From the NCBI GenBank assembly GCA_013288805.1, contig JABDBE010000011.1:1-64000 (forward strand): 64,000 bases of DNA. The letters run 5' to 3'. The notes under the pieces are model-generated. The model saw only the letters and a program-made list of their open reading frames with translations. It was not told the origin of the DNA and did not search any database. Positions within the stretch are counted from its first letter, which is position 1, and each line of letters starts with the position of its first letter. Source of the stretch: Acidobacteriota bacterium (GTDB taxonomy: Bacteria > Acidobacteriota > Terriglobia > Terriglobales > Acidobacteriaceae). Position numbers and translations under genes: made by a program. Shown here piece after piece: positions 1 to 64,000 of this stretch.

Positions 1-305
1 TCGGCGTCGAGGAGGAGGATCCAGTCATAGGCCAGAGGAAGCGTGTCCATGGCCCACTGACGCTTCTTAGGCCAGCCGCCGAGGTAATGGAATTGCACGA
101 CTTTGGCACCAAATGAACGGGCGATATCCGCAGTTTCGTCGGTGCTGCCCGAGTCGACGACGTAAATCTCACCGGCTCCGCGTAAAGATTCCAGGCAGCG
201 GGGCAAGTTGCGCGCCTCGTTACGAACAGGAATGATCACGCTCACGGGTAAGGAAACAGCGCACGGTGCAGCGTGCAGCAGTTGCGGCTCCTCGAGTGTT
301 TGCAT
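1..305 (-). CDS. Glycosyltransferase family 2, N-terminal part (runs off the window)
   Basis: Read on the minus strand from the ATG at 305, this encodes about 101 residues before the window ends. After a short leader comes a typical GT2 (GT-A fold) start: a PVSVIIPVRNEARNL segment, then EIYVVDSGSTDETADIA with the nucleotide-binding DSGS motif, and at the edge the WILLLDA strand that normally leads into the metal-binding DxD. The family transfers sugars from nucleotide-sugar donors, often onto lipid-linked glycans at the inner membrane. It is divergent from the epimerase that follows, with 225 bases between them. The fold is clear; donor and acceptor cannot be inferred from a fragment. Confidence 0.85.
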   Translation of the reverse strand, partial: MQTLEEPQLLHAAPCAVSLPVSVIIPVRNEARNLPRCLESLRGAGEIYVVDSGSTDETADIARSFGAKVVQFHYLGGWPKKRQWAMDTLPLAYDWILLLDA

Positions 306-530
306 AGTGGGCGTCAGAAAACATACTACCTCTGAATCTGAGGCTCCCATATGACAGAGAAGATTACAGAGAAGCATTCGCCTCAGGTGCACCGCAACGT
401 CGTCGTCTGTTGACGTTCTAGAGACATTGCCGACGGAAGCCACGTTTCGAGCACGATTCGACGAGCTAGTTGACTTAGACTGGGTAACGTTGTGGAAGCT
501 AGAAGGGATGTTCGGGGATCAGGGAGTTTC

Positions 531-1532
531 ATGCGCATCTTAATTACCGGTGGGGCAGGCTTTATTGGATCTCATCTCGCAGACTATCTTTTGGGCCAGG
601 GACATCGCGTTACTATCATCGACGATCTCTCGACTGGCAGCATGGAGAACATTCGCGAGGCCAAAGAAAATGACTGTTTTCGTTACTGTATTGACACGAT
701 TTTCGACAAACCCCTGCTTGCGGAACTGATCGACGACGCGGAAATCGTATTTCATCTAGCCGCGGCCGTCGGCGTGCTTAACATTGTGGAATCGCCGGTA
801 CGTACGATTGAAACGAATGTGGGCGGCTCCGAACTGGTATTGGAAATTGCGGCCAAGAAAAAGAAACGAGTGCTGATCGCCTCGACCTCAGAAGTTTACG
901 GCAAGTCCACTAAATTTCCCTTCTCTGAAGAAGATGACCTTGTGTTCGGGCCCACCACAAAAGGGCGATGGAGTTATGCTTGCTCCAAGGCGATTGATGA
1001 GTTCCTCGCGCTGGCTTACCATCGCGAACGAAGACTTCCGGTTACGATTGTGCGGCTGTTTAACACCGTGGGCCCGCGGCAAACCGGGCGCTACGGCATG
1101 GTCCTGCCCACTTTCGTTAAGCAAGCGCTCTGCGGCGAGCCCTTGACGGTTTTCGGAGATGGCGAACAATCCCGATGTTTCACTCATGTCGGGGACATCG
1201 TCGGGGGACTGGTGCAATGCATTGCCTGCGATGCCGCGGTTGGTCAGGTTTTCAATCTAGGGAACACTGAGGAAGTGACCATGAACGCGCTGGCCGGGAA
1301 AGTGATCGCGGCAACCCAGTCGAGCAGTACGATCAAATACGTTAACTACAATGAGGCTTATGGCGAGGGCTTCGAGGACATGCAGCGGCGCATTCCCGAC
1401 ATTGCGAAAGCCCGCAGTTGGTTTGGATACGCACCGACGCAGTCACTCGACGACATCATCAAGAGCGTGGTCGCTTACTGTCGCTCTAGTGTAGAGGCTT
1501 CAACGTTACAAGCCGCTGCCGCTGCCGATTAG
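531..1532 (+). CDS. NAD-dependent sugar epimerase/dehydratase (extended SDR)
   Basis: A 333-residue extended short-chain dehydrogenase. The Rossmann glycine motif TGGAGFIG is at residues 6-13, an acidic DD pair at 31-32 ends the second strand as in NAD-binding enzymes, and the catalytic YxxxK is Y149/K153 with the ASTSEVYG segment before it. The C-terminal half has the substrate-loop sequence NTVGPRQTGRYGMVLP found in UDP-glucuronate decarboxylases and UDP-hexose epimerases. A GTG 39 bases upstream would extend it, but the ATG at 531 begins the Rossmann strand directly and follows an AGGGAG sequence, so it is preferred. It likely makes a nucleotide sugar for the neighbouring polysaccharide cluster; the exact reaction is not decidable. 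Confidence 0.88.
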   Translation: MRILITGGAGFIGSHLADYLLGQGHRVTIIDDLSTGSMENIREAKENDCFRYCIDTIFDKPLLAELIDDAEIVFHLAAAVGVLNIVESPVRTIETNVGGSELVLEIAAKKKKRVLIASTSEVYGKSTKFPFSEEDDLVFGPTTKGRWSYACSKAIDEFLALAYHRERRLPVTIVRLFNTVGPRQTGRYGMVLPTFVKQALCGEPLTVFGDGEQSRCFTHVGDIVGGLVQCIACDAAVGQVFNLGNTEEVTMNALAGKVIAATQSSSTIKYVNYNEAYGEGFEDMQRRIPDIAKARSWFGYAPTQSLDDIIKSVVAYCRSSVEASTLQAAAAAD

Positions 1533-1661
1533 AGTCCGCCTCCAGCCGCGGTGAGGGATGGAGGTGATTCGCACCATCAATTGCTACCGCGGACACGCAT
1601 CCAGATCCTCGCATCGCTGGGGATCACGGTTCGTAATTGGATACGACAACAGCGAACCGGT

Positions 1662-2852
1662 CTAGGCGGCTCGTAAGTATTCAGGATTGGAACGTTGAAG
1701 GCTTCGGGCAAGAGAGATAATCTCATCCACGTGGTTACGCCACGAAAAATCACGCGACCGTTTTAACCCCCATTCAATAAGCTTTTGCCTCAACTCGGAG
1801 GATCGTGCCACTTCGACAACACTTTCAGCCAGTTGTCGGGAAGAAAAGCGAGGGAAATACAGAGCGGCGTTCCCGCAAACTTCGCGGTGTACGGGCAGAT
1901 CGGAAGCCACGATGGGCAGACCGCAGGCCATCGCCTCCACCAACGGATGCGCGAACGTCTCAGCATAGGCGGGAGTCACGTAGATATTACAAGCACGGAT
2001 TATTTGCTGCAGGTGGTGATATGGAACCGCTCCGAGCTCGACGACCTGATCTGAAATTCCAAGCTGGCGGACCAGCGCAGCCGCGGTTGCGGGGCGAAAG
2101 GCACCCGAATCTTCTTCGGGGGAAAGTTTGCAGGTCAGGAAGAGCTGAACCTTCCTACCGTCCAAGCGCCGCTGGATATACGGGATGGCTCGCAATAGGG
2201 TCTCGAAATTCCGGTAGTAGTTGTAGTGGCTCACAAAGATAAGGCGCAGAGTGTTCCTACCGGAGTCGATCCTGTTTTGAATGGCGGAAGGCAACGGGCT
2301 TTGGTCCCTGAAAAATATCTCGGGATCGAATCCGTGATAAATGCTGACGACTTTGCCCCCGGTCCACACCCGCAGCGTATCGGCAAAAGCCCTGCTGGGA
2401 GCCACAGTGCAGTCGGCCCAGCGGACCGAGAGCCGGGCGAAGAAGGCTCTGGCTCGCGTATCTAACCAGATGCGGTAGGCTCTGCGCTCACGAAGGTCGT
2501 CGTAGAAGTCCGCAGACGTATAAAGAGAGTTCCCAGACAGAAGAATCTGGGGCACAGGCGATTGCCGGAGAGCGAAATTGCCCGCCGACAGCAATACATC
2601 CGCACCGCTCTGGCGAATTAAGCGCGGCAGTAGAGCCTGTTCCCAACAGAAACGTCCTGCCGCACCACCTGAAATTTTCATTTCAACGAATGAAATGTTA
2701 GGCGGATTACTAAGCCCGTTCCTTAACTGCGGAGCGAGGACGAGAGTAGCGCGCAGATCTGGCCGGGCGGAGAGTTGCGGAACAATATTGCGAACATAGG
2801 TCAACCCGCTTCCAGCGCTGGCAGCGAGGCAGTTGAGAAAAAGATGCATCAT
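1662..2852 (-). CDS. GT4-family glycosyltransferase
   Basis: About 396 residues, GT-B fold. The C-terminal half carries the family's E-x7-E signature (ETFAHPLVE) followed by EAMACGLPIVASD, which binds the nucleotide-sugar phosphate, and a FVSHYNYYRNFETLLRA strand that starts the second Rossmann domain. The start was chosen at 2852 because this ATG overlaps the stop of the upstream polymerase gene by 4 bases (ATGA); an ATG at 2888 would lengthen the protein with a poor leader. It is the last gene of the minus-strand polysaccharide operon and converges with the epimerase. It probably adds one sugar to the repeat unit; donor and linkage are unknown. Confidence 0.85.
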   Translation of the reverse strand: MMHLFLNCLAASAGSGLTYVRNIVPQLSARPDLRATLVLAPQLRNGLSNPPNISFVEMKISGGAAGRFCWEQALLPRLIRQSGADVLLSAGNFALRQSPVPQILLSGNSLYTSADFYDDLRERRAYRIWLDTRARAFFARLSVRWADCTVAPSRAFADTLRVWTGGKVVSIYHGFDPEIFFRDQSPLPSAIQNRIDSGRNTLRLIFVSHYNYYRNFETLLRAIPYIQRRLDGRKVQLFLTCKLSPEEDSGAFRPATAAALVRQLGISDQVVELGAVPYHHLQQIIRACNIYVTPAYAETFAHPLVEAMACGLPIVASDLPVHREVCGNAALYFPRFSSRQLAESVVEVARSSELRQKLIEWGLKRSRDFSWRNHVDEIISLARSLQRSNPEYLRAA

Positions 2853-4273
2853 CGACCGAGAGCAGCCGTGCCCAAACCGTGAGTCCATGCGCGCGGAGCA
2901 CTAAGAGTGGCAGATTTCAAGGTCGGCTCAGCCGCAGGAAGAACATCCACCATGATGAAAGCCAGGGTCCAGAAAAAAACGCACAAATAGTAACCTGGTG
3001 CGAAAAGCCAATCCTCAAAGGCTGCATGAACCAGGCCTGCCGTCAGAACTCCGGCCAATGGAATTACGGGGGAGAAGACATTCCCGGTCCGGTGCATTTG
3101 CCGAAGGGCACGCGCCACATTCACAGACAGGAGGAGGATGAGAGTGAAGAACGGAACATCTCCCGCGAATCCGACCCATTCGGTAATCGCCAAGTAGCTA
3201 TTGCCGTGTTCTCGAGTAGCCTCACGAAACGATTCGAAGCTTTCGGGTCGACGTACCACTTCACTGCTGGTCGGACTGGTGCCAAAACCGCTGCCCAGCC
3301 ATGGGTGGGCTTGAATGACCGAAACCGTTTCATCCCAAATGGATCTGCGGGATGCGAGAATCCCGTCTTCGCGATGTCCTTTGTACAGAAAGACGGATGT
3401 GAGGGACTCCGAAGGTTGCTCATGAAAAGGAACTACTACCATCACGAATACCGCCAAGAGCAGGGCGACGCATGAACCCCTGACGAGCAGTCGATATCGA
3501 CGCAGAGCGATGCAAACCAGAACGCACGAGACGACTGCCGCGGCGATGCCCGCGCGGGCATAGCTGCTGAAGAGCAATAGAAGTGCGATCGCGAAAGCGA
3601 ATATGCGTCGCCAAGAGGTTGTTGGCTGTTCGCTCATCAGAATTCCCCACAGCAGGATTGGCACTGCCGCCACTCCCACCACCGCGCCCAAGGAGTTTGG
3701 GTTACCGAACATCTCGAAGTGAAAGATGAAATAGGAAATTGCCGAAATGTAAACCAGCAGCTCGCAGCCCAGCAATAAACTCGAGAAAAAACCTTTTTCC
3801 CTTCCCATCACGGCCACGCGCGCACCGGATGAGCCGTAGAGGAACAGAAGCAGTAAGCTCATGGTCTTGAGGAAGGCCAATCTCGGATACGCCGACACGG
3901 CGGCAGACACCAGAGCTGCTACGACGCAGAAAAACGCCGCCAGATGGAATGTCATGAATGAGCGTTCCTGATTTCGAACATAAACAATCAGACCAGCAAG
4001 CGTACCGACCGCCAGAACCAGCCATCGTCCTGATGTCCACACTACATTCAGTGGCACTACCATGCCAGCCCACAGGAAAACCACGAGCAGGAGAGGAAAA
4101 AATCGCGCCCGGTAATTCCAAATTGCCGCCAGCAGTAGCTGCAGAAAAAGCAGAATTGCGAGGTCATTAGTACTACTGAAATAGTCCGGCCGCAGAACCG
4201 CAACGCCCACCGCGAACAGACAGGACATCGCAATCATACTCGGCAGCAAAAATCTGGACAGGCTGTCACTCAT
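2849..4273 (-). CDS. O-antigen polymerase/ligase-type membrane protein (Wzy/WaaL-like)
   Basis: A 474-residue polytopic membrane protein with roughly a dozen hydrophobic segments and a large soluble loop between about residues 300 and 350. That loop holds LGSGFGTSPTS and, shortly after, EHGNSYLAITEWVGF, the H-x-S/D-Y signature of the O-antigen ligase/polymerase family. Such proteins join lipid-linked repeat units on the periplasmic face. It overlaps both neighbours by ATGA junctions (4273 with the glycosyltransferase before it, 2852 with the one after), so translation is probably coupled. Together with the flippase at 7910 it suggests Wzx/Wzy-dependent assembly. Polymerase versus ligase cannot be settled by sequence alone. 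Confidence 0.82.
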   Translation of the reverse strand: MSDSLSRFLLPSMIAMSCLFAVGVAVLRPDYFSSTNDLAILLFLQLLLAAIWNYRARFFPLLLVVFLWAGMVVPLNVVWTSGRWLVLAVGTLAGLIVYVRNQERSFMTFHLAAFFCVVAALVSAAVSAYPRLAFLKTMSLLLLFLYGSSGARVAVMGREKGFFSSLLLGCELLVYISAISYFIFHFEMFGNPNSLGAVVGVAAVPILLWGILMSEQPTTSWRRIFAFAIALLLLFSSYARAGIAAAVVSCVLVCIALRRYRLLVRGSCVALLLAVFVMVVVPFHEQPSESLTSVFLYKGHREDGILASRRSIWDETVSVIQAHPWLGSGFGTSPTSSEVVRRPESFESFREATREHGNSYLAITEWVGFAGDVPFFTLILLLSVNVARALRQMHRTGNVFSPVIPLAGVLTAGLVHAAFEDWLFAPGYYLCVFFWTLAFIMVDVLPAAEPTLKSATLSAPRAWTHGLGTAALGR

Positions 4274-5421
4274 GCAGTGCGTCTCCCAAACGGCAGGACG
4301 GCACTGACCATGCCGCTGGCCCAGGCTTCGGGTGAATATTGTCCGATGCGTTCCCTGCTGCGTTGGCCCATAAGCGATCGTAGTTCGGCATCGCGGGCGA
4401 GTTCGTCCATAGCGGAAGTGAGTTCACCGACGTCATGGGTGGAAACCACGCGACCGTTCCATCCACTTTCTATCAGGTCGGCAACACAACCCGCTGCGCC
4501 GGAGGAAATGACAGGCAAACCGCATGACATCGCTTCGTTCACCACCAGGCCCCATGGATCTGTGTGCGTGGGGAAGACGAATACGTCTGCGAGCGCGTAG
4601 TAAGCCGGCAAGAGTTCCCGCTGGGCGAAGCCCTTGAACTGAATGGATCCGGGATTAATCTTTGCGGCCCGCTGAAGAAGTGCGGCGCGTGCGGGGCCGT
4701 CTCCGACAAATACCAGGCCGATTTCCCTCCTAAGCTCTGGCGCCAGCGCGCCATATGCGGCAAGAAGATCAAAAACGCCCTTCTCACGAACCAGACGGCC
4801 GACAAAGAGAAAAAAGCGGGTCGGCAAACACAGAGCCTGGCGGTGCGCGACCGCATCCTCGCGAATGACTGCGGCTCGGTCTGCAAAGAACTGTGTGTCG
4901 ACCGCATTGGGCGCCGTAAAGATCATTTCTGGCGGCATGCCGTAGTGCCTCAAGTACTCGATCGAGGACTTTCCTGGAACCACGAATGCATCGCAACTGC
5001 GAAGAAATCTGGTTTTCAGAAATTCTATCAACCAATGGCCGCTGCGGAAGTCTCTGGTCGTGCTCTCCGCCCACAGACCAAATGGGACGCGATTTCGTCG
5101 CGCCCAGACCATCGATTGCCATGAGGCGACATAGTTGTAGCCTCCGCAGACAACAAAATCTGGCCGCGCTCGCCGCAGTGCCGTTTCTGCGCCCCGGTTC
5201 AGCAGGAAATTGTGTCGACCGAGTCTACGCCGCCAAGAGGGAAGCACCTGGTAGGAAAAAGAGATTTCATCCGTGTAGACCAGCCACTCGCGCTCGGTCG
5301 GATCATTTTCGGCCAGGAAGATTACGTGCAAATCCACTTCGTTGTGTTGCGCGAGCGCGTTGAAAACAGGAATCCGATAAGGAGCGATGATCTCGGTGAT
5401 AATGACAATTCGGCGGTTCAT
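4270..5421 (-). CDS. GT4-family glycosyltransferase
   Basis: About 383 residues, GT-B fold. The N-terminus reads MNRRIVIITEIIAPYRIPVF, typical of the acceptor-binding domain. FVGRLVREKGVFDLLAAY marks the start of the donor domain, and the E-x7-E site appears as DPWGLVVNE followed by AMSCGLPVISS, with Asp replacing the first Glu. The ATG at 5421 shares its last bases with the TGA of the preceding gene (ATGA), so it is preferred over an ATG nine bases upstream. It sits between another GT4 gene and the Wzy-like gene. It presumably builds the exported oligosaccharide on the cytoplasmic face; substrate unknown. Confidence 0.85.
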   Translation of the reverse strand: MNRRIVIITEIIAPYRIPVFNALAQHNEVDLHVIFLAENDPTEREWLVYTDEISFSYQVLPSWRRRLGRHNFLLNRGAETALRRARPDFVVCGGYNYVASWQSMVWARRNRVPFGLWAESTTRDFRSGHWLIEFLKTRFLRSCDAFVVPGKSSIEYLRHYGMPPEMIFTAPNAVDTQFFADRAAVIREDAVAHRQALCLPTRFFLFVGRLVREKGVFDLLAAYGALAPELRREIGLVFVGDGPARAALLQRAAKINPGSIQFKGFAQRELLPAYYALADVFVFPTHTDPWGLVVNEAMSCGLPVISSGAAGCVADLIESGWNGRVVSTHDVGELTSAMDELARDAELRSLMGQRSRERIGQYSPEAWASGMVSAVLPFGRRTA

Positions 5422-6560
5422 GCCACGCACTCGCGATAGAGGGCAGCAAGCTGATCGGCCTGATGCGTAGTCGTTAGACTGTGAAGGATAGTGCGGCGAG
5501 CTGCCTGACCGATCTGGCGTCGAAGTTGCAGGTTTTGCAGAAGCGCCGAGAGTGCTGTGATTAGTTCTTGCAGGTTATCCGGATCAACGAGCCAGCCGTT
5601 GCTTCGGTGCTGGATCACTCCATCAATGCCCTGGCCCCGGCACGCGATTACGGGTCTTTCGGTGGACATTGCTTCCAGATAGACACAACCCAGCCCTTCA
5701 TACCGGCTGGGCAACGCGAAAACGACACAGCGACGCATCGCTTCGGCAACTTGCATTCGACTTTGACGGCCCAGAAAACGGACCTTGCTTGCAACCTTGC
5801 AGTCGTTCGCCAGTCTAGACAGGCGATGATATTCAGGACCGTCGCCAATGATCTCGACAGAAATTTCTGGATACATTGGCACGACTGCCGCGAGCGCTCG
5901 CAAGAGCAGTTCGTGACCTTTGATGGAAATCAGGTTGCCTACACTAAGGATCTTGTTGGCTGCCGAATCGGTCGATGGCGGAGAAAACATCTGCGCATCT
6001 ACGCTGTTGTAAATCACTGTTGTATGAACTGGAGCTGCTGCGCTCTCTGCGACCTTTTCGGCAACTTTGTCACTGATGCAAATCACTCGCGTTGCGGAAC
6101 GATAAACGAATCGTGTAACCCGCTTGCACCATTGACCAGCGTATCCGTGGACCTGGTTATCGAAAAATGCATCCAGACCGTGCACCGTGACCACCCAAGG
6201 AATCTTCAACTCCCGGCTTAACAGCGCCGCGGCATGCCCGCACGGTAATGCAGCATGAGCATGGATCACATCGATCGGTTGAGAACGATGCAATCTACGG
6301 ACTTTGGAAATCAGACTCGCATAAAGTAACGCTCCGGCGGAAGAGAGACCGATTCCGCCCGGTATGCAGGGATAGCGGACCCACCTTGCGACGGGGGCGG
6401 TTGCGTTTGATCCATCGCTAGCGCGATGCAGTGGCTGCGCCGCTACTACGCAAGAGTTCACTCCGAACTGTTCCAGTTCCCGCAGCGGTTCGGCGATAAA
6501 GCATCCTTCAGCATCGTCGGAGGCCGTGGGATAAAAGGGAGTGAGAGTCAGGACTCGCAT
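5418..6560 (-). CDS. GT4-family glycosyltransferase
   Basis: A 380-residue retaining glycosyltransferase. The N-terminus MRVLTLTPFYPTASDDAEG and HAHAALPCGHAAAL are typical of the GT4 acceptor domain. The donor domain has ILSVGNLISIKGHELLLRAL and the E-x7-E motif EGLGCVYLE followed by AMSTERPVIACRGQG. It is preceded by 78 non-coding bases and overlaps the next glycosyltransferase gene by 4 bases. It is one of six GT4 genes in the operon, which implies a repeat unit of several residues. Acceptor and donor are unknown. Confidence 0.85.
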   Translation of the reverse strand: MRVLTLTPFYPTASDDAEGCFIAEPLRELEQFGVNSCVVAAQPLHRASDGSNATAPVARWVRYPCIPGGIGLSSAGALLYASLISKVRRLHRSQPIDVIHAHAALPCGHAAALLSRELKIPWVVTVHGLDAFFDNQVHGYAGQWCKRVTRFVYRSATRVICISDKVAEKVAESAAAPVHTTVIYNSVDAQMFSPPSTDSAANKILSVGNLISIKGHELLLRALAAVVPMYPEISVEIIGDGPEYHRLSRLANDCKVASKVRFLGRQSRMQVAEAMRRCVVFALPSRYEGLGCVYLEAMSTERPVIACRGQGIDGVIQHRSNGWLVDPDNLQELITALSALLQNLQLRRQIGQAARRTILHSLTTTHQADQLAALYRECVA

Positions 6561-6638
6561 TCGGCTTGATGTGTTTTCTTTCGATAGTCTGCCATCCAGT
6601 CCAAGGAATCACATTGTCATCGATGGCGCAATTGCGAG

Positions 6639-7868
6639 TTAGGTTCCGAGCCGGGCAAGCTGGCTTGCCAGGCGAACCATTTGCTTGAGCAAGGCGGCCC
6701 AACGCGTCGCGATCAGTCGCCAGTCGAACATCTGCCGGCATCGTTCATACGCAGCATCGCCGAGTTGTTCGCACTCACGGGGGTTCGCCAGTAACTGGGA
6801 AAGAGCCGAGGCGAAATCTTCTATGTTTTCGGGATCGATCAGCCGACCCGCGCTGCCTAATATTTCTGGAATACCCCCGCGTTTGGCGCCGACCACGGGC
6901 GTCGCGCAAGCCATGGCCTCCGCATTCACCAGCCCGAATGGCTCCTGGAACAAGGAAGGGCAGGCGAAGATGGTCGCTCGCTGAAACCACGAAGGCAAAT
7001 CCCGGTCGTGATGAATGTACCCGGTGAATTGAACTTTGCCTTTGCAATTCTGTATGACAGAGTTCGCCAGGTCACGCACCTGGCGGACGTAATCTGTCTC
7101 CTGATGCGTTCCAAAGCCCGTCGTGCCTCCGATTACGAGCGAAGCGTCAGGGTAAGCTTGCAGAACTCGGGCATAGGCTTGTATGAGCTGAAGCACACCC
7201 TTCTCTGCATCGAAGCGGCCCACAAAGAAAATGGTCTTGCGTTCGCAAATTTCCTCGCGGGGAAAGAACAACTCGCGGTTGACCCCATTGAATACGACTT
7301 CGGTCTTAGCGGCGAGGGCTGAAGATTTCGGCGCAAAGCAATCACGGAGAAAACCGCTGCACGTCACGACCCGGTCGACGCGCAGCGCCAAGTCGTCGAG
7401 CATCTGTGAGGTCCAATGTCCTAAATGATCGTTCTGCAGATGAAGCAGGATCGCCCCCGCGTAGCCCATTCGCCGTAGAAAACCTGCCCATTGCGGCCGG
7501 TTGTGAATGTGCAGGAGGTCGAATTTTCGAAGCCGTGGCATTAAGGCCCGCAGCCATAATTGATCCTCATAGCGCCGCGCCACCGGGACTCGACTTACGA
7601 TCTCACAGGCCCGCCATGCCTCGCTGCTTTGGTGGGACAGTGGATAGAGGTCCTGGCTGCCCGTTGGAAAACCGAAAACCGTGACATCAATTTCGTGTGT
7701 GATCCTACTGTAGACTTCGTATGTCCAGCGAGCTAGAGCACCACCGTAGTATGCGCTGAACTTCTCCCGGCCCGACAGCAAGACGGCCACCGACAGCTTT
7801 TGTTTTTGCCCAACAGTTGCGTTGTTTTTCTGAAGATCCGAGTACGGGCTGGGTGCTAAACAATGCAT
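6639..7868 (-). CDS. GT4-family glycosyltransferase
   Basis: A 409-residue GT-B glycosyltransferase. After a roughly 20-residue polar leader comes KLSVAVLLSGREKFSAYYGG, where the glycines contact the donor phosphate in GT4 enzymes. The donor domain begins with FFVGRFDAEKGVLQL and carries the classical E-x7-E (EPFGLVNAE) followed by AMACATPVVGAKRGGIPE. It lies 41 bases after the flippase gene in the same orientation, within the long minus-strand operon. Specificity cannot be assigned. Confidence 0.85.
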   Translation of the reverse strand: MHCLAPSPYSDLQKNNATVGQKQKLSVAVLLSGREKFSAYYGGALARWTYEVYSRITHEIDVTVFGFPTGSQDLYPLSHQSSEAWRACEIVSRVPVARRYEDQLWLRALMPRLRKFDLLHIHNRPQWAGFLRRMGYAGAILLHLQNDHLGHWTSQMLDDLALRVDRVVTCSGFLRDCFAPKSSALAAKTEVVFNGVNRELFFPREEICERKTIFFVGRFDAEKGVLQLIQAYARVLQAYPDASLVIGGTTGFGTHQETDYVRQVRDLANSVIQNCKGKVQFTGYIHHDRDLPSWFQRATIFACPSLFQEPFGLVNAEAMACATPVVGAKRGGIPEILGSAGRLIDPENIEDFASALSQLLANPRECEQLGDAAYERCRQMFDWRLIATRWAALLKQMVRLASQLARLGT

Positions 7869-7909
7869 AGAAAGCTACCGGTTATCCATCTTGTTCAGCG
7901 CACTCCGAT

Positions 7910-9367
7910 CTAAGTGCTCGCAGCGCTGATTCGATTCTTCAGAGTGACAGTCACTGCGTAAGCACCAAAGTATGCCAAGGCTCCTAGCGCGACCAGTGCC
8001 AAGACGTGAACTGGAAATACGATTCGCATCGTTACAAGACAGGCCGCCATGAGGCATGTGGGAGGCGTCGATATGGCCAATGCAGCCAGCAGAGGTGGCT
8101 TCGTCAGATCTTTAGCAAAATAGTAGCTCATGAGCGCGACAACGCCTTGACTGAGCGCCGTTGTGAACGCAGCCGCAATGGCTCCGTACCTGGGAATGAG
8201 GAATAGGTTCAGCACGATGTTGGTCAAGGCCCCGGCCAGCACCGACACGAAGTATTGTTTTTCCCGGCCATTCGGTATGAGTTGCGCTCCGAAATAGCTC
8301 GCTGCTGGGCCTGTGATGAGAGTCAGCGTAAGCCATCGAAAGAGGATCCCCGATCCCGAGTATTGGCTTCCAAAAACAAATTGGGTCAGCGGAACTGCGA
8401 GGATGAATCCGCCCACGGCGATGGGCAGGGCAAAGCCGATCGTAGCATTGCCGAACCAACGCAGATATTTCTCCCCCGCATCATTTCCCTTGCCGGCGGT
8501 TTCCGAGAGCAGTGGCATAAATACCTGACCAAGGATCGGGACGAAGGACAGGGCCATCGTCATCAGGGCATAACTGGCGACATAGGTTCCGAGTTCCGCA
8601 TCGGCGCGGAAGTACTTGAGCATGACGACATCAATCTGGTCGTAAATCATCGACATCAAGCTGGAGAATCCCATCACCAGGCAGATGGGCAAGAAGGTGG
8701 CCCATGCTTGCGGCGAGATCTCCGGCAGTGGAATGTGATATTGACGTCGTGCGGGCATCCAGATAAGTAGCGTGCTTAGACCAAGGGAAAGCAAAGTTGC
8801 CAATGGAATAATCCACGCATCCATTGAACCGCGCACCAGGGCGAGAATCAGGCCGGCATAGGCTAGTTGTGCGAGCGCGCTCCGCGCCGCAATGATGGAC
8901 ATCCGCGAGCGAGCGGAGAAAATCCATTGCATGTCAAGACTACTCGCGACAAATGCCAACCCGGAAAGCATTATCAATAGACGTGTTTGACCGTCGCGCG
9001 GGGCGAAGAGAAAGGTAAAGATCGCAAGCAGTGTGTAGGAGGCACTCGCGAACACAATGCGCGCACCAAGGACGTGCTTAACCAGGAATGAAACCCTTGC
9101 GCTGTTCTTGGCTGCCTCTCGCAGCGCGTATGTAGAGAATCCCGGAGAGGCCAGCAATCCAAAGAAACCAGCGACTGCACCCGCGAAGCCCAATCGCCCG
9201 TACGCAGCGGGTCCGAGAGCGCGAACTACTCGTGGGAACACGACAAGCGGAATCGCCTTGTTGAGCAGATCAAGCAAGACCAAGGCAATAGAGTTGTTGA
9301 CGATGCGAGCCAGACTCACTGCCGGTGGAGGCGACTGCTCTCTTGTCAACTGCGCGGTCGCGCTCAT
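7910..9367 (-). CDS. Polysaccharide flippase (Wzx/MATE-like, MOP superfamily)
   Basis: A 485-residue inner-membrane protein with about 12-14 predicted transmembrane helices. The N-terminal segment SIALVLLDLLNKAIPLVVFPRVVRALGP (positions about 29-56) has the paired prolines and RALGP of the oligosaccharide flippase family, and YGRLGFAGAVAGFFG follows. The family moves undecaprenyl-diphosphate-linked repeat units to the periplasm. Its place between GT4 genes and upstream of a Wzy-like gene supports that role. The start codon is ATG; 148 bases separate it from the glycosyltransferase upstream. I saw no frameshift or truncation. Confidence 0.88.
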   Translation of the reverse strand: MSATAQLTREQSPPPAVSLARIVNNSIALVLLDLLNKAIPLVVFPRVVRALGPAAYGRLGFAGAVAGFFGLLASPGFSTYALREAAKNSARVSFLVKHVLGARIVFASASYTLLAIFTFLFAPRDGQTRLLIMLSGLAFVASSLDMQWIFSARSRMSIIAARSALAQLAYAGLILALVRGSMDAWIIPLATLLSLGLSTLLIWMPARRQYHIPLPEISPQAWATFLPICLVMGFSSLMSMIYDQIDVVMLKYFRADAELGTYVASYALMTMALSFVPILGQVFMPLLSETAGKGNDAGEKYLRWFGNATIGFALPIAVGGFILAVPLTQFVFGSQYSGSGILFRWLTLTLITGPAASYFGAQLIPNGREKQYFVSVLAGALTNIVLNLFLIPRYGAIAAAFTTALSQGVVALMSYYFAKDLTKPPLLAALAISTPPTCLMAACLVTMRIVFPVHVLALVALGALAYFGAYAVTVTLKNRISAAST

Positions 9368-9515
9368 GGTGCGGTTTTTCTCCGACGGAGACGGCTGAGA
9401 TAGGGCGCAACGGCCGTATGCAAATCGTCTTTTATTTCTATGCGGGTTTGCAGGCCAGCAGGCACATCCCGTACGGCGTCATCTGAATCGATCATTCCGA
9501 ATATTCTGCGCATAC

Positions 9516-10598
9516 TCAAGCCGCCCGACGATCAACGGCTACTTCTCGAAAAAGCTCGATCCATTGGCCGGCAATGCGATCCCAATCAAAGTAGTGTGAG
9601 TGCCGGACAGCAGCTGACGCCATCGAGTGCCGCAATACAGAATCGCGAAGAAGAAGATCCAGTGCCTGCGTTAAATCCGCATCCGATTCTGCCAGGAAGC
9701 CCGTTTCCCCATGCACGACGTAATCGGGCTGGTACAGATTCATAGCGATTGTCGGCAAGCCGCAAGCTGCGGCTTGTCCGAGCACCTGGGGATGGCCCTC
9801 GAGAATGCTCGGGAAAAAGAAGACATGCGCTCGTCGCATTTCTTCTCCGAGTCGCCTCGACGATAGATGGCCTAAGAAAGAGACGTTGTGACAATCGTGT
9901 TTCTGACATAGGGCGCGGCAGCGTTCTTCGGTTTCACCCCGGCCGGCGACGCGAAACTCTACAGTTGGCCAGCGTACAGCTTCATGGATTAGTATTTCGG
10001 CGCGCTTCCTTGGCTGTAGAGAACCGGCATACAGAACCACCAAAGGGTCTGAACTGCGAGTTCCTTTTCCTTCGGTCTGCGCGAAGAAAAATCTGCGGTC
10101 GATTCCATCATGGACGGTCGTTGACTCAATCCCAAACTTCTCGCGAACTGAATCGGCTACATACTTCGAGTTGGCACAGACCCTGTCCGCCTCAACGATC
10201 GAGCGACTGATCAATCCGGTGGCCGTTTGATCGTTCATCATCATCACGATGTAGCTCACCAAGGCAGTACCTCTTCCCAAATAATTTCTGGAATCGAAAA
10301 ATGTACGGTCAAGGGGGCCGCATCGAGGAAAGAAATAGATGTCGGGCTTGGGAAAAAGACAGTGACGGAACAGACGGACCGTATTCCAGTGGTCGCTCCA
10401 ATGTACCAGCTGCGTATTCCTACGCGCGGCGATGCGGGGATCGGGATTGCCTTCGGAAACCATCGTGACGTGAAACTGCTCCGGAGGCAGGCGGGCGACA
10501 ATCTCTTTTACCGTAAGATTTTGAGCATTGGTATCCTCTTCGTCCGCGCAGGACGGAGTGAAAATCGTAATTGGTCGAGTTGGAGACTTTGTTCTCAT
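9516..10598 (-). CDS. GT4-family glycosyltransferase with a variant E-x7-E site
   Basis: A 360-residue GT-B protein. The donor domain starts with LVVLYAGSLQPRKRAEILIHE, in which the Arg and Lys of the RK pair contact the diphosphate. The expected E-x7-E appears as EGHPQVLGQ, so the second Glu is Gln, followed by AAACGLPTIAMN. The variant may reflect a different donor or reduced activity; it is not proof of inactivity. The N-terminal domain includes YFFPRCGPLDRTFF rather than the usual glycine loop. It lies 47 bases after the 584-residue GT-B gene in the same operon. Assignment to GT4 is good; function in the pathway is open. Confidence 0.8.
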   Translation of the reverse strand: MRTKSPTRPITIFTPSCADEEDTNAQNLTVKEIVARLPPEQFHVTMVSEGNPDPRIAARRNTQLVHWSDHWNTVRLFRHCLFPKPDIYFFPRCGPLDRTFFDSRNYLGRGTALVSYIVMMMNDQTATGLISRSIVEADRVCANSKYVADSVREKFGIESTTVHDGIDRRFFFAQTEGKGTRSSDPLVVLYAGSLQPRKRAEILIHEAVRWPTVEFRVAGRGETEERCRALCQKHDCHNVSFLGHLSSRRLGEEMRRAHVFFFPSILEGHPQVLGQAAACGLPTIAMNLYQPDYVVHGETGFLAESDADLTQALDLLLRDSVLRHSMASAAVRHSHYFDWDRIAGQWIELFREVAVDRRAA

Positions 10599-10645
10599 TG
10601 CAGCTTTAGCTCCGAATCAGAGCTCTCTGCCCACTTTCGTGTTGC

Positions 10646-12400
10646 TCACCCGGTGAGACAGCACTCAGCTGCTGTCGCCTGCGCAGAATGCTTTCCAAGA
10701 AACAGATCTGCCAACTCATCGCTATCTATCCCGCTTCGAGCCGTCAGCGGATGAGGAGACTCCTGGTTCTCGATTTCAACCAGCGCAGGAATCCCGGCGA
10801 TTTGTTGCGGAGATTCCAAGACGTGACCTATACCAAATCGCATGTATTGTTGAACGTATCCGGACCACGGATCTCGCAACCATGAGCAAAGGAAGACGGG
10901 AATTCCCAAGGCTGCGCACTCCAAAGCTGTGGACGATTGCACAGTCAGAGCCACTCGTGTGTTGTTCCACAACTCATCCGATGGCGGGCCAGCTAGCACT
11001 TCGATCTGGCGCTCATACTCGGGAACGAAGCGGCGAAACATCTTCCGGTGGCCCTTAATGTTGTCAAATGGGTGAAGCTTGAACACCAGTTTCAGGCCAC
11101 AGGTCTTCGCGAGAGCGCACAACTGCGGCAAGAGATCGCGATAGACTTCATCGCTGCGCCAACCGCTGCCGTGATAGGGCTCGGTAAAGAAAACCAACCA
11201 CTGAGCAGAACGGCGAGCAAAACCTTCTAAACGCAGCCGCCTCGATGACGACGGTGCCACCATCACCGTTTTCTCGCGAGCAACCTTACAAATGCGTCGC
11301 AGGTAGTCCTGCTCCATTTCGTTCTTCGCCAAGTAAACGTCTGCGTGGTTCGTCTTGATCGCCATGTGGTAGTTCAGGGCACCATGATGACAGGCGAGAG
11401 CGGGAAGCCCACGTTTCTTGGCCATGATGAGTGGAATGCTTGATGGAGGATTGCTGTCATCGCCGGAAAGACAAGCAGTCACAATCTCGGATTTGAAGAC
11501 CTGGTTCCATGCGTCGCGAAGCGCCAATCCCCAGCGCAGAAGTGAAGGCATTTGTCCAAGTAGTCCAATTGCATCAGCCAAGCTGAATACTTCGTCCACA
11601 CCAGCAAGATGTTTTCTTAGTTTCTTCCAGGACTCGATTAGGCAAGTCATTTCCTGCTTGTCGCTCGGTACGAAGTATGGCGTCAGCGATGTCGATCTAA
11701 CGTTGGGCGGCAGCGCGGGAACTTTGGCATTGTTCCTGGCGCAGACCAACAAGAACTGATGATCGGGAAGCATTTCGGCGTAGGAAACTGCGACGCGAGA
11801 GACGTTAATGTAGGCCGAAGGCAACAAGATGACCGGCTCTCCGGATGTTTGACCACGCTGGGTAAAGCGACTCCGGATGGAATGATCGCTGTCAAACTTG
11901 TCGACAAGCACTTGGGCAAGCTGGAGGGTGTCAAGACTTGAGAATGCGTCGCGATAACGGCGTGCTTGCTGAACGACTCCATGGAAGCGGGTTTGCAAGA
12001 TCGTCAAGCGAACGCCGAGACGTTGCTCCAGAGCCGAAGCAACGGGGTGGGGGCGGCTTGCGTACAACTCGCAACTCGCGTCCAGTTCTTTTGATAGGCG
12101 GTGTGCGAGCATGAGCTGTTGAAGGTGCGGCACGAGCTCAAGCGATAAGACGTCCCACCAATCGATTCCCAATTGGTCTACCATGCGTCCTGTTCCGATG
12201 TGCAACAGTCGCTGCAGGAAGCGGAGATCGTCGACCTCTTGAGCAAAGTGGTAGAGGCTGAACAACCGACAATTCGTTTCCCCCCGCCACCTGTCATACG
12301 TAGAATTTGGCGCGCGGCCTAGGTCAACGATCACATCCCAACGTGCGCTTGGAGCGGATGATGAAGGCGCGTCGTCAGGATGGAGCAGCAAGACCTTCAA
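10646..12400 (-). CDS. Large GT-B-fold protein, predicted surface-glycan glycosyltransferase
   Basis: A 584-residue protein I cannot place in a named family. The C-terminal half looks like the capsule/teichoic type of GT-B enzyme: LACHHGALNYHMA (compare the HG-containing catalytic loops of that group), VFKLHPFDN, and SSTALECAALGIPVFLC, a phosphate-binding helix start. The N-terminal 200 residues are helical and unfamiliar. The start is TTG at 12400, supported by AGGAGG eight bases upstream that lies inside the end of the preceding gene; the stop of that gene is one base away. It could be the nonulosonic-acid transferase or could supply the missing PseG-like step; both are conjecture. Confidence 0.6.
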   Translation of the reverse strand: MKVLLLHPDDAPSSSAPSARWDVIVDLGRAPNSTYDRWRGETNCRLFSLYHFAQEVDDLRFLQRLLHIGTGRMVDQLGIDWWDVLSLELVPHLQQLMLAHRLSKELDASCELYASRPHPVASALEQRLGVRLTILQTRFHGVVQQARRYRDAFSSLDTLQLAQVLVDKFDSDHSIRSRFTQRGQTSGEPVILLPSAYINVSRVAVSYAEMLPDHQFLLVCARNNAKVPALPPNVRSTSLTPYFVPSDKQEMTCLIESWKKLRKHLAGVDEVFSLADAIGLLGQMPSLLRWGLALRDAWNQVFKSEIVTACLSGDDSNPPSSIPLIMAKKRGLPALACHHGALNYHMAIKTNHADVYLAKNEMEQDYLRRICKVAREKTVMVAPSSSRRLRLEGFARRSAQWLVFFTEPYHGSGWRSDEVYRDLLPQLCALAKTCGLKLVFKLHPFDNIKGHRKMFRRFVPEYERQIEVLAGPPSDELWNNTRVALTVQSSTALECAALGIPVFLCSWLRDPWSGYVQQYMRFGIGHVLESPQQIAGIPALVEIENQESPHPLTARSGIDSDELADLFLGKHSAQATAAECCLTG

Positions 12401-12401
12401 C

Positions 12402-13517
12402 TTATCCGCCTCCTACCGAGACGGTCCCCATCATCCTCCGCACACCATATTCAAGGCGTGGAGAGGATTTGATGAGAGCCGCGATATGGTAGCGAGCCGC
12501 CTCTCTGAGATAACGCGTAGTCGAGGTAGTAACGGTAAAGTCCAGGGTTTGGCGGGCGCCGTTGGCAAATCGCTGTTTGTAGCCTTCCGAGCCCAGTCCC
12601 ATATCAACCCGCTCGATTGCAGGGTCATCGCAGGCAGCTTCTACAATTTTCGAGAGAAGGCAGAACCCAGGCGAAAATTCCCGCCAATCAGGGTCGAAGG
12701 TTGGCTGGTAATAAAACCAGCTTCCGGAGAACTGGAACCCGTAGTTCCATGCTACCGGATGGTCACCGACTCGCAGGATTGTGAGCACGATCCAACCTGG
12801 CGGAGAGAGCAAGCTGGCTAATTCAGTGAGGAAGGCCTGCCGCTGTGGATGCGCCAGATTGCTGCACCGGCCTGCGGTAGAGAATCGGGCAATGTGAGCT
12901 CGCAGAAATTCCGGAAGCGCCGAGTTCAGATTGTCACGCGACTTTAGATGGTGAACGGTCACAGGTCCGTGCTTTCCCAAACCTTTGAGGGAATAACGAT
13001 AGGCCTTTCGATTCGCCACGGAGTGCTTAAGCTTTTGCCGTTCCGCGGACGAACCGAGAACGATCTGAGCGCACAGGGACGCCGGCCGGGAAAACGTTTT
13101 GTAGCCATGCACAGTTGCTGCCGTGAGAGCGCACGCGGTAACCGAATTTGCGGGCAAACTTGCCGCGACTAAAGCAGGCATCTTCAATCTACGCAGCTCG
13201 TCAAGGGCCAGATCCACGAATTCCATACGGCGGGCAGGGCAGGAAAGAAAATTGCAAGAGTCTCCTGTCGCGCTTGCCAGAAAGAATGCTTCCCGGCGCT
13301 GATGATTGGTCGCTAGCGAGGCGACGCCGACTAACGCATCTTGCTCATAAGCCAAAATCAGCAGAGGCGTGATGGAACCTCGATAGGCGCGGCTTACGGC
13401 AAGCGCCCATTCGAATGTGTAAAAGACTTCCGGACACTCCGTTTGCCAGACCAGTTCGTTCCACTGGCGAGCCAGATTGTTGTCTTCCGGAATTTCTCGA
13501 TGCAGAACCAGACGCAA
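12402..13517 (-). CDS. GNAT-fold acetyltransferase, BioF2/FemAB-like
   Basis: A 371-residue protein of the BioF2-like (GNAT superfamily) acetyltransferase group common in exopolysaccharide clusters. Features seen are an N-terminal EVFYTFEWALAVSRAY segment, the central helix-rich part with RKAYRYSLKGLGKHGPV, and a C-terminal WNYGFQFSGSWFYYQPTFD strand pair followed by PGFCLLSKIVEAACD and VDMGLGSEGYKQRFANG, which are characteristic of the group. The start is TTG at 13517 with AGGGG a few bases upstream. It may N- or O-acetylate a sugar of the glycan. It is much longer than PseH, so it is not an obvious substitute for that enzyme. Confidence 0.7.
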   Translation of the reverse strand: MRLVLHREIPEDNNLARQWNELVWQTECPEVFYTFEWALAVSRAYRGSITPLLILAYEQDALVGVASLATNHQRREAFFLASATGDSCNFLSCPARRMEFVDLALDELRRLKMPALVAASLPANSVTACALTAATVHGYKTFSRPASLCAQIVLGSSAERQKLKHSVANRKAYRYSLKGLGKHGPVTVHHLKSRDNLNSALPEFLRAHIARFSTAGRCSNLAHPQRQAFLTELASLLSPPGWIVLTILRVGDHPVAWNYGFQFSGSWFYYQPTFDPDWREFSPGFCLLSKIVEAACDDPAIERVDMGLGSEGYKQRFANGARQTLDFTVTTSTTRYLREAARYHIAALIKSSPRLEYGVRRMMGTVSVGGG

Positions 13518-13570
13518 GGTATTCCCCTAATCAGGTGATTTTTCGTGGATGAGTTAGTGCCAGTCTCTTT

Positions 13571-14662
13571 TCAAACCTTCGACCCCACAACAGCGTGCAG
13601 GCTTGCTGCTCTGACCAACTCATGCATGGACCGATGAAATCCTGAAATATGCGCTTCGAATTCCGCCAGACTCATCGTGGCAGTGATGTGTACTCGCGGC
13701 AGTGCAAATCTTGGCGTCTCCGGTCCGATGCCTCCGCTCGTATTGAGAAATGCGCTCTTGAAGCCGGCTCGCTCAGCCATTTGCAATTCGCGCGATGTGA
13801 CTGAGGACGAATCTCCAAATGGATAGGCCAACGCCCACACTTCTTGTCCCAGCGCATCTTCTAGGTTGCGTTTGCTCTCAAAAATTTCCTTCCAAGCATC
13901 TTCCCGCGTTGACTGCGAAAGCATCGGATGAGACAACGTATGCTCTCCAATGCACATGCCTGCCTCGGCGAGCTGATGCAGTTCCGACAGGCTCAACATC
14001 AAGAATCGCCGGCTGAGCACAGGATCTTTACGGTATTCAGCATCCCATTGCTCAGAGAATCCCAAGTGCATTCTTATTCTTCCCAGGAGTTTTCTCCGGC
14101 GATTGATTTCGAATTGCGAAAGCTTTCTTACAAGCTCCCACCAGAAAGAATGCTTCTCGTGCTGCTGTACTTCCGCTCGCAGTCCGATTTCGAGTAGCTC
14201 CAAAGAAAAGCTCGCCGGAGCCGCCAGGAACATCAGTGAGAGTTCTTCGTACCACAACATTGTGGCTGTGTGGCTGAGAGAAGCGCCAGTGACAAAGAAT
14301 AGGCACTCAAGGTCGGATTCCTGAAGAACGGGCAGCATGTCGAAAAGTGAACTGCGGAGGCCATCATCGGAAGTCAACAGCACTGAACGTGGAGGCAATT
14401 CGCGCTTGGTCTCACACCACAGCAGGAATTCCTTTGGAGAGATTACGTTGTACCGTTTCTTAAGGAATCGCAACTGTTCGCGAAATGAATCTGCACTTAC
14501 CAAATTGCCATCGAGAGCGGGATCAACGACTTTGTACCCTGCCGGCAAAATCCCGTGATAGGTGAGGACAACTGGTCCGGTTCGAGCTGCGCGCCGGAAA
14601 TATCCGCCCTTGGACAAACCTGGATAGACGACGTGCTTCAGCAGTGGGCTGACTAATTTCAT
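13571..14662 (-). CDS. Polysaccharide deacetylase (CE4, NodB-like)
   Basis: A 363-residue protein with the NodB homology domain. VVLTYHGILP opens the domain, LLTSDDGLRSSLFDMLPVL contains the catalytic Asp and metal-binding Asp of the TFDDG-type motif, GEHTLSHPML gives the H-x-S-x-x-H-P metal-binding motif, and LAYPFGDSSSV is motif 3. No signal peptide is evident. Such enzymes remove acetyl groups from N-acetylhexosamines or, in related members, from amino sugars in polysaccharides. Its ATG overlaps the stop of the upstream glycosyltransferase by 4 bases, so the two are probably translated together. Confidence 0.87.
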   Translation of the reverse strand: MKLVSPLLKHVVYPGLSKGGYFRRAARTGPVVLTYHGILPAGYKVVDPALDGNLVSADSFREQLRFLKKRYNVISPKEFLLWCETKRELPPRSVLLTSDDGLRSSLFDMLPVLQESDLECLFFVTGASLSHTATMLWYEELSLMFLAAPASFSLELLEIGLRAEVQQHEKHSFWWELVRKLSQFEINRRRKLLGRIRMHLGFSEQWDAEYRKDPVLSRRFLMLSLSELHQLAEAGMCIGEHTLSHPMLSQSTREDAWKEIFESKRNLEDALGQEVWALAYPFGDSSSVTSRELQMAERAGFKSAFLNTSGGIGPETPRFALPRVHITATMSLAEFEAHISGFHRSMHELVRAASLHAVVGSKV

Positions 14663-15789
14663 ACTTTGACTCCCACCGCATTGTTCACGAGGTTTTCATA
14701 CAAGCGCAGAAGACCGGGAAAATTGCGGTCCCAATCCGCTCGTTCAGCTACGATGCATTGATTCCGCTCCGAAATCGCCTTCCGCTCTATCGATCCCAGG
14801 TTTGCCGCGCGCCAGAACTTATCGGCAAACTGTTCGGAGGATCCGACCGATGCGAGCCAACCGTTCTTCTCCTCGGCAACCCATTCGCGGTTGGATGCTA
14901 TATCGGTTACGATCACGGGGAGCCCCGTCGCCATTGCCTGTAGCAACGAAATCGAGGTTCCGTCCGACCTGGTGCAGCTGACGTATGCATTCGCCGCGCG
15001 GAACCAGCGGGGCATGTCCTCAGCTGGAACCAGTCCCGGTGTTGCGACAGCGTGGCCTAATTCATGCTCCGCGATGAAGTTACGAATTTGGCCAGCTTGC
15101 GACCCATTTCCCAGCAGAATCAAGCGTAGTCGACCGTTCTGTTGCCATGCCCGGTGGAAGGCTTCGACAAGAACAGGTATGTCGTAAACAGGCTCCCAGG
15201 ATCGCGTGCTGATGAAGGTGAACGAGTCACTGCTGAAACCCAAATCTTCGCGGGAAATCGTCGGCCCCTCCGGCGAAAAAGAACCAGATCGAATTCCCCA
15301 TGGAAACTGCACGATTTTTTCATCAGGGAAGCCAACGAAACGCTCGCCGGCGGCGCGGACAGCGTCGCAGTCTGGGAAAAAACCATCCGCCGCGCGGAGG
15401 GCGATCTCAGTCGCGAGCCTCCATTCTGGATTCCGGTCCGCATATGTGATCAGATCTGAACCCCAGGGCATTACGACCAAGGGATGGAAACCGGAAAGAA
15501 CCGCTGCATATGCACAAGTCTGAACCGGGCCTGCGTGGACGATGTCAGGTTGAAAATCTCTCAACAAAGATTTAAGTTCAGCCACAACGCCCTCATACTG
15601 GCTGGGACCGGCATCGCGTGGAACGCACCGTTGGAAGCGCACACTCTGGACTCCCGCGGGCAACGGCTTTGCTGCTGTTGCATCTTGCGTGGCGTCCAGA
15701 AAAACTACTTCGACGCCGTGTGAAATGAACTTCTCAAGAAACCTTAGATTGTGATCCGAGCTGTTATCGGTGAAATAGAGGATTCGCAC
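14659..15789 (-). CDS. GT4-family glycosyltransferase with a D-x7-Q donor site
   Basis: About 376 residues. The N-terminal domain begins VRILYFTDNSSDHNLRFLEK and includes VVMPWGSDLI. The donor domain has FTFISTRSWEPVYDIPVLVEAF and the signature SDGTSISLLQAMATGLPVIV, in which the usual E-x7-E is D...Q; this variant recurs in a recognisable GT4 subgroup. The GTG at 15789 shares its first base with the stop of pseI (TAGTG) and starts exactly at the first Rossmann strand, so it is preferred to an ATG 36 bases upstream. Being directly behind the nonulosonic-acid synthase, it is a candidate for handling that sugar. Confidence 0.82.
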   Translation of the reverse strand: MRILYFTDNSSDHNLRFLEKFISHGVEVVFLDATQDATAAKPLPAGVQSVRFQRCVPRDAGPSQYEGVVAELKSLLRDFQPDIVHAGPVQTCAYAAVLSGFHPLVVMPWGSDLITYADRNPEWRLATEIALRAADGFFPDCDAVRAAGERFVGFPDEKIVQFPWGIRSGSFSPEGPTISREDLGFSSDSFTFISTRSWEPVYDIPVLVEAFHRAWQQNGRLRLILLGNGSQAGQIRNFIAEHELGHAVATPGLVPAEDMPRWFRAANAYVSCTRSDGTSISLLQAMATGLPVIVTDIASNREWVAEEKNGWLASVGSSEQFADKFWRAANLGSIERKAISERNQCIVAERADWDRNFPGLLRLYENLVNNAVGVKV

Positions 15790-16874
15790 TAGCGTGCCTC
15801 CTCGACGCCAGTGAGCATGTTCCACTTGAGATACTCGCCTGCCGGCAAATCGTGAATCAGCGTTTGGCCCATCACTCGCGGCAAATCAATCGGCATCACC
15901 GCATCCCGAGGGGCCGGACGAAGCGCTTCGACCATCCCGGGCTGCAACACCGTGCCCGAGCCGAGATGCGTAGATGCTCGTAAGCATCGGCGCTGCAGCA
16001 CCACAGTCTCGCGTTCATTTTCCTCCACCGTCTTTCGAGGAGAGCCCAGAGCGCATTCGAGTTCGCGGGTGCGGTCCACCATCTCACGCCACGCCTGCGG
16101 AGTCAGTGAAAACGGGTGATCCGGACCCTCACGGCGGTTATCGTCGGTGAAATGTTTTTCAATCACACGGGCGTCGAGCGCGACCGCGCCCAGCACCGTC
16201 GCATGCCCTGGAGTGTGGTCGGATAAGCCAAGGAGCACGTCAGGAAACATTGCGCGGTATGTATCCAGCACTCTCAGGTTAATGTGACGGAAACTTTCCA
16301 GGCTGCCCGTGTAGTTAGTATTGCACTGCATGAGGACAAGTTGTGGATTGATGGCTAAGATCAGCTCGACTGCACGCTGCACCTCAGCAATTTCCGAGGC
16401 TCCCGTTGCGAGCAACACCGGCTTTTGTTTCTCGGCGACCTTACACAACATTTCAGGCCAGGTAATATCGCCCGACCCAATCTTGAAAATTTCCACGTGC
16501 GGGTCGAGCATGTCGACCGCTTCAAGGTCATATGGTGCCGAGAAGTAATCGATGCCGCAGGAAGAACATTCCTGCTTGAGGATGGGCGTCCACTCCCAGG
16601 GCAGACTGGCTTCTTGATATACCTGAAAAACGCTTTTGTTCCATTTGGACTGGTGCGAAAGCTGCTGGCCCAGTGCCTGAAAGCCTTTTTCGCTAACGAT
16701 CCTCGGAGCGCGGAAGTTCTGAAACTTTGCTGCGTCAGCGCCGGCTTGCGCACTGAGTCGAATCAAATGTTTAGCACGTTCCAGATTTCCGTCATGATTC
16801 GCGGAAATGTCAGCAACAAAGTAGGTCGGTTTGTCATCGCCAATGATTTTGCTGCCCAGCTTCAAGGTTGTCAT
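15789..16874 (-). CDS. pseI: N-acetylneuraminate/pseudaminate synthase family (NeuB/PseI/SpsE)
   Basis: A 361-residue enzyme expected to condense a 6-deoxy-diacetamido-hexose (or ManNAc) with phosphoenolpyruvate to give a nonulosonic acid. The N-terminal TIM barrel shows YFVADISANHDGNLERAKHL, ADAAKFQNF, IFKIGSGDITWPEML and LGLSDHTPGHATVLGAVALDARVIEKHFT, all hallmarks of NeuB enzymes. The C-terminal 60 residues form an antifreeze-like SAF domain (RCLRASTHLGSGTVLQPGM). The name pseI rests on the linked pseB- and pseC-type genes; legionaminate or another nonulosonate remains possible. About 100 non-coding bases separate it from the cytidylyltransferase gene upstream. Confidence 0.82.
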   Translation of the reverse strand: MTTLKLGSKIIGDDKPTYFVADISANHDGNLERAKHLIRLSAQAGADAAKFQNFRAPRIVSEKGFQALGQQLSHQSKWNKSVFQVYQEASLPWEWTPILKQECSSCGIDYFSAPYDLEAVDMLDPHVEIFKIGSGDITWPEMLCKVAEKQKPVLLATGASEIAEVQRAVELILAINPQLVLMQCNTNYTGSLESFRHINLRVLDTYRAMFPDVLLGLSDHTPGHATVLGAVALDARVIEKHFTDDNRREGPDHPFSLTPQAWREMVDRTRELECALGSPRKTVEENERETVVLQRRCLRASTHLGSGTVLQPGMVEALRPAPRDAVMPIDLPRVMGQTLIHDLPAGEYLKWNMLTGVEEAR

Positions 16875-16977
16875 TGCTCAGCCCCAACTAAGAAACTCTT
16901 CAGTTGATTGCGGTATCCGCTCTCGCGTAGCTGGCGAAACCGGCGGAGACCTTGGTCGCATCCGCCCGATGCGCACA

Positions 16978-17709
16978 TCATCCTTCGTGCAGAGTTTTCT
17001 GCATAACGCCGCGATTTAATTCAATCAATTCCGGCTCTCGCTGCAAGACAACCAGTGCGTCGTGCCACGTAAAGCTGTCATTGTTGCCGAGTCGTTCGTA
17101 AACTGCGCGGATGAAAGCAAGATCTTGCGCCGTATCCAGCGTCCACCGCTGATCGCTGTAGTCGAAATGACCCCTGACCGCAAGAATGTCGAACCGATCC
17201 GGATTCTCGTACAGGTAAGGAGTGACGTGAGCGCGTTGATACGATAAATGCGCTTCCCGCCACGCACAGGACAATGCATCGCAGGTCATGACCTCGGTAT
17301 CAAGGCCGCGAGGATAAGTTCGGTCCATAGCATTGCTCGCATAGTCCGGTCGAAGGTCGAGAAAGGAGCGAATCGTTTCGTCAGCGATCTGCGGATCGAT
17401 TAGAGGGCAGTCGGACGTAATGCGAACGACTCCTTCTGCCGCTGTCTGCAGGGAAGCGTGATAATAGCGGTCCAGAACGTCATCCTCCGATCCGCGAAAC
17501 GACGCGACGTCGATCCGACGGCACTCCTGAATAATGGCATCGTCGGCGATCGAATCTGTTGTGGCGACCACAATTTCATTGACCAGCGTGGCGGTCCGTA
17601 AACGGTCGACGACTCGGGCTAGAACGGTTTTGCCTCCCAGATCCATCAGCACTTTCCCGGGTAAGCGAGTGCTGCCCATTCGAGCCTGAATGACGGCGCT
17701 GATTTTCAC
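16978..17709 (-). CDS. SpsF-type cytidylyltransferase (CMP-nonulosonate activation)
   Basis: A 243-residue nucleotidyltransferase. It opens with ISAVIQARMGSTRLPGKVL, the NTP-binding loop of the SpsF group, followed by VARVVDRLR and EIVVATTDSIADD, and later VVRITSDCPLIDP, which provides the metal-binding Asp. Activation of a nonulosonic acid with CTP fits the next gene, pseI. The start is GTG at 17709, preceded by GGGAGAAGAG. Classical PseF/NeuA enzymes begin with an IPARGGSK-type loop, so this is the SpsF variant rather than PseF itself. Function is inferred from family and operon. Confidence 0.78.
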   Translation of the reverse strand: MKISAVIQARMGSTRLPGKVLMDLGGKTVLARVVDRLRTATLVNEIVVATTDSIADDAIIQECRRIDVASFRGSEDDVLDRYYHASLQTAAEGVVRITSDCPLIDPQIADETIRSFLDLRPDYASNAMDRTYPRGLDTEVMTCDALSCAWREAHLSYQRAHVTPYLYENPDRFDILAVRGHFDYSDQRWTLDTAQDLAFIRAVYERLGNNDSFTWHDALVVLQREPELIELNRGVMQKTLHEG

Positions 17710-17733
17710 TGCTCTTCTCCCGTCTTGCTGAAA

Positions 17734-18942
17734 CTACTTCTCGAAGTGCGCTAGAACTTTGTCCAGCGCGCGAACTACATCGTCAACATCCCCGTCCGTC
17801 ATACTGTGAAACATTGGCAGACTGATCAAGCGTTCATAGGCGGCTTCGGCCACGGGATACTCCCCGCCTATGTATCCGAAGCGATCGCGGTAGTACGGAT
17901 GATGGTGAACCGGAATGTAGTGGACGTTCACACCGACGTTTTCCGCGCGCAGCGCCTGAAACACTTTGCCCCGATCGGCAGCGAGCTTGGCCAAATCCAG
18001 GCGGATGGGATAAAGATGCCAGGCGGGATTGACATCCATTCGGGTTCGCGGCGGGACGGTACCCGCCATAAAGCGGAACTCGGCGGAATATCGAGCTGCG
18101 ATCTGCCTGCGTCGCGACAGATTCGCTTCGAGCTTTTTGATTTGCTGCAGGCCAAGAGCGCAGGCCATGTCAGTCAGTCGATAATTGAACCCCAAAAGAA
18201 CCATCTCGTAGTGCCAGTGGCCCGCTCGCTGCCGTTGCCTCGCATCAATGTTGATCCCGTGATTTCGAAACCGGTGAAGCGTTTCGGCAAACAGGGGATT
18301 GTCAGTCGTAACCATCCCTCCCTCGCCGGTCGTCAAATGCTTTACCGGATGAAAACTGAAGACGGTCATGTGTGCCACACTGCCCAAGCGACGTCCGCGG
18401 TACTCCGCACCCAACGCATGGCAGGCGTCTTCGATCACGATCAGTCCGTGGTGGTCAGCCAGTTGGAGAAAAGAATCCAAATCCGCGGGATGACCCGCAT
18501 AATCCACCGGAAGAATTGCTTTTGTACGCGGCGTGATCCGTGTGGCTACCAGGTCAGGATCAAGGGTCAGCGTGTCCTCAAGAACATCGGCGAACACCGG
18601 CGTCGCGCCCTGATAGAGCACACAGTTCGCGGTGGCAGCGAAGGTCAGCGGAGAAGTAATCGCCTCGTCCCCCGGTTGCAACCCGCTGGCAAAAGCAGCC
18701 GCATGCAAGGCGGCCGTACCGGAACTAAAGCTGACTGCATATTTCGCGCCCACCCAGGCTGCCATAGCTTCTTCAAATTCAGCGATCTTGGGGCCAGTGG
18801 TCAACCAATCGGAACGCAACGTTTCGACGACGGCCTGAATGTCGCTCTCATCGATGGACTGTCTTGCGTACGGCAACAAAGTCTTTCGAACGGGAGATCC
18901 GCCGTGGATGGCCAGCACTTCGCTTACAGAAGCTACGGTCAT
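17734..18942 (-). CDS. pseC: PLP-dependent sugar aminotransferase (DegT/DnrJ, PseC-like)
   Basis: A 402-residue aminotransferase expected to place an amino group at C4 of a UDP-4-keto-6-deoxy-hexosamine. The PLP-binding lysine is K201 in FSFHPVKHLTTGEGGM; other family marks are SSGTAALHAAAF (residues 73-84), IVIEDACHALGAEYRGR with the PLP-stacking region, and NYRLTDMACALGLQQ. The start was set at the ATG at 18942, which follows an AGAGGA site; a longer reading from 19026 adds a basic tail that overlaps the upstream gene and looks non-coding. It lies 10 bases after pseB in the same operon, as in known pse clusters. Confidence 0.85.
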   Translation of the reverse strand: MTVASVSEVLAIHGGSPVRKTLLPYARQSIDESDIQAVVETLRSDWLTTGPKIAEFEEAMAAWVGAKYAVSFSSGTAALHAAAFASGLQPGDEAITSPLTFAATANCVLYQGATPVFADVLEDTLTLDPDLVATRITPRTKAILPVDYAGHPADLDSFLQLADHHGLIVIEDACHALGAEYRGRRLGSVAHMTVFSFHPVKHLTTGEGGMVTTDNPLFAETLHRFRNHGINIDARQRQRAGHWHYEMVLLGFNYRLTDMACALGLQQIKKLEANLSRRRQIAARYSAEFRFMAGTVPPRTRMDVNPAWHLYPIRLDLAKLAADRGKVFQALRAENVGVNVHYIPVHHHPYYRDRFGYIGGEYPVAEAAYERLISLPMFHSMTDGDVDDVVRALDKVLAHFEK

Positions 18943-18952
18943 GGGGTCCTCT

Positions 18953-19978
18953 TTAGGCCGGGGCGCGTAGCTTTTCTTCTTCGGGCCAGGGGAGAACCGA
19001 AGGCGCGGTCTCGCCGACCAGTTCATAGAGTTCCTCGGCGCTCAGCCACTGGGGATTGTTGTCGCTCGTATAAGAGAATCCCTCGGGAAGCGGGCGCGCC
19101 TGCTTCCAGTTATCCTTTCGCCACCAGGGATGCGCCGGTTGGATTACGTACATGCCGTCCACTTCCAGCGTATGGCGAGCTTCATCTTCCGAGAGCAGCA
19201 CCTCGTGGAGTTTTTCGCCCGGCCGAATCCCGATCGATTCCACATCGCAACCGGGAGCGATTGCCGTCGCCATTTCCACGAGTTTCATGCTCGGAATCTT
19301 GGGAACAAAAATTTCGCCGCCGTGCATCTGCTCGATGCAGCGAACCACAAGCCTGACTCCTTGTTCGATCGTGATCCAAAAGCGCGTCATGCGGGAATCG
19401 GTGATGGTAATTTTGCCGCGCTTGCGCTGCTCCTGGAATAATGGAATCACACTGCCCCGGCTGCCCAGCACGTTGCCATAGCGGGCGCAACTGAAACGAG
19501 TATCCTGCGCTCCGGAGTAAGAATTCGCCTGAATAAACATTTTCTCCGCGCACAGCTTGGTTGCGCCGTAGAGATTGATGGGATTCACAGCTTTGTCAGT
19601 ACTCAAAGCCAAAATGCGGCGGACACCGCGATTGATGGCGGCATCGATGACATTGCGGCCACCCATGATATTGGTCTGGATCGCTTCGAACGGATTGTAT
19701 TCGCAGGCCGGAACCTGTTTGAGCGCCGCAGCGTGAACTACAACGGTGACTCCGGAAAATGCGCGTTCCAAACGCTGTGCATCGCGAACATCTCCGATGA
19801 AATAGCGCAAGCTGGGATGATCGAAGCCTGAAGCCCGCATATCGTGCTGCTTGAGTTCGTCGCGGCTGAAGATGATGAGCTTCTGCGGGCGATATTCTCT
19901 CAGCATCAGATCGACAAACTTTCTGCCGAAAGAACCCGTCCCGCCGGTAACCAATACAACCTGTTCGGACCAATTCAT
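18953..19978 (-). CDS. pseB: UDP-GlcNAc 4,6-dehydratase (inverting), PseB/FlaA1-like
   Basis: A 341-residue SDR enzyme for the first step of pseudaminic-acid synthesis, dehydration with C5 inversion of UDP-GlcNAc. The NADP-binding motif TGGTGSFG is at residues 11-18. VHAAALKQVPACEYNPFEA and LSTDKAVNPINLYGATKLCAEK contain the atypical catalytic Asp/Lys (128/129) and the Tyr137/Lys141 pair of the short FlaA1 group. The sequence DSRMTRFWITIEQGVRLV is also diagnostic. It is the first gene of the long minus-strand operon; a 298-base divergent spacer separates it from the BY-kinase gene. Family assignment is firm. Confidence 0.9.
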   Translation of the reverse strand: MNWSEQVVLVTGGTGSFGRKFVDLMLREYRPQKLIIFSRDELKQHDMRASGFDHPSLRYFIGDVRDAQRLERAFSGVTVVVHAAALKQVPACEYNPFEAIQTNIMGGRNVIDAAINRGVRRILALSTDKAVNPINLYGATKLCAEKMFIQANSYSGAQDTRFSCARYGNVLGSRGSVIPLFQEQRKRGKITITDSRMTRFWITIEQGVRLVVRCIEQMHGGEIFVPKIPSMKLVEMATAIAPGCDVESIGIRPGEKLHEVLLSEDEARHTLEVDGMYVIQPAHPWWRKDNWKQARPLPEGFSYTSDNNPQWLSAEELYELVGETAPSVLPWPEEEKLRAPA

Positions 19979-20276
19979 CGATCGAATCCCTCGAAGTGAG
20001 AATGCGACCTTCTCGTCGAACCGCGTCGGTTCGCCTTGGCGCGCACATCAAAATGCAATTTGTCAGCGCCAGTATAGCGGAGATGTGCTGCGATAAAGCC
20101 TACGGGAACCCCCGTTAACACTAAGGAACCCATTGAATTCGGAGCGATGACTCCTCACCGTGCGGTGCTAGACTGAGCCCAATTGTTAAACAACTGATGG
20201 TGACAGGGACTCGGGTTGCGGTGCTGGTTTGAAAAGGGAATAACTTCCGCCGCCCAGATTTTCTTCGGGAGTACTG
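19979..20276. promoter_or_regulatory. Divergent spacer between pseB and the BY-kinase gene
   Basis: These 298 bases must hold promoters for both polysaccharide operons. I see no convincing -35/-10 pair. Two small symmetric elements are visible: an ACGGG-AACC-CCCGT hairpin at 20102-20115 and TTGTT-A-AACAA at 20183-20193. A ribosome-binding sequence (GGGAG) lies just before the ATG at 20277. No ORF in it looks coding. Confidence 0.4.
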
Positions 20277-22625
20277 ATGGACTCGGGACCGCTAGTACCA
20301 GTGAACGGCCAATTCCTGCGCGAACTCCAGGCCCCGCTTCCGATTGAGTTCAATCGCAATTCCACGCCGGGTGGCTACCCTCCTGTTCCAACGCAGGATT
20401 CTCTGGCGCGTGAGTACTTGCGGGTTCTAATCAAGAACAAGTGGGTTGTGATTGGAAGTTTGGCGCTGGTGCTAGTTGTGGTTACGGTTTCGACATTACG
20501 CAGCACGCCCATTTACGAAGCGGTTGGCAGCATCGCCATCAACAAGATGGACCCAGTCACTTTCAACCTCAAGGATTCGTCCAGCAGCGTCGACTACTAC
20601 GATCCGACCGACTTGGACACGGAAGTGCGAATTCTAAAGAGCGATCTTCTGGCTCTTCAGGTCATTCGACAACTGAATCTTGATAAGCAACCTGAGTTCG
20701 AAACCAAGGGCAGGACTTCGCCGTCATCCCTGGAGCTAACAACTGACGCGATGCAGCCAGATTCTGCCAGGACGTCGGCTGTTCTGGCCACCTTCAAAGG
20801 CAATCTTCAAGTGGCACTCGTTCCCAATACTAGGATTATCGAAGTCCGTTACCGGAGCCCGGATAAGAACATCGCGGCGCGCGTCGTCAACACGCTGGCG
20901 AATACCTACGTGGAGCAGAACTTCAAGACACGCTTCGAATCCACGATGCAGGCCTCGGATTGGCTTTCCAAGCAACTGGTCGATCTCCAGATAAAGGTGG
21001 AAACCTCGCAGGAAAAGCTGGTCAAGTATCAAAAGGAACACGAAATTCTCGGGATCGACGAAAAGCAGAACATCACGACTGCCAAGCTGGATGAATTGAA
21101 TCGCGAGTTAACCTCAGCCGAATCCACCCGGATGGAGAAAGAATCGATCTACCATTTGGTGCAGACCGGAGATTCAGACTCGATCGCAGCCGCCGCTAAC
21201 GTTGACGGCGCGTCCCGAGGTTCGAGCGCTAATTCCGCGCTCCTCGAAAAACTGCGCGAGCAGCAAGCGGATCTGAAGATCCAAGTAGCGCAATTAAGCA
21301 CACAATTCGGACCTTCCTATCCGAAATTGGCTCAACTGAATAGTCAACTCAAGGAAGTCGACGCAGAAATCCAGACTGAAATTCGCAAAGTGGCAGCACG
21401 TTTGCGTGGCGATTATCTTGCCGCCGTGCAGCGTGAGAGCATGTTGCGTACCGCATTGGAGCAACAAAAGCAAGAGGCTAACAAACTCAACGAGAGCGCC
21501 ATCGAGTACAGCCTGCTCAAGCGTGACGTCGACGCCAACCGCACACTTTCCGAAGGATTGCTGGAGAGATTGAAAGAAGCCGGCGTGACCGCTGGTTTGA
21601 GGTCGAATAACTTCCGCATCGTGGATGTCGCCCGGGTTCCCACATCACCTTCGGGACCAAATCTTTTGAAAAACCTTGGCTTTGCGCTAGCCCTGGGACT
21701 CTCAACCGGCATCGGGCTCGCTTTTCTTTTGGAGAGTATGGACAACACTGTGCGAACTCCAGAGCAGGCGCAAATCATCTCAGCTCTCCCCTCTTTAGGC
21801 ATGATTCCTCTCGGCTCCAGAAGCACCAGGGAAATGGGTGGCAATCAGAAACTGGCGCTGGCTTCGTCTAAAGAGGCCGTAGAGCTAGTGACGCAGTCGC
21901 GTCCCCGGTCACAGATGGCGGAGTCCTACCGCGCGCTGCGTACTTCGTTGCTCCTGACCTTTGCAGGAGGGCCTCCGACCGTCATTCTCATCACCAGCGC
22001 TCTCCCTGAGGAAGGGAAGACCACGACCAGCGTGAACTCCGCAATTGTTCTGGCCCAGAAAGGCACGCGAGTTTTGCTGATTGACGCCGATCTGCGCCGG
22101 CCCAGCATTCATAAGACACTCGGCATGGGTCCGAAGATCGGGCTCAGCAACGTACTAACCGGTGCCGCGACTCTTCAACAGGCCATCATTCCATCTACGA
22201 TTCTGCCCGAGCTTTTTATTCTGCCCGCCGGGACGCCGCCGCCAAACCCGGCCGAACTTCTAGCCTCCGCCAAAATGAAAAATGTTCTTGCAGAGTTGCG
22301 AAAGCAATATGACCACATCGTCATAGATTCGCCGCCAACCCTGTCCGTCACCGACGCCGTAGTTATGTCGACCGACGCTGACGCCGTCGTTCTCGTCATT
22401 CGCTCTGGACACACCACAAAACCGGCTTTGCGTCGTGCCCGCGACATCCTCCTGCAAGTCAACGCGCGAGTTTGCGGCGTGCTGGTGAACGCCGTCGATC
22501 TCAGTTCGCCCGACTACTATTATCACTACGAATATCAGGGCAAGTACGGCCATGGCTACTACCAAGAGGGTCCAGTAGGCAACGCGGAGGAAGTCGTTTC
22601 TGAAGCTACCTCCAATGGAGCGTAG
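20277..22625 (+). CDS. Wzz/BY-kinase fusion: polysaccharide co-polymerase with tyrosine autokinase
   Basis: A 782-residue inner-membrane protein controlling polysaccharide chain length and export. The Wzz domain begins after TM1 (about 56-74); a long coiled-coil periplasmic part follows (about 220-440), with the Pro-rich VPTSPSGPNLL stretch before TM2 (464-486). The cytoplasmic kinase has Walker A ALPEEGKTT (575-583) and Walker A' LLIDADLRRP (600-609), then IVIDSPPT. The C-terminus holds a tyrosine cluster (YYYHYEYQGKYGHGYY), the usual autophosphorylation site. It is the first gene of the plus-strand operon, opposite the glycan operon, consistent with Wzx/Wzy-type synthesis. Confidence 0.92.
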   Translation: MDSGPLVPVNGQFLRELQAPLPIEFNRNSTPGGYPPVPTQDSLAREYLRVLIKNKWVVIGSLALVLVVVTVSTLRSTPIYEAVGSIAINKMDPVTFNLKDSSSSVDYYDPTDLDTEVRILKSDLLALQVIRQLNLDKQPEFETKGRTSPSSLELTTDAMQPDSARTSAVLATFKGNLQVALVPNTRIIEVRYRSPDKNIAARVVNTLANTYVEQNFKTRFESTMQASDWLSKQLVDLQIKVETSQEKLVKYQKEHEILGIDEKQNITTAKLDELNRELTSAESTRMEKESIYHLVQTGDSDSIAAAANVDGASRGSSANSALLEKLREQQADLKIQVAQLSTQFGPSYPKLAQLNSQLKEVDAEIQTEIRKVAARLRGDYLAAVQRESMLRTALEQQKQEANKLNESAIEYSLLKRDVDANRTLSEGLLERLKEAGVTAGLRSNNFRIVDVARVPTSPSGPNLLKNLGFALALGLSTGIGLAFLLESMDNTVRTPEQAQIISALPSLGMIPLGSRSTREMGGNQKLALASSKEAVELVTQSRPRSQMAESYRALRTSLLLTFAGGPPTVILITSALPEEGKTTTSVNSAIVLAQKGTRVLLIDADLRRPSIHKTLGMGPKIGLSNVLTGAATLQQAIIPSTILPELFILPAGTPPPNPAELLASAKMKNVLAELRKQYDHIVIDSPPTLSVTDAVVMSTDADAVVLVIRSGHTTKPALRRARDILLQVNARVCGVLVNAVDLSSPDYYYHYEYQGKYGHGYYQEGPVGNAEEVVSEATSNGA

Positions 22626-23958
22626 TGTGGGTCAGCATCCGGGTGGAGTGCATGCGCACCAAACCACTCACACGAAGATCGCGCTTCAGAGTGCAACGCG
22701 CAAGATTATCTTCTTAGCAGCATGCCTGATGCTCGCGCTGGTTTACATCGGTCTGGTCGCTGACCAATTTCTCGCCGATTACTTCTCCAGGAAACTTGAC
22801 CTCGCGAGCCTGCAAATGGCAGCCAGGTTGGAGCCAGGCAATGCGGATTATCAATACCGGCTTGGGCATTACTTCCTTCAGACGCAACGTGAACCACTAG
22901 CTGCGGCACAATTCTTTAGGTCGGCGGTTGCACTAAACCCGTACCGCGCCAGCTATTGGCTCGAACTCTCCAGAACTTATCGGCGGCTCGCTGACATTGA
23001 TCGACAGCAAGATGCTTTACAACGCGCCATAAACGCAGACCCATCGACTCCCGAAGTTGCATGGGAGGCGGCCAATTTCTATTGGACTGTGGGAGAGAAG
23101 GATAAAGCGCTGCAGGAATTCCGTGTGGTCCTGGCCAATGATCCTTATTTGCCGCCCGCGGCTCTAGATCGCTGCTGGCGGATCAAGCCGAATGTCGACG
23201 CTCTTCTTCGGGATGTGGTTCCACGCAATGCCGAGGTTTACGCATCGTTCTTGGATTTCTTGATTTCCAGGAACGAACCGGCACCCGCGGCAAAAGTCTG
23301 GATGCAGATGGTGCAACTCCAACATCCCGTGGAAACGCGCCATGTTTTCGATTATGTCCGCTATCTCATCGATCGGCAGGAGGTCGCGCAAGCTCATCAA
23401 GCCTGGCAACAAGCGGCCGGGCTAGCCGATCTTTCTGCGTACCAACCTTCGCCGGAGAATCTGGTGGTTAACGGCGATTTCAGCTTGCCGGTCTTGAATG
23501 GCGGATTCGATTGGCTCTATGAAAAATCATCCGATGTGGTGCTGGCGCTGGACGCGACCGAGTCGCATTCCGGCCACCGTTCTCTTTCCATTGCCTTCGA
23601 CAGCCGGGGAATTGAAGACGTCGGTATCCGGCAGTTCATTCCTGTCGAACCGAACACGAAGTACGAGTTCTCTGCCTATTTCAAGTCGCAAGGCTTGCAG
23701 GGCGCGGGTGGGCCACGCTTTTTGCTGGAAGATCGGTTTACCCGGACAAACTACTTTGCCAGCGAGGAGCTTAAAGACGCCGATTTCTGGAAACAGGTAG
23801 GGGGAGTCTTTAACACCGGCCCCGATACGCGGCTGCTGGTCCTGCGGATACAGCGCGTCCCACCCGGGAACGCGATTCGTGGCAAGCTGTGGATTGGCGA
23901 TGTTCAACTGACCCAGAGACACATGGCCCAGGAACAAACCCTGGCAGGTGGACAGTGA
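22615..23958 (+). CDS. Membrane-anchored TPR protein with lectin-like C-terminal domain
   Basis: A 447-residue protein with one N-terminal membrane segment (about residues 28-48), TPR-like helical repeats from about 55 to 190 (DYQYRLGHYFLQTQ, ASYWLELSRTYRRLADIDRQ, PEVAWEAANFYWTVGEKDKA), and a C-terminal beta-sandwich from about 285 (NLVVNGDFSLPVLNGGFDW) resembling carbohydrate-binding modules of the galactose-binding type. It overlaps the kinase gene by 11 bases, and a GTG at 22627 is an alternative start with a closer GGAG. Flanked by the BY-kinase and an O-antigen-ligase-like gene, it probably works in polymer assembly. No specific function is assigned. Confidence 0.75.
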   Translation: MERSVGQHPGGVHAHQTTHTKIALQSATRKIIFLAACLMLALVYIGLVADQFLADYFSRKLDLASLQMAARLEPGNADYQYRLGHYFLQTQREPLAAAQFFRSAVALNPYRASYWLELSRTYRRLADIDRQQDALQRAINADPSTPEVAWEAANFYWTVGEKDKALQEFRVVLANDPYLPPAALDRCWRIKPNVDALLRDVVPRNAEVYASFLDFLISRNEPAPAAKVWMQMVQLQHPVETRHVFDYVRYLIDRQEVAQAHQAWQQAAGLADLSAYQPSPENLVVNGDFSLPVLNGGFDWLYEKSSDVVLALDATESHSGHRSLSIAFDSRGIEDVGIRQFIPVEPNTKYEFSAYFKSQGLQGAGGPRFLLEDRFTRTNYFASEELKDADFWKQVGGVFNTGPDTRLLVLRIQRVPPGNAIRGKLWIGDVQLTQRHMAQEQTLAGGQ

Positions 23959-25355
23959 CATCCCCACTCCCGCTCACACTGGCTGCTGAATCGAGTGCGC
24001 CTCGATCTTTCCGCGCGAACCTGGATCGTGTGTTGTTGTATGGAGTCGTTGGGCTTCTCCTATTTGGACCGCTCGCATTTGGCGCGGTGGAACGATGGTC
24101 GATGTCGATCATGCAAGTCGGCGCCGGTTTGCTCTTCGCTCTTTGGGCTGCTCGGCAGGTTGCAGTGGGCGAATTGAAAATCGTGGGCAACCCTTTGTTC
24201 TTCCCCATGTTGTTTTTCGCCGGTCTGATTCTTTGGCAGCTTGCGACCCGGCGAACGGCCTATCGTTTCGACACCTTTTCAACCGCGCTGCTCTACCTTG
24301 CCTACGGACTTTTGTGTTTCCTGGTGGTTCAGTGCCTGCGCAGAACATCACAGGTGAAAGTTCTCGCGTGGGTTTTCTCGGGATATGGTTGTATGGTTGC
24401 TCTCTTCGCGTTGACGCAGGGCATCGCCCCGAACGGCAAGCTGTATTGGCTTCGATCTCTGCCATCTGGCGGCTGGATATATGGTCCTTACGTAAACCAT
24501 AACCACTATGCGGGACTGATGGAGATGCTGACCCCGATTCCTCTCGCCATTTCTCTTGCTGACAATGTTCGGGACTCACGCAGGGCGCTGGCGGCCGTTT
24601 CGGCTGCGGTGATGGCCAGTACAATTTTTCTGTCTGGATCCCGCGGTGGTATGACTGCCTTCGGCACGCAGATGGCTTTGCTCGCGGGCTTTCTGATCAT
24701 TCGAAGGAAGAACTGGAAAGTGGCTTTGGTGTTAGGCGGGTTCTTGATCGTTGCGTTGGGGTTAATGGTTTGGCTCGGTGGTGGCGAATTAGTGGAACGA
24801 CTGGTTAGTATGCATGATGGGACCCGAGCCGAGTTGTCGGACGGTACCCGACTGACAATCGATCGCGACGCGTTCAAAATATTCGTCCAAGAACCGGTTT
24901 TAGGATGGGGTTTGGGCACGTTCCCCGACATCTATCCGCAGTTCAGTCATCTCTCTACGAATTTCCAAGTGGGTCCGGCGCATAACGATTATCTACAATT
25001 GCTGGTTGAAATCGGAGTGCTCGGTTTCGCCACGATGCTATGGTTTCTGCTGACGCTGTTCGGTTCTGCCTTTAAGAAATTGAAGCATCTCCCAGCCGAT
25101 GCCAACACTGCGCTGACTTTAGCCGCCGTACTTGGGGTAACCGGCATTCTGGTTCACAGCGTTGTGGACTTCAATCTGCAGATCCCGGCGAACGCCGCTC
25201 TCTTCTATGTGCTCTGCACGGTCGCTGCCATGGAGCCACGTTTCGGCCGGCATCACCATCGACACAACACCAGGGCTGCGCGCCGCCGCGCGGTTCTGCC
25301 CGGTGCCTACGATCTTCGTCCGCAGTTGAGCACAAGAGAACTTGAAGTGAAGTAG
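23955..25355 (+). CDS. O-antigen ligase-family membrane protein
   Basis: About 466 residues with some 11-12 transmembrane helices. The signature region is the periplasmic loop with VLGWGLGTFPDIYPQF and VGPAHNDYLQLLVEIGVLGF, and an earlier GPYVNHNHYAGLMEM plus SGSRGGMTAF; these are hallmarks of the WaaL/O-antigen ligase family. The GTG at 23955 overlaps the previous stop by 4 bases (GTGA) after an AGGTGG site, which argues against an upstream GTG at 23889. It is the second such protein in the window, so one may polymerise and the other ligate, or they may serve different glycans. Confidence 0.85.
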   Translation: MTSPLPLTLAAESSAPRSFRANLDRVLLYGVVGLLLFGPLAFGAVERWSMSIMQVGAGLLFALWAARQVAVGELKIVGNPLFFPMLFFAGLILWQLATRRTAYRFDTFSTALLYLAYGLLCFLVVQCLRRTSQVKVLAWVFSGYGCMVALFALTQGIAPNGKLYWLRSLPSGGWIYGPYVNHNHYAGLMEMLTPIPLAISLADNVRDSRRALAAVSAAVMASTIFLSGSRGGMTAFGTQMALLAGFLIIRRKNWKVALVLGGFLIVALGLMVWLGGGELVERLVSMHDGTRAELSDGTRLTIDRDAFKIFVQEPVLGWGLGTFPDIYPQFSHLSTNFQVGPAHNDYLQLLVEIGVLGFATMLWFLLTLFGSAFKKLKHLPADANTALTLAAVLGVTGILVHSVVDFNLQIPANAALFYVLCTVAAMEPRFGRHHHRHNTRAARRRAVLPGAYDLRPQLSTRELEVK

Positions 25356-25362
25356 CTAGTCG

Positions 25363-26022
25363 CTACGGTTTGTATTGACTCATAAATGGCTGGGAAGAAT
25401 TGCACAGCAGCAGGCAAACGATCACGCCTGTTGTAACCGCAGCTCCACCTATAACATATGGATTCGTCAACCAGCCGCCGCCTCCTGGAAAAGGCGGTCC
25501 CGCTGCCTTCCGCTTTTTCTTATTGCACTTGCCGGAGTCGTCAGGATTCGCCTGCTCACCCTCGGTGAGATTGGCTGTGTCCTTTCCGCAATTGACGCTC
25601 ACACTGCCTTTACTGGCAAAAACCTGAACCGTTCCGTTGGTATTCCCTACTTCAAATTCTGTCCAAGTGTTGGAAGCTGGGGTCACTGTGACCACTCCGG
25701 CGATTGCAACCATACCTACAGACGTAGCCACGTTAACGCTTCCATGCTCGAGAGTCACAGCCTTGCCTTCAAATTTTACGACGGAGTCCGGCAACACAAT
25801 AACGCCGGAGCCGGATGCATCCAGCGTAGCGAGCGACTCTGGCTGGGTCTTTATCAAATCACCCGGAAAAACGGCGGACGAATTGGGCAATGGACTTCCG
25901 TTGAGCAAGACTGGGCCACGTCCATAGAGCATGGCTCCGCCCGAATCGGCCGCCAGCAAGGACGCAGGAGTGATGGCGACCAGCGTCCAGCAAACAATAT
26001 TTCGGAGTATCGACACACTCAT
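25363..26022 (-). CDS. FecR-like secreted protein with C-terminal membrane segment
   Basis: About 219 residues. The ATG at 26022 begins a clear signal peptide (MSVSILRNIVCWTLVAITPA, cleaved near LLAADS). The middle part is a FecR-type beta domain: GRGPVLLNGSPLPNSSAVFPGD, GVIVLPDSVVKFEG, LEHGSVNVATS and a late WTEFEVGNTNGTVQVFASKG. A basic Gly/Pro linker with GGGG and a hydrophobic helix (YVIGGAAVTTGVIVCLLLC) end the protein. It does not sit beside a sigma factor or receptor as in iron regulation but converges with the O-antigen ligase gene seven bases away, so a structural or glycan-related role is more likely. Confidence 0.7.
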   Translation of the reverse strand: MSVSILRNIVCWTLVAITPASLLAADSGGAMLYGRGPVLLNGSPLPNSSAVFPGDLIKTQPESLATLDASGSGVIVLPDSVVKFEGKAVTLEHGSVNVATSVGMVAIAGVVTVTPASNTWTEFEVGNTNGTVQVFASKGSVSVNCGKDTANLTEGEQANPDDSGKCNKKKRKAAGPPFPGGGGWLTNPYVIGGAAVTTGVIVCLLLCNSSQPFMSQYKP

Positions 26023-26115
26023 GGCACAAACTCTTCGCGGTGATACTAGCCCGCGAACCATCGACCGTCAATTGCCTCTCGGATTACCCCCGCACAATCG
26101 GCACGACTCGAATCC

Positions 26116-26688
26116 CTAGCGCCAGCGGTCGATAAGTTCCCACCAGATCAGCTTCAACCATTCTTCAAAATTTACCTTGGCCCACTCTCGATGTCGCCAC
26201 CACTCTGCGCCGAACGAGCTGGCATCGAAGGCGGCGGCGACGCTGTAATCCGCGGGCAAAGCCCGCTCAAAAATACTGAGAGCGCGCCGGGTATGGTAAT
26301 CGGAAGTGACCAGCAGGATGCTGTGGGCGGTGGCGCCTTGCAGGCAGCGGGCCACGTCTTGAACCTCATCCCGGGTAGAGTGTCCGTAAATCGGACAGAC
26401 GGAAATTGCGTTGGCTTGCGGCAACCCTTCGACAAATTTCCGCGCAATCTCCAACTGGTTCCACTGGTAAATTTTGGCCTTGGCGGGAACATCGAGGATC
26501 AACCGCGGTGCGTAACCTTGTTCGAGCAGCTCCAACCCTCGTGCTGGACGCCGGTCGGTTTCCCCGGCGAGAACAACCATAACGTCTGACTTGCGGGGTT
26601 GATTGACCACGAGAAATCGACCGGAAGTCGCAAGCAAGGCGGTTACGAACAATCCTCCTAAGATCAGGACAAGTTTAAGCTTTGCCAT
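26116..26688 (-). CDS. YdcF/SanA-family (DUF218) membrane protein
   Basis: A 190-residue protein with one N-terminal membrane helix (residues 4-22) and a DUF218 domain: DVMVVLAGETDRRPARGLELLEQGYAPRLIL, a middle ISVCPIYGHSTRDEVQDVARCL with the conserved S-T-x-x-E/D pattern, and ILLVTSDYHTRRALSIF, the family's most conserved stretch. The biochemical role of the family is poorly defined; members affect envelope integrity and cyclic enterobacterial antigen. It is divergent from the UDP-sugar dehydrogenase, with a 190-base spacer, consistent with an envelope-polysaccharide context. Confidence 0.82.
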   Translation of the reverse strand: MAKLKLVLILGGLFVTALLATSGRFLVVNQPRKSDVMVVLAGETDRRPARGLELLEQGYAPRLILDVPAKAKIYQWNQLEIARKFVEGLPQANAISVCPIYGHSTRDEVQDVARCLQGATAHSILLVTSDYHTRRALSIFERALPADYSVAAAFDASSFGAEWWRHREWAKVNFEEWLKLIWWELIDRWR

Positions 26689-26878
26689 GGATTCGTTTTC
26701 CTGCGGCTAAACCGCGACTACAACTGCTCTTCGTCGCTCTGTTTCGACCATACAGACTACGCGAAATCTCGATTCGTGGCAGTCAAGCTGCAGGTTACTT
26801 CAGTGAGCGCACGTACGCTCGCTTTTCGAGTGTCGAAGGTCAACATGGTAAAATCCAAACGGACCCCCAAAATCAATT

Positions 26879-28240
26879 ATGAGCATTGAATCAATGCCCG
26901 CCGCCGCTTTGTTTTCCGACCTGAAGAGCAAGATTGAGCAGAAACAGGCGCGTGTCGCCGTCATCGGCCTCGGTTACGTAGGTCTGCCTCTGGCTCTGCT
27001 CTACACAGAGCAGAAATTCTCAGTTACCGGGTTCGATATCGACGCCCGCAAGATCTCCACTCTGGAGCAGGGAGGTTCCTACATTTTTCGTATTCCAGCG
27101 ACTGAGATTCAGGCGGCGAAGAAAAAAGGCTTCAGCGCGACCGCCGAATACGCCCGTTTAACCGAGATGGACGCGATCATCATTTGCGTGCCTACGCCGC
27201 TGAACGAATACCACGAGCCTGATCTAAGTTTCATCACCGATACAGCAAAGTCCATCGCTCCGCACTTGCGCCCCGGACATTTGGTGATCCTCGAGAGCAC
27301 AACCTATCCCGGCACCACCGAGGAAGTCCTGATTCCCATCCTAGAGAAAGGGAACCGACAAGGGCTTAAGGCTTCACGCGGCGATGCTTCCACCGGCCAG
27401 GAATTTTATGTCGCATTTTCTCCTGAGCGGGAAGATCCAGGCAATCAGACGGTGGCGCGGCGCGACATTCCGAAAGTGGTGGGCGGGCTTAACGCGAAAG
27501 CGTCTGACCTGTCTGCGGCTTTGTATGGCGCCATTTTCGCCCGGGTGGTGCGGGTTTCCTCGCCGGCTGCCGCCGAGATGACCAAGTTGCTGGAGAATAT
27601 TTACCGCTGCGTGAATATTGCGCTGGTGAATGAATTGAAGCTGTTGTCCTTGCGCATGGGTCTCGACATCTGGGAAGTAATCGATGCGGCTGCAACCAAG
27701 CCGTTTGGTTTCCAACCGTTCTATCCCGGCCCTGGGCTGGGCGGTCACTGCATCCCGGTGGATCCCTTCTATCTTTCGTGGAAGGCCAAGGAGTGGGATT
27801 TCCGTACCCGCTTCATCGAACTAGCCGGTGAGATCAACACCAACATGCCGTATCACGTGCTGGAATCGGTCGGCAAAGCCCTTAATCGGAACAAGAAGGC
27901 CTTGAACGGCGCCAAGGTGATGGTGCTCGGACTCGCTTATAAGAAGGATATCGATGACTTGCGCGAATCTCCATCCCTGACCATTATCGAGCTACTACAG
28001 AAAGACGGCGCCCAGGTCAGCTATAACGATCCGTATTTTCCGACCGTTGGCAAGGGGCGCAAGTACGATCTGCAAATGAAATGCGCGCCGCTGGACAATC
28101 TCGGCCAATATGACTGCGTCTTGATCGTCACCGATCACTCAGATTATGACTACGCGGGGATAGTGCGCGATTCACAGCTTGTAGTCGATACTCGGAACGC
28201 CACCCGCGGCCTTAAAAGCCCAAAGATCGTCCACTGCTGA
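26879..28240 (+). CDS. UDP-N-acetylhexosamine / UDP-sugar 6-dehydrogenase (WbpA/TviB-like)
   Basis: A 453-residue NAD-dependent dehydrogenase that oxidises C6 of a UDP-sugar to a uronic acid. VAVIGLGYVGLPLA (27-40) is the NAD-binding loop; LVILESTTYPGTTEEVL is typical of the WbpA/WecC branch. The catalytic Cys is C291 in GPGLGGHCIPVDPFY, and MVLGLAYKKDIDDLRESP marks the C-terminal domain. The WbpA type usually acts on UDP-GlcNAc, but UDP-GalNAc or UDP-ManNAc enzymes look similar. The spacer upstream shows no strong ribosome-binding site. It likely supplies an acidic sugar for the glycan. Confidence 0.88.
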   Translation: MSIESMPAAALFSDLKSKIEQKQARVAVIGLGYVGLPLALLYTEQKFSVTGFDIDARKISTLEQGGSYIFRIPATEIQAAKKKGFSATAEYARLTEMDAIIICVPTPLNEYHEPDLSFITDTAKSIAPHLRPGHLVILESTTYPGTTEEVLIPILEKGNRQGLKASRGDASTGQEFYVAFSPEREDPGNQTVARRDIPKVVGGLNAKASDLSAALYGAIFARVVRVSSPAAAEMTKLLENIYRCVNIALVNELKLLSLRMGLDIWEVIDAAATKPFGFQPFYPGPGLGGHCIPVDPFYLSWKAKEWDFRTRFIELAGEINTNMPYHVLESVGKALNRNKKALNGAKVMVLGLAYKKDIDDLRESPSLTIIELLQKDGAQVSYNDPYFPTVGKGRKYDLQMKCAPLDNLGQYDCVLIVTDHSDYDYAGIVRDSQLVVDTRNATRGLKSPKIVHC

Positions 28241-28332
28241 CCAGAGACGGGGCGTAGCTTGGACCACGAAAATCAGGTGGATGGGCAGGAATACCTGACA
28301 GGTTACGGGAGCGAAACTCAGGCTTCGCGAAT

Positions 28333-28500
28333 TTATTGCCCGATAGAACTCGCGACCGACGAAAACACGTTGTTGGCATTACCACCGATTAGACGAATGG
28401 TACCCACGACGATCACCAGGATCACGGCAAGCATGACTGCATACTCGGCGACGTCCTGTCCTCGCTCATCCGACCACAGTTGGTGCAAACACTTTGCCAC
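28333..28500 (-). CDS. Flp/Fap-type class IVb pilin, orphan
   Basis: A 55-residue prepilin. The start is GTG at 28500, fixed by AAGGAGG five bases upstream; an ATG at 28566 has no such site. The leader ends in DERG and the mature protein would begin QDVAEYAVML, giving the Glu at +5 and Tyr at +6 that define Flp pilins, followed by a single hydrophobic helix. Such pilins are cut by a TadV-type peptidase and assembled by Tad machinery, none of which is in the window. It lies between the dehydrogenase (convergent) and a NarL-type regulator gene read in the same direction. Confidence 0.8.
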   Translation of the reverse strand: MAKCLHQLWSDERGQDVAEYAVMLAVILVIVVGTIRLIGGNANNVFSSVASSIGQ

Positions 28501-28648
28501 AGGCTCCTCCTTGCTCCCCGGCCAAGTACTCCCCACGTGAGCGGAAGACTTGTACCGAGCTGACAATCAACGGAAACATCCCCTGATCTCAGTTGTCCCC
28601 TAAATGCTAATTATCTGGGGAGGGCGGAACAATAGCTCTTCGGTGTCA

Positions 28649-28674
28649 GGATATGGCACTAAAGTGCCATATCC
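28649..28674. terminator. Perfect 12-bp inverted repeat after the NarL-type regulator
   Basis: Two 12-base arms, 28649-28660 and 28663-28674, are exact reverse complements separated by two bases. The element starts directly after the TAA of the regulator gene (minus strand). It lacks a T-run in either direction, so it may be a terminator of unusual type, an mRNA-stabilising hairpin, or an operator. Confidence 0.5.
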
Positions 28675-29364
28675 TTAAGCGATTGGTTTTAAGGGGAGGG
28701 ACTGATTAACGGCAAAGAGCGCCAGTTCAAGGCGAGTGGAAACCCCAAGTTTGTCAAAGATATTGCTGAGGTGGTGCTTTACCGTGTCCTCGCTGATTTT
28801 GAAGTATTCGGCCGTCTCCTTGTTGGAGTAGCCCGCAACCACCGCCGAAACAATCTCCAGTTCGCGGGGCGTCAGGCCGAATTTCTTCTGCCGCGCCTCT
28901 TCGCCCGAAGACTGGACCAGAGTTCTGAGGTACTGCACCAGATTGGATACGCTCTCGCGGCCTACCCAGTATTCGCCAGCCATTACAGTGTGAATAGCTT
29001 TCAGGAGAAGTTGGGTCGCTGAGTCTTTTAATACCACGCCGCGAGCCCCGAGTTGCAGAGCTTCGACAATCTGGGCCTTTTCGGCCGCCGCGGTCAGCAG
29101 TATCACTCGAACCGCGTTCTGGTTCGAAGCAGAGCTCATCTCGCGCAACGCCTCCAGCCCAGGATGGCGGGGCATGGCCAGATCCAGGAGCAGAATGTCG
29201 GGCTTGAGTTGCTTCGCCAGCCGGACGGCTTCGGCGCCGTCACATGCTTCTCCGATCACCTTGAGGTCAGGCTCGGTTTCCAAGAGCCGGCGCAAGCCAT
29301 CGCGGAAAATAGGATGGTCGTCGGCAATTAGGATGCGAGTCGGCTGCGATCGTCGGTTATCCAT
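28675..29364 (-). CDS. NarL/FixJ-type response regulator
   Basis: A 229-residue DNA-binding regulator. The receiver domain has the acidic pair in IADDHP (14-16), the phospho-acceptor D61 in ILLLDLAMP, and a Thr and Lys in LLTAAAE and VVLKDSAT. The C-terminal LuxR helix-turn-helix spans about 163-222 with LTPRELEIVSAVVAGYSNKE and ISEDTVKHHLSNIFDKLGV. Its ATG overlaps the end of the upstream kinase gene by 8 bases, so the two form a two-component pair. The targets are unknown; the Flp pilin gene just downstream is a possible one. Confidence 0.92.
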   Translation of the reverse strand: MDNRRSQPTRILIADDHPIFRDGLRRLLETEPDLKVIGEACDGAEAVRLAKQLKPDILLLDLAMPRHPGLEALREMSSASNQNAVRVILLTAAAEKAQIVEALQLGARGVVLKDSATQLLLKAIHTVMAGEYWVGRESVSNLVQYLRTLVQSSGEEARQKKFGLTPRELEIVSAVVAGYSNKETAEYFKISEDTVKHHLSNIFDKLGVSTRLELALFAVNQSLPLKPIA

Positions 29365-31195
29365 AAGTTACTTGCCGGCGCTGCGGGACCGAGATTTCTA
29401 AACGTGACCCCTGGCCCGGATTTGATTCTATCGTGAGTTCGCCTTCAATCAAACGGACACGCTCTTTAATGACCAGAGGGCCTTTGCCCAGCGTATCGAG
29501 TTCGGCCTGAGAGACGCGTCCTGCGAATGGGAAACCCCGCCCGTCGTCCTCGATCAGTACGTGCCAGGCGCCATTGCGAGAACCCAGCCGCACCAGCACC
29601 TGTCGCGCCTGGCTGTGCTTGCGGACGTTGACCAGCGCCTCCTGCACAATGCGCGCCAACTCCCTGCACACGGGCTGCGGCATGTTCAGTTCGTCCAAAT
29701 CCGAAAGGAACCGGGCGGAGATTCCGGTCTCCCGCTGGAATCTCTCTACCGTGTCCGATAGTAATCCCAAAAGCTTCTTCGAATCTACATCCAGGGTTTT
29801 CATCTGCTGCATTAGTTCCCGCAACTTGAGAACTTCTTCGCGCAGCAGCCCCTGGATCCTGCCTAGTTCTTCCGTGACCAGGCCGGGCTTGCCGGGGGAT
29901 TGACGCCGCAAGACATCGACCTGCATCTCGACAGCGATGAGCGACTGGACAGCCCCGTCGTGCAATTCGCGCGCGAAACGCGCTCTCTCCAATGCTCCAG
30001 CCTTCAGCCGCAAACGCCGTAACAGAAGCACGTTGTAGACGGCTGGTCCAACCTGGCGCACCAATTCGTCCAAAAACCGCAACTCTTCTTCCGTGTCACC
30101 CGCTAAGGAGGGATCGAGCAGAAAGATTCGTCCCGACCATTCGCGTCCAAAGGCAAACGACACCGTCATCAAACTCTGGAAATCGTATCTTTTCGCGAGC
30201 GGATCCAGAAATTCCGGAGTAAGATCCCGAACTCTTGCGCCCTCCCGATCTAATCCCAGCAGAGAAAAATCTTCCATCCGGTGTTTGCCGATTCGTCGCG
30301 CGTAACAAGTGGCCGCGGAAGACTCGTACAGGTAGGTCTCGCGGTCACTCGCGGACGGATCCAGCCATCGGAAGGATGTATCGCCGTTCGTGTGACGCAA
30401 TTCGCCGACAAAAACGCGATAGTTGCTAGTCTCGTGAGAAGCGATGACCAGTTGTTTTGCCCCATACATCGAGAGCAGTTCACCGGCAATCTCGCCAATC
30501 GTTCCGGTAAGCCCGGCCTCGACTCTTGCCTTGCCAATCGTTCGGGCAATTACCGCTTTCTCCGCGCGCAGCTGTTTCTGCTGCTCGGCAAGATATCCTA
30601 ACAGAATGCCCAATACGAGCAGATCGACGGAGCGCATGAAAAGATGTTTGGGCTCGAAATCGGTCACATTCACGTGCAACAGAGGCAGGCCCAGTTTATG
30701 GCTCAAAAGAAACCCGTTCACTCGGTCGACAACGTGAAGATGAATCAAACAAAAGCTCTCTACCCAAAGCACCAATACTGCCGCCACAGCGGTTCCCATC
30801 GTCTCCCACAGCCCCCAACGGTAGGCAGCAGCTGCAAGAACAAAAACAAAGAACAAGGAAAAAGGATTGCCCTGCCCCGTGACAAAGGCTGAAATGAGAG
30901 CTGGCCAGATCACATCTGCGCTGTGCACGAGCAGTCGGAACGACTGCGTCGATTCCTGACGCCTGCGCAGGAAGATCATGATGATGACACCCTGGGCAAC
31001 GTAGAAGGCCAACAGCCCGTAGGCCCAAAGCGAATAACGAACTTCCGCGGGGTCCATCCAGATCGCGACTAGCGAAGCCAGAGCGAGGGAAACGCGAGCT
31101 GTGGCCAGCCAGCGTTCAGTTCGGCGTACTTCGCCGGGACCCATGGGAGCGCGAAGCCTCCACAGGAATCGATCTCGCAGTGCTTGGAATGGCAA
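29357..31195 (-). CDS. NarL-type sensor histidine kinase (HisKA_3)
   Basis: A 612-residue membrane kinase. About six hydrophobic helices fill residues 35-205, a GAF-like or linker region follows (about 225-395), then the HisKA_3 dimerisation domain with the phospho-acceptor H412 in FARELHDGAVQSLI. The ATPase domain near the end contains VQEALVNVRKHSQARQV (N-box), a DDGRGFPF G1 box and GKGPLVIKERVRLIEG. The signal is not evident from sequence. It is followed by its cognate regulator with an 8-base overlap and is divergent from another histidine kinase gene across a 192-base spacer. Confidence 0.9.
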   Translation of the reverse strand: MPFQALRDRFLWRLRAPMGPGEVRRTERWLATARVSLALASLVAIWMDPAEVRYSLWAYGLLAFYVAQGVIIMIFLRRRQESTQSFRLLVHSADVIWPALISAFVTGQGNPFSLFFVFVLAAAAYRWGLWETMGTAVAAVLVLWVESFCLIHLHVVDRVNGFLLSHKLGLPLLHVNVTDFEPKHLFMRSVDLLVLGILLGYLAEQQKQLRAEKAVIARTIGKARVEAGLTGTIGEIAGELLSMYGAKQLVIASHETSNYRVFVGELRHTNGDTSFRWLDPSASDRETYLYESSAATCYARRIGKHRMEDFSLLGLDREGARVRDLTPEFLDPLAKRYDFQSLMTVSFAFGREWSGRIFLLDPSLAGDTEEELRFLDELVRQVGPAVYNVLLLRRLRLKAGALERARFARELHDGAVQSLIAVEMQVDVLRRQSPGKPGLVTEELGRIQGLLREEVLKLRELMQQMKTLDVDSKKLLGLLSDTVERFQRETGISARFLSDLDELNMPQPVCRELARIVQEALVNVRKHSQARQVLVRLGSRNGAWHVLIEDDGRGFPFAGRVSQAELDTLGKGPLVIKERVRLIEGELTIESNPGQGSRLEISVPQRRQVTYG

Positions 31196-31387
31196 TCGAA
31201 TCCGACCGTGTAACAGGAATTATGGTTAGCCGGATGTTATTTGTAATAGGGCCAGAGAGCAAGTGAAAACTTCCTTGAACAGCAGCTAACACCAACAATC
31301 TAAATAGAGTAGACTCGGACCTAGGGCTTGGGCGATTCTTGCCAGGCTCCATTCTGGTTACTTGAGTAACTTTCCCTCTAGTGTATT

Positions 31388-33205
31388 GTGCCTAAGAATC
31401 AGGTACGGATGAACATGTCCGGTCACACGAAGTTGTGGATTTCGATCGCTGCGGGGTTGGTGTGTCTGCAGGTGGTGGCATCGCTGTTTTTGCGCGAAGG
31501 CTTTCCTCTGACTGCACTAAGCGACATCACCCAGCTTGTTCTCCTTCTTGCCGGCACGGTTGCACTCCTGCTGAATGCACTCGCAACCCGCGGTCGAGTC
31601 CGGCTGTTCTGGGCATTGATGACGTTGGGCGTGGCTTTCTGGATGTCCTACCAGTGCCTGTGGATGTACTTCGAGGTGTTGCTGCGCAAGGAGTTTCCAA
31701 ACCCTTTCGGGGGAGACGTAATACTGTTCCTTCATATCGTCCCCATGACAGCGGCGCTGGCTGTGCAGCCGCATGTGCAAACGAACCAACGCACCACCCG
31801 CCTCGGAACCCTCGACTTTGCCTTTTTGTTAGTCTGGTGGCTATATCTTTATTTGTTTACCGTGATTCCGTGGCAGTACGTGCGACCGTATGAACCCAGT
31901 TACGATCACAACCTCAACATCCTCTACCTTACAGAGAAAATAGTATTTCTGGCTGGTTTGGGCATTCTTTGGTTCCGCGGCCAAGGTTCCTGGAAAATCA
32001 TCTATGCGAATTGGTTTGGCGCCGGGCTGACGTACTCGCTGAGTTCCTACCTCATAAACTGGGTGATTGCACAGGGAGGGTATCACACCGGCAGTCTGTA
32101 CGATGTGCCCCTGGTCATCTCCATGGCGTGGATCACCGTTATCGGTATGCTGGCACTCCGTTCACCCGGCAAGCAGCAGCCTGCCCCCGCTTCCGGGAGC
32201 TACGGAGTGTGGGTAATGAGGCTGGGCATGGTCGCCATTTTTTCGCTTCCGCTGTTTGCCATGTGGTCTTTATTCGATGCTGGAATTCCACAGCGGGTCC
32301 GTACCTTTCGGCTCGTACTTACGTTGTCAAGCATGCTGGTCATGGGCGCGCTGGTGTTCTTCAAACAGCACCTGCTGGATCGCGAGCTCCTGCAATTGCT
32401 GATCGCTTCTCAGGAATCATTCGACAACCTCAAACGGGTGCAGGCGCAGTTGGTGCAGTCGGAGAAATTGGCTTCACTTGGGCAACTCGTTGGCGGCGCC
32501 GCTCATGAATTGAACAATCCGCTTGCCGCGATGATGGGATACGCGGAGTTGCTGGGATCAACTGAACTCAGCAGCGAACAACGGTCACTGATGCAAAAAT
32601 TTGAGCAGCAGGTACGCCGGACGCGGACGCTTGTTTCCAGCTTGCTGAGTTTTGCCAAGCAGGTTCCTGCAGAAAAGACTCTGGTGGATATCAGTGCACT
32701 GTTACAAACCGCGGTCAAGCTCTGTCTGCCCCAATCGCGAGGTCCCAATGTTCAAGTACACACCGACATCGCCAGCGAACTGCCGCGAGTTCTCGGCGAC
32801 TCGAATCAACTTCTGCAGGTATGCCTGCACATTACCAACAACGCTCTCCATGCTTTGACAGAAACGGGCGGCACGCTGACCGTGACCGCGGGAGTACAGG
32901 ATACCAAGGTGGTGCTGGAATTCTCCGACAATGGGCCAGGTATGGAGGAACCAGACCGGGTTTTCGATCCTTTCTATACCACTCGGCCGGTCGGCCAGGG
33001 ACCAGGTCTGGGTCTTAGCGTCTGCTACGGCATTATTCAGGAGCACAACGGAAAAATTACCTGCGGAAATCGACCGGAGGGCGGGGCGACATTCCGCATC
33101 GAGCTACCTGCGGCTGCGGATTCAGCACAGATTTCCGGCTCTGTTTTGGGTAATTACAAATCGCCCGAGGTGCTTCCCGAAGCGAAAGCGGCCGCAACCC
33201 GCTAA
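31388..33205 (+). CDS. Membrane sensor histidine kinase (HisKA type), no linked regulator
   Basis: A protein of up to 605 residues. Eight to ten hydrophobic helices in the first 325 residues include aromatic-rich segments (FWMSYQCLWMYFEVLL). A short coiled linker leads to the dimerisation domain with H373 in GGAAHELNNPLAAMMGY, and the ATPase domain shows N-box VCLHITNNALHAL, G1 FSDNGPGM and the G2 region GQGPGLGLSVCYGII. Numbering is from GTG 31388; ATGs at 31409 or 31415 are equally possible starts. No response regulator is next to it. The NtrB-like HELNNPL motif suggests phosphorylation of an unlinked regulator. Confidence 0.88.
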   Translation: MPKNQVRMNMSGHTKLWISIAAGLVCLQVVASLFLREGFPLTALSDITQLVLLLAGTVALLLNALATRGRVRLFWALMTLGVAFWMSYQCLWMYFEVLLRKEFPNPFGGDVILFLHIVPMTAALAVQPHVQTNQRTTRLGTLDFAFLLVWWLYLYLFTVIPWQYVRPYEPSYDHNLNILYLTEKIVFLAGLGILWFRGQGSWKIIYANWFGAGLTYSLSSYLINWVIAQGGYHTGSLYDVPLVISMAWITVIGMLALRSPGKQQPAPASGSYGVWVMRLGMVAIFSLPLFAMWSLFDAGIPQRVRTFRLVLTLSSMLVMGALVFFKQHLLDRELLQLLIASQESFDNLKRVQAQLVQSEKLASLGQLVGGAAHELNNPLAAMMGYAELLGSTELSSEQRSLMQKFEQQVRRTRTLVSSLLSFAKQVPAEKTLVDISALLQTAVKLCLPQSRGPNVQVHTDIASELPRVLGDSNQLLQVCLHITNNALHALTETGGTLTVTAGVQDTKVVLEFSDNGPGMEEPDRVFDPFYTTRPVGQGPGLGLSVCYGIIQEHNGKITCGNRPEGGATFRIELPAAADSAQISGSVLGNYKSPEVLPEAKAAATR

Positions 33206-33209
33206 ACCC

Positions 33210-33230
33210 CGCACGGGCGAGGACGCCTGC
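33210..33230. repeat. REP-like palindromic repeat, copy 1
   Basis: Bases 33210-33227 are the exact reverse complement of the 18 bases at 47917-47934. The element contains a CGGGCG arm, a 4-base loop and an imperfect return arm. It fills the short gap between two convergent genes, where it could act as a bidirectional terminator or mRNA-end hairpin. Confidence 0.55.
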
Positions 33231-33236
33231 ACTAGC

Positions 33237-34355
33237 TCAGGAGGCAGGGAATTCCACGGTTCGTTTCAATTGACCGCAAGCGGCGTAAATGTCGCGCCCG
33301 CGTGGGCGGCGGATGAATGCGGGCACACCTGCGGCGGTCAATGTCTTCTGAAACTCGAATACCCGGTTCTCGGCTGGAGTTTGAAAAGCAATCCCCGGAC
33401 CGGGGTTGAGTGCGATGAGGTTTACCTTCCCTCGTATCCCACGGATCAGTTCACTTAGTTCGCGGGCGTTTTGCGGTGAGTCGTTCACTCCATCCATGAG
33501 GACGTATTCGAAGGTTAGTCTTTCTCGATTCCTCAGGGGAAAATCGCGGGCAGCCGCCACTAACTTTTCCAGATTCCACTTGCGATTGATCGGCATCAGC
33601 CGGCTTCGTAATTCATCGTTAGGCGCGTTCAGCGATATAGCCAGTTTCGGTCGCACCGGCTCGGCACCAAGATCATAGATCCGGGGCACGATGCCCGCAG
33701 TTGAGACGGTCATGCGAGATTCAGCGATTCCCACTCCCTCAGCCAACAGGCCGACTGCCTTGATGAAATTGTCATAGTTCAAGAAAGGCTCGCCCATGCC
33801 CATAAAGACAATGTTCACGCGGTCCTGCGGCGGAGAGACATGCTGGTCGTTGAGCACGGCGCAGACTTGTCCTACGATCTCGCCAGCCGTGAGATTACGC
33901 TTTACCCCGAGCAGCGCGGTCAAGCAGAACTGGCAATCTACGGCGCAACCGACCTGGCTGGAAACGCAAATGGTCGCGCGGTCCCAGGCTCGCGCTTTTT
34001 CAACTTCGTTTCCAGCTTCGCTTCCGTCTCCGGCTTCGCCGTCGTCACCTTCCGGCATCCAGACGGTCTCTACACTTTGCCCGTCCGAGAAGCCGATAAG
34101 GTACCGGATCGTGCCGTCACTGGACACGAATTTTTTCTGAATCGTCGGAACCCCTACCGACAAGCCTCTTTGTTTGAAGCGATGCCGCAACTCCTGCGGA
34201 AGCGTGGAAATCTGTTCAACGGACTCGACGCGCTGGCCATAAACCGCTTCAAACAATTGCCGTCCGCGGTAGGAGGGCTGGCCGGATTCCTCCGCAAAAT
34301 CCGTAAGCTCGCGAAAAGTGAGGCCCAACAGTACGTTTTGTCTTTTGTCACTCAT
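33237..34355 (-). CDS. rlmN: 23S rRNA (adenine-C2)-methyltransferase, radical SAM
   Basis: About 372 residues. RlmN methylates A2503 of 23S rRNA and A37 of some tRNAs. The radical-SAM cluster motif is CAVDCQFC (C-x3-C-x2-C), preceded by CVSSQVG. MGMGEPFLNYDNF and LAISLNAPNDELRSRLMP are diagnostic, and the second catalytic Cys lies in IYAACGQL near the C-terminus. The ATG at 34355 begins a typical RlmN start; a longer reading from 34505 adds 50 unconvincing residues. Between VETVWMPEGD and the CVSSQVG strand there is an acidic insertion of roughly 20 residues (GEAGDGSEAGNEVEKARAWD) not usual in the family. Confidence 0.92.
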   Translation of the reverse strand: MSDKRQNVLLGLTFRELTDFAEESGQPSYRGRQLFEAVYGQRVESVEQISTLPQELRHRFKQRGLSVGVPTIQKKFVSSDGTIRYLIGFSDGQSVETVWMPEGDDGEAGDGSEAGNEVEKARAWDRATICVSSQVGCAVDCQFCLTALLGVKRNLTAGEIVGQVCAVLNDQHVSPPQDRVNIVFMGMGEPFLNYDNFIKAVGLLAEGVGIAESRMTVSTAGIVPRIYDLGAEPVRPKLAISLNAPNDELRSRLMPINRKWNLEKLVAAARDFPLRNRERLTFEYVLMDGVNDSPQNARELSELIRGIRGKVNLIALNPGPGIAFQTPAENRVFEFQKTLTAAGVPAFIRRPRGRDIYAACGQLKRTVEFPAS

Positions 34356-34555
34356 AGACTTTGCAACGCTTATTTTAGAAGAGATGGGCGAAACCGGCGC
34401 CAGCTGATTTGGTTTATCCAAACAGGTCAATTGCAAGTATATGATTATAAATGATTTGACATTGTTTTGCCGAGGTTCGCCGGGAGCGTGAGGGGTGTGT
34501 AACAATAGTAAAGACCCGCCCCTATCCTGGTGGCGGAGGAGCTTAGGAAAATTTA

Positions 34556-35833
34556 ATGGTTGAAGAAGTACGCAACATAAAGAGGGAATTGCTGCCCAAC
34601 GGGCTCACTATTATTACCGAACAGATGCAGCATATCCGCTCGGCTTCTATCGGCATTTGGATCAAGACCGGATCGCGCGATGAAGATGCGCAATGGAATG
34701 GCATCTCCCATTTCGTCGAGCACATGGTATTCAAAGGCACCAAACATCGTTCCGCCGAGGACATAGCCCGCCAGGTCGATTCCATCGGTGGGAACATGGA
34801 CGCCTTCACCGCCAAGGAGTGCATTTGCTTCAACGTCAAAATCTTGGATGAGCATCTGCCGATCGCGATGGATGTTCTCAGCGACCTGGTTCTCAATCCG
34901 ACATTTGATGTCAAGGACATTAGCCGCGAACGGGGCGTCATCCTCGAAGAAATCAAAATGGACGAAGACAGCCCCGACTACCTCGTCCATGAGATCTTTA
35001 CCCAAAACTTCTGGAGGGATCACCCGCTGGGCAAGCCGATCCTGGGAACCAAGGATACGGTGAAAACATTTGAGCGGGATCCCGTTCTTGGCTTCTATGG
35101 GCAGCGTTTTGCCCCCGGCAATCTGATCATTTGCGCGGCCGGTAACCTGAAGCATGAGCAGTTCGTAGAACTGGTGGCAAAGCATTTTCAGCACATGAGC
35201 CCGGTCAAGAACGGATTTCATAGTCCCCAGCCGAAGATTGTTCCGCGTATCATCATGCGCAACAAGAAATCTCTGGAGCAAGTGCAGATTTGCGTGGGCG
35301 TGCCTTCCCATCCCATCGCCCACGAGAAGCGGCACGCGTCGTACATTCTGAATACGCTGCTCGGCGGGGGCATGAGTTCGCGGCTGTTTCAAAATATCCG
35401 TGAACGCCAGGGACTTGCTTACTCGATCTACAGCGATCTGAATCCCTACCGCGATACTGGTTGCCTTTCGGTTTATGCGGGTACGTCGCGGGAATCGGCC
35501 GGCAAAGTTGTACAGTCGATTGTTTCCGAGTTCCGTAAACTCAAATTGGAAGATGTTCCCGCCGAAGAACTCCGCCGTTCCAAGGATCAACTGAAAGGGA
35601 GCTTGATGTTGTCGCTCGAGTCCTCGACTGCGCGCATGTCCAGCCTGGCTCGTCAGGAGATGTATTTCGATCGCTTCTACAGCATGGACGAACTGATTGA
35701 GAAAATCGAGAGTGTCACCGCCGAAGAAGTAAGGGAACTTGCCAATGAATTCTTTCTTACCGACTCGATCGCAGTCACCGTGCTTGGCAACCTGAACGGC
35801 CTCAAGCTGAGCCGCGAACAACTCGCCTGCTGA
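34556..35833 (+). CDS. M16-family zinc peptidase (processing-peptidase-like)
   Basis: A 425-residue metallopeptidase. The inverted zinc motif HFVEH is at residues 52-56, followed by MVFKGTKHRSAEDIA, and the distal Glu lies in ERGVILEEIKMDEDSP about 75 residues on. The second half is the inactive M16_C partner domain (LNTLLGGGMSSRLFQNIRERQGLAYSIYS). Family members include bacterial homologues of mitochondrial processing peptidase and PqqF-like enzymes; substrates here are unknown. It is divergent from rlmN. GGAGG and TAGGAA lie upstream of the ATG. Confidence 0.9.
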   Translation: MVEEVRNIKRELLPNGLTIITEQMQHIRSASIGIWIKTGSRDEDAQWNGISHFVEHMVFKGTKHRSAEDIARQVDSIGGNMDAFTAKECICFNVKILDEHLPIAMDVLSDLVLNPTFDVKDISRERGVILEEIKMDEDSPDYLVHEIFTQNFWRDHPLGKPILGTKDTVKTFERDPVLGFYGQRFAPGNLIICAAGNLKHEQFVELVAKHFQHMSPVKNGFHSPQPKIVPRIIMRNKKSLEQVQICVGVPSHPIAHEKRHASYILNTLLGGGMSSRLFQNIRERQGLAYSIYSDLNPYRDTGCLSVYAGTSRESAGKVVQSIVSEFRKLKLEDVPAEELRRSKDQLKGSLMLSLESSTARMSSLARQEMYFDRFYSMDELIEKIESVTAEEVRELANEFFLTDSIAVTVLGNLNGLKLSREQLAC

Positions 35834-36046
35834 GGCACGAGCTGCTTCCTTTGTGCCCTCGCATCCTTTCGTGGTTCTTGCATTTGAACTTCATTAGCCG
35901 CCCTCCGGTCTGCTCACAAGGCTCCCGACACGAAAGAAGACAACGGAATTCTCAGAGTCCCCCGGCACGATGCTAGCTTTGCTGGCTATTTCAAGGCATA
36001 CTAGGCAGCAAGTCCCAGGTTCGGCAGGGGCAGGGGAGTTGGCGCT

Positions 36047-36880
36047 ATGCCTATGCTGGAGCAGAAGAGCCGCACAGAGCCGGGTGATTCCCTGCCACAT
36101 GCGGCTTTCGAGCAGCAACAGCGCCGCCGGATGCTCATAGCCCTGATGGTTCTGGTGCTCGCACTGGTCGCGGTTGTAATTAAGGACCACCAGTTCTGGT
36201 TCCCGTCCAGTCCAAGTGCTGAATCCGAAACTCCAGACCAGGACGCCGCCCGACCACTCCCCTCAAAGAGTCCTGCCAAGACTGTCGCACCAATTGCACC
36301 ACCGAAAATTGCGATACCCTCGCCGGCTCACGCGCGGCCAAAATCAAAGCGATCAACGCCGACCGCGCAGTCGGCTAGCACGCCAGACCCACCGTTCATC
36401 GTCGCGACGAATCGCGCCGTACTACCTCCTCTTGAGGTTGAGGTCGTTGCCGGCAATCAGCACCGGGCTGTTAGTCCCGGGGATAGTTCTGTCAAGCTGC
36501 AGATGCAGCCCAGCGACGATGCAGCGCCGGAGCAAACCGCTCCTTCAGTGATTAGCCAAGGCAACAGTGCTGCCGCGACGACGAAGACCAGCGCACAGGT
36601 TCAGCTTTCGCCCGGAAGCGCGCAAGTCATTTCTCGAGTGGACCCCAGCTATCCGCTGCTCGCGAAGCAAATGAAAGTTCAAGGCGCAGTCGTTTTGGAG
36701 GCGCTAATCAGCAAGAGCGGCAGCATTCAGGACATCCAGGTGCTCAGCGGGCCCGCGATTCTTTCGGAAGCTGCCCGCGAGGCGGTCAAGCAGTGGCACT
36801 TCAAACCTTACTACCAGGGCGGGCAACCGGTGGAAACCGAGGCCCGCGTTACCGTCAATTTCACTATTTCGACTTACTGA
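36047..36880 (+). CDS. TonB-family energy transducer
   Basis: A 277-residue protein with a cytoplasmic N-terminus of about 28 residues, a single membrane helix (about 29-47, LIALMVLVLALVAVVI), a long Pro/Ala/Ser-rich periplasmic linker (about 60-180), and a C-terminal TonB domain from about 190: ISRVDPSYPLLAKQMKVQGA, VLEALISKSGSIQDIQVLSGP and AVKQWHFKPYYQGGQPVET. It transmits proton-motive-force energy to outer-membrane receptors. Two TonB-dependent receptor genes lie in the window. GGGGAG precedes the ATG. No ExoB/ExbD genes are adjacent. Confidence 0.88.
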   Translation: MPMLEQKSRTEPGDSLPHAAFEQQQRRRMLIALMVLVLALVAVVIKDHQFWFPSSPSAESETPDQDAARPLPSKSPAKTVAPIAPPKIAIPSPAHARPKSKRSTPTAQSASTPDPPFIVATNRAVLPPLEVEVVAGNQHRAVSPGDSSVKLQMQPSDDAAPEQTAPSVISQGNSAAATTKTSAQVQLSPGSAQVISRVDPSYPLLAKQMKVQGAVVLEALISKSGSIQDIQVLSGPAILSEAAREAVKQWHFKPYYQGGQPVETEARVTVNFTISTY

Positions 36881-36940
36881 TCTAGATCACAGTCGGAGCC
36901 ATCTTTTTTTGTCAGCGTGAATTCCGGATCCTCCAAAAAT

Positions 36941-36981
36941 AAAAAACGGGCGTCCGACTCTCGCGAGTCATTGGACGCCCG
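36941..36981 (-). terminator. Rho-independent terminator of the receptor/YfiR/kinase/GGDEF operon
   Basis: A GC-rich hairpin with arms CGGGCGTCC (36947-36955) and GGACGCCCG (36973-36981) and an inner GACTC/GAGTC stem. On the minus strand it runs directly into a long T-rich tail (36935-36946). It lies 167 bases beyond the stop of the REC-GGDEF gene. Confidence 0.8.
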
Positions 36982-37147
36982 GGCAGCCCTCCCCCAGAAC
37001 TGCTCACTTAGAAAAGTAATTCTTCCTTTGATTTTTGTGAATGGCACGTCCGGGCTAGAAAGACCCACGAATGTGCTATCGCACGATTAACATCCAGGTT
37101 AAGAGCACTTTGGAATGGAAGCGTTCTCGAATACCTGGCTGCCGGAA

Positions 37148-38170
37148 TCAGTCGGTATGCAGTCCCGAGACGTGCGATGTCAGGCCGATTTCCACGCGAT
37201 TCCGTCCTCGATCTTTCGCGGTGTAGAGAGCTTCATCGGCGGAGCGAAGGAACGCTTCACAATCCGGCGTTTCCTTTTCAACCTGCTCCACTGCGGCTAA
37301 CCCGAGGCTGAGAGTCACCGCAATCTGGCCCGCACTGGTTTCGACCGGACGCTCAGCGACACTTTGGCGCAGGCGTTCCGCCCCGACGATCAAGTCGCTG
37401 GCGGTACAGCCGGGGAAGATAATCAAGAATTCTTCTCCTCCATAACGGCCGACCCCGTCGTAAGGTCGCACCCCTGTGGCCAGCCGCCGCGTCACCTCTT
37501 GCAGCACAACGTCGCCCACCAGGTGCCCGTACGTGTCGTTGATTTTCTTGAAGTAATCGATGTCGGCCATAATTACGCCCAGGGGGTCATTGGTGCGTTG
37601 TCTACGAGACACTTCTCTTCTCAATAAATCGAGTATGGCGCCACGATTCCAAAGTCCGGTCAAGGGATCATGGGCCGCGGCGAACTGCAAGTCACTCTGG
37701 GAGTGGAGCAAGGCCGCTTGAAGATCGAGAATTCGCTTTCCCGCTCGAACCCGGGCGCGGAGTTCGTCCACGTCAAACGGCTTGGTCAAATAATCGTCGG
37801 CACCGGCTTCCAGACCGGCGATTACATCCTGTTTGTCGTCCTTAGCGGTCAGCAGTAGAACATAACGGTAGGGACCATGATTGCGGCTGCGAATTTTGCG
37901 GCAGAGCTCGATCCCATCCATCCCCGGCATCATCCAATCGAGGATCGCTAGTGGGGGAGCATCGTCACTCTGCAAGACTTCCCACGCCGCCAGTCCGTTT
38001 TCCACGGCTGTGACTTTGTAGTCCCACTTTTTAAACCAGCTCTCGAGAATCCGGCGGAAAATGGGATCGTCTTCCGCGATAAGCGCGGTGTTCACTGGGG
38101 AGATTCTCGTATCAGGGATCGGCCGTGGATCTGAGAGCGCTCCGGTTGGCCCGGCTGGAAGCTTATTCAT
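37148..38170 (-). CDS. REC-GGDEF response regulator diguanylate cyclase (PleD/WspR-like)
   Basis: A 340-residue protein. The receiver has the acidic pair in IAEDDP, the phospho-acceptor D78 in AILDWMMPG, and K130 in YLTKPFD. The GGDEF domain has an active-type GGEEF signature at 244-248 (GRYGGEEFLIIF), and an inhibitory-site RxxD (RPYD, 235-238) is five residues upstream, the canonical I-site spacing. It should make cyclic-di-GMP when phosphorylated and be feedback-inhibited by the product. Its ATG overlaps the end of the hybrid kinase by 8 bases, so the kinase and its HPt domain are the likely phosphate source. Confidence 0.93.
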   Translation of the reverse strand: MNKLPAGPTGALSDPRPIPDTRISPVNTALIAEDDPIFRRILESWFKKWDYKVTAVENGLAAWEVLQSDDAPPLAILDWMMPGMDGIELCRKIRSRNHGPYRYVLLLTAKDDKQDVIAGLEAGADDYLTKPFDVDELRARVRAGKRILDLQAALLHSQSDLQFAAAHDPLTGLWNRGAILDLLRREVSRRQRTNDPLGVIMADIDYFKKINDTYGHLVGDVVLQEVTRRLATGVRPYDGVGRYGGEEFLIIFPGCTASDLIVGAERLRQSVAERPVETSAGQIAVTLSLGLAAVEQVEKETPDCEAFLRSADEALYTAKDRGRNRVEIGLTSHVSGLHTD

Positions 38171-40943
38171 GATGTGTCCCTGCTAACTCTTTGAGATCGA
38201 AGTGCAGACCTGCCACCTCGCGTTCCAGCACACCGAGCGTTTCACCGGCCCGCGAAAGGTCGTTGCTGCGCCCCATCTCTTCGAGCTGGCGGGCCGCTTG
38301 CGAAGTTCCGCCCGCGCCCAGGTAGCTGGACTCTCCCTTAAGACTGTGAGCCGCTCGCATGACCCCATCCGCGTCTCCCGCCGCCACTGCCTGGCGGAGT
38401 TTCTGCAGCAATTTCGGAGACTCTTCCAAAAAGATCTGGCACAGTTCCTGCAACAGTTGCGTATCGCCTCCAATACGATTGAGAGCCCCTGTCTTATCCC
38501 AGGATGCTTTTGGCACCGCAGGCTTGGCTGGCGTCATCGGCGAACGCACTGTGTTTGACAATGTCTGTTCAATGTCGCCAAAACGCACCGGCTTGGTCAG
38601 GTACCCGTCCATGCCGGCGGCCAAACAGCGTTCGCGGTCGCCCTTCATCGCATGGGCCGTCATGGCGAAGATCGGAAGGTGGGTTGTTCCATTCTGTTTT
38701 TCAATTTTTCGGATCGCCGCGGTCGCGGCCATGCCGTCCATCTCCGGCATTTGAACATCCATGAAAACAACGTCGAAAGTTTCTGCCGAAGCCAGCGCGA
38801 GCGCTTCTTTCCCGTTTTGTGCCAGCACAGCCGTGTGGCCCATCTTCTGCAAGACGCGAAGGATCACGGCCTGGTTCACTGCGTTGTCTTCCGCCACCAG
38901 AACCCGTAGCTTGCGTGTCGATTCACGCAGGGTATGGCGAGTGACCAGTGCGGGTGGCTGGTCGGTCTCCGCCCGACGTTGGCTAAGCGCCGCGCGGATC
39001 GCGGCCAGCAGGTCGTCTTTGAGCACCGGCTTGAGCAGATAAGCGGAGATACCAACCTCCCGGCATCGGTTAGCCTCGCCCGGCAGTCCTCCGGACGTGA
39101 GCATCAAGACGGTGGCCTCACCAAGCTCAGCATTCCGCTTGATTCTTGTTTGCATCTTTTCTGCTAATTCGAACCCATCCATCCCGGGCATGTGGCAGTC
39201 GATGAGGATGACGCGGAAGGGATCGCGTTCCTGCTCTGCCGTTTCCACCGTGGCCATTGCCAGCGTGCCGTTTTGCGTGGCATACGGCCGCATTCCCCAT
39301 CCGCGAGCCATGTCACAGAGGATGCGCCGATTCGTGTCATTGTCGTCGACGACCAGCACTCGGAGACCTTGCAACGCGGTTTCGAGAGCAGGGGATGCGG
39401 GTTGAACCTTTGCCGCGGAAATCGCAAAGCGCGCGGTGAAGTGAAACATGCTTCCTTGACCTTCGCTGCTGTCGACCCACATCTTGCCCCCCATTAATTC
39501 GGCCAGCCGGACTGAGATCGCCAGTCCCAGGCCGGTGCCTCCGTACTTGCGCGTAGTGCTGCTGTCGGCTTGAGAAAAGGCTTTGAAAAGCAGCCCTTGT
39601 TTTTCCGGAGGAATACCGATGCCGGTGTCCTTCACTTTGAAATGAAGTTCCACGCTTCCGCCATCTTGCGAGCTCTTCTCAACTGTGACCAAAACCTCTC
39701 CCCGCTGGGTGAACTTAATCGCGTTGCCGACCAGGTTTACCAGAATCTGCCGCAGGCGGCCAGGATCCCCGAGCAAGTGCGAGGGCACTTCGGGATCGGC
39801 GTCGTAGGCCAGCTCCAGTTCTTTCTGGTGAGCGCGCAGAGCCAGCGTCTTCATAGTCTCGCCCACGCAATCGTAGAGATTGAATTCGATCATTTCCAAA
39901 TCCAGCTTTCCCGATTCCACCTTGGAGAAATCCAGAATGTCGTTAATTACCGATAGCAGTGATTCGCCCGAAGATTTCACTAATTGCAGGTAGTCCCGCT
40001 GTTCGGTGGTTAGTTCCGTGTCCAAGGCCAATTCAGTCATGCCCATGATGCCGTTGATCGGAGTGCGGATCTCGTGACTCATATTGGCAAGGAATTCACC
40101 TTTGGCGCGGCTTGCCGCTTCGGCCGCATCCTTGGCCACTGTGAGGTCGGTGTTCATGGCCAGCAATTCGCCGGTGCGGTGAGCGACTTGCTCTTCAAGC
40201 GTTTCCCGATGGTGCTGTAGTTCCAGGTCGCGCCTCTCGATTTGCTCAAGCATGCCGTTGAACTCGGTTGTCAGAAGTCCGAATTCATCATGGTTCAGGA
40301 CTTCGGCTCGGATCGAGTAGTCGCCTCGGCCCGAGATCGCTTTGGTGGTCTCGACCAACTGAAGGACAGGACGCGAAATCGGTTTTTGAAAGCGAGAGGA
40401 AAGGACGAAAGCCAGCGAGAGCGTAACCAGCAGAGTCAAGACGAACGCGAAGGCATATCCTCGCAATCGCGAGTGCAGTCTTTCCAGATCCGATTCAATG
40501 TACAGCGTGCCGACGGTCTCGCCCGCGAGAACAATTTTGCGGAACTGAACCAGATGACCGTTCCGGAATTGCGTGGCCTCCGCCTGCGCGGCCGGAGGTA
40601 TGAAACCTGAAAGGTTCACCTCCCGCGCGTACCTGGCGAACGGTTTGCCGTCTGCGGTATAAATACAGGCCGCGATTACGTCAGGTTCTGCCCGCAATGC
40701 TCGCAAGACATCCCGCGCCGATTCCGCATCCCGAAAGGTCAAAGCGGCCGTGCTGTTACCGGCCAGAACGTCGCCTAAGACAGCCAGGTTTTGGACCACT
40801 GCGTGCCTGAATGTGACTAAGTCATAAATTGCCATAGGACAGGAAACCGCCAATGCGGTGAAGCCGCTGATCGCCAGGAATAGAACAGTAAGCTTGTGGC
40901 GGATCGACAAATCTCCAAAATGACGCATAGAAACGGCTCCCAA
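38163..40943 (-). CDS. Hybrid sensor kinase: sensor-HAMP-HisKA-ATPase-REC-REC-HPt
   Basis: A 926-residue membrane phosphorelay kinase. Two membrane helices (about 17-42 and 163-183) flank a periplasmic sensor of about 120 residues like the CHASE8 type. HAMP follows (184-236), then a coiled coil, then HisKA with H290 in LANMSHEIRTPINGI. The ATPase domain follows (NLVGNAIKFTQRGEV, VKDTGIGIPPEK, TGLGLAISVRLAELMGG). Two receivers come next (VLVVDDNDTN with LIDCHMPGMDG; VLVAEDNAVN with FMDVQMPEMDG), then a C-terminal HPt domain with RAAHSLKGESSYLGA. ATG at 40928 is an alternative start. It lies eight bases after the YfiR-like gene. Confidence 0.93.
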   Translation of the reverse strand: MGAVSMRHFGDLSIRHKLTVLFLAISGFTALAVSCPMAIYDLVTFRHAVVQNLAVLGDVLAGNSTAALTFRDAESARDVLRALRAEPDVIAACIYTADGKPFARYAREVNLSGFIPPAAQAEATQFRNGHLVQFRKIVLAGETVGTLYIESDLERLHSRLRGYAFAFVLTLLVTLSLAFVLSSRFQKPISRPVLQLVETTKAISGRGDYSIRAEVLNHDEFGLLTTEFNGMLEQIERRDLELQHHRETLEEQVAHRTGELLAMNTDLTVAKDAAEAASRAKGEFLANMSHEIRTPINGIMGMTELALDTELTTEQRDYLQLVKSSGESLLSVINDILDFSKVESGKLDLEMIEFNLYDCVGETMKTLALRAHQKELELAYDADPEVPSHLLGDPGRLRQILVNLVGNAIKFTQRGEVLVTVEKSSQDGGSVELHFKVKDTGIGIPPEKQGLLFKAFSQADSSTTRKYGGTGLGLAISVRLAELMGGKMWVDSSEGQGSMFHFTARFAISAAKVQPASPALETALQGLRVLVVDDNDTNRRILCDMARGWGMRPYATQNGTLAMATVETAEQERDPFRVILIDCHMPGMDGFELAEKMQTRIKRNAELGEATVLMLTSGGLPGEANRCREVGISAYLLKPVLKDDLLAAIRAALSQRRAETDQPPALVTRHTLRESTRKLRVLVAEDNAVNQAVILRVLQKMGHTAVLAQNGKEALALASAETFDVVFMDVQMPEMDGMAATAAIRKIEKQNGTTHLPIFAMTAHAMKGDRERCLAAGMDGYLTKPVRFGDIEQTLSNTVRSPMTPAKPAVPKASWDKTGALNRIGGDTQLLQELCQIFLEESPKLLQKLRQAVAAGDADGVMRAAHSLKGESSYLGAGGTSQAARQLEEMGRSNDLSRAGETLGVLEREVAGLHFDLKELAGTHHE

Positions 40944-40950
40944 AACACGC

Positions 40951-41532
40951 TTACCTGATTACAACTTTCGCCACACTCAACAGCTTGGAGCTGATTTTCA
41001 GTCCAGCCTGCTCTACCGCGGCGCGGCTGACGTCGAACTGCACCCGTTCGTCCTGCAACACAAAATTGATCATTCCACCCTGCTCGGCAAAGCCTTTGGT
41101 GTCGCCGACGGTGAGAACACTCGCCCCGCGCAGACCTTCGATGATCTGCTCCACGGGCATTTTCACCGACGAAGCAATGAAGAGGATGTGGCAGGTTCTG
41201 GCGTGCTCCAAATCGGCGACAGTATCGACCTCGAGTTTGCGTCCGTTCACTGTCTTTTCGCGGGTGATGTTGAGTAATCCTTCACCGAAAGGATCACGTC
41301 CCATGACGCAGATCTGAAACGGCGCCGCCTGATCGTGAAAACTGCTCGCCGGCCATTCGACAAACTTTGCAAAGTTGTAGAGAAATGCAGCTTTGATCTG
41401 ATACTCGCCAGCGGTCGAGGATTGCGCGTATCCACTGCCGAGGAGCAGCGTTAACAGCGCCAGCATCCCCAGAACTCGTGGCGGACTCGACATGCCTGAG
41501 ACCTTCGCCGGAGTGAGATTCGCAATCCGCAT
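40951..41532 (-). CDS. YfiR-family periplasmic protein (DUF4154)
   Basis: A 193-residue protein with a signal peptide (hydrophobic part LGMLALLTLLLGSGYAQ). YQIKAAFLYNFAKFVEWP is the diagnostic opening of the YfiR domain, followed by FQICVMGRDPFG, CHILFIASS, VLTVGDTKGFAEQGGMINFV and the C-terminal FDVSRAAVEQAGLKISSKLL. In Pseudomonas YfiR restrains the diguanylate cyclase YfiN from the periplasm. Here the next genes encode a kinase and a REC-GGDEF protein, so the partner is probably the kinase's periplasmic sensor. Start 41532 or the ATG at 41493, which gives a more compact signal peptide. Confidence 0.85.
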   Translation of the reverse strand: MRIANLTPAKVSGMSSPPRVLGMLALLTLLLGSGYAQSSTAGEYQIKAAFLYNFAKFVEWPASSFHDQAAPFQICVMGRDPFGEGLLNITREKTVNGRKLEVDTVADLEHARTCHILFIASSVKMPVEQIIEGLRGASVLTVGDTKGFAEQGGMINFVLQDERVQFDVSRAAVEQAGLKISSKLLSVAKVVIR

Positions 41533-41606
41533 GTTACTTTCGAGGATGGGGTGTGCGGGTTTTGCACCCGCCCACTCCCTAACACTCCCGGTCTCGTCAT
41601 GTTTTT

Positions 41607-43646
41607 TCAGAACCGGCCGGTGATCTTGATCCGGAAACTTCTTCCGTCCTGCTGAATGGCATCTTCCGGGTCCTCTGGTCGGCCGGGATCGAAATACTTC
41701 TTGTCCAGAATATTGAAGACGCTGGCGGCCAGATCCAGGTGTTTTCCGACCGTGTGCCCTAGCAGTGTGAAGTTGAAGACCTGATAACTGCTCAGCGAAT
41801 CCTGCAAGAGGGTCAAGCGCCTCCCCAGAAATTGCCCCTCGACTCCGGCAGACAACCTTTGGTCGATCAGAGGGACAATCAGGTTCAACTTCGCCATGGG
41901 GCCGGGGGAGTTATTCAGGGACGGATGCCCCGCGCTTTCGCTGTACGCGTCCACATAATCGAAGCTGGCTTTGCCCTGCAAGCCGTTGCTGGCGCGTCCG
42001 CTCAGCTCAACATCCATTCCCACGGCTTGCGCGTTTCCGGCATTTTGATACTGGAAGTTCCCGTCACTGGGGACGGAGACCAGCGAAATTAAGTCGCTAA
42101 TCCGATTGCGATAGACTCCGCTCGAGAGCTGAAAGTATTGTCCCAGCCCCTGCTCCACCCTGGCCTCCAGACTTTGAATATGCTCGGGCCGGAGTTTCAA
42201 ACTGTCGTCGTAAAAAATCCCGAAGTCTGGGGTGGTTTCATAAACGTCGGGTGCGCTGAAGGCATTGCCATAAAGCAGCTTGAAGGTGGTCTTCTCGGAG
42301 GCACGGAAGATCAGAGCCGCGCGCGGGTTGGTGGTTCCACCAAAAGTGGAATAGTGGTCGTAACGAACTCCCGCGTTTAACGTGAGGCGGCTGGTGATGC
42401 CGAATTCGTCCTGGACATAAAGCGCGCTGATCAGCGAGCTGTTTAGATCGGTAGAAAATGTATTGGGAGGGTTCAGTAGATCGCCCTGGTCCTGTCGCAG
42501 GTTGTCCCTAACCTCCGACCCAAAGGTGAGGTGGTCTCGTTCGAAAAGATCGCGGCTTACCTTGATTTCTCCCGTCCACCAATTTCCCCGGAAGGAGTAC
42601 GTGCTCAACACGATCGGCTCGCCGGCTATTAGCGGCGCCTCCGGGACCGGCCCCTGCAAACGCGCCTGGTCATAGCTCGTGCCCACGTCCAGTTGCCATT
42701 TCCCGATCGGGTGCTGGTAGTCGAGGCTGACGTACTGATGGCTATCAATGTTGTAATCGCGGGGATCGTTGAAGACGGCTCCGAAATACGCTGTCGGAAC
42801 CCCTTTATCGCGCGTACTGAACAATCCCTGGAGCGTGAACCCGTGATAGCTCAGCGTAGCCAAAATGTGCTTATAAGATTCATAGTCAGTGTCGCGGGTG
42901 ATGCCGTTGTTGTTCGCCGGATTGTCGAATTGAGGAAAAAACAATGTCTGGCCTGTGCTGTTGTAGAACGTGCCGGAGAGAAGAACACCCAGATCGTTAA
43001 ATTGATGGCCGTAAGTAGCTCTACCCTCGTCGGTGCCGAAGCTGCCCGTTTGAAAAGAAAGTTCCCAGTCTTTCACTTCCTTGGCTGTACGCGTAATGAC
43101 GTTGATGACCGCGAAAAAAGCGTTGGCGCCATAGAGCGAAGAACTGGGACCGCGGACAATCTCCACTCGTTCGATCATGTCCACATCGACCAGAAATTCA
43201 TTCCCCAGCATGGCCTGGCCGAGAACGTTGTTGTTGATGCGATGGCCATCGATCAGTACCAGAATGCGGCTGTTCCAGTCTCCCAGGCGGCCAAAGCCGC
43301 GTACGCCGACGAAGGTGTAAGCGCGGTCGTAGGTGACATAGAAGCCTGGCACGCTGCGCAAAATGTCGGCCAGGTTGCGATAGCCGTACTTTTGAATTTC
43401 GTCGGCAGTGACAACCGTGACCGAGGCTGGCGCCTCGCTGGCGCTTTGCATGTGCTTCGAAGCGCTATAGACCTGGATGTTGCTTAACTCCTCCAGGCTG
43501 ACTTCACTCAAATCTTTCACGTCCTGCTGCGCACCCGCGGTTGCGGTTAACGCCAGGATCGCAAGCCAGCGAAATACGATCTGAAATCTGGCTCGGCGTG
43601 TTGCCCTGATAGGGCTGTTTGTCGAGGCTCTGTAAAGAAGAAACAT
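41607..43646 (-). CDS. TonB-dependent outer-membrane receptor (first gene of a YfiR/c-di-GMP operon)
   Basis: A 679-residue receptor. A signal peptide lies in the first 40 residues (cleavage near ATAGAQQ). The plug domain follows: ASVTVVTADEIQKYGYRNLA, LRSVPGFYVTYD, RILVLIDGHRINNN and IERVEIVRGPSSSLYGANAF. The barrel ends in aromatic-terminated strands with the C-terminal FRIKITGRF, Phe last, as expected for the BAM signal. No carboxypeptidase-like extension is present, unlike the receptor at 50695. Transcription continues into the YfiR, hybrid kinase and REC-GGDEF genes after a 74-base gap, so ligand binding may be tied to c-di-GMP signalling. The ligand is unknown. Confidence 0.9.
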   Translation of the reverse strand: MFLLYRASTNSPIRATRRARFQIVFRWLAILALTATAGAQQDVKDLSEVSLEELSNIQVYSASKHMQSASEAPASVTVVTADEIQKYGYRNLADILRSVPGFYVTYDRAYTFVGVRGFGRLGDWNSRILVLIDGHRINNNVLGQAMLGNEFLVDVDMIERVEIVRGPSSSLYGANAFFAVINVITRTAKEVKDWELSFQTGSFGTDEGRATYGHQFNDLGVLLSGTFYNSTGQTLFFPQFDNPANNNGITRDTDYESYKHILATLSYHGFTLQGLFSTRDKGVPTAYFGAVFNDPRDYNIDSHQYVSLDYQHPIGKWQLDVGTSYDQARLQGPVPEAPLIAGEPIVLSTYSFRGNWWTGEIKVSRDLFERDHLTFGSEVRDNLRQDQGDLLNPPNTFSTDLNSSLISALYVQDEFGITSRLTLNAGVRYDHYSTFGGTTNPRAALIFRASEKTTFKLLYGNAFSAPDVYETTPDFGIFYDDSLKLRPEHIQSLEARVEQGLGQYFQLSSGVYRNRISDLISLVSVPSDGNFQYQNAGNAQAVGMDVELSGRASNGLQGKASFDYVDAYSESAGHPSLNNSPGPMAKLNLIVPLIDQRLSAGVEGQFLGRRLTLLQDSLSSYQVFNFTLLGHTVGKHLDLAASVFNILDKKYFDPGRPEDPEDAIQQDGRSFRIKITGRF

Positions 43647-43955
43647 TTGGCAACCAGTAGAACTGCTCTACTCAGAAAGACTCGGTCCCAGCAGCGTCTC
43701 GGCGCACACGGGGCTATGCCTAGTTCTTCGGCCCAATTCGATATTTCCTTTACTTTTGGAGATCCGCATCCGGGCGCAGCCTGGTTCGAGCAGAGCTATT
43801 CGCGCATGAGGGCGTCCGAAGGTACAGGACCATTCGGGCGATTGAGACCGGAGTTACGAAACTACTGTCGTCATCTGCTTACGAGCAACGAAAACTCTGA
43901 AGCACCCACCCTTTCTCGCCGATGAGAAACCTTAGCCGCGTCTGCCAAACTTCTT
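43647..43955. other. 309-base divergent spacer, no gene recognised
   Basis: This lies between the receptor gene (minus) and the PAS-GGDEF gene (plus). A 92-residue reading on the plus strand has no recognisable domain and no ribosome-binding site, and I do not regard it as coding. I looked for a c-di-GMP riboswitch (GEMM) core on both strands because of the neighbouring genes and saw none. Confidence 0.5.
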
Positions 43956-44891
43956 ATGCCTGACTTTCAAGATCCGGAGATTCTCCGCGCCGTGTTGGAC
44001 AGCCTGCAGACTGGTATCTCTGTGGCGGATCGAAACGGGACAATTCGGTTCTGGAACCAGGGGGCTGAGAGGCTGACTGGGCACAAGCGGCACGAAGCAG
44101 TCGGGCGCTCCTGGCGAGACAATATTCTTGTTCACTGCGACGGTCAAGGTTGTGTCGCCTGTGGCGCAACCTGTCCGCTCACTCGAACCATGCATCAGGG
44201 CAAGGCTCACGAAGCGAAGATGCAGTTGCGCCACAAAGAGGGACATCCGGTCCATGTGATGATGTGGGTTGCTCCCATCCGCGATGCACGCGGCTCCATC
44301 ATCGGAATGGCGCAGAGTTTTGACGAGCAGAAATTTGCCTCGGATCGGGAACGCAATCAGCACACCCTAGCTGCCCATGGTTGCGCGGACGAAACCACCG
44401 GCGTCCCCAATCAAGAGTTCACCCAATTTAGCTTGAGCGAAAATCTTGCGAGTTTCACCCGCTACCACCTTCCATTCGGCATTCTTGCCATTCAGGTAGA
44501 CCGCTTGGAGCACTTCCGTTCTGCCTACGGCCGACAGGCGGGCGCCACCATTCTGCAAGTCGTGGCACAAACTATGAAAAGCGCCTTTCGCCCGGCAGAT
44601 TTCGTGGGACGTTGGGCGGACGATCAATTTCTGGTCATTCTGGTGAATTGTCGCGATCACGGAGTAGAAAAGACCTGGGAACGGGTTCGGAAGATGGTCA
44701 CTTGCGCTGGGCTGCGCTGGTGGAGCGATGAGTTGTCAGTCACCACTTCCGTGGGATTCGCGACCGCTCAGGAGGGGGACACGATCGACTCCCTGTTGAA
44801 GCGAGCGCAAAGTTCCCTGCAACGATCCTCTCTGGAAAAGGCAGCTGCCGCGACTGGCTCCCAGGGAAGCCAGACAAGCTCGGAGATCTGA
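43956..44891 (+). CDS. PAS domain with four-Cys loop fused to a degenerate GGDEF domain
   Basis: A 311-residue cytoplasmic protein. The PAS domain covers about 5-125 (SLQTGISVADRNGTIRFWNQ, SFDEQKF at the end). A loop within it has four cysteines, C61, C66, C69 and C73 (CDGQGCVACGATCP), in a pattern known from other PAS-GGDEF proteins and possibly metal or redox sensitive. The GGDEF domain (about 145-300) keeps its fold (FGILAIQVDRLEHFRSAYG, VTTSVGFATA) but the signature is WADDQ (residues 220-224) instead of GGDEF, so cyclase activity is unlikely. It is five bases upstream of motA, suggesting it reports to the stator. Confidence 0.82.
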   Translation: MPDFQDPEILRAVLDSLQTGISVADRNGTIRFWNQGAERLTGHKRHEAVGRSWRDNILVHCDGQGCVACGATCPLTRTMHQGKAHEAKMQLRHKEGHPVHVMMWVAPIRDARGSIIGMAQSFDEQKFASDRERNQHTLAAHGCADETTGVPNQEFTQFSLSENLASFTRYHLPFGILAIQVDRLEHFRSAYGRQAGATILQVVAQTMKSAFRPADFVGRWADDQFLVILVNCRDHGVEKTWERVRKMVTCAGLRWWSDELSVTTSVGFATAQEGDTIDSLLKRAQSSLQRSSLEKAAAATGSQGSQTSSEI

Positions 44892-44896
44892 TCCCT

Positions 44897-45808
44897 ATGT
44901 TTGCAATTATCGGAATCGTCATCGTCTTCGGTTCAGTTTTGGGCGGCTACCTGATGGAACACGGCAATGTCAAGGTTCTGGTTCAGCCCGCCGAACTCGT
45001 GGTCATTGGAGGCGCCGCGATCGGAACGGTGCTGATCGCCAACCCGCTTCACATTCTGAAACAGATCGTAGGCGGCGTCGTGGGTGTGTTTGGGGGATCG
45101 AAATTTACCAGACAGCGCTATCTCGAATCGCTCAAAATGATGTATGAACTTTTGAACAAGGCACGTCGCGAAGGCCTGATGGCATTAGAGGCTGATGTCG
45201 AGGACCCGGGCAAGAGTCCAATTCTTTCCAAATATCCTGTCTTCCTGAAAGATCATCACGTCCGTGACTATTTCTGCGACACCATGCGCATGGCTGTCAC
45301 CGGAGTCGAAGCTTTTGACTTGGATCAACTTCTGGATCTTGACATGGAGGTTCATCACCACGGCGCCAGCTTGCCCATCGCATCCCTGAGCAGCATGGCC
45401 GATTCGTTGCCCGGCCTGGGAATTGTCGCCGCCGTGCTCGGGGTCGTGATTACCATGGGAGCGCTTGGCGGTCCGCCGGAAGAAATCGGCCACAAAGTTG
45501 CCGCTGCCCTGGTGGGCACATTTCTCGGCATCCTCCTTTGCTACGGATTGGTTGGCCCGCTCGCAGCCAGTATGCAGAAGATCGCCGAGGATGAGGGTGC
45601 GTACTTGCACGTCCTGCGCGTGGTGATGGTTTCTTTCTTGAAAGGAACTGCTCCGATTATGGCGGTCGAATTCGCGCGCCGCGCGATTCCAGGCCACGTG
45701 CGTCCCTCGTTCGTCGAGGTTGAGAAGCATTGCAAAGGAGGCGGTGATGCAGCACCAGCCGCAGGTGCGCCGCCAACTGGAGACGCAGCCGCTTCGGCAT
45801 CAGCGTAG
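44897..45808 (+). CDS. motA: Flagellar-motor-type stator protein MotA
   Basis: A 303-residue proton-channel subunit. Four hydrophobic helices are visible: at the N-terminus (IIGIVIVFGSVLGGYLM), then AELVVIGGAAIGTVLIAN, and a pair around 170-225 (LPGLGIVAAVLGVVITMGAL and VGTFLGILLCYGLVGPLA). The large cytoplasmic loop contains KARREGLMALEADVEDP, where the charged residues contact the rotor in flagellar stators. The C-terminal tail is Ala/Gly/Pro-rich. It pairs with motB 14 bases downstream. No other flagellar gene is in the window, so it may serve flagellar or another ion-driven motor. Confidence 0.9.
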   Translation: MFAIIGIVIVFGSVLGGYLMEHGNVKVLVQPAELVVIGGAAIGTVLIANPLHILKQIVGGVVGVFGGSKFTRQRYLESLKMMYELLNKARREGLMALEADVEDPGKSPILSKYPVFLKDHHVRDYFCDTMRMAVTGVEAFDLDQLLDLDMEVHHHGASLPIASLSSMADSLPGLGIVAAVLGVVITMGALGGPPEEIGHKVAAALVGTFLGILLCYGLVGPLAASMQKIAEDEGAYLHVLRVVMVSFLKGTAPIMAVEFARRAIPGHVRPSFVEVEKHCKGGGDAAPAAGAPPTGDAAASASA

Positions 45809-45822
45809 AAAGGGACAAATCT

Positions 45823-46626
45823 ATGCCGGATTCACGTCCCATCATCATCATCAAGAAAAAAGGCGGACATGGCGGACATCACGGCGGCGCGTGGAAGGTC
45901 GCCTACGCCGACTTCGTGACCGCGATGATGGCGCTCTTCATCGTGCTCTGGCTGCTCAACACCAGCAAGCCCGTGAAGGAAGCCGTTGCCGGCTATTTCA
46001 AAGATCCCTCCGGAACTGCCAATAAGATGGGCTCCACGAAAGTTGGCGCCGCCGAAGCCCTCGCCATTACGAAAGACGATATGCCGAAGCTGAAAGAGGA
46101 GCTGGAGAAGGCCATCAGCAAGGTCCCGAACTTCGACAAAATCAAAGATCAGATCGAAATGACCATAACCCCCGAAGGGCTGCGCATCGAATTGCTCGAA
46201 ACCGAAACTGGAACCTTCTTCGAGGTAGGCAATTCGTCTCCCAGTGACAATGGCAAAGAGCTGCTCTTGCTATTGGCGCAGGAGCTGGGAAAACTTCCCA
46301 ACCATCTTTCTATTGAGGGCCACACCGATTCCAAGCCCTATACGGGCCGGCGCGAGTACGGGAATTGGGAGCTTTCCACCGACCGCGCCAACGCCGCGCG
46401 CCGGCTGATGCAGCACGATGGTTTGCGAAGCGATCAGGTTTCGCAAGTCCGAGGCTACGCCGATCAGATGCTGCGTACTCCCAGTAAGCCCCTCGACGCA
46501 TCCAATCGACGCATTTCCGTAATCGTGCAGAATCTTGAACAAAAACCGGAAGTGCCGGAGAAAAATAAAAATAACGACAAGCCCGACACCAACGCGCCCG
46601 CTCCGGGTGTTCCCAAAAAGAATTGA
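45823..46626 (+). CDS. motB: Stator protein MotB (OmpA-like peptidoglycan-binding C-terminus)
   Basis: A 267-residue partner of MotA. The short N-terminal tail is Lys/His/Gly-rich (KKKGGHGGHHGGAWKVAYAD); the essential proton-carrying Asp is D30 at the start of the single membrane helix (DFVTAMMALFIVLWLL). A plug-like linker follows, then the OmpA/MotB domain: LSIEGHTDSKPYTG, then WELSTDRANAARRLM and LRTPSKPLDASNRRISVIV, which bind peptidoglycan. The C-terminal 25 residues are polar and Pro-rich. The start codon is ATG after AAAGGGAC. Confidence 0.92.
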   Translation: MPDSRPIIIIKKKGGHGGHHGGAWKVAYADFVTAMMALFIVLWLLNTSKPVKEAVAGYFKDPSGTANKMGSTKVGAAEALAITKDDMPKLKEELEKAISKVPNFDKIKDQIEMTITPEGLRIELLETETGTFFEVGNSSPSDNGKELLLLLAQELGKLPNHLSIEGHTDSKPYTGRREYGNWELSTDRANAARRLMQHDGLRSDQVSQVRGYADQMLRTPSKPLDASNRRISVIVQNLEQKPEVPEKNKNNDKPDTNAPAPGVPKKN

Positions 46627-46726
46627 TTGGTCGGCCCCTCCCCCATAACCCCGTCACTGCATTGCGGACGCTCATCCGCTACAATGAGCGGTTCGTGCTT
46701 TACCCAATTCAAAAGGAAACAACTCC

Positions 46727-47902
46727 GTGATTATTGGTGTGCCCAAGGAGAGTTATCCGGGAGAGCGGCGGGTTGCCCTCGTTCCCCTGGTAGTGCCCAA
46801 TCTTCTCAAAGCAGGACTTGAGGTCGTAATCGAAAAGGGCGCGGGCGTGGAGGCCGGGTATCCTGACGCGCTGTACGTCGAAAAGGGCGCGAAGATCTTG
46901 CCCGATCGCGCCACTCTGTTCGCGAACGCCGACATCGTCGTGCAAGTCCTCTGCTACGGCTCCAACGATGTAACCGGAAAAGCCGATCTTCCCTTGATGC
47001 GTCGAGGCCAGATCCTGATTGGTTTCCTGCGGCCGCTGGGGTCAGATGAAGTTATCCAGCAGATTGCCCAAACCGGTGTCACCTCTTTCTCGGTCGAATT
47101 GATGCCGCGTACCACGCGGGCTCAGAGCATGGATACGCTGTCCTCGATGGGGACAATCTGTGGTTACAAAGCGGTGCTGATCGCGGCCGACACGCTGCCC
47201 AGAATCTTTCCCATGATGACCACGGCCGCTGGAACGATTACTCCCGCTCGCGTTCTCGTGATCGGAGCCGGAGTCGCCGGACTGCAGTCCATCGCCACGG
47301 CGCGGCGGCTGGGTGCCGTGGTTTCTGCGTATGATCTTCGTCCAGCTTCGAAAGAGCAGGTGCAGAGTCTTGGAGGACGTTTCGTCGAACTTCCCATCGA
47401 AGCCAAAGATGCGCAGGATGCGCGCGGATATGGCACTGCGCAAGACGAGAGCTTCTATGCGAAACAGCGCGAGCTACTGACCCGCGTCGTCGCCGAGAGT
47501 GATGTCGTGGTCACAACCGCGGTCGTCCCCGGCAAAAAAGCGCCCGTGCTCGTGACGGCAGAGATGGTGAAAGGGATGGCGCCGGGCTCGGTCATTTTTG
47601 ATCTCGCCAGCGAGCGAGGAGGGAACTGCGAACTCACGCAATCGGGCAAGACAATAGTGGCCCATGGGGTCACGATTATCGGGCGCATCAACATTGCCAC
47701 CGAAGTTCCATATCACGCCAGCCAGATGTACGCGCGCAATGTCACGGCATTTCTGTTGCATCTGGTAAAAGATGGAAAGCTGCAATTGAACCTGCAGGAC
47801 GAAATCACGCGCGAGACCTTGCTAACCCAAGACGGTGAAATAGTAAACCAACGCGTCCGAGAATTTTTCAAGCTGCCGGCGCTGGTTTCGCAAGGTGCAT
47901 AA
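46727..47902 (+). CDS. pntAA: NAD(P) transhydrogenase subunit alpha, part 1 (PntAA)
   Basis: A 391-residue cytoplasmic NAD(H)-binding subunit (domain I). It opens with IIGVPKESYPGERRVALVP, shared with alanine dehydrogenase. The NAD site is RVLVIGAGVAGLQSIATARRLGA, and AYDLRPASKEQVQSLGG and GKKAPVLVTAEMVKGM are typical of PntA. It couples hydride transfer between NADH and NADP+ to proton translocation with pntAB and pntB. The start is GTG after an AAAAGGAAAC site. It is split from the membrane part, as in many alpha-proteobacterial and acidobacterial operons. Confidence 0.93.
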   Translation: MIIGVPKESYPGERRVALVPLVVPNLLKAGLEVVIEKGAGVEAGYPDALYVEKGAKILPDRATLFANADIVVQVLCYGSNDVTGKADLPLMRRGQILIGFLRPLGSDEVIQQIAQTGVTSFSVELMPRTTRAQSMDTLSSMGTICGYKAVLIAADTLPRIFPMMTTAAGTITPARVLVIGAGVAGLQSIATARRLGAVVSAYDLRPASKEQVQSLGGRFVELPIEAKDAQDARGYGTAQDESFYAKQRELLTRVVAESDVVVTTAVVPGKKAPVLVTAEMVKGMAPGSVIFDLASERGGNCELTQSGKTIVAHGVTIIGRINIATEVPYHASQMYARNVTAFLLHLVKDGKLQLNLQDEITRETLLTQDGEIVNQRVREFFKLPALVSQGA

Positions 47903-47910
47903 CGAATGTA

Positions 47911-47934
47911 GGCGCGGGCGTCCTCGCCCGTGCG
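47911..47934. repeat. REP-like palindromic repeat, copy 2
   Basis: A perfect hairpin, CGGGCG (47915-47920), TCCT, CGCCCG (47925-47930), with flanks matching the copy at 33210-33227 in reverse complement over 18 bases. It lies between pntAA and pntAB inside the operon, so it is not a full terminator there; it may modulate relative expression. Confidence 0.6.
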
Positions 47935-47960
47935 ATTTCGGGAAAAATATAGGAGGCAAG

Positions 47961-48257
47961 ATGGGTTCAGCCCTCATCAACGGATTATTCGTTTTCATGC
48001 TGGCGGCGTTTATTGGATTTGAAGTCATCCGCCGAGTCTCGCCTCTGCTGCACACGCCGCTGATGTCGCTCACCAACGCCCTCGACGCCATCGCAGTGGT
48101 TGGTGCCATTGTGCTGGTGGGCGAACACAAAAGCACGCTCTCGTTCGTGTTCGGATTCCTGGCAGTGGTCGCCGCCACCAGCAACGTCGTCGGCGGGTTT
48201 CTGATCACTGATCGTATGCTCAAAATGTTCAAGTCCAGTCGCCCGACAAAACCATGA
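47961..48257 (+). CDS. pntAB: NAD(P) transhydrogenase subunit alpha, part 2 (PntAB)
   Basis: A 98-residue membrane protein (domain II part) with three hydrophobic helices: LINGLFVFMLAAFIGFEVI, ALDAIAVVGAIVLVG and FVFGFLAVVAATSNVVGGFLIT. LLHTPLMSLTNAL in the first loop is conserved in PntA membrane domains. The start at 47961 follows AGGAGG with ideal spacing; an upstream reading from 47895 would run through the palindromic repeat. It overlaps pntB by 4 bases (ATGA), so the two are translationally coupled. Confidence 0.92.
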   Translation: MGSALINGLFVFMLAAFIGFEVIRRVSPLLHTPLMSLTNALDAIAVVGAIVLVGEHKSTLSFVFGFLAVVAATSNVVGGFLITDRMLKMFKSSRPTKP

Positions 48258-49651
48258 ACACGGACCTGGCGGGAAATCAACAAATCATCGAAATCATTTA
48301 TCTCATCGCCAGCGTTCTCTTTATTCTTTCGCTGAAGTGGATGAGTTCCCCAGCCACGGCCCAGCGCGGCGTGCGCGCGGGCGAAATCGGCATGGTCCTG
48401 GCCATCGCGGGCACGTTGTTGCACCACGGTATCGTGGACTACAAGTGGATCGCCATCGCGCTGGTGCTCGGCTCCGGAATCGGAATTCCTTTAGGCATGG
48501 TGCATATGACCGCGGTTCCGCAACGAACCGCGCTCAGCCATGCCTTCGGAGCATTCTGCGTCACGCTCGTGGGCACCGCGGAATTCTATCTCCGAACTCC
48601 CAATGTGCCGCGCTTCATGATGGCAGTCCTCTCCATGGAGGTAATCCTCGGCTCGCTCACGTTCACCGGCAGCTTGATGGCGGCTGGGAAACTTCAGGAA
48701 ATTCTTCCGCAGCGCCCGCTCACATATAAAGGACAGAACTTCGTCAACCTGTCGCTGCTCGGAGCATCGGTTGCAATTGCGGTCTACCTCGTAATCCACC
48801 CTGAAGCGCATCAACTTTTTCCCGTGATGATTGCCGTTCCTCTTCTCTTCGGCGTGCTGATGATCGTTCCCATAGGCGGCGCCGATATGCCCACCGTCAT
48901 CTCGCTGCTCAATTCCTACGCCGGTCTTTCCGCCGCCGCCATGGGATTCGTAGTCGACAGCAAGCTCCTTATTATTGCGGGCGCGCTCGACGGCTCTTCC
49001 GGTCTGATCCTCTCTATCATCATGTCGAAGGCGATGAACCGCTCCTTCACAAACGTTCTGTTTGGGGCGTTCGGACAAGTGCAGCCCGCCGCCGTGGCTG
49101 GACAGGAAGAGAAAACGGTGCGCAGCGCGACGGCGGAAGAAGCCGCGGGAATCTTAGCCGCGGCCAACAAGGTTGTAATCGTACCCGGCTACGGCATGGC
49201 GGTAGCGCAAGCTCAGCACAAAGTTCGCGAACTCTATGATGCGCTCACCAAACGCGGAGTCGATGTTCGCTTCGCCATTCATCCCGTCGCCGGCCGCATG
49301 CCGGGACATATGAACGTCCTGCTCGCTGAAGCGGATATTCCCTATGACCGCCTGATTGAAATGGACGACATCAATGGAGATTTTCCTCAGACCGATGTTG
49401 CCCTGGTGATCGGCGCAAACGACGTCACGAATCCTGCCGCGCGAACCGACACCGGCAGCCCCATCTTCGGTATGCCCATCCTCGATGTCGACAAAGCTCG
49501 CACCGTCATGGTGATCAAGCGCGGCATGAGCCCAGGCTTCGCCGGCATCGACAACCCGCTCTATTACCTGGATAAAACCTTAATGCTTTTCGGAGACGCC
49601 AAAGCCTTCGTGAACAGCATCGTCCACGAACTATCGGGGAACACTCACTAA
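48254..49651 (+). CDS. pntB: NAD(P) transhydrogenase subunit beta (PntB)
   Basis: A 465-residue subunit with about nine membrane helices (domain II) followed by the NADP(H)-binding domain III from about residue 290. Domain III shows VVIVPGYGMAVAQAQH (the GYG-A dinucleotide fold), FAIHPVAGRMPGHMNVLLAEA, GANDVTNPAARTD and VIKRGMSPGFAGIDNPL, all strongly conserved. The membrane part has SFGAFC-like HAFGAFCVTLVG and LNSYAGLSAAAMGFV. It completes the proton-pumping transhydrogenase that supplies NADPH. Confidence 0.93.
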   Translation: MNTDLAGNQQIIEIIYLIASVLFILSLKWMSSPATAQRGVRAGEIGMVLAIAGTLLHHGIVDYKWIAIALVLGSGIGIPLGMVHMTAVPQRTALSHAFGAFCVTLVGTAEFYLRTPNVPRFMMAVLSMEVILGSLTFTGSLMAAGKLQEILPQRPLTYKGQNFVNLSLLGASVAIAVYLVIHPEAHQLFPVMIAVPLLFGVLMIVPIGGADMPTVISLLNSYAGLSAAAMGFVVDSKLLIIAGALDGSSGLILSIIMSKAMNRSFTNVLFGAFGQVQPAAVAGQEEKTVRSATAEEAAGILAAANKVVIVPGYGMAVAQAQHKVRELYDALTKRGVDVRFAIHPVAGRMPGHMNVLLAEADIPYDRLIEMDDINGDFPQTDVALVIGANDVTNPAARTDTGSPIFGMPILDVDKARTVMVIKRGMSPGFAGIDNPLYYLDKTLMLFGDAKAFVNSIVHELSGNTH

Positions 49652-49680
49652 ATATAGCGACCGTCCTGCTCGTGGACTGC

Positions 49681-49704
49681 AGAGACGTAGCTACCTACGT
49701 TTCT
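49681..49704. terminator. Hairpin between pntB and the acetyltransferase gene
   Basis: A 10-base stem (49681-49690 with 49695-49704, one G-T type mismatch) and a CTAC loop. It lies 30 bases after pntB and overlaps the stop region of the convergent acetyltransferase gene. A bidirectional terminator is plausible; there is no strong T-run. Confidence 0.4.
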
Positions 49705-50411
49705 ACCGCATTGATTTCGGAAAGCGAAACCTTCTGCCGTCCATTCGCGTCGAAATTCGATGGAGCCAGCCAGCGCTCGAATGCCGCTTTTCGCTTCGGC
49801 CATTCCAAATCAAGCATCGAGAACCACGCCGTGTCACGATTGCGTCCTTTGATAATCATATGCTGACGAAAAATTCCCTCGAATGTGAAACCCAGACGCA
49901 GCGCAGCTCTCCGCGAAGGCGCATTCAGAGCGTTGCACTTCCATTCATAGCGCCGGTATCCCAGATCTTCAAAAACATGCCGGGCCATCAGATACATGGC
50001 CTCTGTCGCTCCGATCGTCCGCTGCAAACGAGATGTATAGAGGATGCTCCCAACTTCAATCACCCGATGCGTCGGCTCGATGCGCATATATGCCGCGTAC
50101 CCAACCGCGTCGCCTGACGACTTATCGAGAATCGCAAAGAATAAAGGATCCTCCGAACTCGCCTTCTGTTGGAGATGCGAATCAAAGGCAGCGCGAGTCG
50201 CGAACGGCCCTTCGAAGAGATAAAGCCACAAGGCCTCGTTCTTCTCCCCACACGCACTCTTAAAAAGCGCGTCGGCGTGAGCGACGGGATCAAGGGGAAC
50301 AATGCTGACCACGCGTCCGTTGAGCGTCGTACGTTGCGGACGCTTGGCCGGCATTGCCTCGACTTGCGGACCGATCGGAAGAGCCTTGATGTTATGTGTT
50401 GAAGTCATCAC
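49695..50411 (-). CDS. GNAT acetyltransferase, RimJ/RimL-like
   Basis: A 238-residue protein. The GNAT core shows FFAILDKSSGDAVGYAAYMR, IEVGSILYTSRLQRTIGATEAM (acetyl-CoA pyrophosphate loop region), and YEWKCNALNAPSRRAALRLGFTFEGIFRQHMI, the C-terminal core characteristic of the RimJ/RimL branch that acetylates protein or small-molecule amines. A 30-residue N-terminal leader and a basic C-terminal tail are extra. It is transcribed toward pntB and divergent from the large TonB-dependent receptor. Substrate unknown. Confidence 0.88.
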   Translation of the reverse strand: MMTSTHNIKALPIGPQVEAMPAKRPQRTTLNGRVVSIVPLDPVAHADALFKSACGEKNEALWLYLFEGPFATRAAFDSHLQQKASSEDPLFFAILDKSSGDAVGYAAYMRIEPTHRVIEVGSILYTSRLQRTIGATEAMYLMARHVFEDLGYRRYEWKCNALNAPSRRAALRLGFTFEGIFRQHMIIKGRNRDTAWFSMLDLEWPKRKAAFERWLAPSNFDANGRQKVSLSEINAVET

Positions 50412-50604
50412 GAGAGCCTTTTCGGTGGTTCAGTCATTCTTCCACAGTTCAGATCGCAACGTCTCAGCTCACCCTGAAATTAAGACCAATCTATTCCATA
50501 AACCATATTTTCATCTACAGCGAACCGTAGCTATCGCTGTTCTATCATCCCTCCGCAACTGCACAAACCATTATTAATCAACAACTTAAATACTAGACAA
50601 GAGC

Positions 50605-50620
50605 TGGCAACACATGTGCA
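50605..50620 (+). promoter_or_regulatory. Candidate sigma-54 promoter upstream of the large receptor
   Basis: TGGCA at 50605-50609 and TGCA at 50617-50620 place GG (606-607) and GC (618-619) exactly ten bases apart, the invariant spacing of sigma-54 -24/-12 elements. It is about 75 bases before the ATG at 50695. The match at the -12 box lacks one T. Seen by eye only. Confidence 0.3.
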
Positions 50621-50694
50621 TATGTCCTGTTGACATTATTGTGTTATTTCAGGTCCTGCAGTCGACAAGTCAATTACGGTTTAGTGGAGGAAGT

Positions 50695-53600
50695 ATGACG
50701 TCTAAACGCTTTATGCTGTTTACCTTCGTGCTCGCAATGGCGGTCTGTCTGCTTGCGAGCACCGCCACCTTCGCCCAGTCGTCTACCACCGGTGAGATTA
50801 GCGGTACCGTCACCGATCCCTCCGGCGCAGTATTGCCCAACGTCACCGTGACCCTGAAGAGCACCGACAAGGGAAACACACAGGCCGGGACGACCAACGC
50901 GCAGGGTGCCTACCGTTTTGCGTTGTTATCTCCCGGAAACTATACGGTTTCTGCCGAGGCGCCGGGCTTCAAAACGACCTCAGTCTCGCAAACCGTATCG
51001 GTAGGTGCAGTCGCCATCACTCCTCTGAAGATGGAACTCGGAACCACCGGAACCACCGTCGAAGTCAGCGGCGAAGCTCCACTGCTGCAGACCGACAGTT
51101 CCGAAATCTCGACCACGATGAACACCCTCGCGGTTCAAAGCCTGCCTAACCCTGGCAACGATCTTAGCTTCATCGCCCAGACCGCTCCCGGTTCGGTCAT
51201 GAACACTCAGAGCGGCTACGGAAACTTCTCCAGCTACGGCATTTCGGCCACCTCGAATCTGTTCACCATGAACGGCATGTATGACAACGATCCGTTCCTG
51301 AACCTGAACAACTCGGGCGCGACCAACCTGCTGCTCGGCAACAACGAAATTCAGGAAGCCTCGGTAACCAGCAACGGATATTCTGGTGAATACGGCGGCT
51401 TCGCTGGCGCCACCGTGAACTACGTCACCAAGTCAGGTGGCAACCAGTTCCACGGCAACGCAGCTTACTGGTGGAATGGTTCGGTCATGAACGCCAACGA
51501 CTGGTTCCACAACAACACTACGCCGGCCACTCCGAAGACTTTCGACAACGCCAATCAGTGGGCAGCGTCTTTCGGCGGACCGATTAAGAAGGACAGGGCT
51601 TTCTTCTTCTTCAACTATGAAGGCCTGCGCGTCGTGGTTCCGGTGACGCAGACGGTTACCGCCCCCAGCCCGGCATTCCAGGCTGCCACACTGGCAAACC
51701 TGACCGCCATCGGGCAAGCTGCGCAAATTCCTTACTACCAGAATATGTTCAATATCTGGAACGCCGCTCCAGGCGCAAGCCGTGGGACGCCGGTTCCTTT
51801 CGGGGCCGCGGGTGGCGGCTGCGGTGATCTCGCGGGTACAGGTGGGTTCGGCACATCAATCGCCTGTGCCAATAGCTACCAATCGGCTGTCGGTGCCCTA
51901 ACCCATGAGTTCCTGCTAGCTGGCCGATTTGACATCAACATCACCAATAATGACAAGTTTTTCATTCGCCTCCAGGAAGACAAGGGTCTCCAGGCGACTT
52001 ACATCGACCCGCTTACTCCGCTGTTTAACTCCACCAGCAACCAGCCTGAATACCAGACCCAAGCCAGCTGGAACCACACTTTTGGCACCAAGGCTGTGAA
52101 CAATTTTGTAGGCTCCGCGACTTACTACAGCGCGATTTTCAACACCACCAACCGCTCAGGGTCACTTGCCTTGTATCCCACAACCTTGTTCATGAACGAT
52201 GGTACCTTTAACAACAGTGCCCAAGGGACCGCTTTAGGTGGCATTAATTTCGCCTTCCCGCAGGGTCGCAACGTGACTCAATATCAGTTCGTTGACGACT
52301 TCTCCTATACTCTGGGCACCAAACACACTCTGAAGTTAGGGGAGAACTTCCACCGCTACCTCGTCGGAGACCACGATTTCGGGAACCGAGCAATCGGGCT
52401 CCTGATTCCCTTGGATATTACCTCCTTCTACACCGGAGGCACGGGAACCGGGACCGGTACCGTGCTGCAGCAGAATTTCGCGACCCAGTCGGCAGTTCCC
52501 GTCGGAATCTACGGGATAGGGTGGTACGTACAGGATGAATGGCGTGCAACCCCGTCGCTCAAACTGACCTTGACCATGCGCTTTGACCACCCCTCAAATC
52601 CAGTCTGCCAAATCAACTGCTTTGCCCGGTTGGCAACAGACTTCGCGGATCTGAACCATGACCCCACCATCCCCTACAACCAGGCGATTGTGACCGGTCA
52701 GCATGCGGCCGCGAGTTCGTTCTCGTCAGTTCTGTACCAGCCCCGCGTAGGATTTGCCTGGACTCCCTTCGGTCTGAAGAATACGGTTCTTCGGGGCGGC
52801 TTCGGGCTGTTCGCCGATACCTTCCCCGGCCAGGTTGCTGACAATCTCGCTACCAACCCACCAGGCTATAACAGCTTCTCAGTTCTTGGAGGCAACGCAT
52901 TCGGTAACACGAATGGAGCTCTCGCGGGGGGTGGCACGGGCGTGAATGCAAATGTACCTGGCAGTATCTTCACCCAGGCAGCCCAAACCAACGCAGCTTT
53001 CACTCAAATCTTCGCAGGCGGAGGAACAGTGGCTGATCTCAATGCCGGCGGTTTCTCCCTGCCAAACGTCAATAGCGCCAATACCATCAAGGTGCCGATG
53101 TACGAAGAGTGGAACTTCATGATCCAGCAAGGGATCAGCACAAACACGTCCCTCTCCCTCAACTACGTTGGCAACCACGGCTACCATGAAACCGTGCAGA
53201 ACGAAGCGGTCAACGGCTACTGCCCGCCATCATCGTGCCCGAACGGTTTCGTTGGACTTCCGTCGACACCGATTGATCCACGCTTCAATGACGTGAGTCA
53301 GATCCAGTCCATCGCAGTTTCCAACTACAACGGGTTGTCGGCCGCGATCAATCATAATTTCAGGGCCGGCTTGCAGTTGCAGGGCAGCTTTAGCTGGAGC
53401 CACGCGCTGGACGAAATCTCCAACGGCGGATTCAATCCCTTCAACGCTGGAACCAACCAGAGCATCTACAATCCGAACGAACCCAATAACATCCGTTCCA
53501 TGTATGGCAACGCCGACTACGACACCCGAAAGTACTTCAGCCTGAGCTACGTGTATCAGGTTCCTTACAAGCTCGGGCCTAAACCGCTAACCGAAGGCTG

Positions 53601-54162
53601 GCAACTCTCTGGCACATTCTTTGCCCGCAGCGGTTTGCCGTTCACTGTGACTGACAGCGGAAGTGCGAGCGTTTTGAGTGGAAGCGGCTATGGAGGCAAT
53701 CAAACGCTGATCGCTGGCTGGAACGGTGCAGCTCAGGGAGGCTGCGGCGTCGGAGCCGCATCTGCGACCGCTGGCGGTTCGAAACAACCGTGCTTGAACC
53801 CAGCTGATTTTTCACCCATCATAAATTCGTATACCTCCACTCCCAACGCTCCGATATTCAGCTTCGGAACGCAGCGCCGTAACCAGTTCTTTGGTCCGGG
53901 CTACTTCGACACCGACTTCACCGTGATGAAGTACACCGGCATCCCCCACTGGGAAGGTGCAAAGCTTGGTCTCGGTGTGCAGTTCTTTAACATCCTCAAC
54001 CACCCCAATTTCGACCAGCCGGTCCGCGACATTTCGAACTCAGCGGGCCAGTTCGGACAGATCTTGAGAATGGTCAACACTCCAACCTCCATTCTGGGAT
54101 CATTCCTCGGCGGCGACGCTGCCCCGCGGTTGATCCAGTTGACGGCGAAGTTTAACTTCTAA
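50695..54162 (+). CDS. Large TonB-dependent receptor with carboxypeptidase-regulatory-like N-terminus (Oar-like)
   Basis: A 1155-residue outer-membrane protein. The ATG at 50695 follows GTGGAGGAAG and begins a signal peptide (RFMLFTFVLAMAVCLLA, cleaved near FAQSS). Residues about 30-115 form the beta-sandwich CarboxypepD_reg domain (GEISGTVTDPSGAVLPNVTV, GAYRFALLSPGNYTVSAEAP). The plug follows (about 125-260, with ISTTMNTLAVQSLPN), then the barrel, ending in LIQLTAKFNF with a terminal Phe. Such receptors are greatly expanded in Acidobacteria and are thought to take up oligosaccharides or other large ligands. It is followed by a strong terminator. The substrate is unknown. Confidence 0.92.
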   Translation: MTSKRFMLFTFVLAMAVCLLASTATFAQSSTTGEISGTVTDPSGAVLPNVTVTLKSTDKGNTQAGTTNAQGAYRFALLSPGNYTVSAEAPGFKTTSVSQTVSVGAVAITPLKMELGTTGTTVEVSGEAPLLQTDSSEISTTMNTLAVQSLPNPGNDLSFIAQTAPGSVMNTQSGYGNFSSYGISATSNLFTMNGMYDNDPFLNLNNSGATNLLLGNNEIQEASVTSNGYSGEYGGFAGATVNYVTKSGGNQFHGNAAYWWNGSVMNANDWFHNNTTPATPKTFDNANQWAASFGGPIKKDRAFFFFNYEGLRVVVPVTQTVTAPSPAFQAATLANLTAIGQAAQIPYYQNMFNIWNAAPGASRGTPVPFGAAGGGCGDLAGTGGFGTSIACANSYQSAVGALTHEFLLAGRFDINITNNDKFFIRLQEDKGLQATYIDPLTPLFNSTSNQPEYQTQASWNHTFGTKAVNNFVGSATYYSAIFNTTNRSGSLALYPTTLFMNDGTFNNSAQGTALGGINFAFPQGRNVTQYQFVDDFSYTLGTKHTLKLGENFHRYLVGDHDFGNRAIGLLIPLDITSFYTGGTGTGTGTVLQQNFATQSAVPVGIYGIGWYVQDEWRATPSLKLTLTMRFDHPSNPVCQINCFARLATDFADLNHDPTIPYNQAIVTGQHAAASSFSSVLYQPRVGFAWTPFGLKNTVLRGGFGLFADTFPGQVADNLATNPPGYNSFSVLGGNAFGNTNGALAGGGTGVNANVPGSIFTQAAQTNAAFTQIFAGGGTVADLNAGGFSLPNVNSANTIKVPMYEEWNFMIQQGISTNTSLSLNYVGNHGYHETVQNEAVNGYCPPSSCPNGFVGLPSTPIDPRFNDVSQIQSIAVSNYNGLSAAINHNFRAGLQLQGSFSWSHALDEISNGGFNPFNAGTNQSIYNPNEPNNIRSMYGNADYDTRKYFSLSYVYQVPYKLGPKPLTEGWQLSGTFFARSGLPFTVTDSGSASVLSGSGYGGNQTLIAGWNGAAQGGCGVGAASATAGGSKQPCLNPADFSPIINSYTSTPNAPIFSFGTQRRNQFFGPGYFDTDFTVMKYTGIPHWEGAKLGLGVQFFNILNHPNFDQPVRDISNSAGQFGQILRMVNTPTSILGSFLGGDAAPRLIQLTAKFNF

Positions 54163-54181
54163 GCCAACCATGATTTACCCT

Positions 54182-54210
54182 GGCGGCCTCGAAAAGAGGC
54201 CGCCTTTTTT
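54182..54210 (+). terminator. Rho-independent terminator of the large receptor gene
   Basis: A perfect 9-base stem GGCGGCCTC (54182-54190) / GAGGCCGCC (54196-54204) with a GAAAA loop, followed by six T (54205-54210). Confidence 0.92.
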
Positions 54211-54276
54211 ATGCTCGACAACTGTCTTTTGTTGAATTCCTACTTCGATTACAATGTCCGCATCTGGAGGATTCCC

Positions 54277-54915
54277 ATGAAAACAGCAACCATCCGCCTG
54301 TTCTTACTGTTTTGTACGGTAGCGCTCTCCCTGGCTGCTTTCGCCGATGATCAGGAAAAAGCAATCAAAGAAATCAAGAAAATCACTTCCATCTCGGTCG
54401 ATTCCAACATGCGTGCCATCGTCAACCGCACCATGGCGGACATGCTGAAGGCCAAGCGCCTCGACCTGGTGAAAGAACGCCAGGATATGAACCTGAATTA
54501 CGGAGACTTGTTTCTGGCGCAACAATTGGCCGCCAGCGGCGTCAAGATGGATGACATCGCGGCCCAGCTTAAAGCCGGCAAGACCATGCTGGACATTGCC
54601 AATGCCAACCATGCAAACTGGAAAGAAATCAATTCCGACGCCAAGAAGCTGAACAAAAAGATCGATGACAACATCGAGAAGTCCTTTACTGATGCTAAGA
54701 AACAAGCCGCACTCAACATGGCCGACGACTACGACGCCAAAGCGGACAAAGTTCCCGCTGACTCGAACATCAGCAAAGACGAGTACGCCGAGGCGCAAGC
54801 CCGCTACACCCACCTGCACGACGCTGCCGGTGCAGGATTGCCAACGGGAGATGCAAACGGAATCAATCAGGGACCGGGCGTGCCTCCTGCCGTTGCCAGC
54901 GGGGGTAAACACTAG
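54277..54915 (+). CDS. Secreted protein of unknown function, tandem paralog A
   Basis: 212 residues, not recognised as a named family. The ATG at 54277 follows CTGGAGG and starts a signal peptide (TIRLFLLFCTVALSLAAFA). The mature part begins DDQEKA and is mostly alpha-helical and highly charged. Conserved with the next gene are TSISVDSNMRAIVNRTMADML, NLNYGDLFLAQQL, DDIAAQLKAGK, ANWKEINSDAKKLNKKIDDN and an acidic EYAEAQARYTHLHD tail followed by a Gly/Pro C-terminus. It is separated from the receptor gene by a terminator, so it has its own promoter. A periplasmic binding or chaperone-like role would be a guess. Confidence 0.8.
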   Translation: MKTATIRLFLLFCTVALSLAAFADDQEKAIKEIKKITSISVDSNMRAIVNRTMADMLKAKRLDLVKERQDMNLNYGDLFLAQQLAASGVKMDDIAAQLKAGKTMLDIANANHANWKEINSDAKKLNKKIDDNIEKSFTDAKKQAALNMADDYDAKADKVPADSNISKDEYAEAQARYTHLHDAAGAGLPTGDANGINQGPGVPPAVASGGKH

Positions 54916-55039
54916 AATCTGTTCGTGAACTGGAGTCTCGGCGCGACTTGGGAACTGACCACGCGCCGAGTGCCAAGGCCTGGAAAAAGTTCTGGAATTC
55001 GTCCCTCGGGGTTGAAATCTATTCAGCGGGAGGACTCCC

Positions 55040-55693
55040 ATGAGAACAGTCACCATCCGTTCCTGCTTCTTCCTCTGCGCCATCGCGTCGGCTCTGGCGG
55101 TCACGGCCTTTGCCGATGATCAGGAAAAAGCCACCACCGAAATAAAGAGAATCACGTCGATTTCGGTCGACGCAAACATGCGAAGCATCGTAAACCGCAC
55201 TATGGCCGACATGCTGAAAGTCAGCCGCCTTGACCTGGTGAAACAACGGCAGGAGTTGAATCTGAACTACGGCGCATTGTTCCTCACACATCAACTCACC
55301 GCGGGCGGCGCCAAAATGGAGGACATCGCCGCGCAGCTTAAAGCTGGCAAAAAAATCTTCGACATCGCCAACGAAGACCACGCCAACTGGAAAGAAATCA
55401 ACTCCGAGGCCAGGAAGCTCAACAAGAAGATCGACGACAACGTCGAGAACTACTTTCGCGACAGCAAGAAGCTGGCCGCCATCGATCGGGCCGATCAGTA
55501 CAGTCCTCAAGCCGACAAGGTTTCCGCCGACACCGAAATGACCAAGAACGAGTACGCTGATGCGCAGAAGCGCTACCAGCATCTGCACGACCTGGCGTTT
55601 GCTCAGTTACCCACTGGAGACGCGAATGTGAGAAATTCGGGGCAGGGCTCGGGCGCCCCGGTTCCCGCTGTTGCCGGGCCCCCGTCGTATTAA
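55040..55693 (+). CDS. Secreted protein of unknown function, tandem paralog B
   Basis: 217 residues, clearly a duplicate of the preceding gene: same signal peptide plan, same DDQEKA mature start, and nearly identical blocks (TSISVDANMRSIVNRTMADML, RLDLVKQRQELNLNYG, DIAAQLKAGKK, HANWKEINSEARKLNKKIDD). Differences cluster in the C-terminal third, where the tail is Gly/Pro-rich and ends with GPPSY. GGGAGGA precedes the ATG at 55040. The 124-base gap to paralog A contains no clear terminator, so the two may be co-transcribed; a strong terminator follows this gene. Function not known. Confidence 0.82.
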   Translation: MRTVTIRSCFFLCAIASALAVTAFADDQEKATTEIKRITSISVDANMRSIVNRTMADMLKVSRLDLVKQRQELNLNYGALFLTHQLTAGGAKMEDIAAQLKAGKKIFDIANEDHANWKEINSEARKLNKKIDDNVENYFRDSKKLAAIDRADQYSPQADKVSADTEMTKNEYADAQKRYQHLHDLAFAQLPTGDANVRNSGQGSGAPVPAVAGPPSY

Positions 55694-55748
55694 GTCAGCG
55701 GCGGAGTCTTGCTATCGGCTGGACGACGAACATCGCTAGACCAAAATG

Positions 55749-55786
55749 GGCGACGGGGCATCTCACCCGTCGCCTTTTTTCTTTTT
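55749..55786 (+). terminator. Rho-independent terminator after the tandem paralogs
   Basis: Perfect stem GGCGACGGG (55749-55757) / CCCGTCGCC (55766-55774), an 8-base loop, then six T, one C and five more T. Confidence 0.92.
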
Positions 55787-55859
55787 GTGATTGCTGTTCG
55801 GGTGTAACATCTTCCCAGTGTTTTGTCCTGCCTTTACCCGGGGCCCTGGGAGGGACAGC

Positions 55860-56858
55860 ATGATCCGCCACGGTTTTCGACCCGCTCTCCTCGTGCTTTT
55901 CCTGTGTCTCCCGCTCTCATGGTCCGCGGCTCAACACCAGGCCGGCAATGTTCATGTCTATGTCACTTATCCGGATGACCGCGCCGTCGCTGCACAGGTA
56001 AAGGTCGGGCTCATCAGCGGAACCAGCGGGGCTCAGGTCGAGGAGCTCTTTACCAATGATCGTGGCGAGGCAACCTTCCTGAACGTGTCCCTGGGCAACT
56101 ATCACGCATCGGTCAGTGGGGAAGGCATTCAACCTACACAAAGCGATTCCTTTGAGGTTGACGAGCGCAAAAGTACTCAATCCATCCTGGTCAGAGTGCA
56201 ACCTGCTGCGGAGAATGGCTCGGCGAACTCCGGTAAAGGCGGTGCCGCTACTATTTCTGCCAACGACCTTAACATCCCCAAAAAAGCCAGCAAAGAGTTC
56301 GACAAGGCAACCAAGCTAATCGCGAAGCAGGACTGGCAAGCCGCGATCGACCAACTCAATAAAGCGTTGGCTCTTTATTCAGTGTATGCGGAAGCCTACA
56401 ACAATCTGGGCGTGGTTTACGCCCATCTGGGAGATCCCAACAAAGAACGGGAGGCTCTGCAGAAAGCTATTGCCGCCAACGACCACTTCGCCCCAGCTCT
56501 AGTAAATCTGGCTCGCTTGGACATGAAAGAGCAAAACTACACAGCCGCCGAAGCTCACTTGACCCAGGCAACAGCGGCTGATCCAACGGACGCGCGTGCT
56601 TTAGTCTTGCTGGCCCAAGCGCAACTTCTGGACCGCCACTACGAAGATGCAATCGCCAGCGCTGGCAAGGTTCATGCCCTGTCCCACGGCCAGTACGCCG
56701 TGGTTCACTACATGGCTGCCCGCGCCTGTGAAAGGCTGAACCGGTTTCCAGATGCGATGAACGAATTCAACCTTTTCCTGGCCGAAGAACCAACCGGAGA
56801 CCGCGCCAACGCGGCCCGCCAGGAAATGGCGGTCATTGAAAAGCAATTGACGCCGTGA
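55860..56858 (+). CDS. Secreted TPR protein with N-terminal beta domain
   Basis: About 332 residues. The ATG at 55860 follows GGGAGGGAC and begins a signal peptide (RPALLVLFLCLPLSWSAA). Residues about 30-115 form a CNA-B/carboxypeptidase-regulatory-like beta domain (VHVYVTYPDDRAVAAQVKV, NDRGEATFLNVSLGNYHASV). From about 150 there are TPR repeats: ASKEFDKATKLIAKQDWQAA, AEAYNNLGVVYAHLGDPNKE, FAPALVNLARLDMKEQNYTA, ARALVLLAQAQLLDRHYEDA and VHYMAARACERLNRFPDAM. A periplasmic scaffold is likely; partners are unknown. It converges with the pyrophosphatase gene. Confidence 0.8.
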   Translation: MIRHGFRPALLVLFLCLPLSWSAAQHQAGNVHVYVTYPDDRAVAAQVKVGLISGTSGAQVEELFTNDRGEATFLNVSLGNYHASVSGEGIQPTQSDSFEVDERKSTQSILVRVQPAAENGSANSGKGGAATISANDLNIPKKASKEFDKATKLIAKQDWQAAIDQLNKALALYSVYAEAYNNLGVVYAHLGDPNKEREALQKAIAANDHFAPALVNLARLDMKEQNYTAAEAHLTQATAADPTDARALVLLAQAQLLDRHYEDAIASAGKVHALSHGQYAVVHYMAARACERLNRFPDAMNEFNLFLAEEPTGDRANAARQEMAVIEKQLTP

Positions 56859-56878
56859 ACTGAACTTCGCGGCCAAAC

Positions 56879-56908
56879 AAAAACGCCATCCGGCTAGCCA
56901 TATGGCGT
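56879..56908 (-). terminator. Terminator of hppA
   Basis: Arms ACGCCAT (56883-56889) and ATGGCGT (56902-56908); on the minus strand the stem runs into TTTTTG. It lies between convergent genes 22 bases after the hppA stop. Confidence 0.75.
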
Positions 56909-56929
56909 CCCAATCTCACGATCCGCTAG

Positions 56930-59437
56930 TTAATCCCCGGCAGTAGCGTGGACCTTGGCTGCGGAGCTCTCCGTCCCAATGCGCATCCCGTAGAACGAGC
57001 GATAGACGAAGAAGAACGAAATCAGGAAGAACACAACCGCCAGAACATTGGTTAACCCGGGATTGCTTTCCGTCAGCTTCACCGCCAACTCCACCGCCAG
57101 CAATCCGAACAGCGTTGTGAACTTGATCACCGGATTCAAAGCCACCGAAGACGTATCCTTAAACGGATCGCCGACCGTATCGCCAACCACCGTGGCATCG
57201 TGCAACGGCGTGCCCTTCTGTTTATATTCGACCTCGACAATCTTCTTGGCGTTGTCCCAGGCCGCGCCCGCGTTTGCCATGAAGATCGCTTGATACAGGC
57301 CAAATATCGCGATCGAAATCAAGTATCCGATAAACAAGAATGGCTCGATGAAAGCGAAGCACAGGGTAGCGAAGAACACCGCAATGAAGATGTTGAGCAT
57401 CCCTTTTTGCGCATACTTGGTGCAGATCTCCACTACCTTCTTGCTATCCGCCACCGAAGCCTTCGTGGCTCCTTCCAGCTTAATGTTGGCTTTGATGAAC
57501 TCTACCGCCCGATAAGCCCCAGTGCTCACCGCCTGCGTGGACGCGCCTGTAAACCAGTAAATGATCGCTCCGCCACTGATCAGTCCAAGCAAGAACGGCG
57601 CGTGCAGCAAGGACAGTTTCTCCACATTCTGCGTCAACCCATTGGTCAGCGCCATAATGATGGAGAAAGTCATCGTCGTCGCTCCCACCACCGCCGTCCC
57701 GATCAACACCGGCTTCGCCGTCGCCTTGAACGTGTTGCCCGCCCCGTCATTCTCTTCCAATAGGTGCTTGGCGCGCTCAAAGTTCACATTGAAGTTGTAA
57801 TCCTTCTTTAACTCGCCAGCGATGTTGGGTACCTGCTCGATCAGCGAGAGTTCATACACCGACTGCGCATTGTCGGTCACCGGACCGTACGAATCCACCG
57901 CAATGGTAACCGGACCCATCCCCAGGAACCCGAAAGCGACTAACCCGAAGGCAAACACCGGCGCCGCAATCATGGTCGCCGCCGCCGCCAACCCCATCGT
58001 GCTCATGTAGTAGCCAACCCACATCAGGAACACCATCGACAATCCCAAGTAGTAACCAGAGAAGTTTCCAGCCACAAAGCCAGCCAGAATTCCGAGCGAT
58101 GCTCCGCCTTCCTCTGCCGAAGCTACAACTTCGCGCACGTGCCGCGACTCAGTCGAAGTAAACACTTTCACCAGTTCAGGGATGAGCGCCCCAGCGAGCG
58201 TTCCGCAGGAAATAATCGTTGCCAGTTTCCACCACTGCGAAGTGTCGCCGCCAATTTCAGGAACTATAACCGCTGAAACAATGTAGGTAAGCGCGATCGA
58301 AACGATCGAAGTCATCCACACCAGCCAGGTCAGCGGCGTCTCGAAGTTCATGACATCCGCATCCGCAAAGCGTGCCCGCGCCACCGCGCTGTTGATGAAG
58401 TACGCGCCAGCGCTGGACACCAGCATCATGATGCGCATCACGAAAATCCAAACCAGCAACTGCACCTGCACCGTAGGATTTTTCACCCCCAACAAAATAA
58501 ACGTGATCAAAGCCACGCCGGTTACGCCGTAGGTCTCAAACCCATCCGCCGAAGGTCCAACCGAGTCGCCGGCGTTGTCCCCAGTACAATCCGCGATCAC
58601 GCCGGGGTTTCGCGCATCATCCTCTTTGATCTTAAAAACAATCTTCATCAGATCGGACCCGATATCCGCGATCTTGGTGAAGATCCCGCCGGCGATCCTC
58701 AGCGCCGCCGCTCCCAGCGATTCACCAATGGCGAATCCGATGAAGCACGGCCCCGCATAGTCTCCGGGGACAAACAGCAATATGAAAAGCATCATCAGCA
58801 GTTCAACGCTGATCAGCATCATCCCAATACTCATGCCGGCCTGCAGCGGAATCGAGTAAATCGGATATGGTTTTCCCCGTAATCCAGCAAACGCGGTCCG
58901 CGAGTTGGCAAACGTATTTACTCGAATCCCGAACCACGCCACTCCGAAGCTGCCCGCCATACCAATCAGGCTAAATGCCAGAATAATCGGCAGCGTGGTC
59001 ATCACCGGCTTGTCAGGCACCGGCGCCAGCACACCAAAGTAAAGAATGATCACCACCGCAATGAACACCCAAAGCAGCAGCAGAAACTTTCCTTGCGTGA
59101 CCAGATAGGTCTTGCAGGTCTCGTAAATTAGTTCGGAAACCTCCAGCATCGCCCGGTGCACCGGCAGATTCTTGAGCCGCATATAAATCGCCAGTCCGAA
59201 TCCCAGGCCCGCAATGCAGAACAGAATCCCGACCATCAGCAATCGGTGTCCGTCGATGCCAAGGAAAGAAACCGAAGAAAGGTCGGGCAATTTCAAGCCA
59301 GCCTCGCCGCCCGCTTCCGGAGCAGACTGGGCCAACGCCGCCGACCCGCCCAGAGTCACTAACGCCAGTACGGCAACCGCCCGCCCTTGGGCGAAACGGC
59401 TTCCTCGGGACACAAGATTAGCGAGCCAGTTGCGCAT
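56930..59437 (-). CDS. hppA: Membrane-bound ion-pumping pyrophosphatase (K+-independent H+-PPase type)
   Basis: About 835 residues with some 16 membrane helices. It hydrolyses pyrophosphate and pumps protons. The ATG at 59437 follows GGAGG; an ATG 18 bases upstream is less well placed. Substrate motifs are DDARNPGVIAD (273-283), DNAGD (287-291) and, near the C-terminus, VVGDTVGDPFKDTSSVALNP. The GNTFKAT segment (567-573) carries Lys at the position that is Ala in K+-dependent enzymes, which predicts K+-independence. The loop CTGDNAGDSVGPSADGFETY differs from the usual NVGDCAGMAADLFETY, placing it in a divergent branch. Longer N-terminus than typical. Confidence 0.9.
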   Translation of the reverse strand: MRNWLANLVSRGSRFAQGRAVAVLALVTLGGSAALAQSAPEAGGEAGLKLPDLSSVSFLGIDGHRLLMVGILFCIAGLGFGLAIYMRLKNLPVHRAMLEVSELIYETCKTYLVTQGKFLLLLWVFIAVVIILYFGVLAPVPDKPVMTTLPIILAFSLIGMAGSFGVAWFGIRVNTFANSRTAFAGLRGKPYPIYSIPLQAGMSIGMMLISVELLMMLFILLFVPGDYAGPCFIGFAIGESLGAAALRIAGGIFTKIADIGSDLMKIVFKIKEDDARNPGVIADCTGDNAGDSVGPSADGFETYGVTGVALITFILLGVKNPTVQVQLLVWIFVMRIMMLVSSAGAYFINSAVARARFADADVMNFETPLTWLVWMTSIVSIALTYIVSAVIVPEIGGDTSQWWKLATIISCGTLAGALIPELVKVFTSTESRHVREVVASAEEGGASLGILAGFVAGNFSGYYLGLSMVFLMWVGYYMSTMGLAAAATMIAAPVFAFGLVAFGFLGMGPVTIAVDSYGPVTDNAQSVYELSLIEQVPNIAGELKKDYNFNVNFERAKHLLEENDGAGNTFKATAKPVLIGTAVVGATTMTFSIIMALTNGLTQNVEKLSLLHAPFLLGLISGGAIIYWFTGASTQAVSTGAYRAVEFIKANIKLEGATKASVADSKKVVEICTKYAQKGMLNIFIAVFFATLCFAFIEPFLFIGYLISIAIFGLYQAIFMANAGAAWDNAKKIVEVEYKQKGTPLHDATVVGDTVGDPFKDTSSVALNPVIKFTTLFGLLAVELAVKLTESNPGLTNVLAVVFFLISFFFVYRSFYGMRIGTESSAAKVHATAGD

Positions 59438-60036
59438 AGCAAATCCTCCACTCATGAAGATCTATATAAGGATGACCACGGGTTCAGGTTACCTCGACCC
59501 GGCGCACTGTTCTCCAGCCGCTCTCAAAGTGCAGAGCGCCAGGAACTTATGGCCGGAGTTCCGAACACGCTTCCACTGCAAGACTAGAACAGGGGTGCTG
59601 AGCTTGGCCGCGTCGGAGTTGTCGTGCTACGGGCAGAGGACTGCGACCTCCCAAAGCCCATGACACAGGACCAAGTTTTATAACATGTTAGCCAAAGCAG
59701 GTCAAACAGAGAATGAGAGGGTCTTGTTCTAAATTAGCGGTGCACTTACTCTTCTTCGCACTTGTCTTTTTGGACCAACCAGCGAATGCTTCCATCAGCC
59801 CGAATTCGATGGCGGCCAATCTTGCCGCCTAGCTAACCGGGCAAACCGCTTGATTCAGCATGCAACTTTACAAAGATTTGCTTATCGTTACCTCGTGCTT
59901 CGGTACTCTGTGAAACCTCGGCTTGTGCACCAGCATCTCTCATAAAGAGGGCTTTTAGTTTCTGAAACTGACTGTCTTCAATAATCCGAAGAGGGTTGAA
60001 CCTCCTTCTTCGACTTCTTCATAGGAGATTCGCGAA
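59438..60036. other. 599-base spacer upstream of hppA; no functional gene recognised
   Basis: Plus-strand readings that enter hppA are antisense shadows. On the minus strand, codons 59943 to 59746 form a 66-codon reading interrupted once by TAG at 59833-59835 (see the separate entry). Another short minus-strand reading near 60025 is too small to support. Promoters for hppA (minus) and for the secreted 118-residue protein (plus) must lie here, but none is convincing by eye. Confidence 0.5.
59746..59943 (-). pseudogene. Possible decayed small ORF, interrupted by one amber codon
   Basis: From ATG at 59943, 36 codons read to a TAG at 59835-59833, and the same frame continues for 28 codons to TAA at 59746. 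The second part, with HRIRADGSIRWLVQKDKCEE, has a protein-like composition. No family was recognised and there is no obvious ribosome-binding site, so this may be chance. Confidence 0.2.
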
Positions 60037-60393
60037 ATGAAGTTTTTAAGGTACCTTACATGTTTGTCAATTCTGTCCGTGTTGTCCCCGCTTAGTGTGT
60101 TCGCACGTGATAATAATCAGCATTCGGTAGACATTCCTGCCACGGTGCAAGTCGGCAGCACGCAACTCAAACCCGGCAACTACAAGGTGAGATGGCAAGG
60201 AACCGGACCCGACATTCAGGTGACCTTCCTGCGAGATGGGAAGACTGTGGCAACGGTCCCGGCAACGCTGAAGACGAACGATGGCGAAGTGACTCAGGAC
60301 GACATCGTGACGGACTCGGCGAATAAAACGCTCACCGAGATCGACTTTCATCGGGACAAAGAAGCATTGGTATTTCAGCAAAGCGGTATGTGA
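60037..60393 (+). CDS. Small secreted protein of unknown function
   Basis: A 118-residue protein with a signal peptide (YLTCLSILSVLSPLSVFA) and a mature part predicted to be mostly beta strand: VDIPATVQVGSTQLKPGNYKV, DIQVTFLRDGKTVATVPATL, and a C-terminal EIDFHRDKEALVFQQSGM. Short proteins of this plan are common in Acidobacteria, to my knowledge without assigned function. TAGGAGA precedes the ATG. A terminator-like hairpin follows directly. It is in the same direction as the small Cys/His proteins downstream but is probably a separate transcript. Confidence 0.8.
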   Translation: MKFLRYLTCLSILSVLSPLSVFARDNNQHSVDIPATVQVGSTQLKPGNYKVRWQGTGPDIQVTFLRDGKTVATVPATLKTNDGEVTQDDIVTDSANKTLTEIDFHRDKEALVFQQSGM

Positions 60394-60414
60394 TCCTCTT
60401 TTCAAATCGCTGGG

Positions 60415-60457
60415 CAGCCCACTTTGAGCAACCTTTAGAAGAAGTGGGCTGTTTCGT
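60415..60457 (+). terminator. Rho-independent terminator
   Basis: A 10-base perfect stem CAGCCCACTT (60415-60424) / AAGTGGGCTG (60442-60451), then TTTCGTT. It lies 22 bases after the small secreted protein gene. Confidence 0.75.
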
Positions 60458-60523
60458 TCCCGCGCCCTTCGAACCTCGGTCGGCTGTGTGATCCGATGAT
60501 TCGTATTTCCGGGAGGTCGCCCA

Positions 60524-60703
60524 GTGCCAAAGTTTTTGCGATTTATCCGTAACCTGCGACTGCCGAACTGCAGTATCTGCAATGAACGGGTGGAACTTGA
60601 AACCGCAAAGACCGATGAGGACGGGAAAGCTGTTCACGAAGACTGCTACGTTCAAAGGATGATACGGCTGAAGGAAATCGTCCCCCCGCCTAAAGCTTCG
60701 TAA
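60524..60703 (+). CDS. 59-residue Cys/His small protein (CxxC...HxxC)
   Basis: A very small gene starting at GTG 60524, preceded by GGGAGG, and ending at TAA 60703. The protein is basic at the N-terminus (MPKFLRFIRNLRL) and carries C16-x2-C19 (CSIC) and H38-x2-C41 (HEDC), a zinc-ribbon-like pattern with 18 residues between the pairs. The C-terminus is IVPPPKAS. No named family was recognised, but the arrangement resembles short zinc-binding domains. It is followed 112 bases later by the first CCHH paralog, suggesting a small cluster of metal-binding proteins. DNA, RNA or protein binding cannot be told apart. Confidence 0.65.
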   Translation: MPKFLRFIRNLRLPNCSICNERVELETAKTDEDGKAVHEDCYVQRMIRLKEIVPPPKAS

Positions 60704-60815
60704 TGCACGCAGGCCGCGTACGGAATACTCGCCAGGCGTACCGGTTAGACGCAGATTCCAGCCTTAGTAACTTTGGTTTGAAGCCATAGCGGAATAAAAG
60801 ACTAGACTTAGAGCT

Positions 60816-61013
60816 GTGAGACATTACTCCATCAAATTGATCAACGGCGTGACTACGTTCACGTGTCCACATTGCAAGCACTCCGTCACAATATTGAAGT
60901 TCAGCAGCGAACACGGGAGTCGCCGCACGCAAGCGGCTAGGGCAATGAACGAGCACGCCGCAGCCGTACATTACGGCACCATACCCGCTTCGCCCCTGCA
61001 TACGCGGGTGTAG
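60816..61013 (+). CDS. Small C-x2-C-x26-H-x4-H protein, paralog 1
   Basis: A 65-residue protein from GTG 60816. The core is FTCPHCKHSVTILKF followed by GSRRTQAARAMNEHAAAVH, giving C-x2-C-x26-H-x4-H. The same spacing and the residues H-S-V, F, G, R-T-Q-A-A, A-M, H and H recur in the gene at 61650, which is about the same length to the first Cys. The conserved spacing in two paralogs supports coding and a metal site. No ribosome-binding sequence is strong, so expression may be low or leaderless. It lies just before a stand-alone receiver gene. Confidence 0.6.
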   Translation: MRHYSIKLINGVTTFTCPHCKHSVTILKFSSEHGSRRTQAARAMNEHAAAVHYGTIPASPLHTRV

Positions 61014-61063
61014 CACGCCCGCTAAGAACGCGCAGATCAGCCACGAGGTTAACAGCGAGGAAA

Positions 61064-61468
61064 ATGAAAATACTTCTGATTGAAGACAGTAAATTCCAGC
61101 GGATTGCGAATGAACGAGCACTGGTCAAGGCTGGGTACAGTGTTATCCAAGCCGGGGACGGCGAAGAGGGCCTCCGTGTCGCTCGCAAGGACATTCCCGA
61201 TCTTATCCTGCTCGATATGATGTTGCCCAAAGTGTCGGGGCTCGATGTTCTTCGCGCTCTCAAAGCCGACGTGCTTGTAAAACACATTCCCGTGATCGTG
61301 TTGAGCGGACTTGGTCAAGGCAATGAGACCAAGCTCTTGAAAGAGGGCGCAGCGGCATTTGTGACGAAATCGGAGAAATCGCTGGAAAACAATTCATCAG
61401 CCCTGATTCAGACCGTCGAAAGCGTGCTAACCCAGAACAGGAGCATAGAGGCCACGGCGGCGCAATGA
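61064..61468 (+). CDS. Stand-alone receiver domain (CheY/Spo0F-like)
   Basis: A 134-residue single receiver domain without output. The acidic residues are in LLIEDSKF (E6, D7), the phospho-acceptor is in PDLILLDMMLPKVSG, and the switch residues are in VIVLSGLGQ (Ser) and FVTKSEKS (Lys). The C-terminal ETVLTQ-like tail is short. It lies between the two CCHH paralogs in the same direction. With the CHASE3 protein lacking a kinase domain nearby, the phosphate donor must be elsewhere. A role in a phosphorelay or a protein-protein switch is likely. Confidence 0.88.
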   Translation: MKILLIEDSKFQRIANERALVKAGYSVIQAGDGEEGLRVARKDIPDLILLDMMLPKVSGLDVLRALKADVLVKHIPVIVLSGLGQGNETKLLKEGAAAFVTKSEKSLENNSSALIQTVESVLTQNRSIEATAAQ

Positions 61469-61597
61469 AATACCCAACGCCTTCTGCTTGTCGCTGACTA
61501 AGATCTCAAATTCTCAATAGCAGCCCAAGACTGTTGCCCCATAAAACGGTCCTCCAGGAAGCCGGTTCGATATTTCTGTCTAAACTAAAGTAACTGG

Positions 61598-61617
61598 AAT
61601 GTGATGACAATCACATT
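61598..61617. promoter_or_regulatory. CRP/FNR-type palindrome upstream of paralog 2
   Basis: An exact inverted repeat of two 8-base arms (61598-61605 and 61610-61617) around a 4-base centre. It contains TGTGA-N6-TCACA, the classical CRP half-site arrangement. It lies about 33 bases before the ATG at 61650, a position suited to repression or to activation if the start site is upstream of the ATG by little. Confidence 0.5.
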
Positions 61618-61649
61618 GCGGGAGAGACGCAGCGGTTTATTCTGCCGCA

Positions 61650-61862
61650 ATGTACACGATCAACCGGGCCCCCAAAGATCAGCGTGGCGTAATCCTCAAC
61701 TGCAAGCTGTGTTCGCACTCGGTAAACGTCAACGAATTCAACGAAAAGCTGGGTTGCGCTCGCACGCAAGCCGCCCAAGCCATGTTGAAGCATGTGCACA
61801 ACCAGCACAGCAAAGGGCCGACCGGGAGACCTATGGCTCAGACCATGGAACGATGGTATTGA
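61650..61862 (+). CDS. Small C-x2-C-x26-H-x4-H protein, paralog 2
   Basis: A 70-residue protein from ATG 61650. The core LNCKLCSHSVNVNEF plus GCARTQAAQAMLKHVHNQH repeats the metal-site spacing of the gene at 60816 exactly. The N-terminus (MYTINRAPKDQRGV) is basic and polar, and the C-terminus has GPTGRPMAQTMERWY. A weak hairpin-like GCGG/CCGC pair lies right before the start, and a CRP-type palindrome lies upstream. A terminator follows 20 bases after the stop. Conservation of both copies argues for function; the ligand (metal, nucleic acid or protein) is unknown. Confidence 0.65.
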   Translation: MYTINRAPKDQRGVILNCKLCSHSVNVNEFNEKLGCARTQAAQAMLKHVHNQHSKGPTGRPMAQTMERWY

Positions 61863-61882
61863 GAGTTTGATGCAACCGAATC

Positions 61883-61918
61883 GACCCGGGGAGAACCTGC
61901 TCCGGGTCTTTTCGTTTT
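61883..61918 (+). terminator. Rho-independent terminator
   Basis: Stem GACCCGG (61883-61889) / CCGGGTC (61902-61908), extendable by weaker pairs, followed by TTTTCGTTTT. It ends the transcript of paralog 2. Confidence 0.8.
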
Positions 61919-61990
61919 GCATCCATTTGATGGGAATCGACGAGGCGATGCGCAGTCGCGCGTCAGGCCAGCGGCACTCGATAATGATTG

Positions 61991-62890
61991 CTAAGCCGCC
62001 CTTACATTACCGTTGGATGGTGGGCTGCCAACCAAATCCTGTCGGAGTACCTCCATTTGTGCCGCCGCTTCGTTCATCTGCTCAGCGTATTCGTGCCCCT
62101 GTCGCGGAAGAAAATCTCCGTAGTGCTCCAGCAACAACCGGGAATTCGTGTTGATGGCGATGATGTTGGAACGCGCCTGACCGGAAAGAGCAGAAGTGAG
62201 TTTCTCTAACTGCGAATCCCGCATGTCTAGCTCGTGTCCGCTCTGGGCAACTTCCTGCTCAAGCACTTGCGTATGGTATCGGATCAGTCCAAACAGACAC
62301 ACTGCGAGCAAAAGCAGAAGGGAATTAGAAATAATGGTTGCAGAAAATGCTGCCTTCAATGCAGCAGTCGTTTCTCCATCCAATCTCGCGAACGTGCTGC
62401 TCTCCGCCGAAGATAACGAAGATGCGATCCGCCGAATCTCATCCATGCAGTCCTTTCCTTCGTTTGTATCGACGAGCTTGAACGAGCGAAGACGATACCC
62501 TTGCTGGCGCAAACTAATAGAATGCTCCATCTCAGTCTGTTTTGATTCGGCCAAGGACTCCAACTGCGACTCCAGTGATCGTTCGCGCTGCGTCCGATTC
62601 GAGAGGCCTGCTCGAAGATCGACAAAATCCGTTTCGATCCTGCCCTTCGCATCAGTGTAGGGCTGCAAGTAAGCAGGATCCCCGGTTAACAAGAATCCGC
62701 GCTGACCTGTTTCCATATCGGTCAGGTCTTTCAAAACTCCCGAGAGTTTCGCTTGGATCGCGGAACTTTCAAGCGTGAGCGCCGCTGTTTTCCGCACCTG
62801 TTGAAGATGGTTGACCGCGAGGTACGCATTCCATGCAATGAAAGCGAGTAACGCGGGGACTCCGATTTGCAATGCGGCTTTACGAATCAT
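61991..62890 (-). CDS. CHASE3 membrane protein with a kinase-dead dimerisation domain
   Basis: A 299-residue inner-membrane protein. TM1 (about 8-26) and TM2 (about 188-206) flank a CHASE3 periplasmic domain with its hallmark METGQRGFLLTGDPAYLQPY. After TM2 comes a coiled coil and a region resembling a HisKA helical hairpin: LEKLTSALSGQARSNIIAIN, LLLEHYGDFLPRQGHEYAEQM and AAQMEVLRQDLV. The position normally holding the phospho-acceptor His (SHDLKAPL-type) reads SGQARSNI, and the protein ends before any ATPase domain. It therefore cannot autophosphorylate as written and may act as a dimerising input for another protein. It is co-oriented with a small gene 17 bases upstream. Confidence 0.8.
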   Translation of the reverse strand: MIRKAALQIGVPALLAFIAWNAYLAVNHLQQVRKTAALTLESSAIQAKLSGVLKDLTDMETGQRGFLLTGDPAYLQPYTDAKGRIETDFVDLRAGLSNRTQRERSLESQLESLAESKQTEMEHSISLRQQGYRLRSFKLVDTNEGKDCMDEIRRIASSLSSAESSTFARLDGETTAALKAAFSATIISNSLLLLLAVCLFGLIRYHTQVLEQEVAQSGHELDMRDSQLEKLTSALSGQARSNIIAINTNSRLLLEHYGDFLPRQGHEYAEQMNEAAAQMEVLRQDLVGSPPSNGNVRAA

Positions 62891-62907
62891 CTAGTTTTTC
62901 CCGCCCT

Positions 62908-63093
62908 TCACCTGATGTTGAGAGCACCCTCAGTCTTGATTCGACTGGCTTTGCTAACCTCCTCCGCAACCCTCGCCGCTGCCTTGCTGCTGCGAACCGA
63001 TCCTTCCGCGGACATTACCGAACTGGCAGCCAGAGTAAAAAGCAAAGCATCCTCTTGCTTGTCGAAGTAGAGCACCACTTGATTCTTTCCCAT
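62908..63093 (-). CDS. Small protein of unknown function upstream of the CHASE3 gene
   Basis: A 61-residue reading from ATG 63093, preceded by AGGAGA at good spacing (an ATG at 63099 is too close to that site). The protein is MGKNQVVLYFDKQEDALLFT... with a compact beta-alpha start and a charged helical tail (AAARVAEEVSKASRIKTEG). No family is recognised with certainty. It is followed 17 bases later by the CHASE3 gene, so the two are probably one transcript. It could bind the cytoplasmic part of the CHASE3 protein. Coding status rests on ribosome-binding site and operon position only. Confidence 0.5.
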   Translation of the reverse strand: MGKNQVVLYFDKQEDALLFTLAASSVMSAEGSVRSSKAAARVAEEVSKASRIKTEGALNIR

Positions 63094-63275
63094 GTACATA
63101 TCTCCTACGGAGTGTTCTTACGGATCATAGGCCGATTCACCACGGGAACGAGGTTATCTCCTTTGGTGCGCCCGGCTGTGGAAGTCTGCTACCCACCTCT
63201 TGCGGGACCGGATCGGAAGGACGGGAGCCAGCAGGATTGCCAGAACCGCGATGACTAAAGATTTGCCTATTTTGA

Positions 63276-64000
63276 ATGCAGATATCAGCATCAATGCGCA
63301 GAAGTCGTCGCTCGAAGCACCTGATGTATTCTCAATCTGTGCTGGCCATCGAAGAATACAGGCAGCGTCTCAAGGATCGCGAATCGCGTGTCGCTCATCG
63401 AGAGCACATGCATATTCGTCTTGGAAACCTCCGTTTAGTCCTGGCCGTGGTGGCCGTGGGGATGGCTTGGGAATCTCTCAGGAGGCACGCATTCTCGCCG
63501 TGGTGGCTCGTCATGCCACTCATCGCCTTCGTGTTCATCGCTGCATATCATTCGCACATCTTGCGAGCCCGAGACCTAGCCCAACGTGCAGTGGCGTTTT
63601 ATCGCAATGGGCTGGCTCGAATCGAAGACCGTTGGGCGGGTACAGGACAGACGGGCCAACGCTTTATCGATCCCCACCATGTGTATGCAGCCGATCTGGA
63701 TTTATTTGGCCGGGGCGGTTTGTTCGAGCTTCTTTCAACTGCACGCACGCGCGTCGGCGAGGATGCTCTTGCGAAATGGCTGCTCATGCCCTCAGCGGTT
63801 GTCCAGATTGAAGAACGGCATACTGCGGTTCGCGAACTGCGCGATCAACTTGATCTCAGGGAAGATTTGGCGGTGCTGGGGGAAGATGCCAGCGTGGGAG
63901 TGCATCCCGAAGCGTTGCTGCAATGGGCGGAAGCCCCGAACCAAATGAGCCCCGAGTGGGTCCGATGGTTAGCGGCGATCCTGTGCGTCTCGGCGGTTGC
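63276..64000 (+). CDS. Membrane-anchored MutS-family protein, N-terminal part (runs off the window)
   Basis: An open frame from ATG 63276 (63294 and 63324 are alternative starts; none has a strong ribosome-binding site) to the window edge. After a charged helical leader come two hydrophobic segments (LVLAVVAVGMAWESL and WWLVMPLIAFVFIAAY). The start of a MutS core follows: FIDPHHVYAADLDLFGRGGLFELLSTARTRVGEDALAKWLL, positions about 63672-63794. This layout, with membrane helices before a MutS domain III, is seen in a little-studied MutS-related family. The ATPase domain would be beyond the window. Function is unclear; it is not classical mismatch repair MutS. Confidence 0.75.
   Translation, partial: MQISASMRRSRRSKHLMYSQSVLAIEEYRQRLKDRESRVAHREHMHIRLGNLRLVLAVVAVGMAWESLRRHAFSPWWLVMPLIAFVFIAAYHSHILRARDLAQRAVAFYRNGLARIEDRWAGTGQTGQRFIDPHHVYAADLDLFGRGGLFELLSTARTRVGEDALAKWLLMPSAVVQIEERHTAVRELRDQLDLREDLAVLGEDASVGVHPEALLQWAEAPNQMSPEWVRWLAAILCVSAV

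Follow-up and report, generated by a model that had tools for sequence, protein, structure and literature searches.

Classical C2H2 zinc fingers fold as a strand-strand-helix unit in which a Cys pair precedes the helix and a His pair lies at its end, with ~12 residues between the two pairs, as summarized in the pattern C-x2-4-C-x12-H-x3-5-H (PF00096). Among small zinc proteins, Brz regulates adjacent genes and requires its Cys and His residues (PMC2253796), and the CPxCG-related proteins are defined as being <100 aa long and having two Cys/His pairs, one CPxCG-like, separated by 7-40 residues (PMC2253796, PMC6562870). With regard to transcription, a TANNNT hexamer ~12 bp 5' of the start codon is the published signature of leaderless bacterial genes, which account for 9.7-19.4% of the genes (mean 13.3%) in three acidobacterial genomes (PMC3160421).

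Small proteins are readily overlooked when genomes are annotated, and soil is rich in Acidobacteria, which are difficult to culture. The window, i.e., the whole 64,000-nucleotide stretch of acidobacterial DNA analyzed here, encodes two small proteins, P0001 and P0002, which share with Brz and the CPxCG-related proteins the size of <100 aa and a single Cys/His zinc motif (PMC2253796, PMC6562870). Their size, the distance between the pairs, and the CPHC of P0001 fit the CPxCG-related definition, whereas H-x4-H does not, with four residues between its ligands in place of the 2-3 found within the pairs of those proteins. By analogy, we favor the view that the family would resemble Brz in its mode of action while standing outside the Brz family.

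Two Old Paralogs around a Stand-Alone Receiver

The region of interest comprises four features:

60816..61013, + strand: P0001 gene, GTG start, 65 aa, single-domain, C17-x2-C20-x26-H47-x4-H52
61064..61468, + strand: stand-alone receiver gene, ATG start, 134 aa, Pfam Response_reg (PF00072) at E 4.6e-19
61650..61862, + strand: P0002 gene, ATG start, 70 aa, paralog of P0001, C18-x2-C21-x26-H48-x4-H53
61883..61908, + strand: intrinsic-terminator-like hairpin with T tail, directly 3' of P0002

The first-pass annotation had described two genes of 65 and 70 codons with C-x2-C-x26-H-x4-H in both, and their coordinates and reading are as claimed. The shared H-S-V, F, G, R-T-Q-A-A, and A-M that it placed in register are present in both translations (VRHYSIKLINGVTTFTCPHCKHSVTILKFSSEHGSRRTQAARAMNEHAAAVHYGTIPASPLHTRV for P0001 and MYTINRAPKDQRGVILNCKLCSHSVNVNEFNEKLGCARTQAAQAMLKHVHNQHSKGPTGRPMAQTMERWY for P0002), each of which has a net charge of +5. 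The lone receiver that it saw between them in the same direction is likewise there; this protein carries all of E7/D8, D51, S81, and K102, as receivers do, and a GAGG Shine-Dalgarno-like site lies 5' of its ATG. The equal spacing had been read as the sign of a real family kept by two independent genes. Other genomes agree with the first part of this claim, but the second does not stand: P0001 and P0002 align with each other (41% over 39 aa, E 9.4e-5) and, because they are paralogs, are not independent witnesses, so that independent support is supplied by the relatives in other genomes.

The family falls into five subgroups told apart by their N-termini, namely VK (core), VRYY-type, VRHY...NEH (P0001-like), MY (P0002-like), and MYR. 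In the tree, the MY and MYR genes split from all others at 100/100 and P0001 falls within the P0001-like group at 100/99; as P0001 and P0002 lie on opposite sides of the 100/100 split, the window pair is, by this tree, one of old paralogs. A recent tandem duplication of the two genes is ruled out by the same split. A P0002-like or MYR gene was found <=11 kb from 4/9 P0001-like genes, in three genera, against 0.05 expected under random placement, a figure that is indicative only, the 11 kb limit having been picked post hoc with the data already seen.

A Lineage-Restricted Family under Purifying Selection

With P0001 as the sole query, seven further genera of the taxonomic family yielded relatives (E 1e-10 to 1e-17), the best seven matches comprising one copy in six genomes and two copies in one. 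A nine-sequence profile extended the family to 64 of 398 genomes of this acidobacterial family, with a maximum of seven copies in one genome, although in ~10 of the 64 the matches lay only near E 0.001-0.01 and are probably due to chance. Nearly all of the positive genomes belong to genera g7 and g29, and the named matches are metagenome-assembled genomes labeled Terriglobales, Terriglobia, Acidobacteriaceae, Acidobacteria, or Candidatus Sulfotelmatobacter. When 396 phylum-wide genomes were searched with a 69-sequence profile, only two gave matches, namely the genome of the window and a second one from its taxonomic family.

No match above cut-off was obtained for the family in Pfam, NCBIfam, or PHROGs; Rfam gave none in the P0001-P0002 region, and the PDB sequence search returned nothing better than E 0.08. 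The nearest profiles fell short: Zn_ribbon_Brz (PF23454) scored 14.5 bits with P0001 against a Pfam cut-off of 27.9, and the best E values for CxxC_VVA0879 (NF041591) and phrog_3401 were 0.003 and 0.0017, NF041591 scoring below its cut-off and both printed alignments spanning the CxxC knuckle and some following residues, not the whole profile. We conclude that the P0001/P0002 family is real, lineage-restricted, and without a name in the libraries. Phage, plasmid, and viral collections yielded no match to the family, and such an origin was rejected on this basis.

The exact C-x2-C-x26-H-x4-H spacing with all four ligands is kept by 67 of 72 non-redundant members. Across 69 sequences, C17, C20, R37, A40, and A41 (apparently in P0001 numbering) are invariant, and Y4, H22, F29, G34, T38, Q39, H47, and H52 are >=90% conserved. 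In four of the five spacing exceptions, ligands or other conserved residues are gone, and these copies are apparently decaying paralogs. Copies lacking the ligands and keeping the conserved start were seen at L120:2994-3191 (+), L120:17730-17912 (+), L096:5004-5183 (+), and L097:5067-5276 (+). All five subgroups have median dN/dS values of 0.27-0.35, and a ratio of ~0.3 indicates that the family genes encode proteins; the mean net charge is positive in every subgroup. Thus, the first-pass annotation's idea of a real family that it could not name was borne out, with homologs outside the window's genome, retention of the four ligands, and purifying selection.

Predicted Fold and Metal Site

AlphaFold2 models, built on 20 sequences, exhibit three short strands and one long helix in both proteins, with the Cys pair preceding the third strand and the His pair ending the helix. 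For P0001, the strands span residues 5-9, 12-16, and 23-25 and the helix residues 36-51 (mean pLDDT 81.8); the P0002 model has the same order (mean pLDDT 73.5). The predicted fold is that of a C2H2-like strand-strand-helix finger: it shares with the classical finger the order of elements, the placement of the Cys and His pairs, and a hydrophobic residue (Met/Ile/Leu) three positions ahead of the first His. It differs in having 26 residues between the pairs and a 16-residue helix, and none of the 69 members matched zf-C2H2 (PF00096). Foldseek retrieved nothing at E <= 0.001, its best hit being the Kaiso C2H2 finger at a non-significant E of 0.65. From the ligands and the models together, we infer that the family proteins bind zinc at the Cys/His site.

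Predicted Leaderless Promoters with Candidate Upstream Activator Elements

Activators of class II occupy a position ~-41.5 relative to the transcription start. The promoter regions of the two window genes contain the following:

60768..60787, + strand: P0001-like upstream element TAACTTTGGTTTGAAGCCAT / TAACTTTNGTTNNNANTCAT, conserved in the subgroup, candidate activator site
60803..60808, + strand: -10-like hexamer TAGACT of P0001, 7 bases 5' of the GTG, predicted leaderless start
61600..61615, + strand: perfect CRP-like palindrome TGTGATgacaATCACA / TGTGATGACAATCACA, centered 42.5 bases 5' of the P0002 ATG
61638..61643, + strand: -10-like hexamer TATTCT of P0002, at -12 to -7 of the ATG, predicted leaderless start

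A TANNNT beginning 13 to 11 bases 5' of the start codon was found in 65 of 71 members. The remaining predicted genes of these loci, tested in the same way as controls, had it in 18 of 301 cases, a control rate of 6% that is probably too low given that the control starts come from a simple codon-usage gene caller. The hexamer was present in 20/20 VRYY-type, 24/24 core, 9/9 P0001-like, 7/12 P0002-like, and 5/6 MYR genes, which leaves six of the 71 members without it. From this prevalence we predict that the family genes give leaderless transcripts begun at the first codon. The same TANNNT ~12 bp upstream marks TA-led leaderless genes, known in Acidobacteria (PMC3160421); here, however, it recurs in almost all members of a single small-protein family and is joined by a conserved upstream element. 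The -10-like box at the start codon is an addition to the earlier observation.

Each subgroup has its own conserved element at about -60 to -35, and no -35 hexamer was conserved across the start-aligned members. A sigma-70 promoter with a -35 box was sought in the region of the window genes and none was found, for which reason we prefer an activator-dependent promoter. The TAACTTTNGTTNNNANTCAT element occurs with <=1 mismatch upstream of most P0001-like genes tested, with 0-1 other site per genome, and the stretch at 60768..60787 is probably an activator site.

The P0002 palindrome would stand at the class II activator position if transcription begins at the ATG. The next-best CRP-like sites in the window have two mismatches. 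With <=2 mismatches and a center at -41.5 to -43.5, the palindrome was detected in 9 of 18 P0002-like and MYR members, as opposed to 0/53 other members with enough flank and 0/399 control genes; a good palindrome is thus missing in half of the P0002-like and MYR members. A Crp-type regulator gene lies near seven family loci, one of them confirmed by Pfam. As in class II CRP/FNR-dependent promoters, TGTGA-N6-TCACA is located near -41.5 of the predicted start and there is no conserved -35 hexamer, whereas here the mRNA would be leaderless, and both start site and regulator are known by prediction. The leaderless and CRP-like features extend the earlier observation and make the family directly testable.

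A Putative Family of Single-Finger Regulators

We propose, at a probability of roughly 45%, that the family consists of single-finger regulators or co-regulators whose genes are turned on from leaderless promoters that require an activator. The C-x2-C knuckle and the H-x4-H at the end of the long helix are predicted to hold one zinc, and the invariant RTQAA at the helix start would presumably form a contact surface. An upstream activator, for P0002 a CRP-type protein bound near -42, would switch each gene on at a promoter without a visible -35 box, and translation would proceed from the leaderless mRNA. The small basic protein may then target nucleic acid or the transcription machinery and serve locally as a regulator or co-regulator, like haloarchaeal Brz, and a neighboring receiver might take part in the same response in some genomes, as a partner that is not obligatory. 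More tentative still is an extended version, in which C-x2-C-x26-H-x4-H would define a new C2H2-like subclass of lineage-specific single-finger transcription regulators that radiated in Terriglobales, kept their leaderless core promoters, acquired activator sites of their own, and became linked to phosphorylation in some receiver trios. Selection on the family is clear, its metal site is likely, its transcription start can be predicted, and, in the case of P0002, the proposed CRP-type switch can be tested; the family thereby provides a handle on the use of leaderless microproteins in acidobacterial signaling. Should the finger prove to bind DNA, it would represent a compact type that is new among bacterial fingers and unusual in its spacing.

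Linkage to Receivers and the Adaptor Alternative

The chief rival of the regulator reading, doubtful as we consider it, is a two-component adaptor, in which the finger would bind receivers or kinases in place of DNA and tune phosphotransfer like small connector proteins, dispersed paralogs being specialized for different signaling neighbors. The gene neighborhoods bear on it in both directions. Within 1.5 kb of 48 dispersed members there are 17 distinct receiver genes, against ~3.7 expected (~4.6-fold enrichment) from a background of 1475 domains in 16 genomes (about 88 Mb). In another genus (G327), the trio is kept in a different gene order: P0001-like and P0002-like genes are accompanied by a receiver that shares 80% identity with the one in the window and lies ~5 bp from the P0002-like gene; in a further genome (G105), a receiver 56% identical to the window's adjoins a P0001-like gene. 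These linkages favor an adaptor, but in the core, which is the largest subgroup, 0/24 members have a receiver within 1.5 kb, and five other orthologs of the window receiver (77-81% identical) have no detectable family gene within about 1.5 kb. The neighboring receivers are moreover of several kinds (lone, PAS-hybrid kinase, and receiver with an extra domain) and may just mark regulatory islands.

The first-pass annotation had suggested that the genes may form a compact phosphorylation- and metal-linked regulatory unit with the receiver, and had asked whether homologs sit beside receiver genes. They do so in the dispersed subfamilies and the G327 trio, where the linkage recurs, but not in the core or beside the five receivers lacking a family gene nearby, so that a fixed unit of this kind is not supported. 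The link between receiver and family genes is, in this partly supported form, recurrent and not obligatory. An obligatory receiver partner is ruled out by the same core members and orthologs. As a separate observation, the lone-receiver subfamily to which the window receiver belongs was found (E <= 1e-28) in 85 of 398 genomes of the taxonomic family, for the most part at a distance from the zinc-finger genes (L131-L139).

Other Alternatives and the Surroundings of the Family Genes

Compared with the single-finger regulator, it is unlikely that the proteins are stress-induced RNA- or ribosome-associated fingers that bind rRNA, mRNA, or RNA polymerase in a general way and have no preference for particular promoters. 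The single basic finger and the predicted leaderless expression would suit such a role, and zinc proteins of the ribosome or RNA polymerase figure among the weak fold matches over short stretches; however, confinement to one taxonomic family, presence in only 64/398 of its genomes, and up to seven copies are unlike a housekeeping factor of the ribosome or polymerase. We regard as very improbable a role of the protein in storing or passing on a metal, be it zinc or some other: such a function would fit a compact Cys2His2 site, and an FeS_assembly_P gene lies in the core neighborhood, but there is one structural-type site per protein, the invariant non-ligand RTQAA argues for a binding surface, and we noticed no gene for a metal transporter in the neighborhoods read. 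The least probable explanation is that the genes are mobile cargo, selfish or decaying, with no function for the host. It has the patchy distribution, the multiple copies, and the ligand-less copies of L096, L097, and L120 (two) on its side and is opposed by purifying selection, the conservation of the promoters, the synteny of the core copy at most loci of the core subgroup, and the lack of matches in the phage, plasmid, and viral collections.

The core members are mostly located 3' of a Peptidase_S58 gene, with FeS_assembly_P and AhpC-TSA genes near, and this gene order with Peptidase_S58 is conserved at L081, L103, L115, L119, and other core loci. In the window, a third small Cys/His protein of another type (60524-60703, + strand, 59 aa, C-x2-C ... 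H-x2-C) is encoded 5' of P0001; it has nine matches, itself included, in the window's incomplete genome and none above cut-off in Pfam or NCBIfam. Downstream, the gene at 61991-62890 (- strand) encodes a CHASE3 sensor domain for which Pfam gave no kinase or other output domain. The terminator-like stem 3' of P0002 is surrounded by an extended hairpin at 61869-61923 (+ strand); the 63-nt stretch here has a folding energy of -30.8 kcal/mol (z -5.0).
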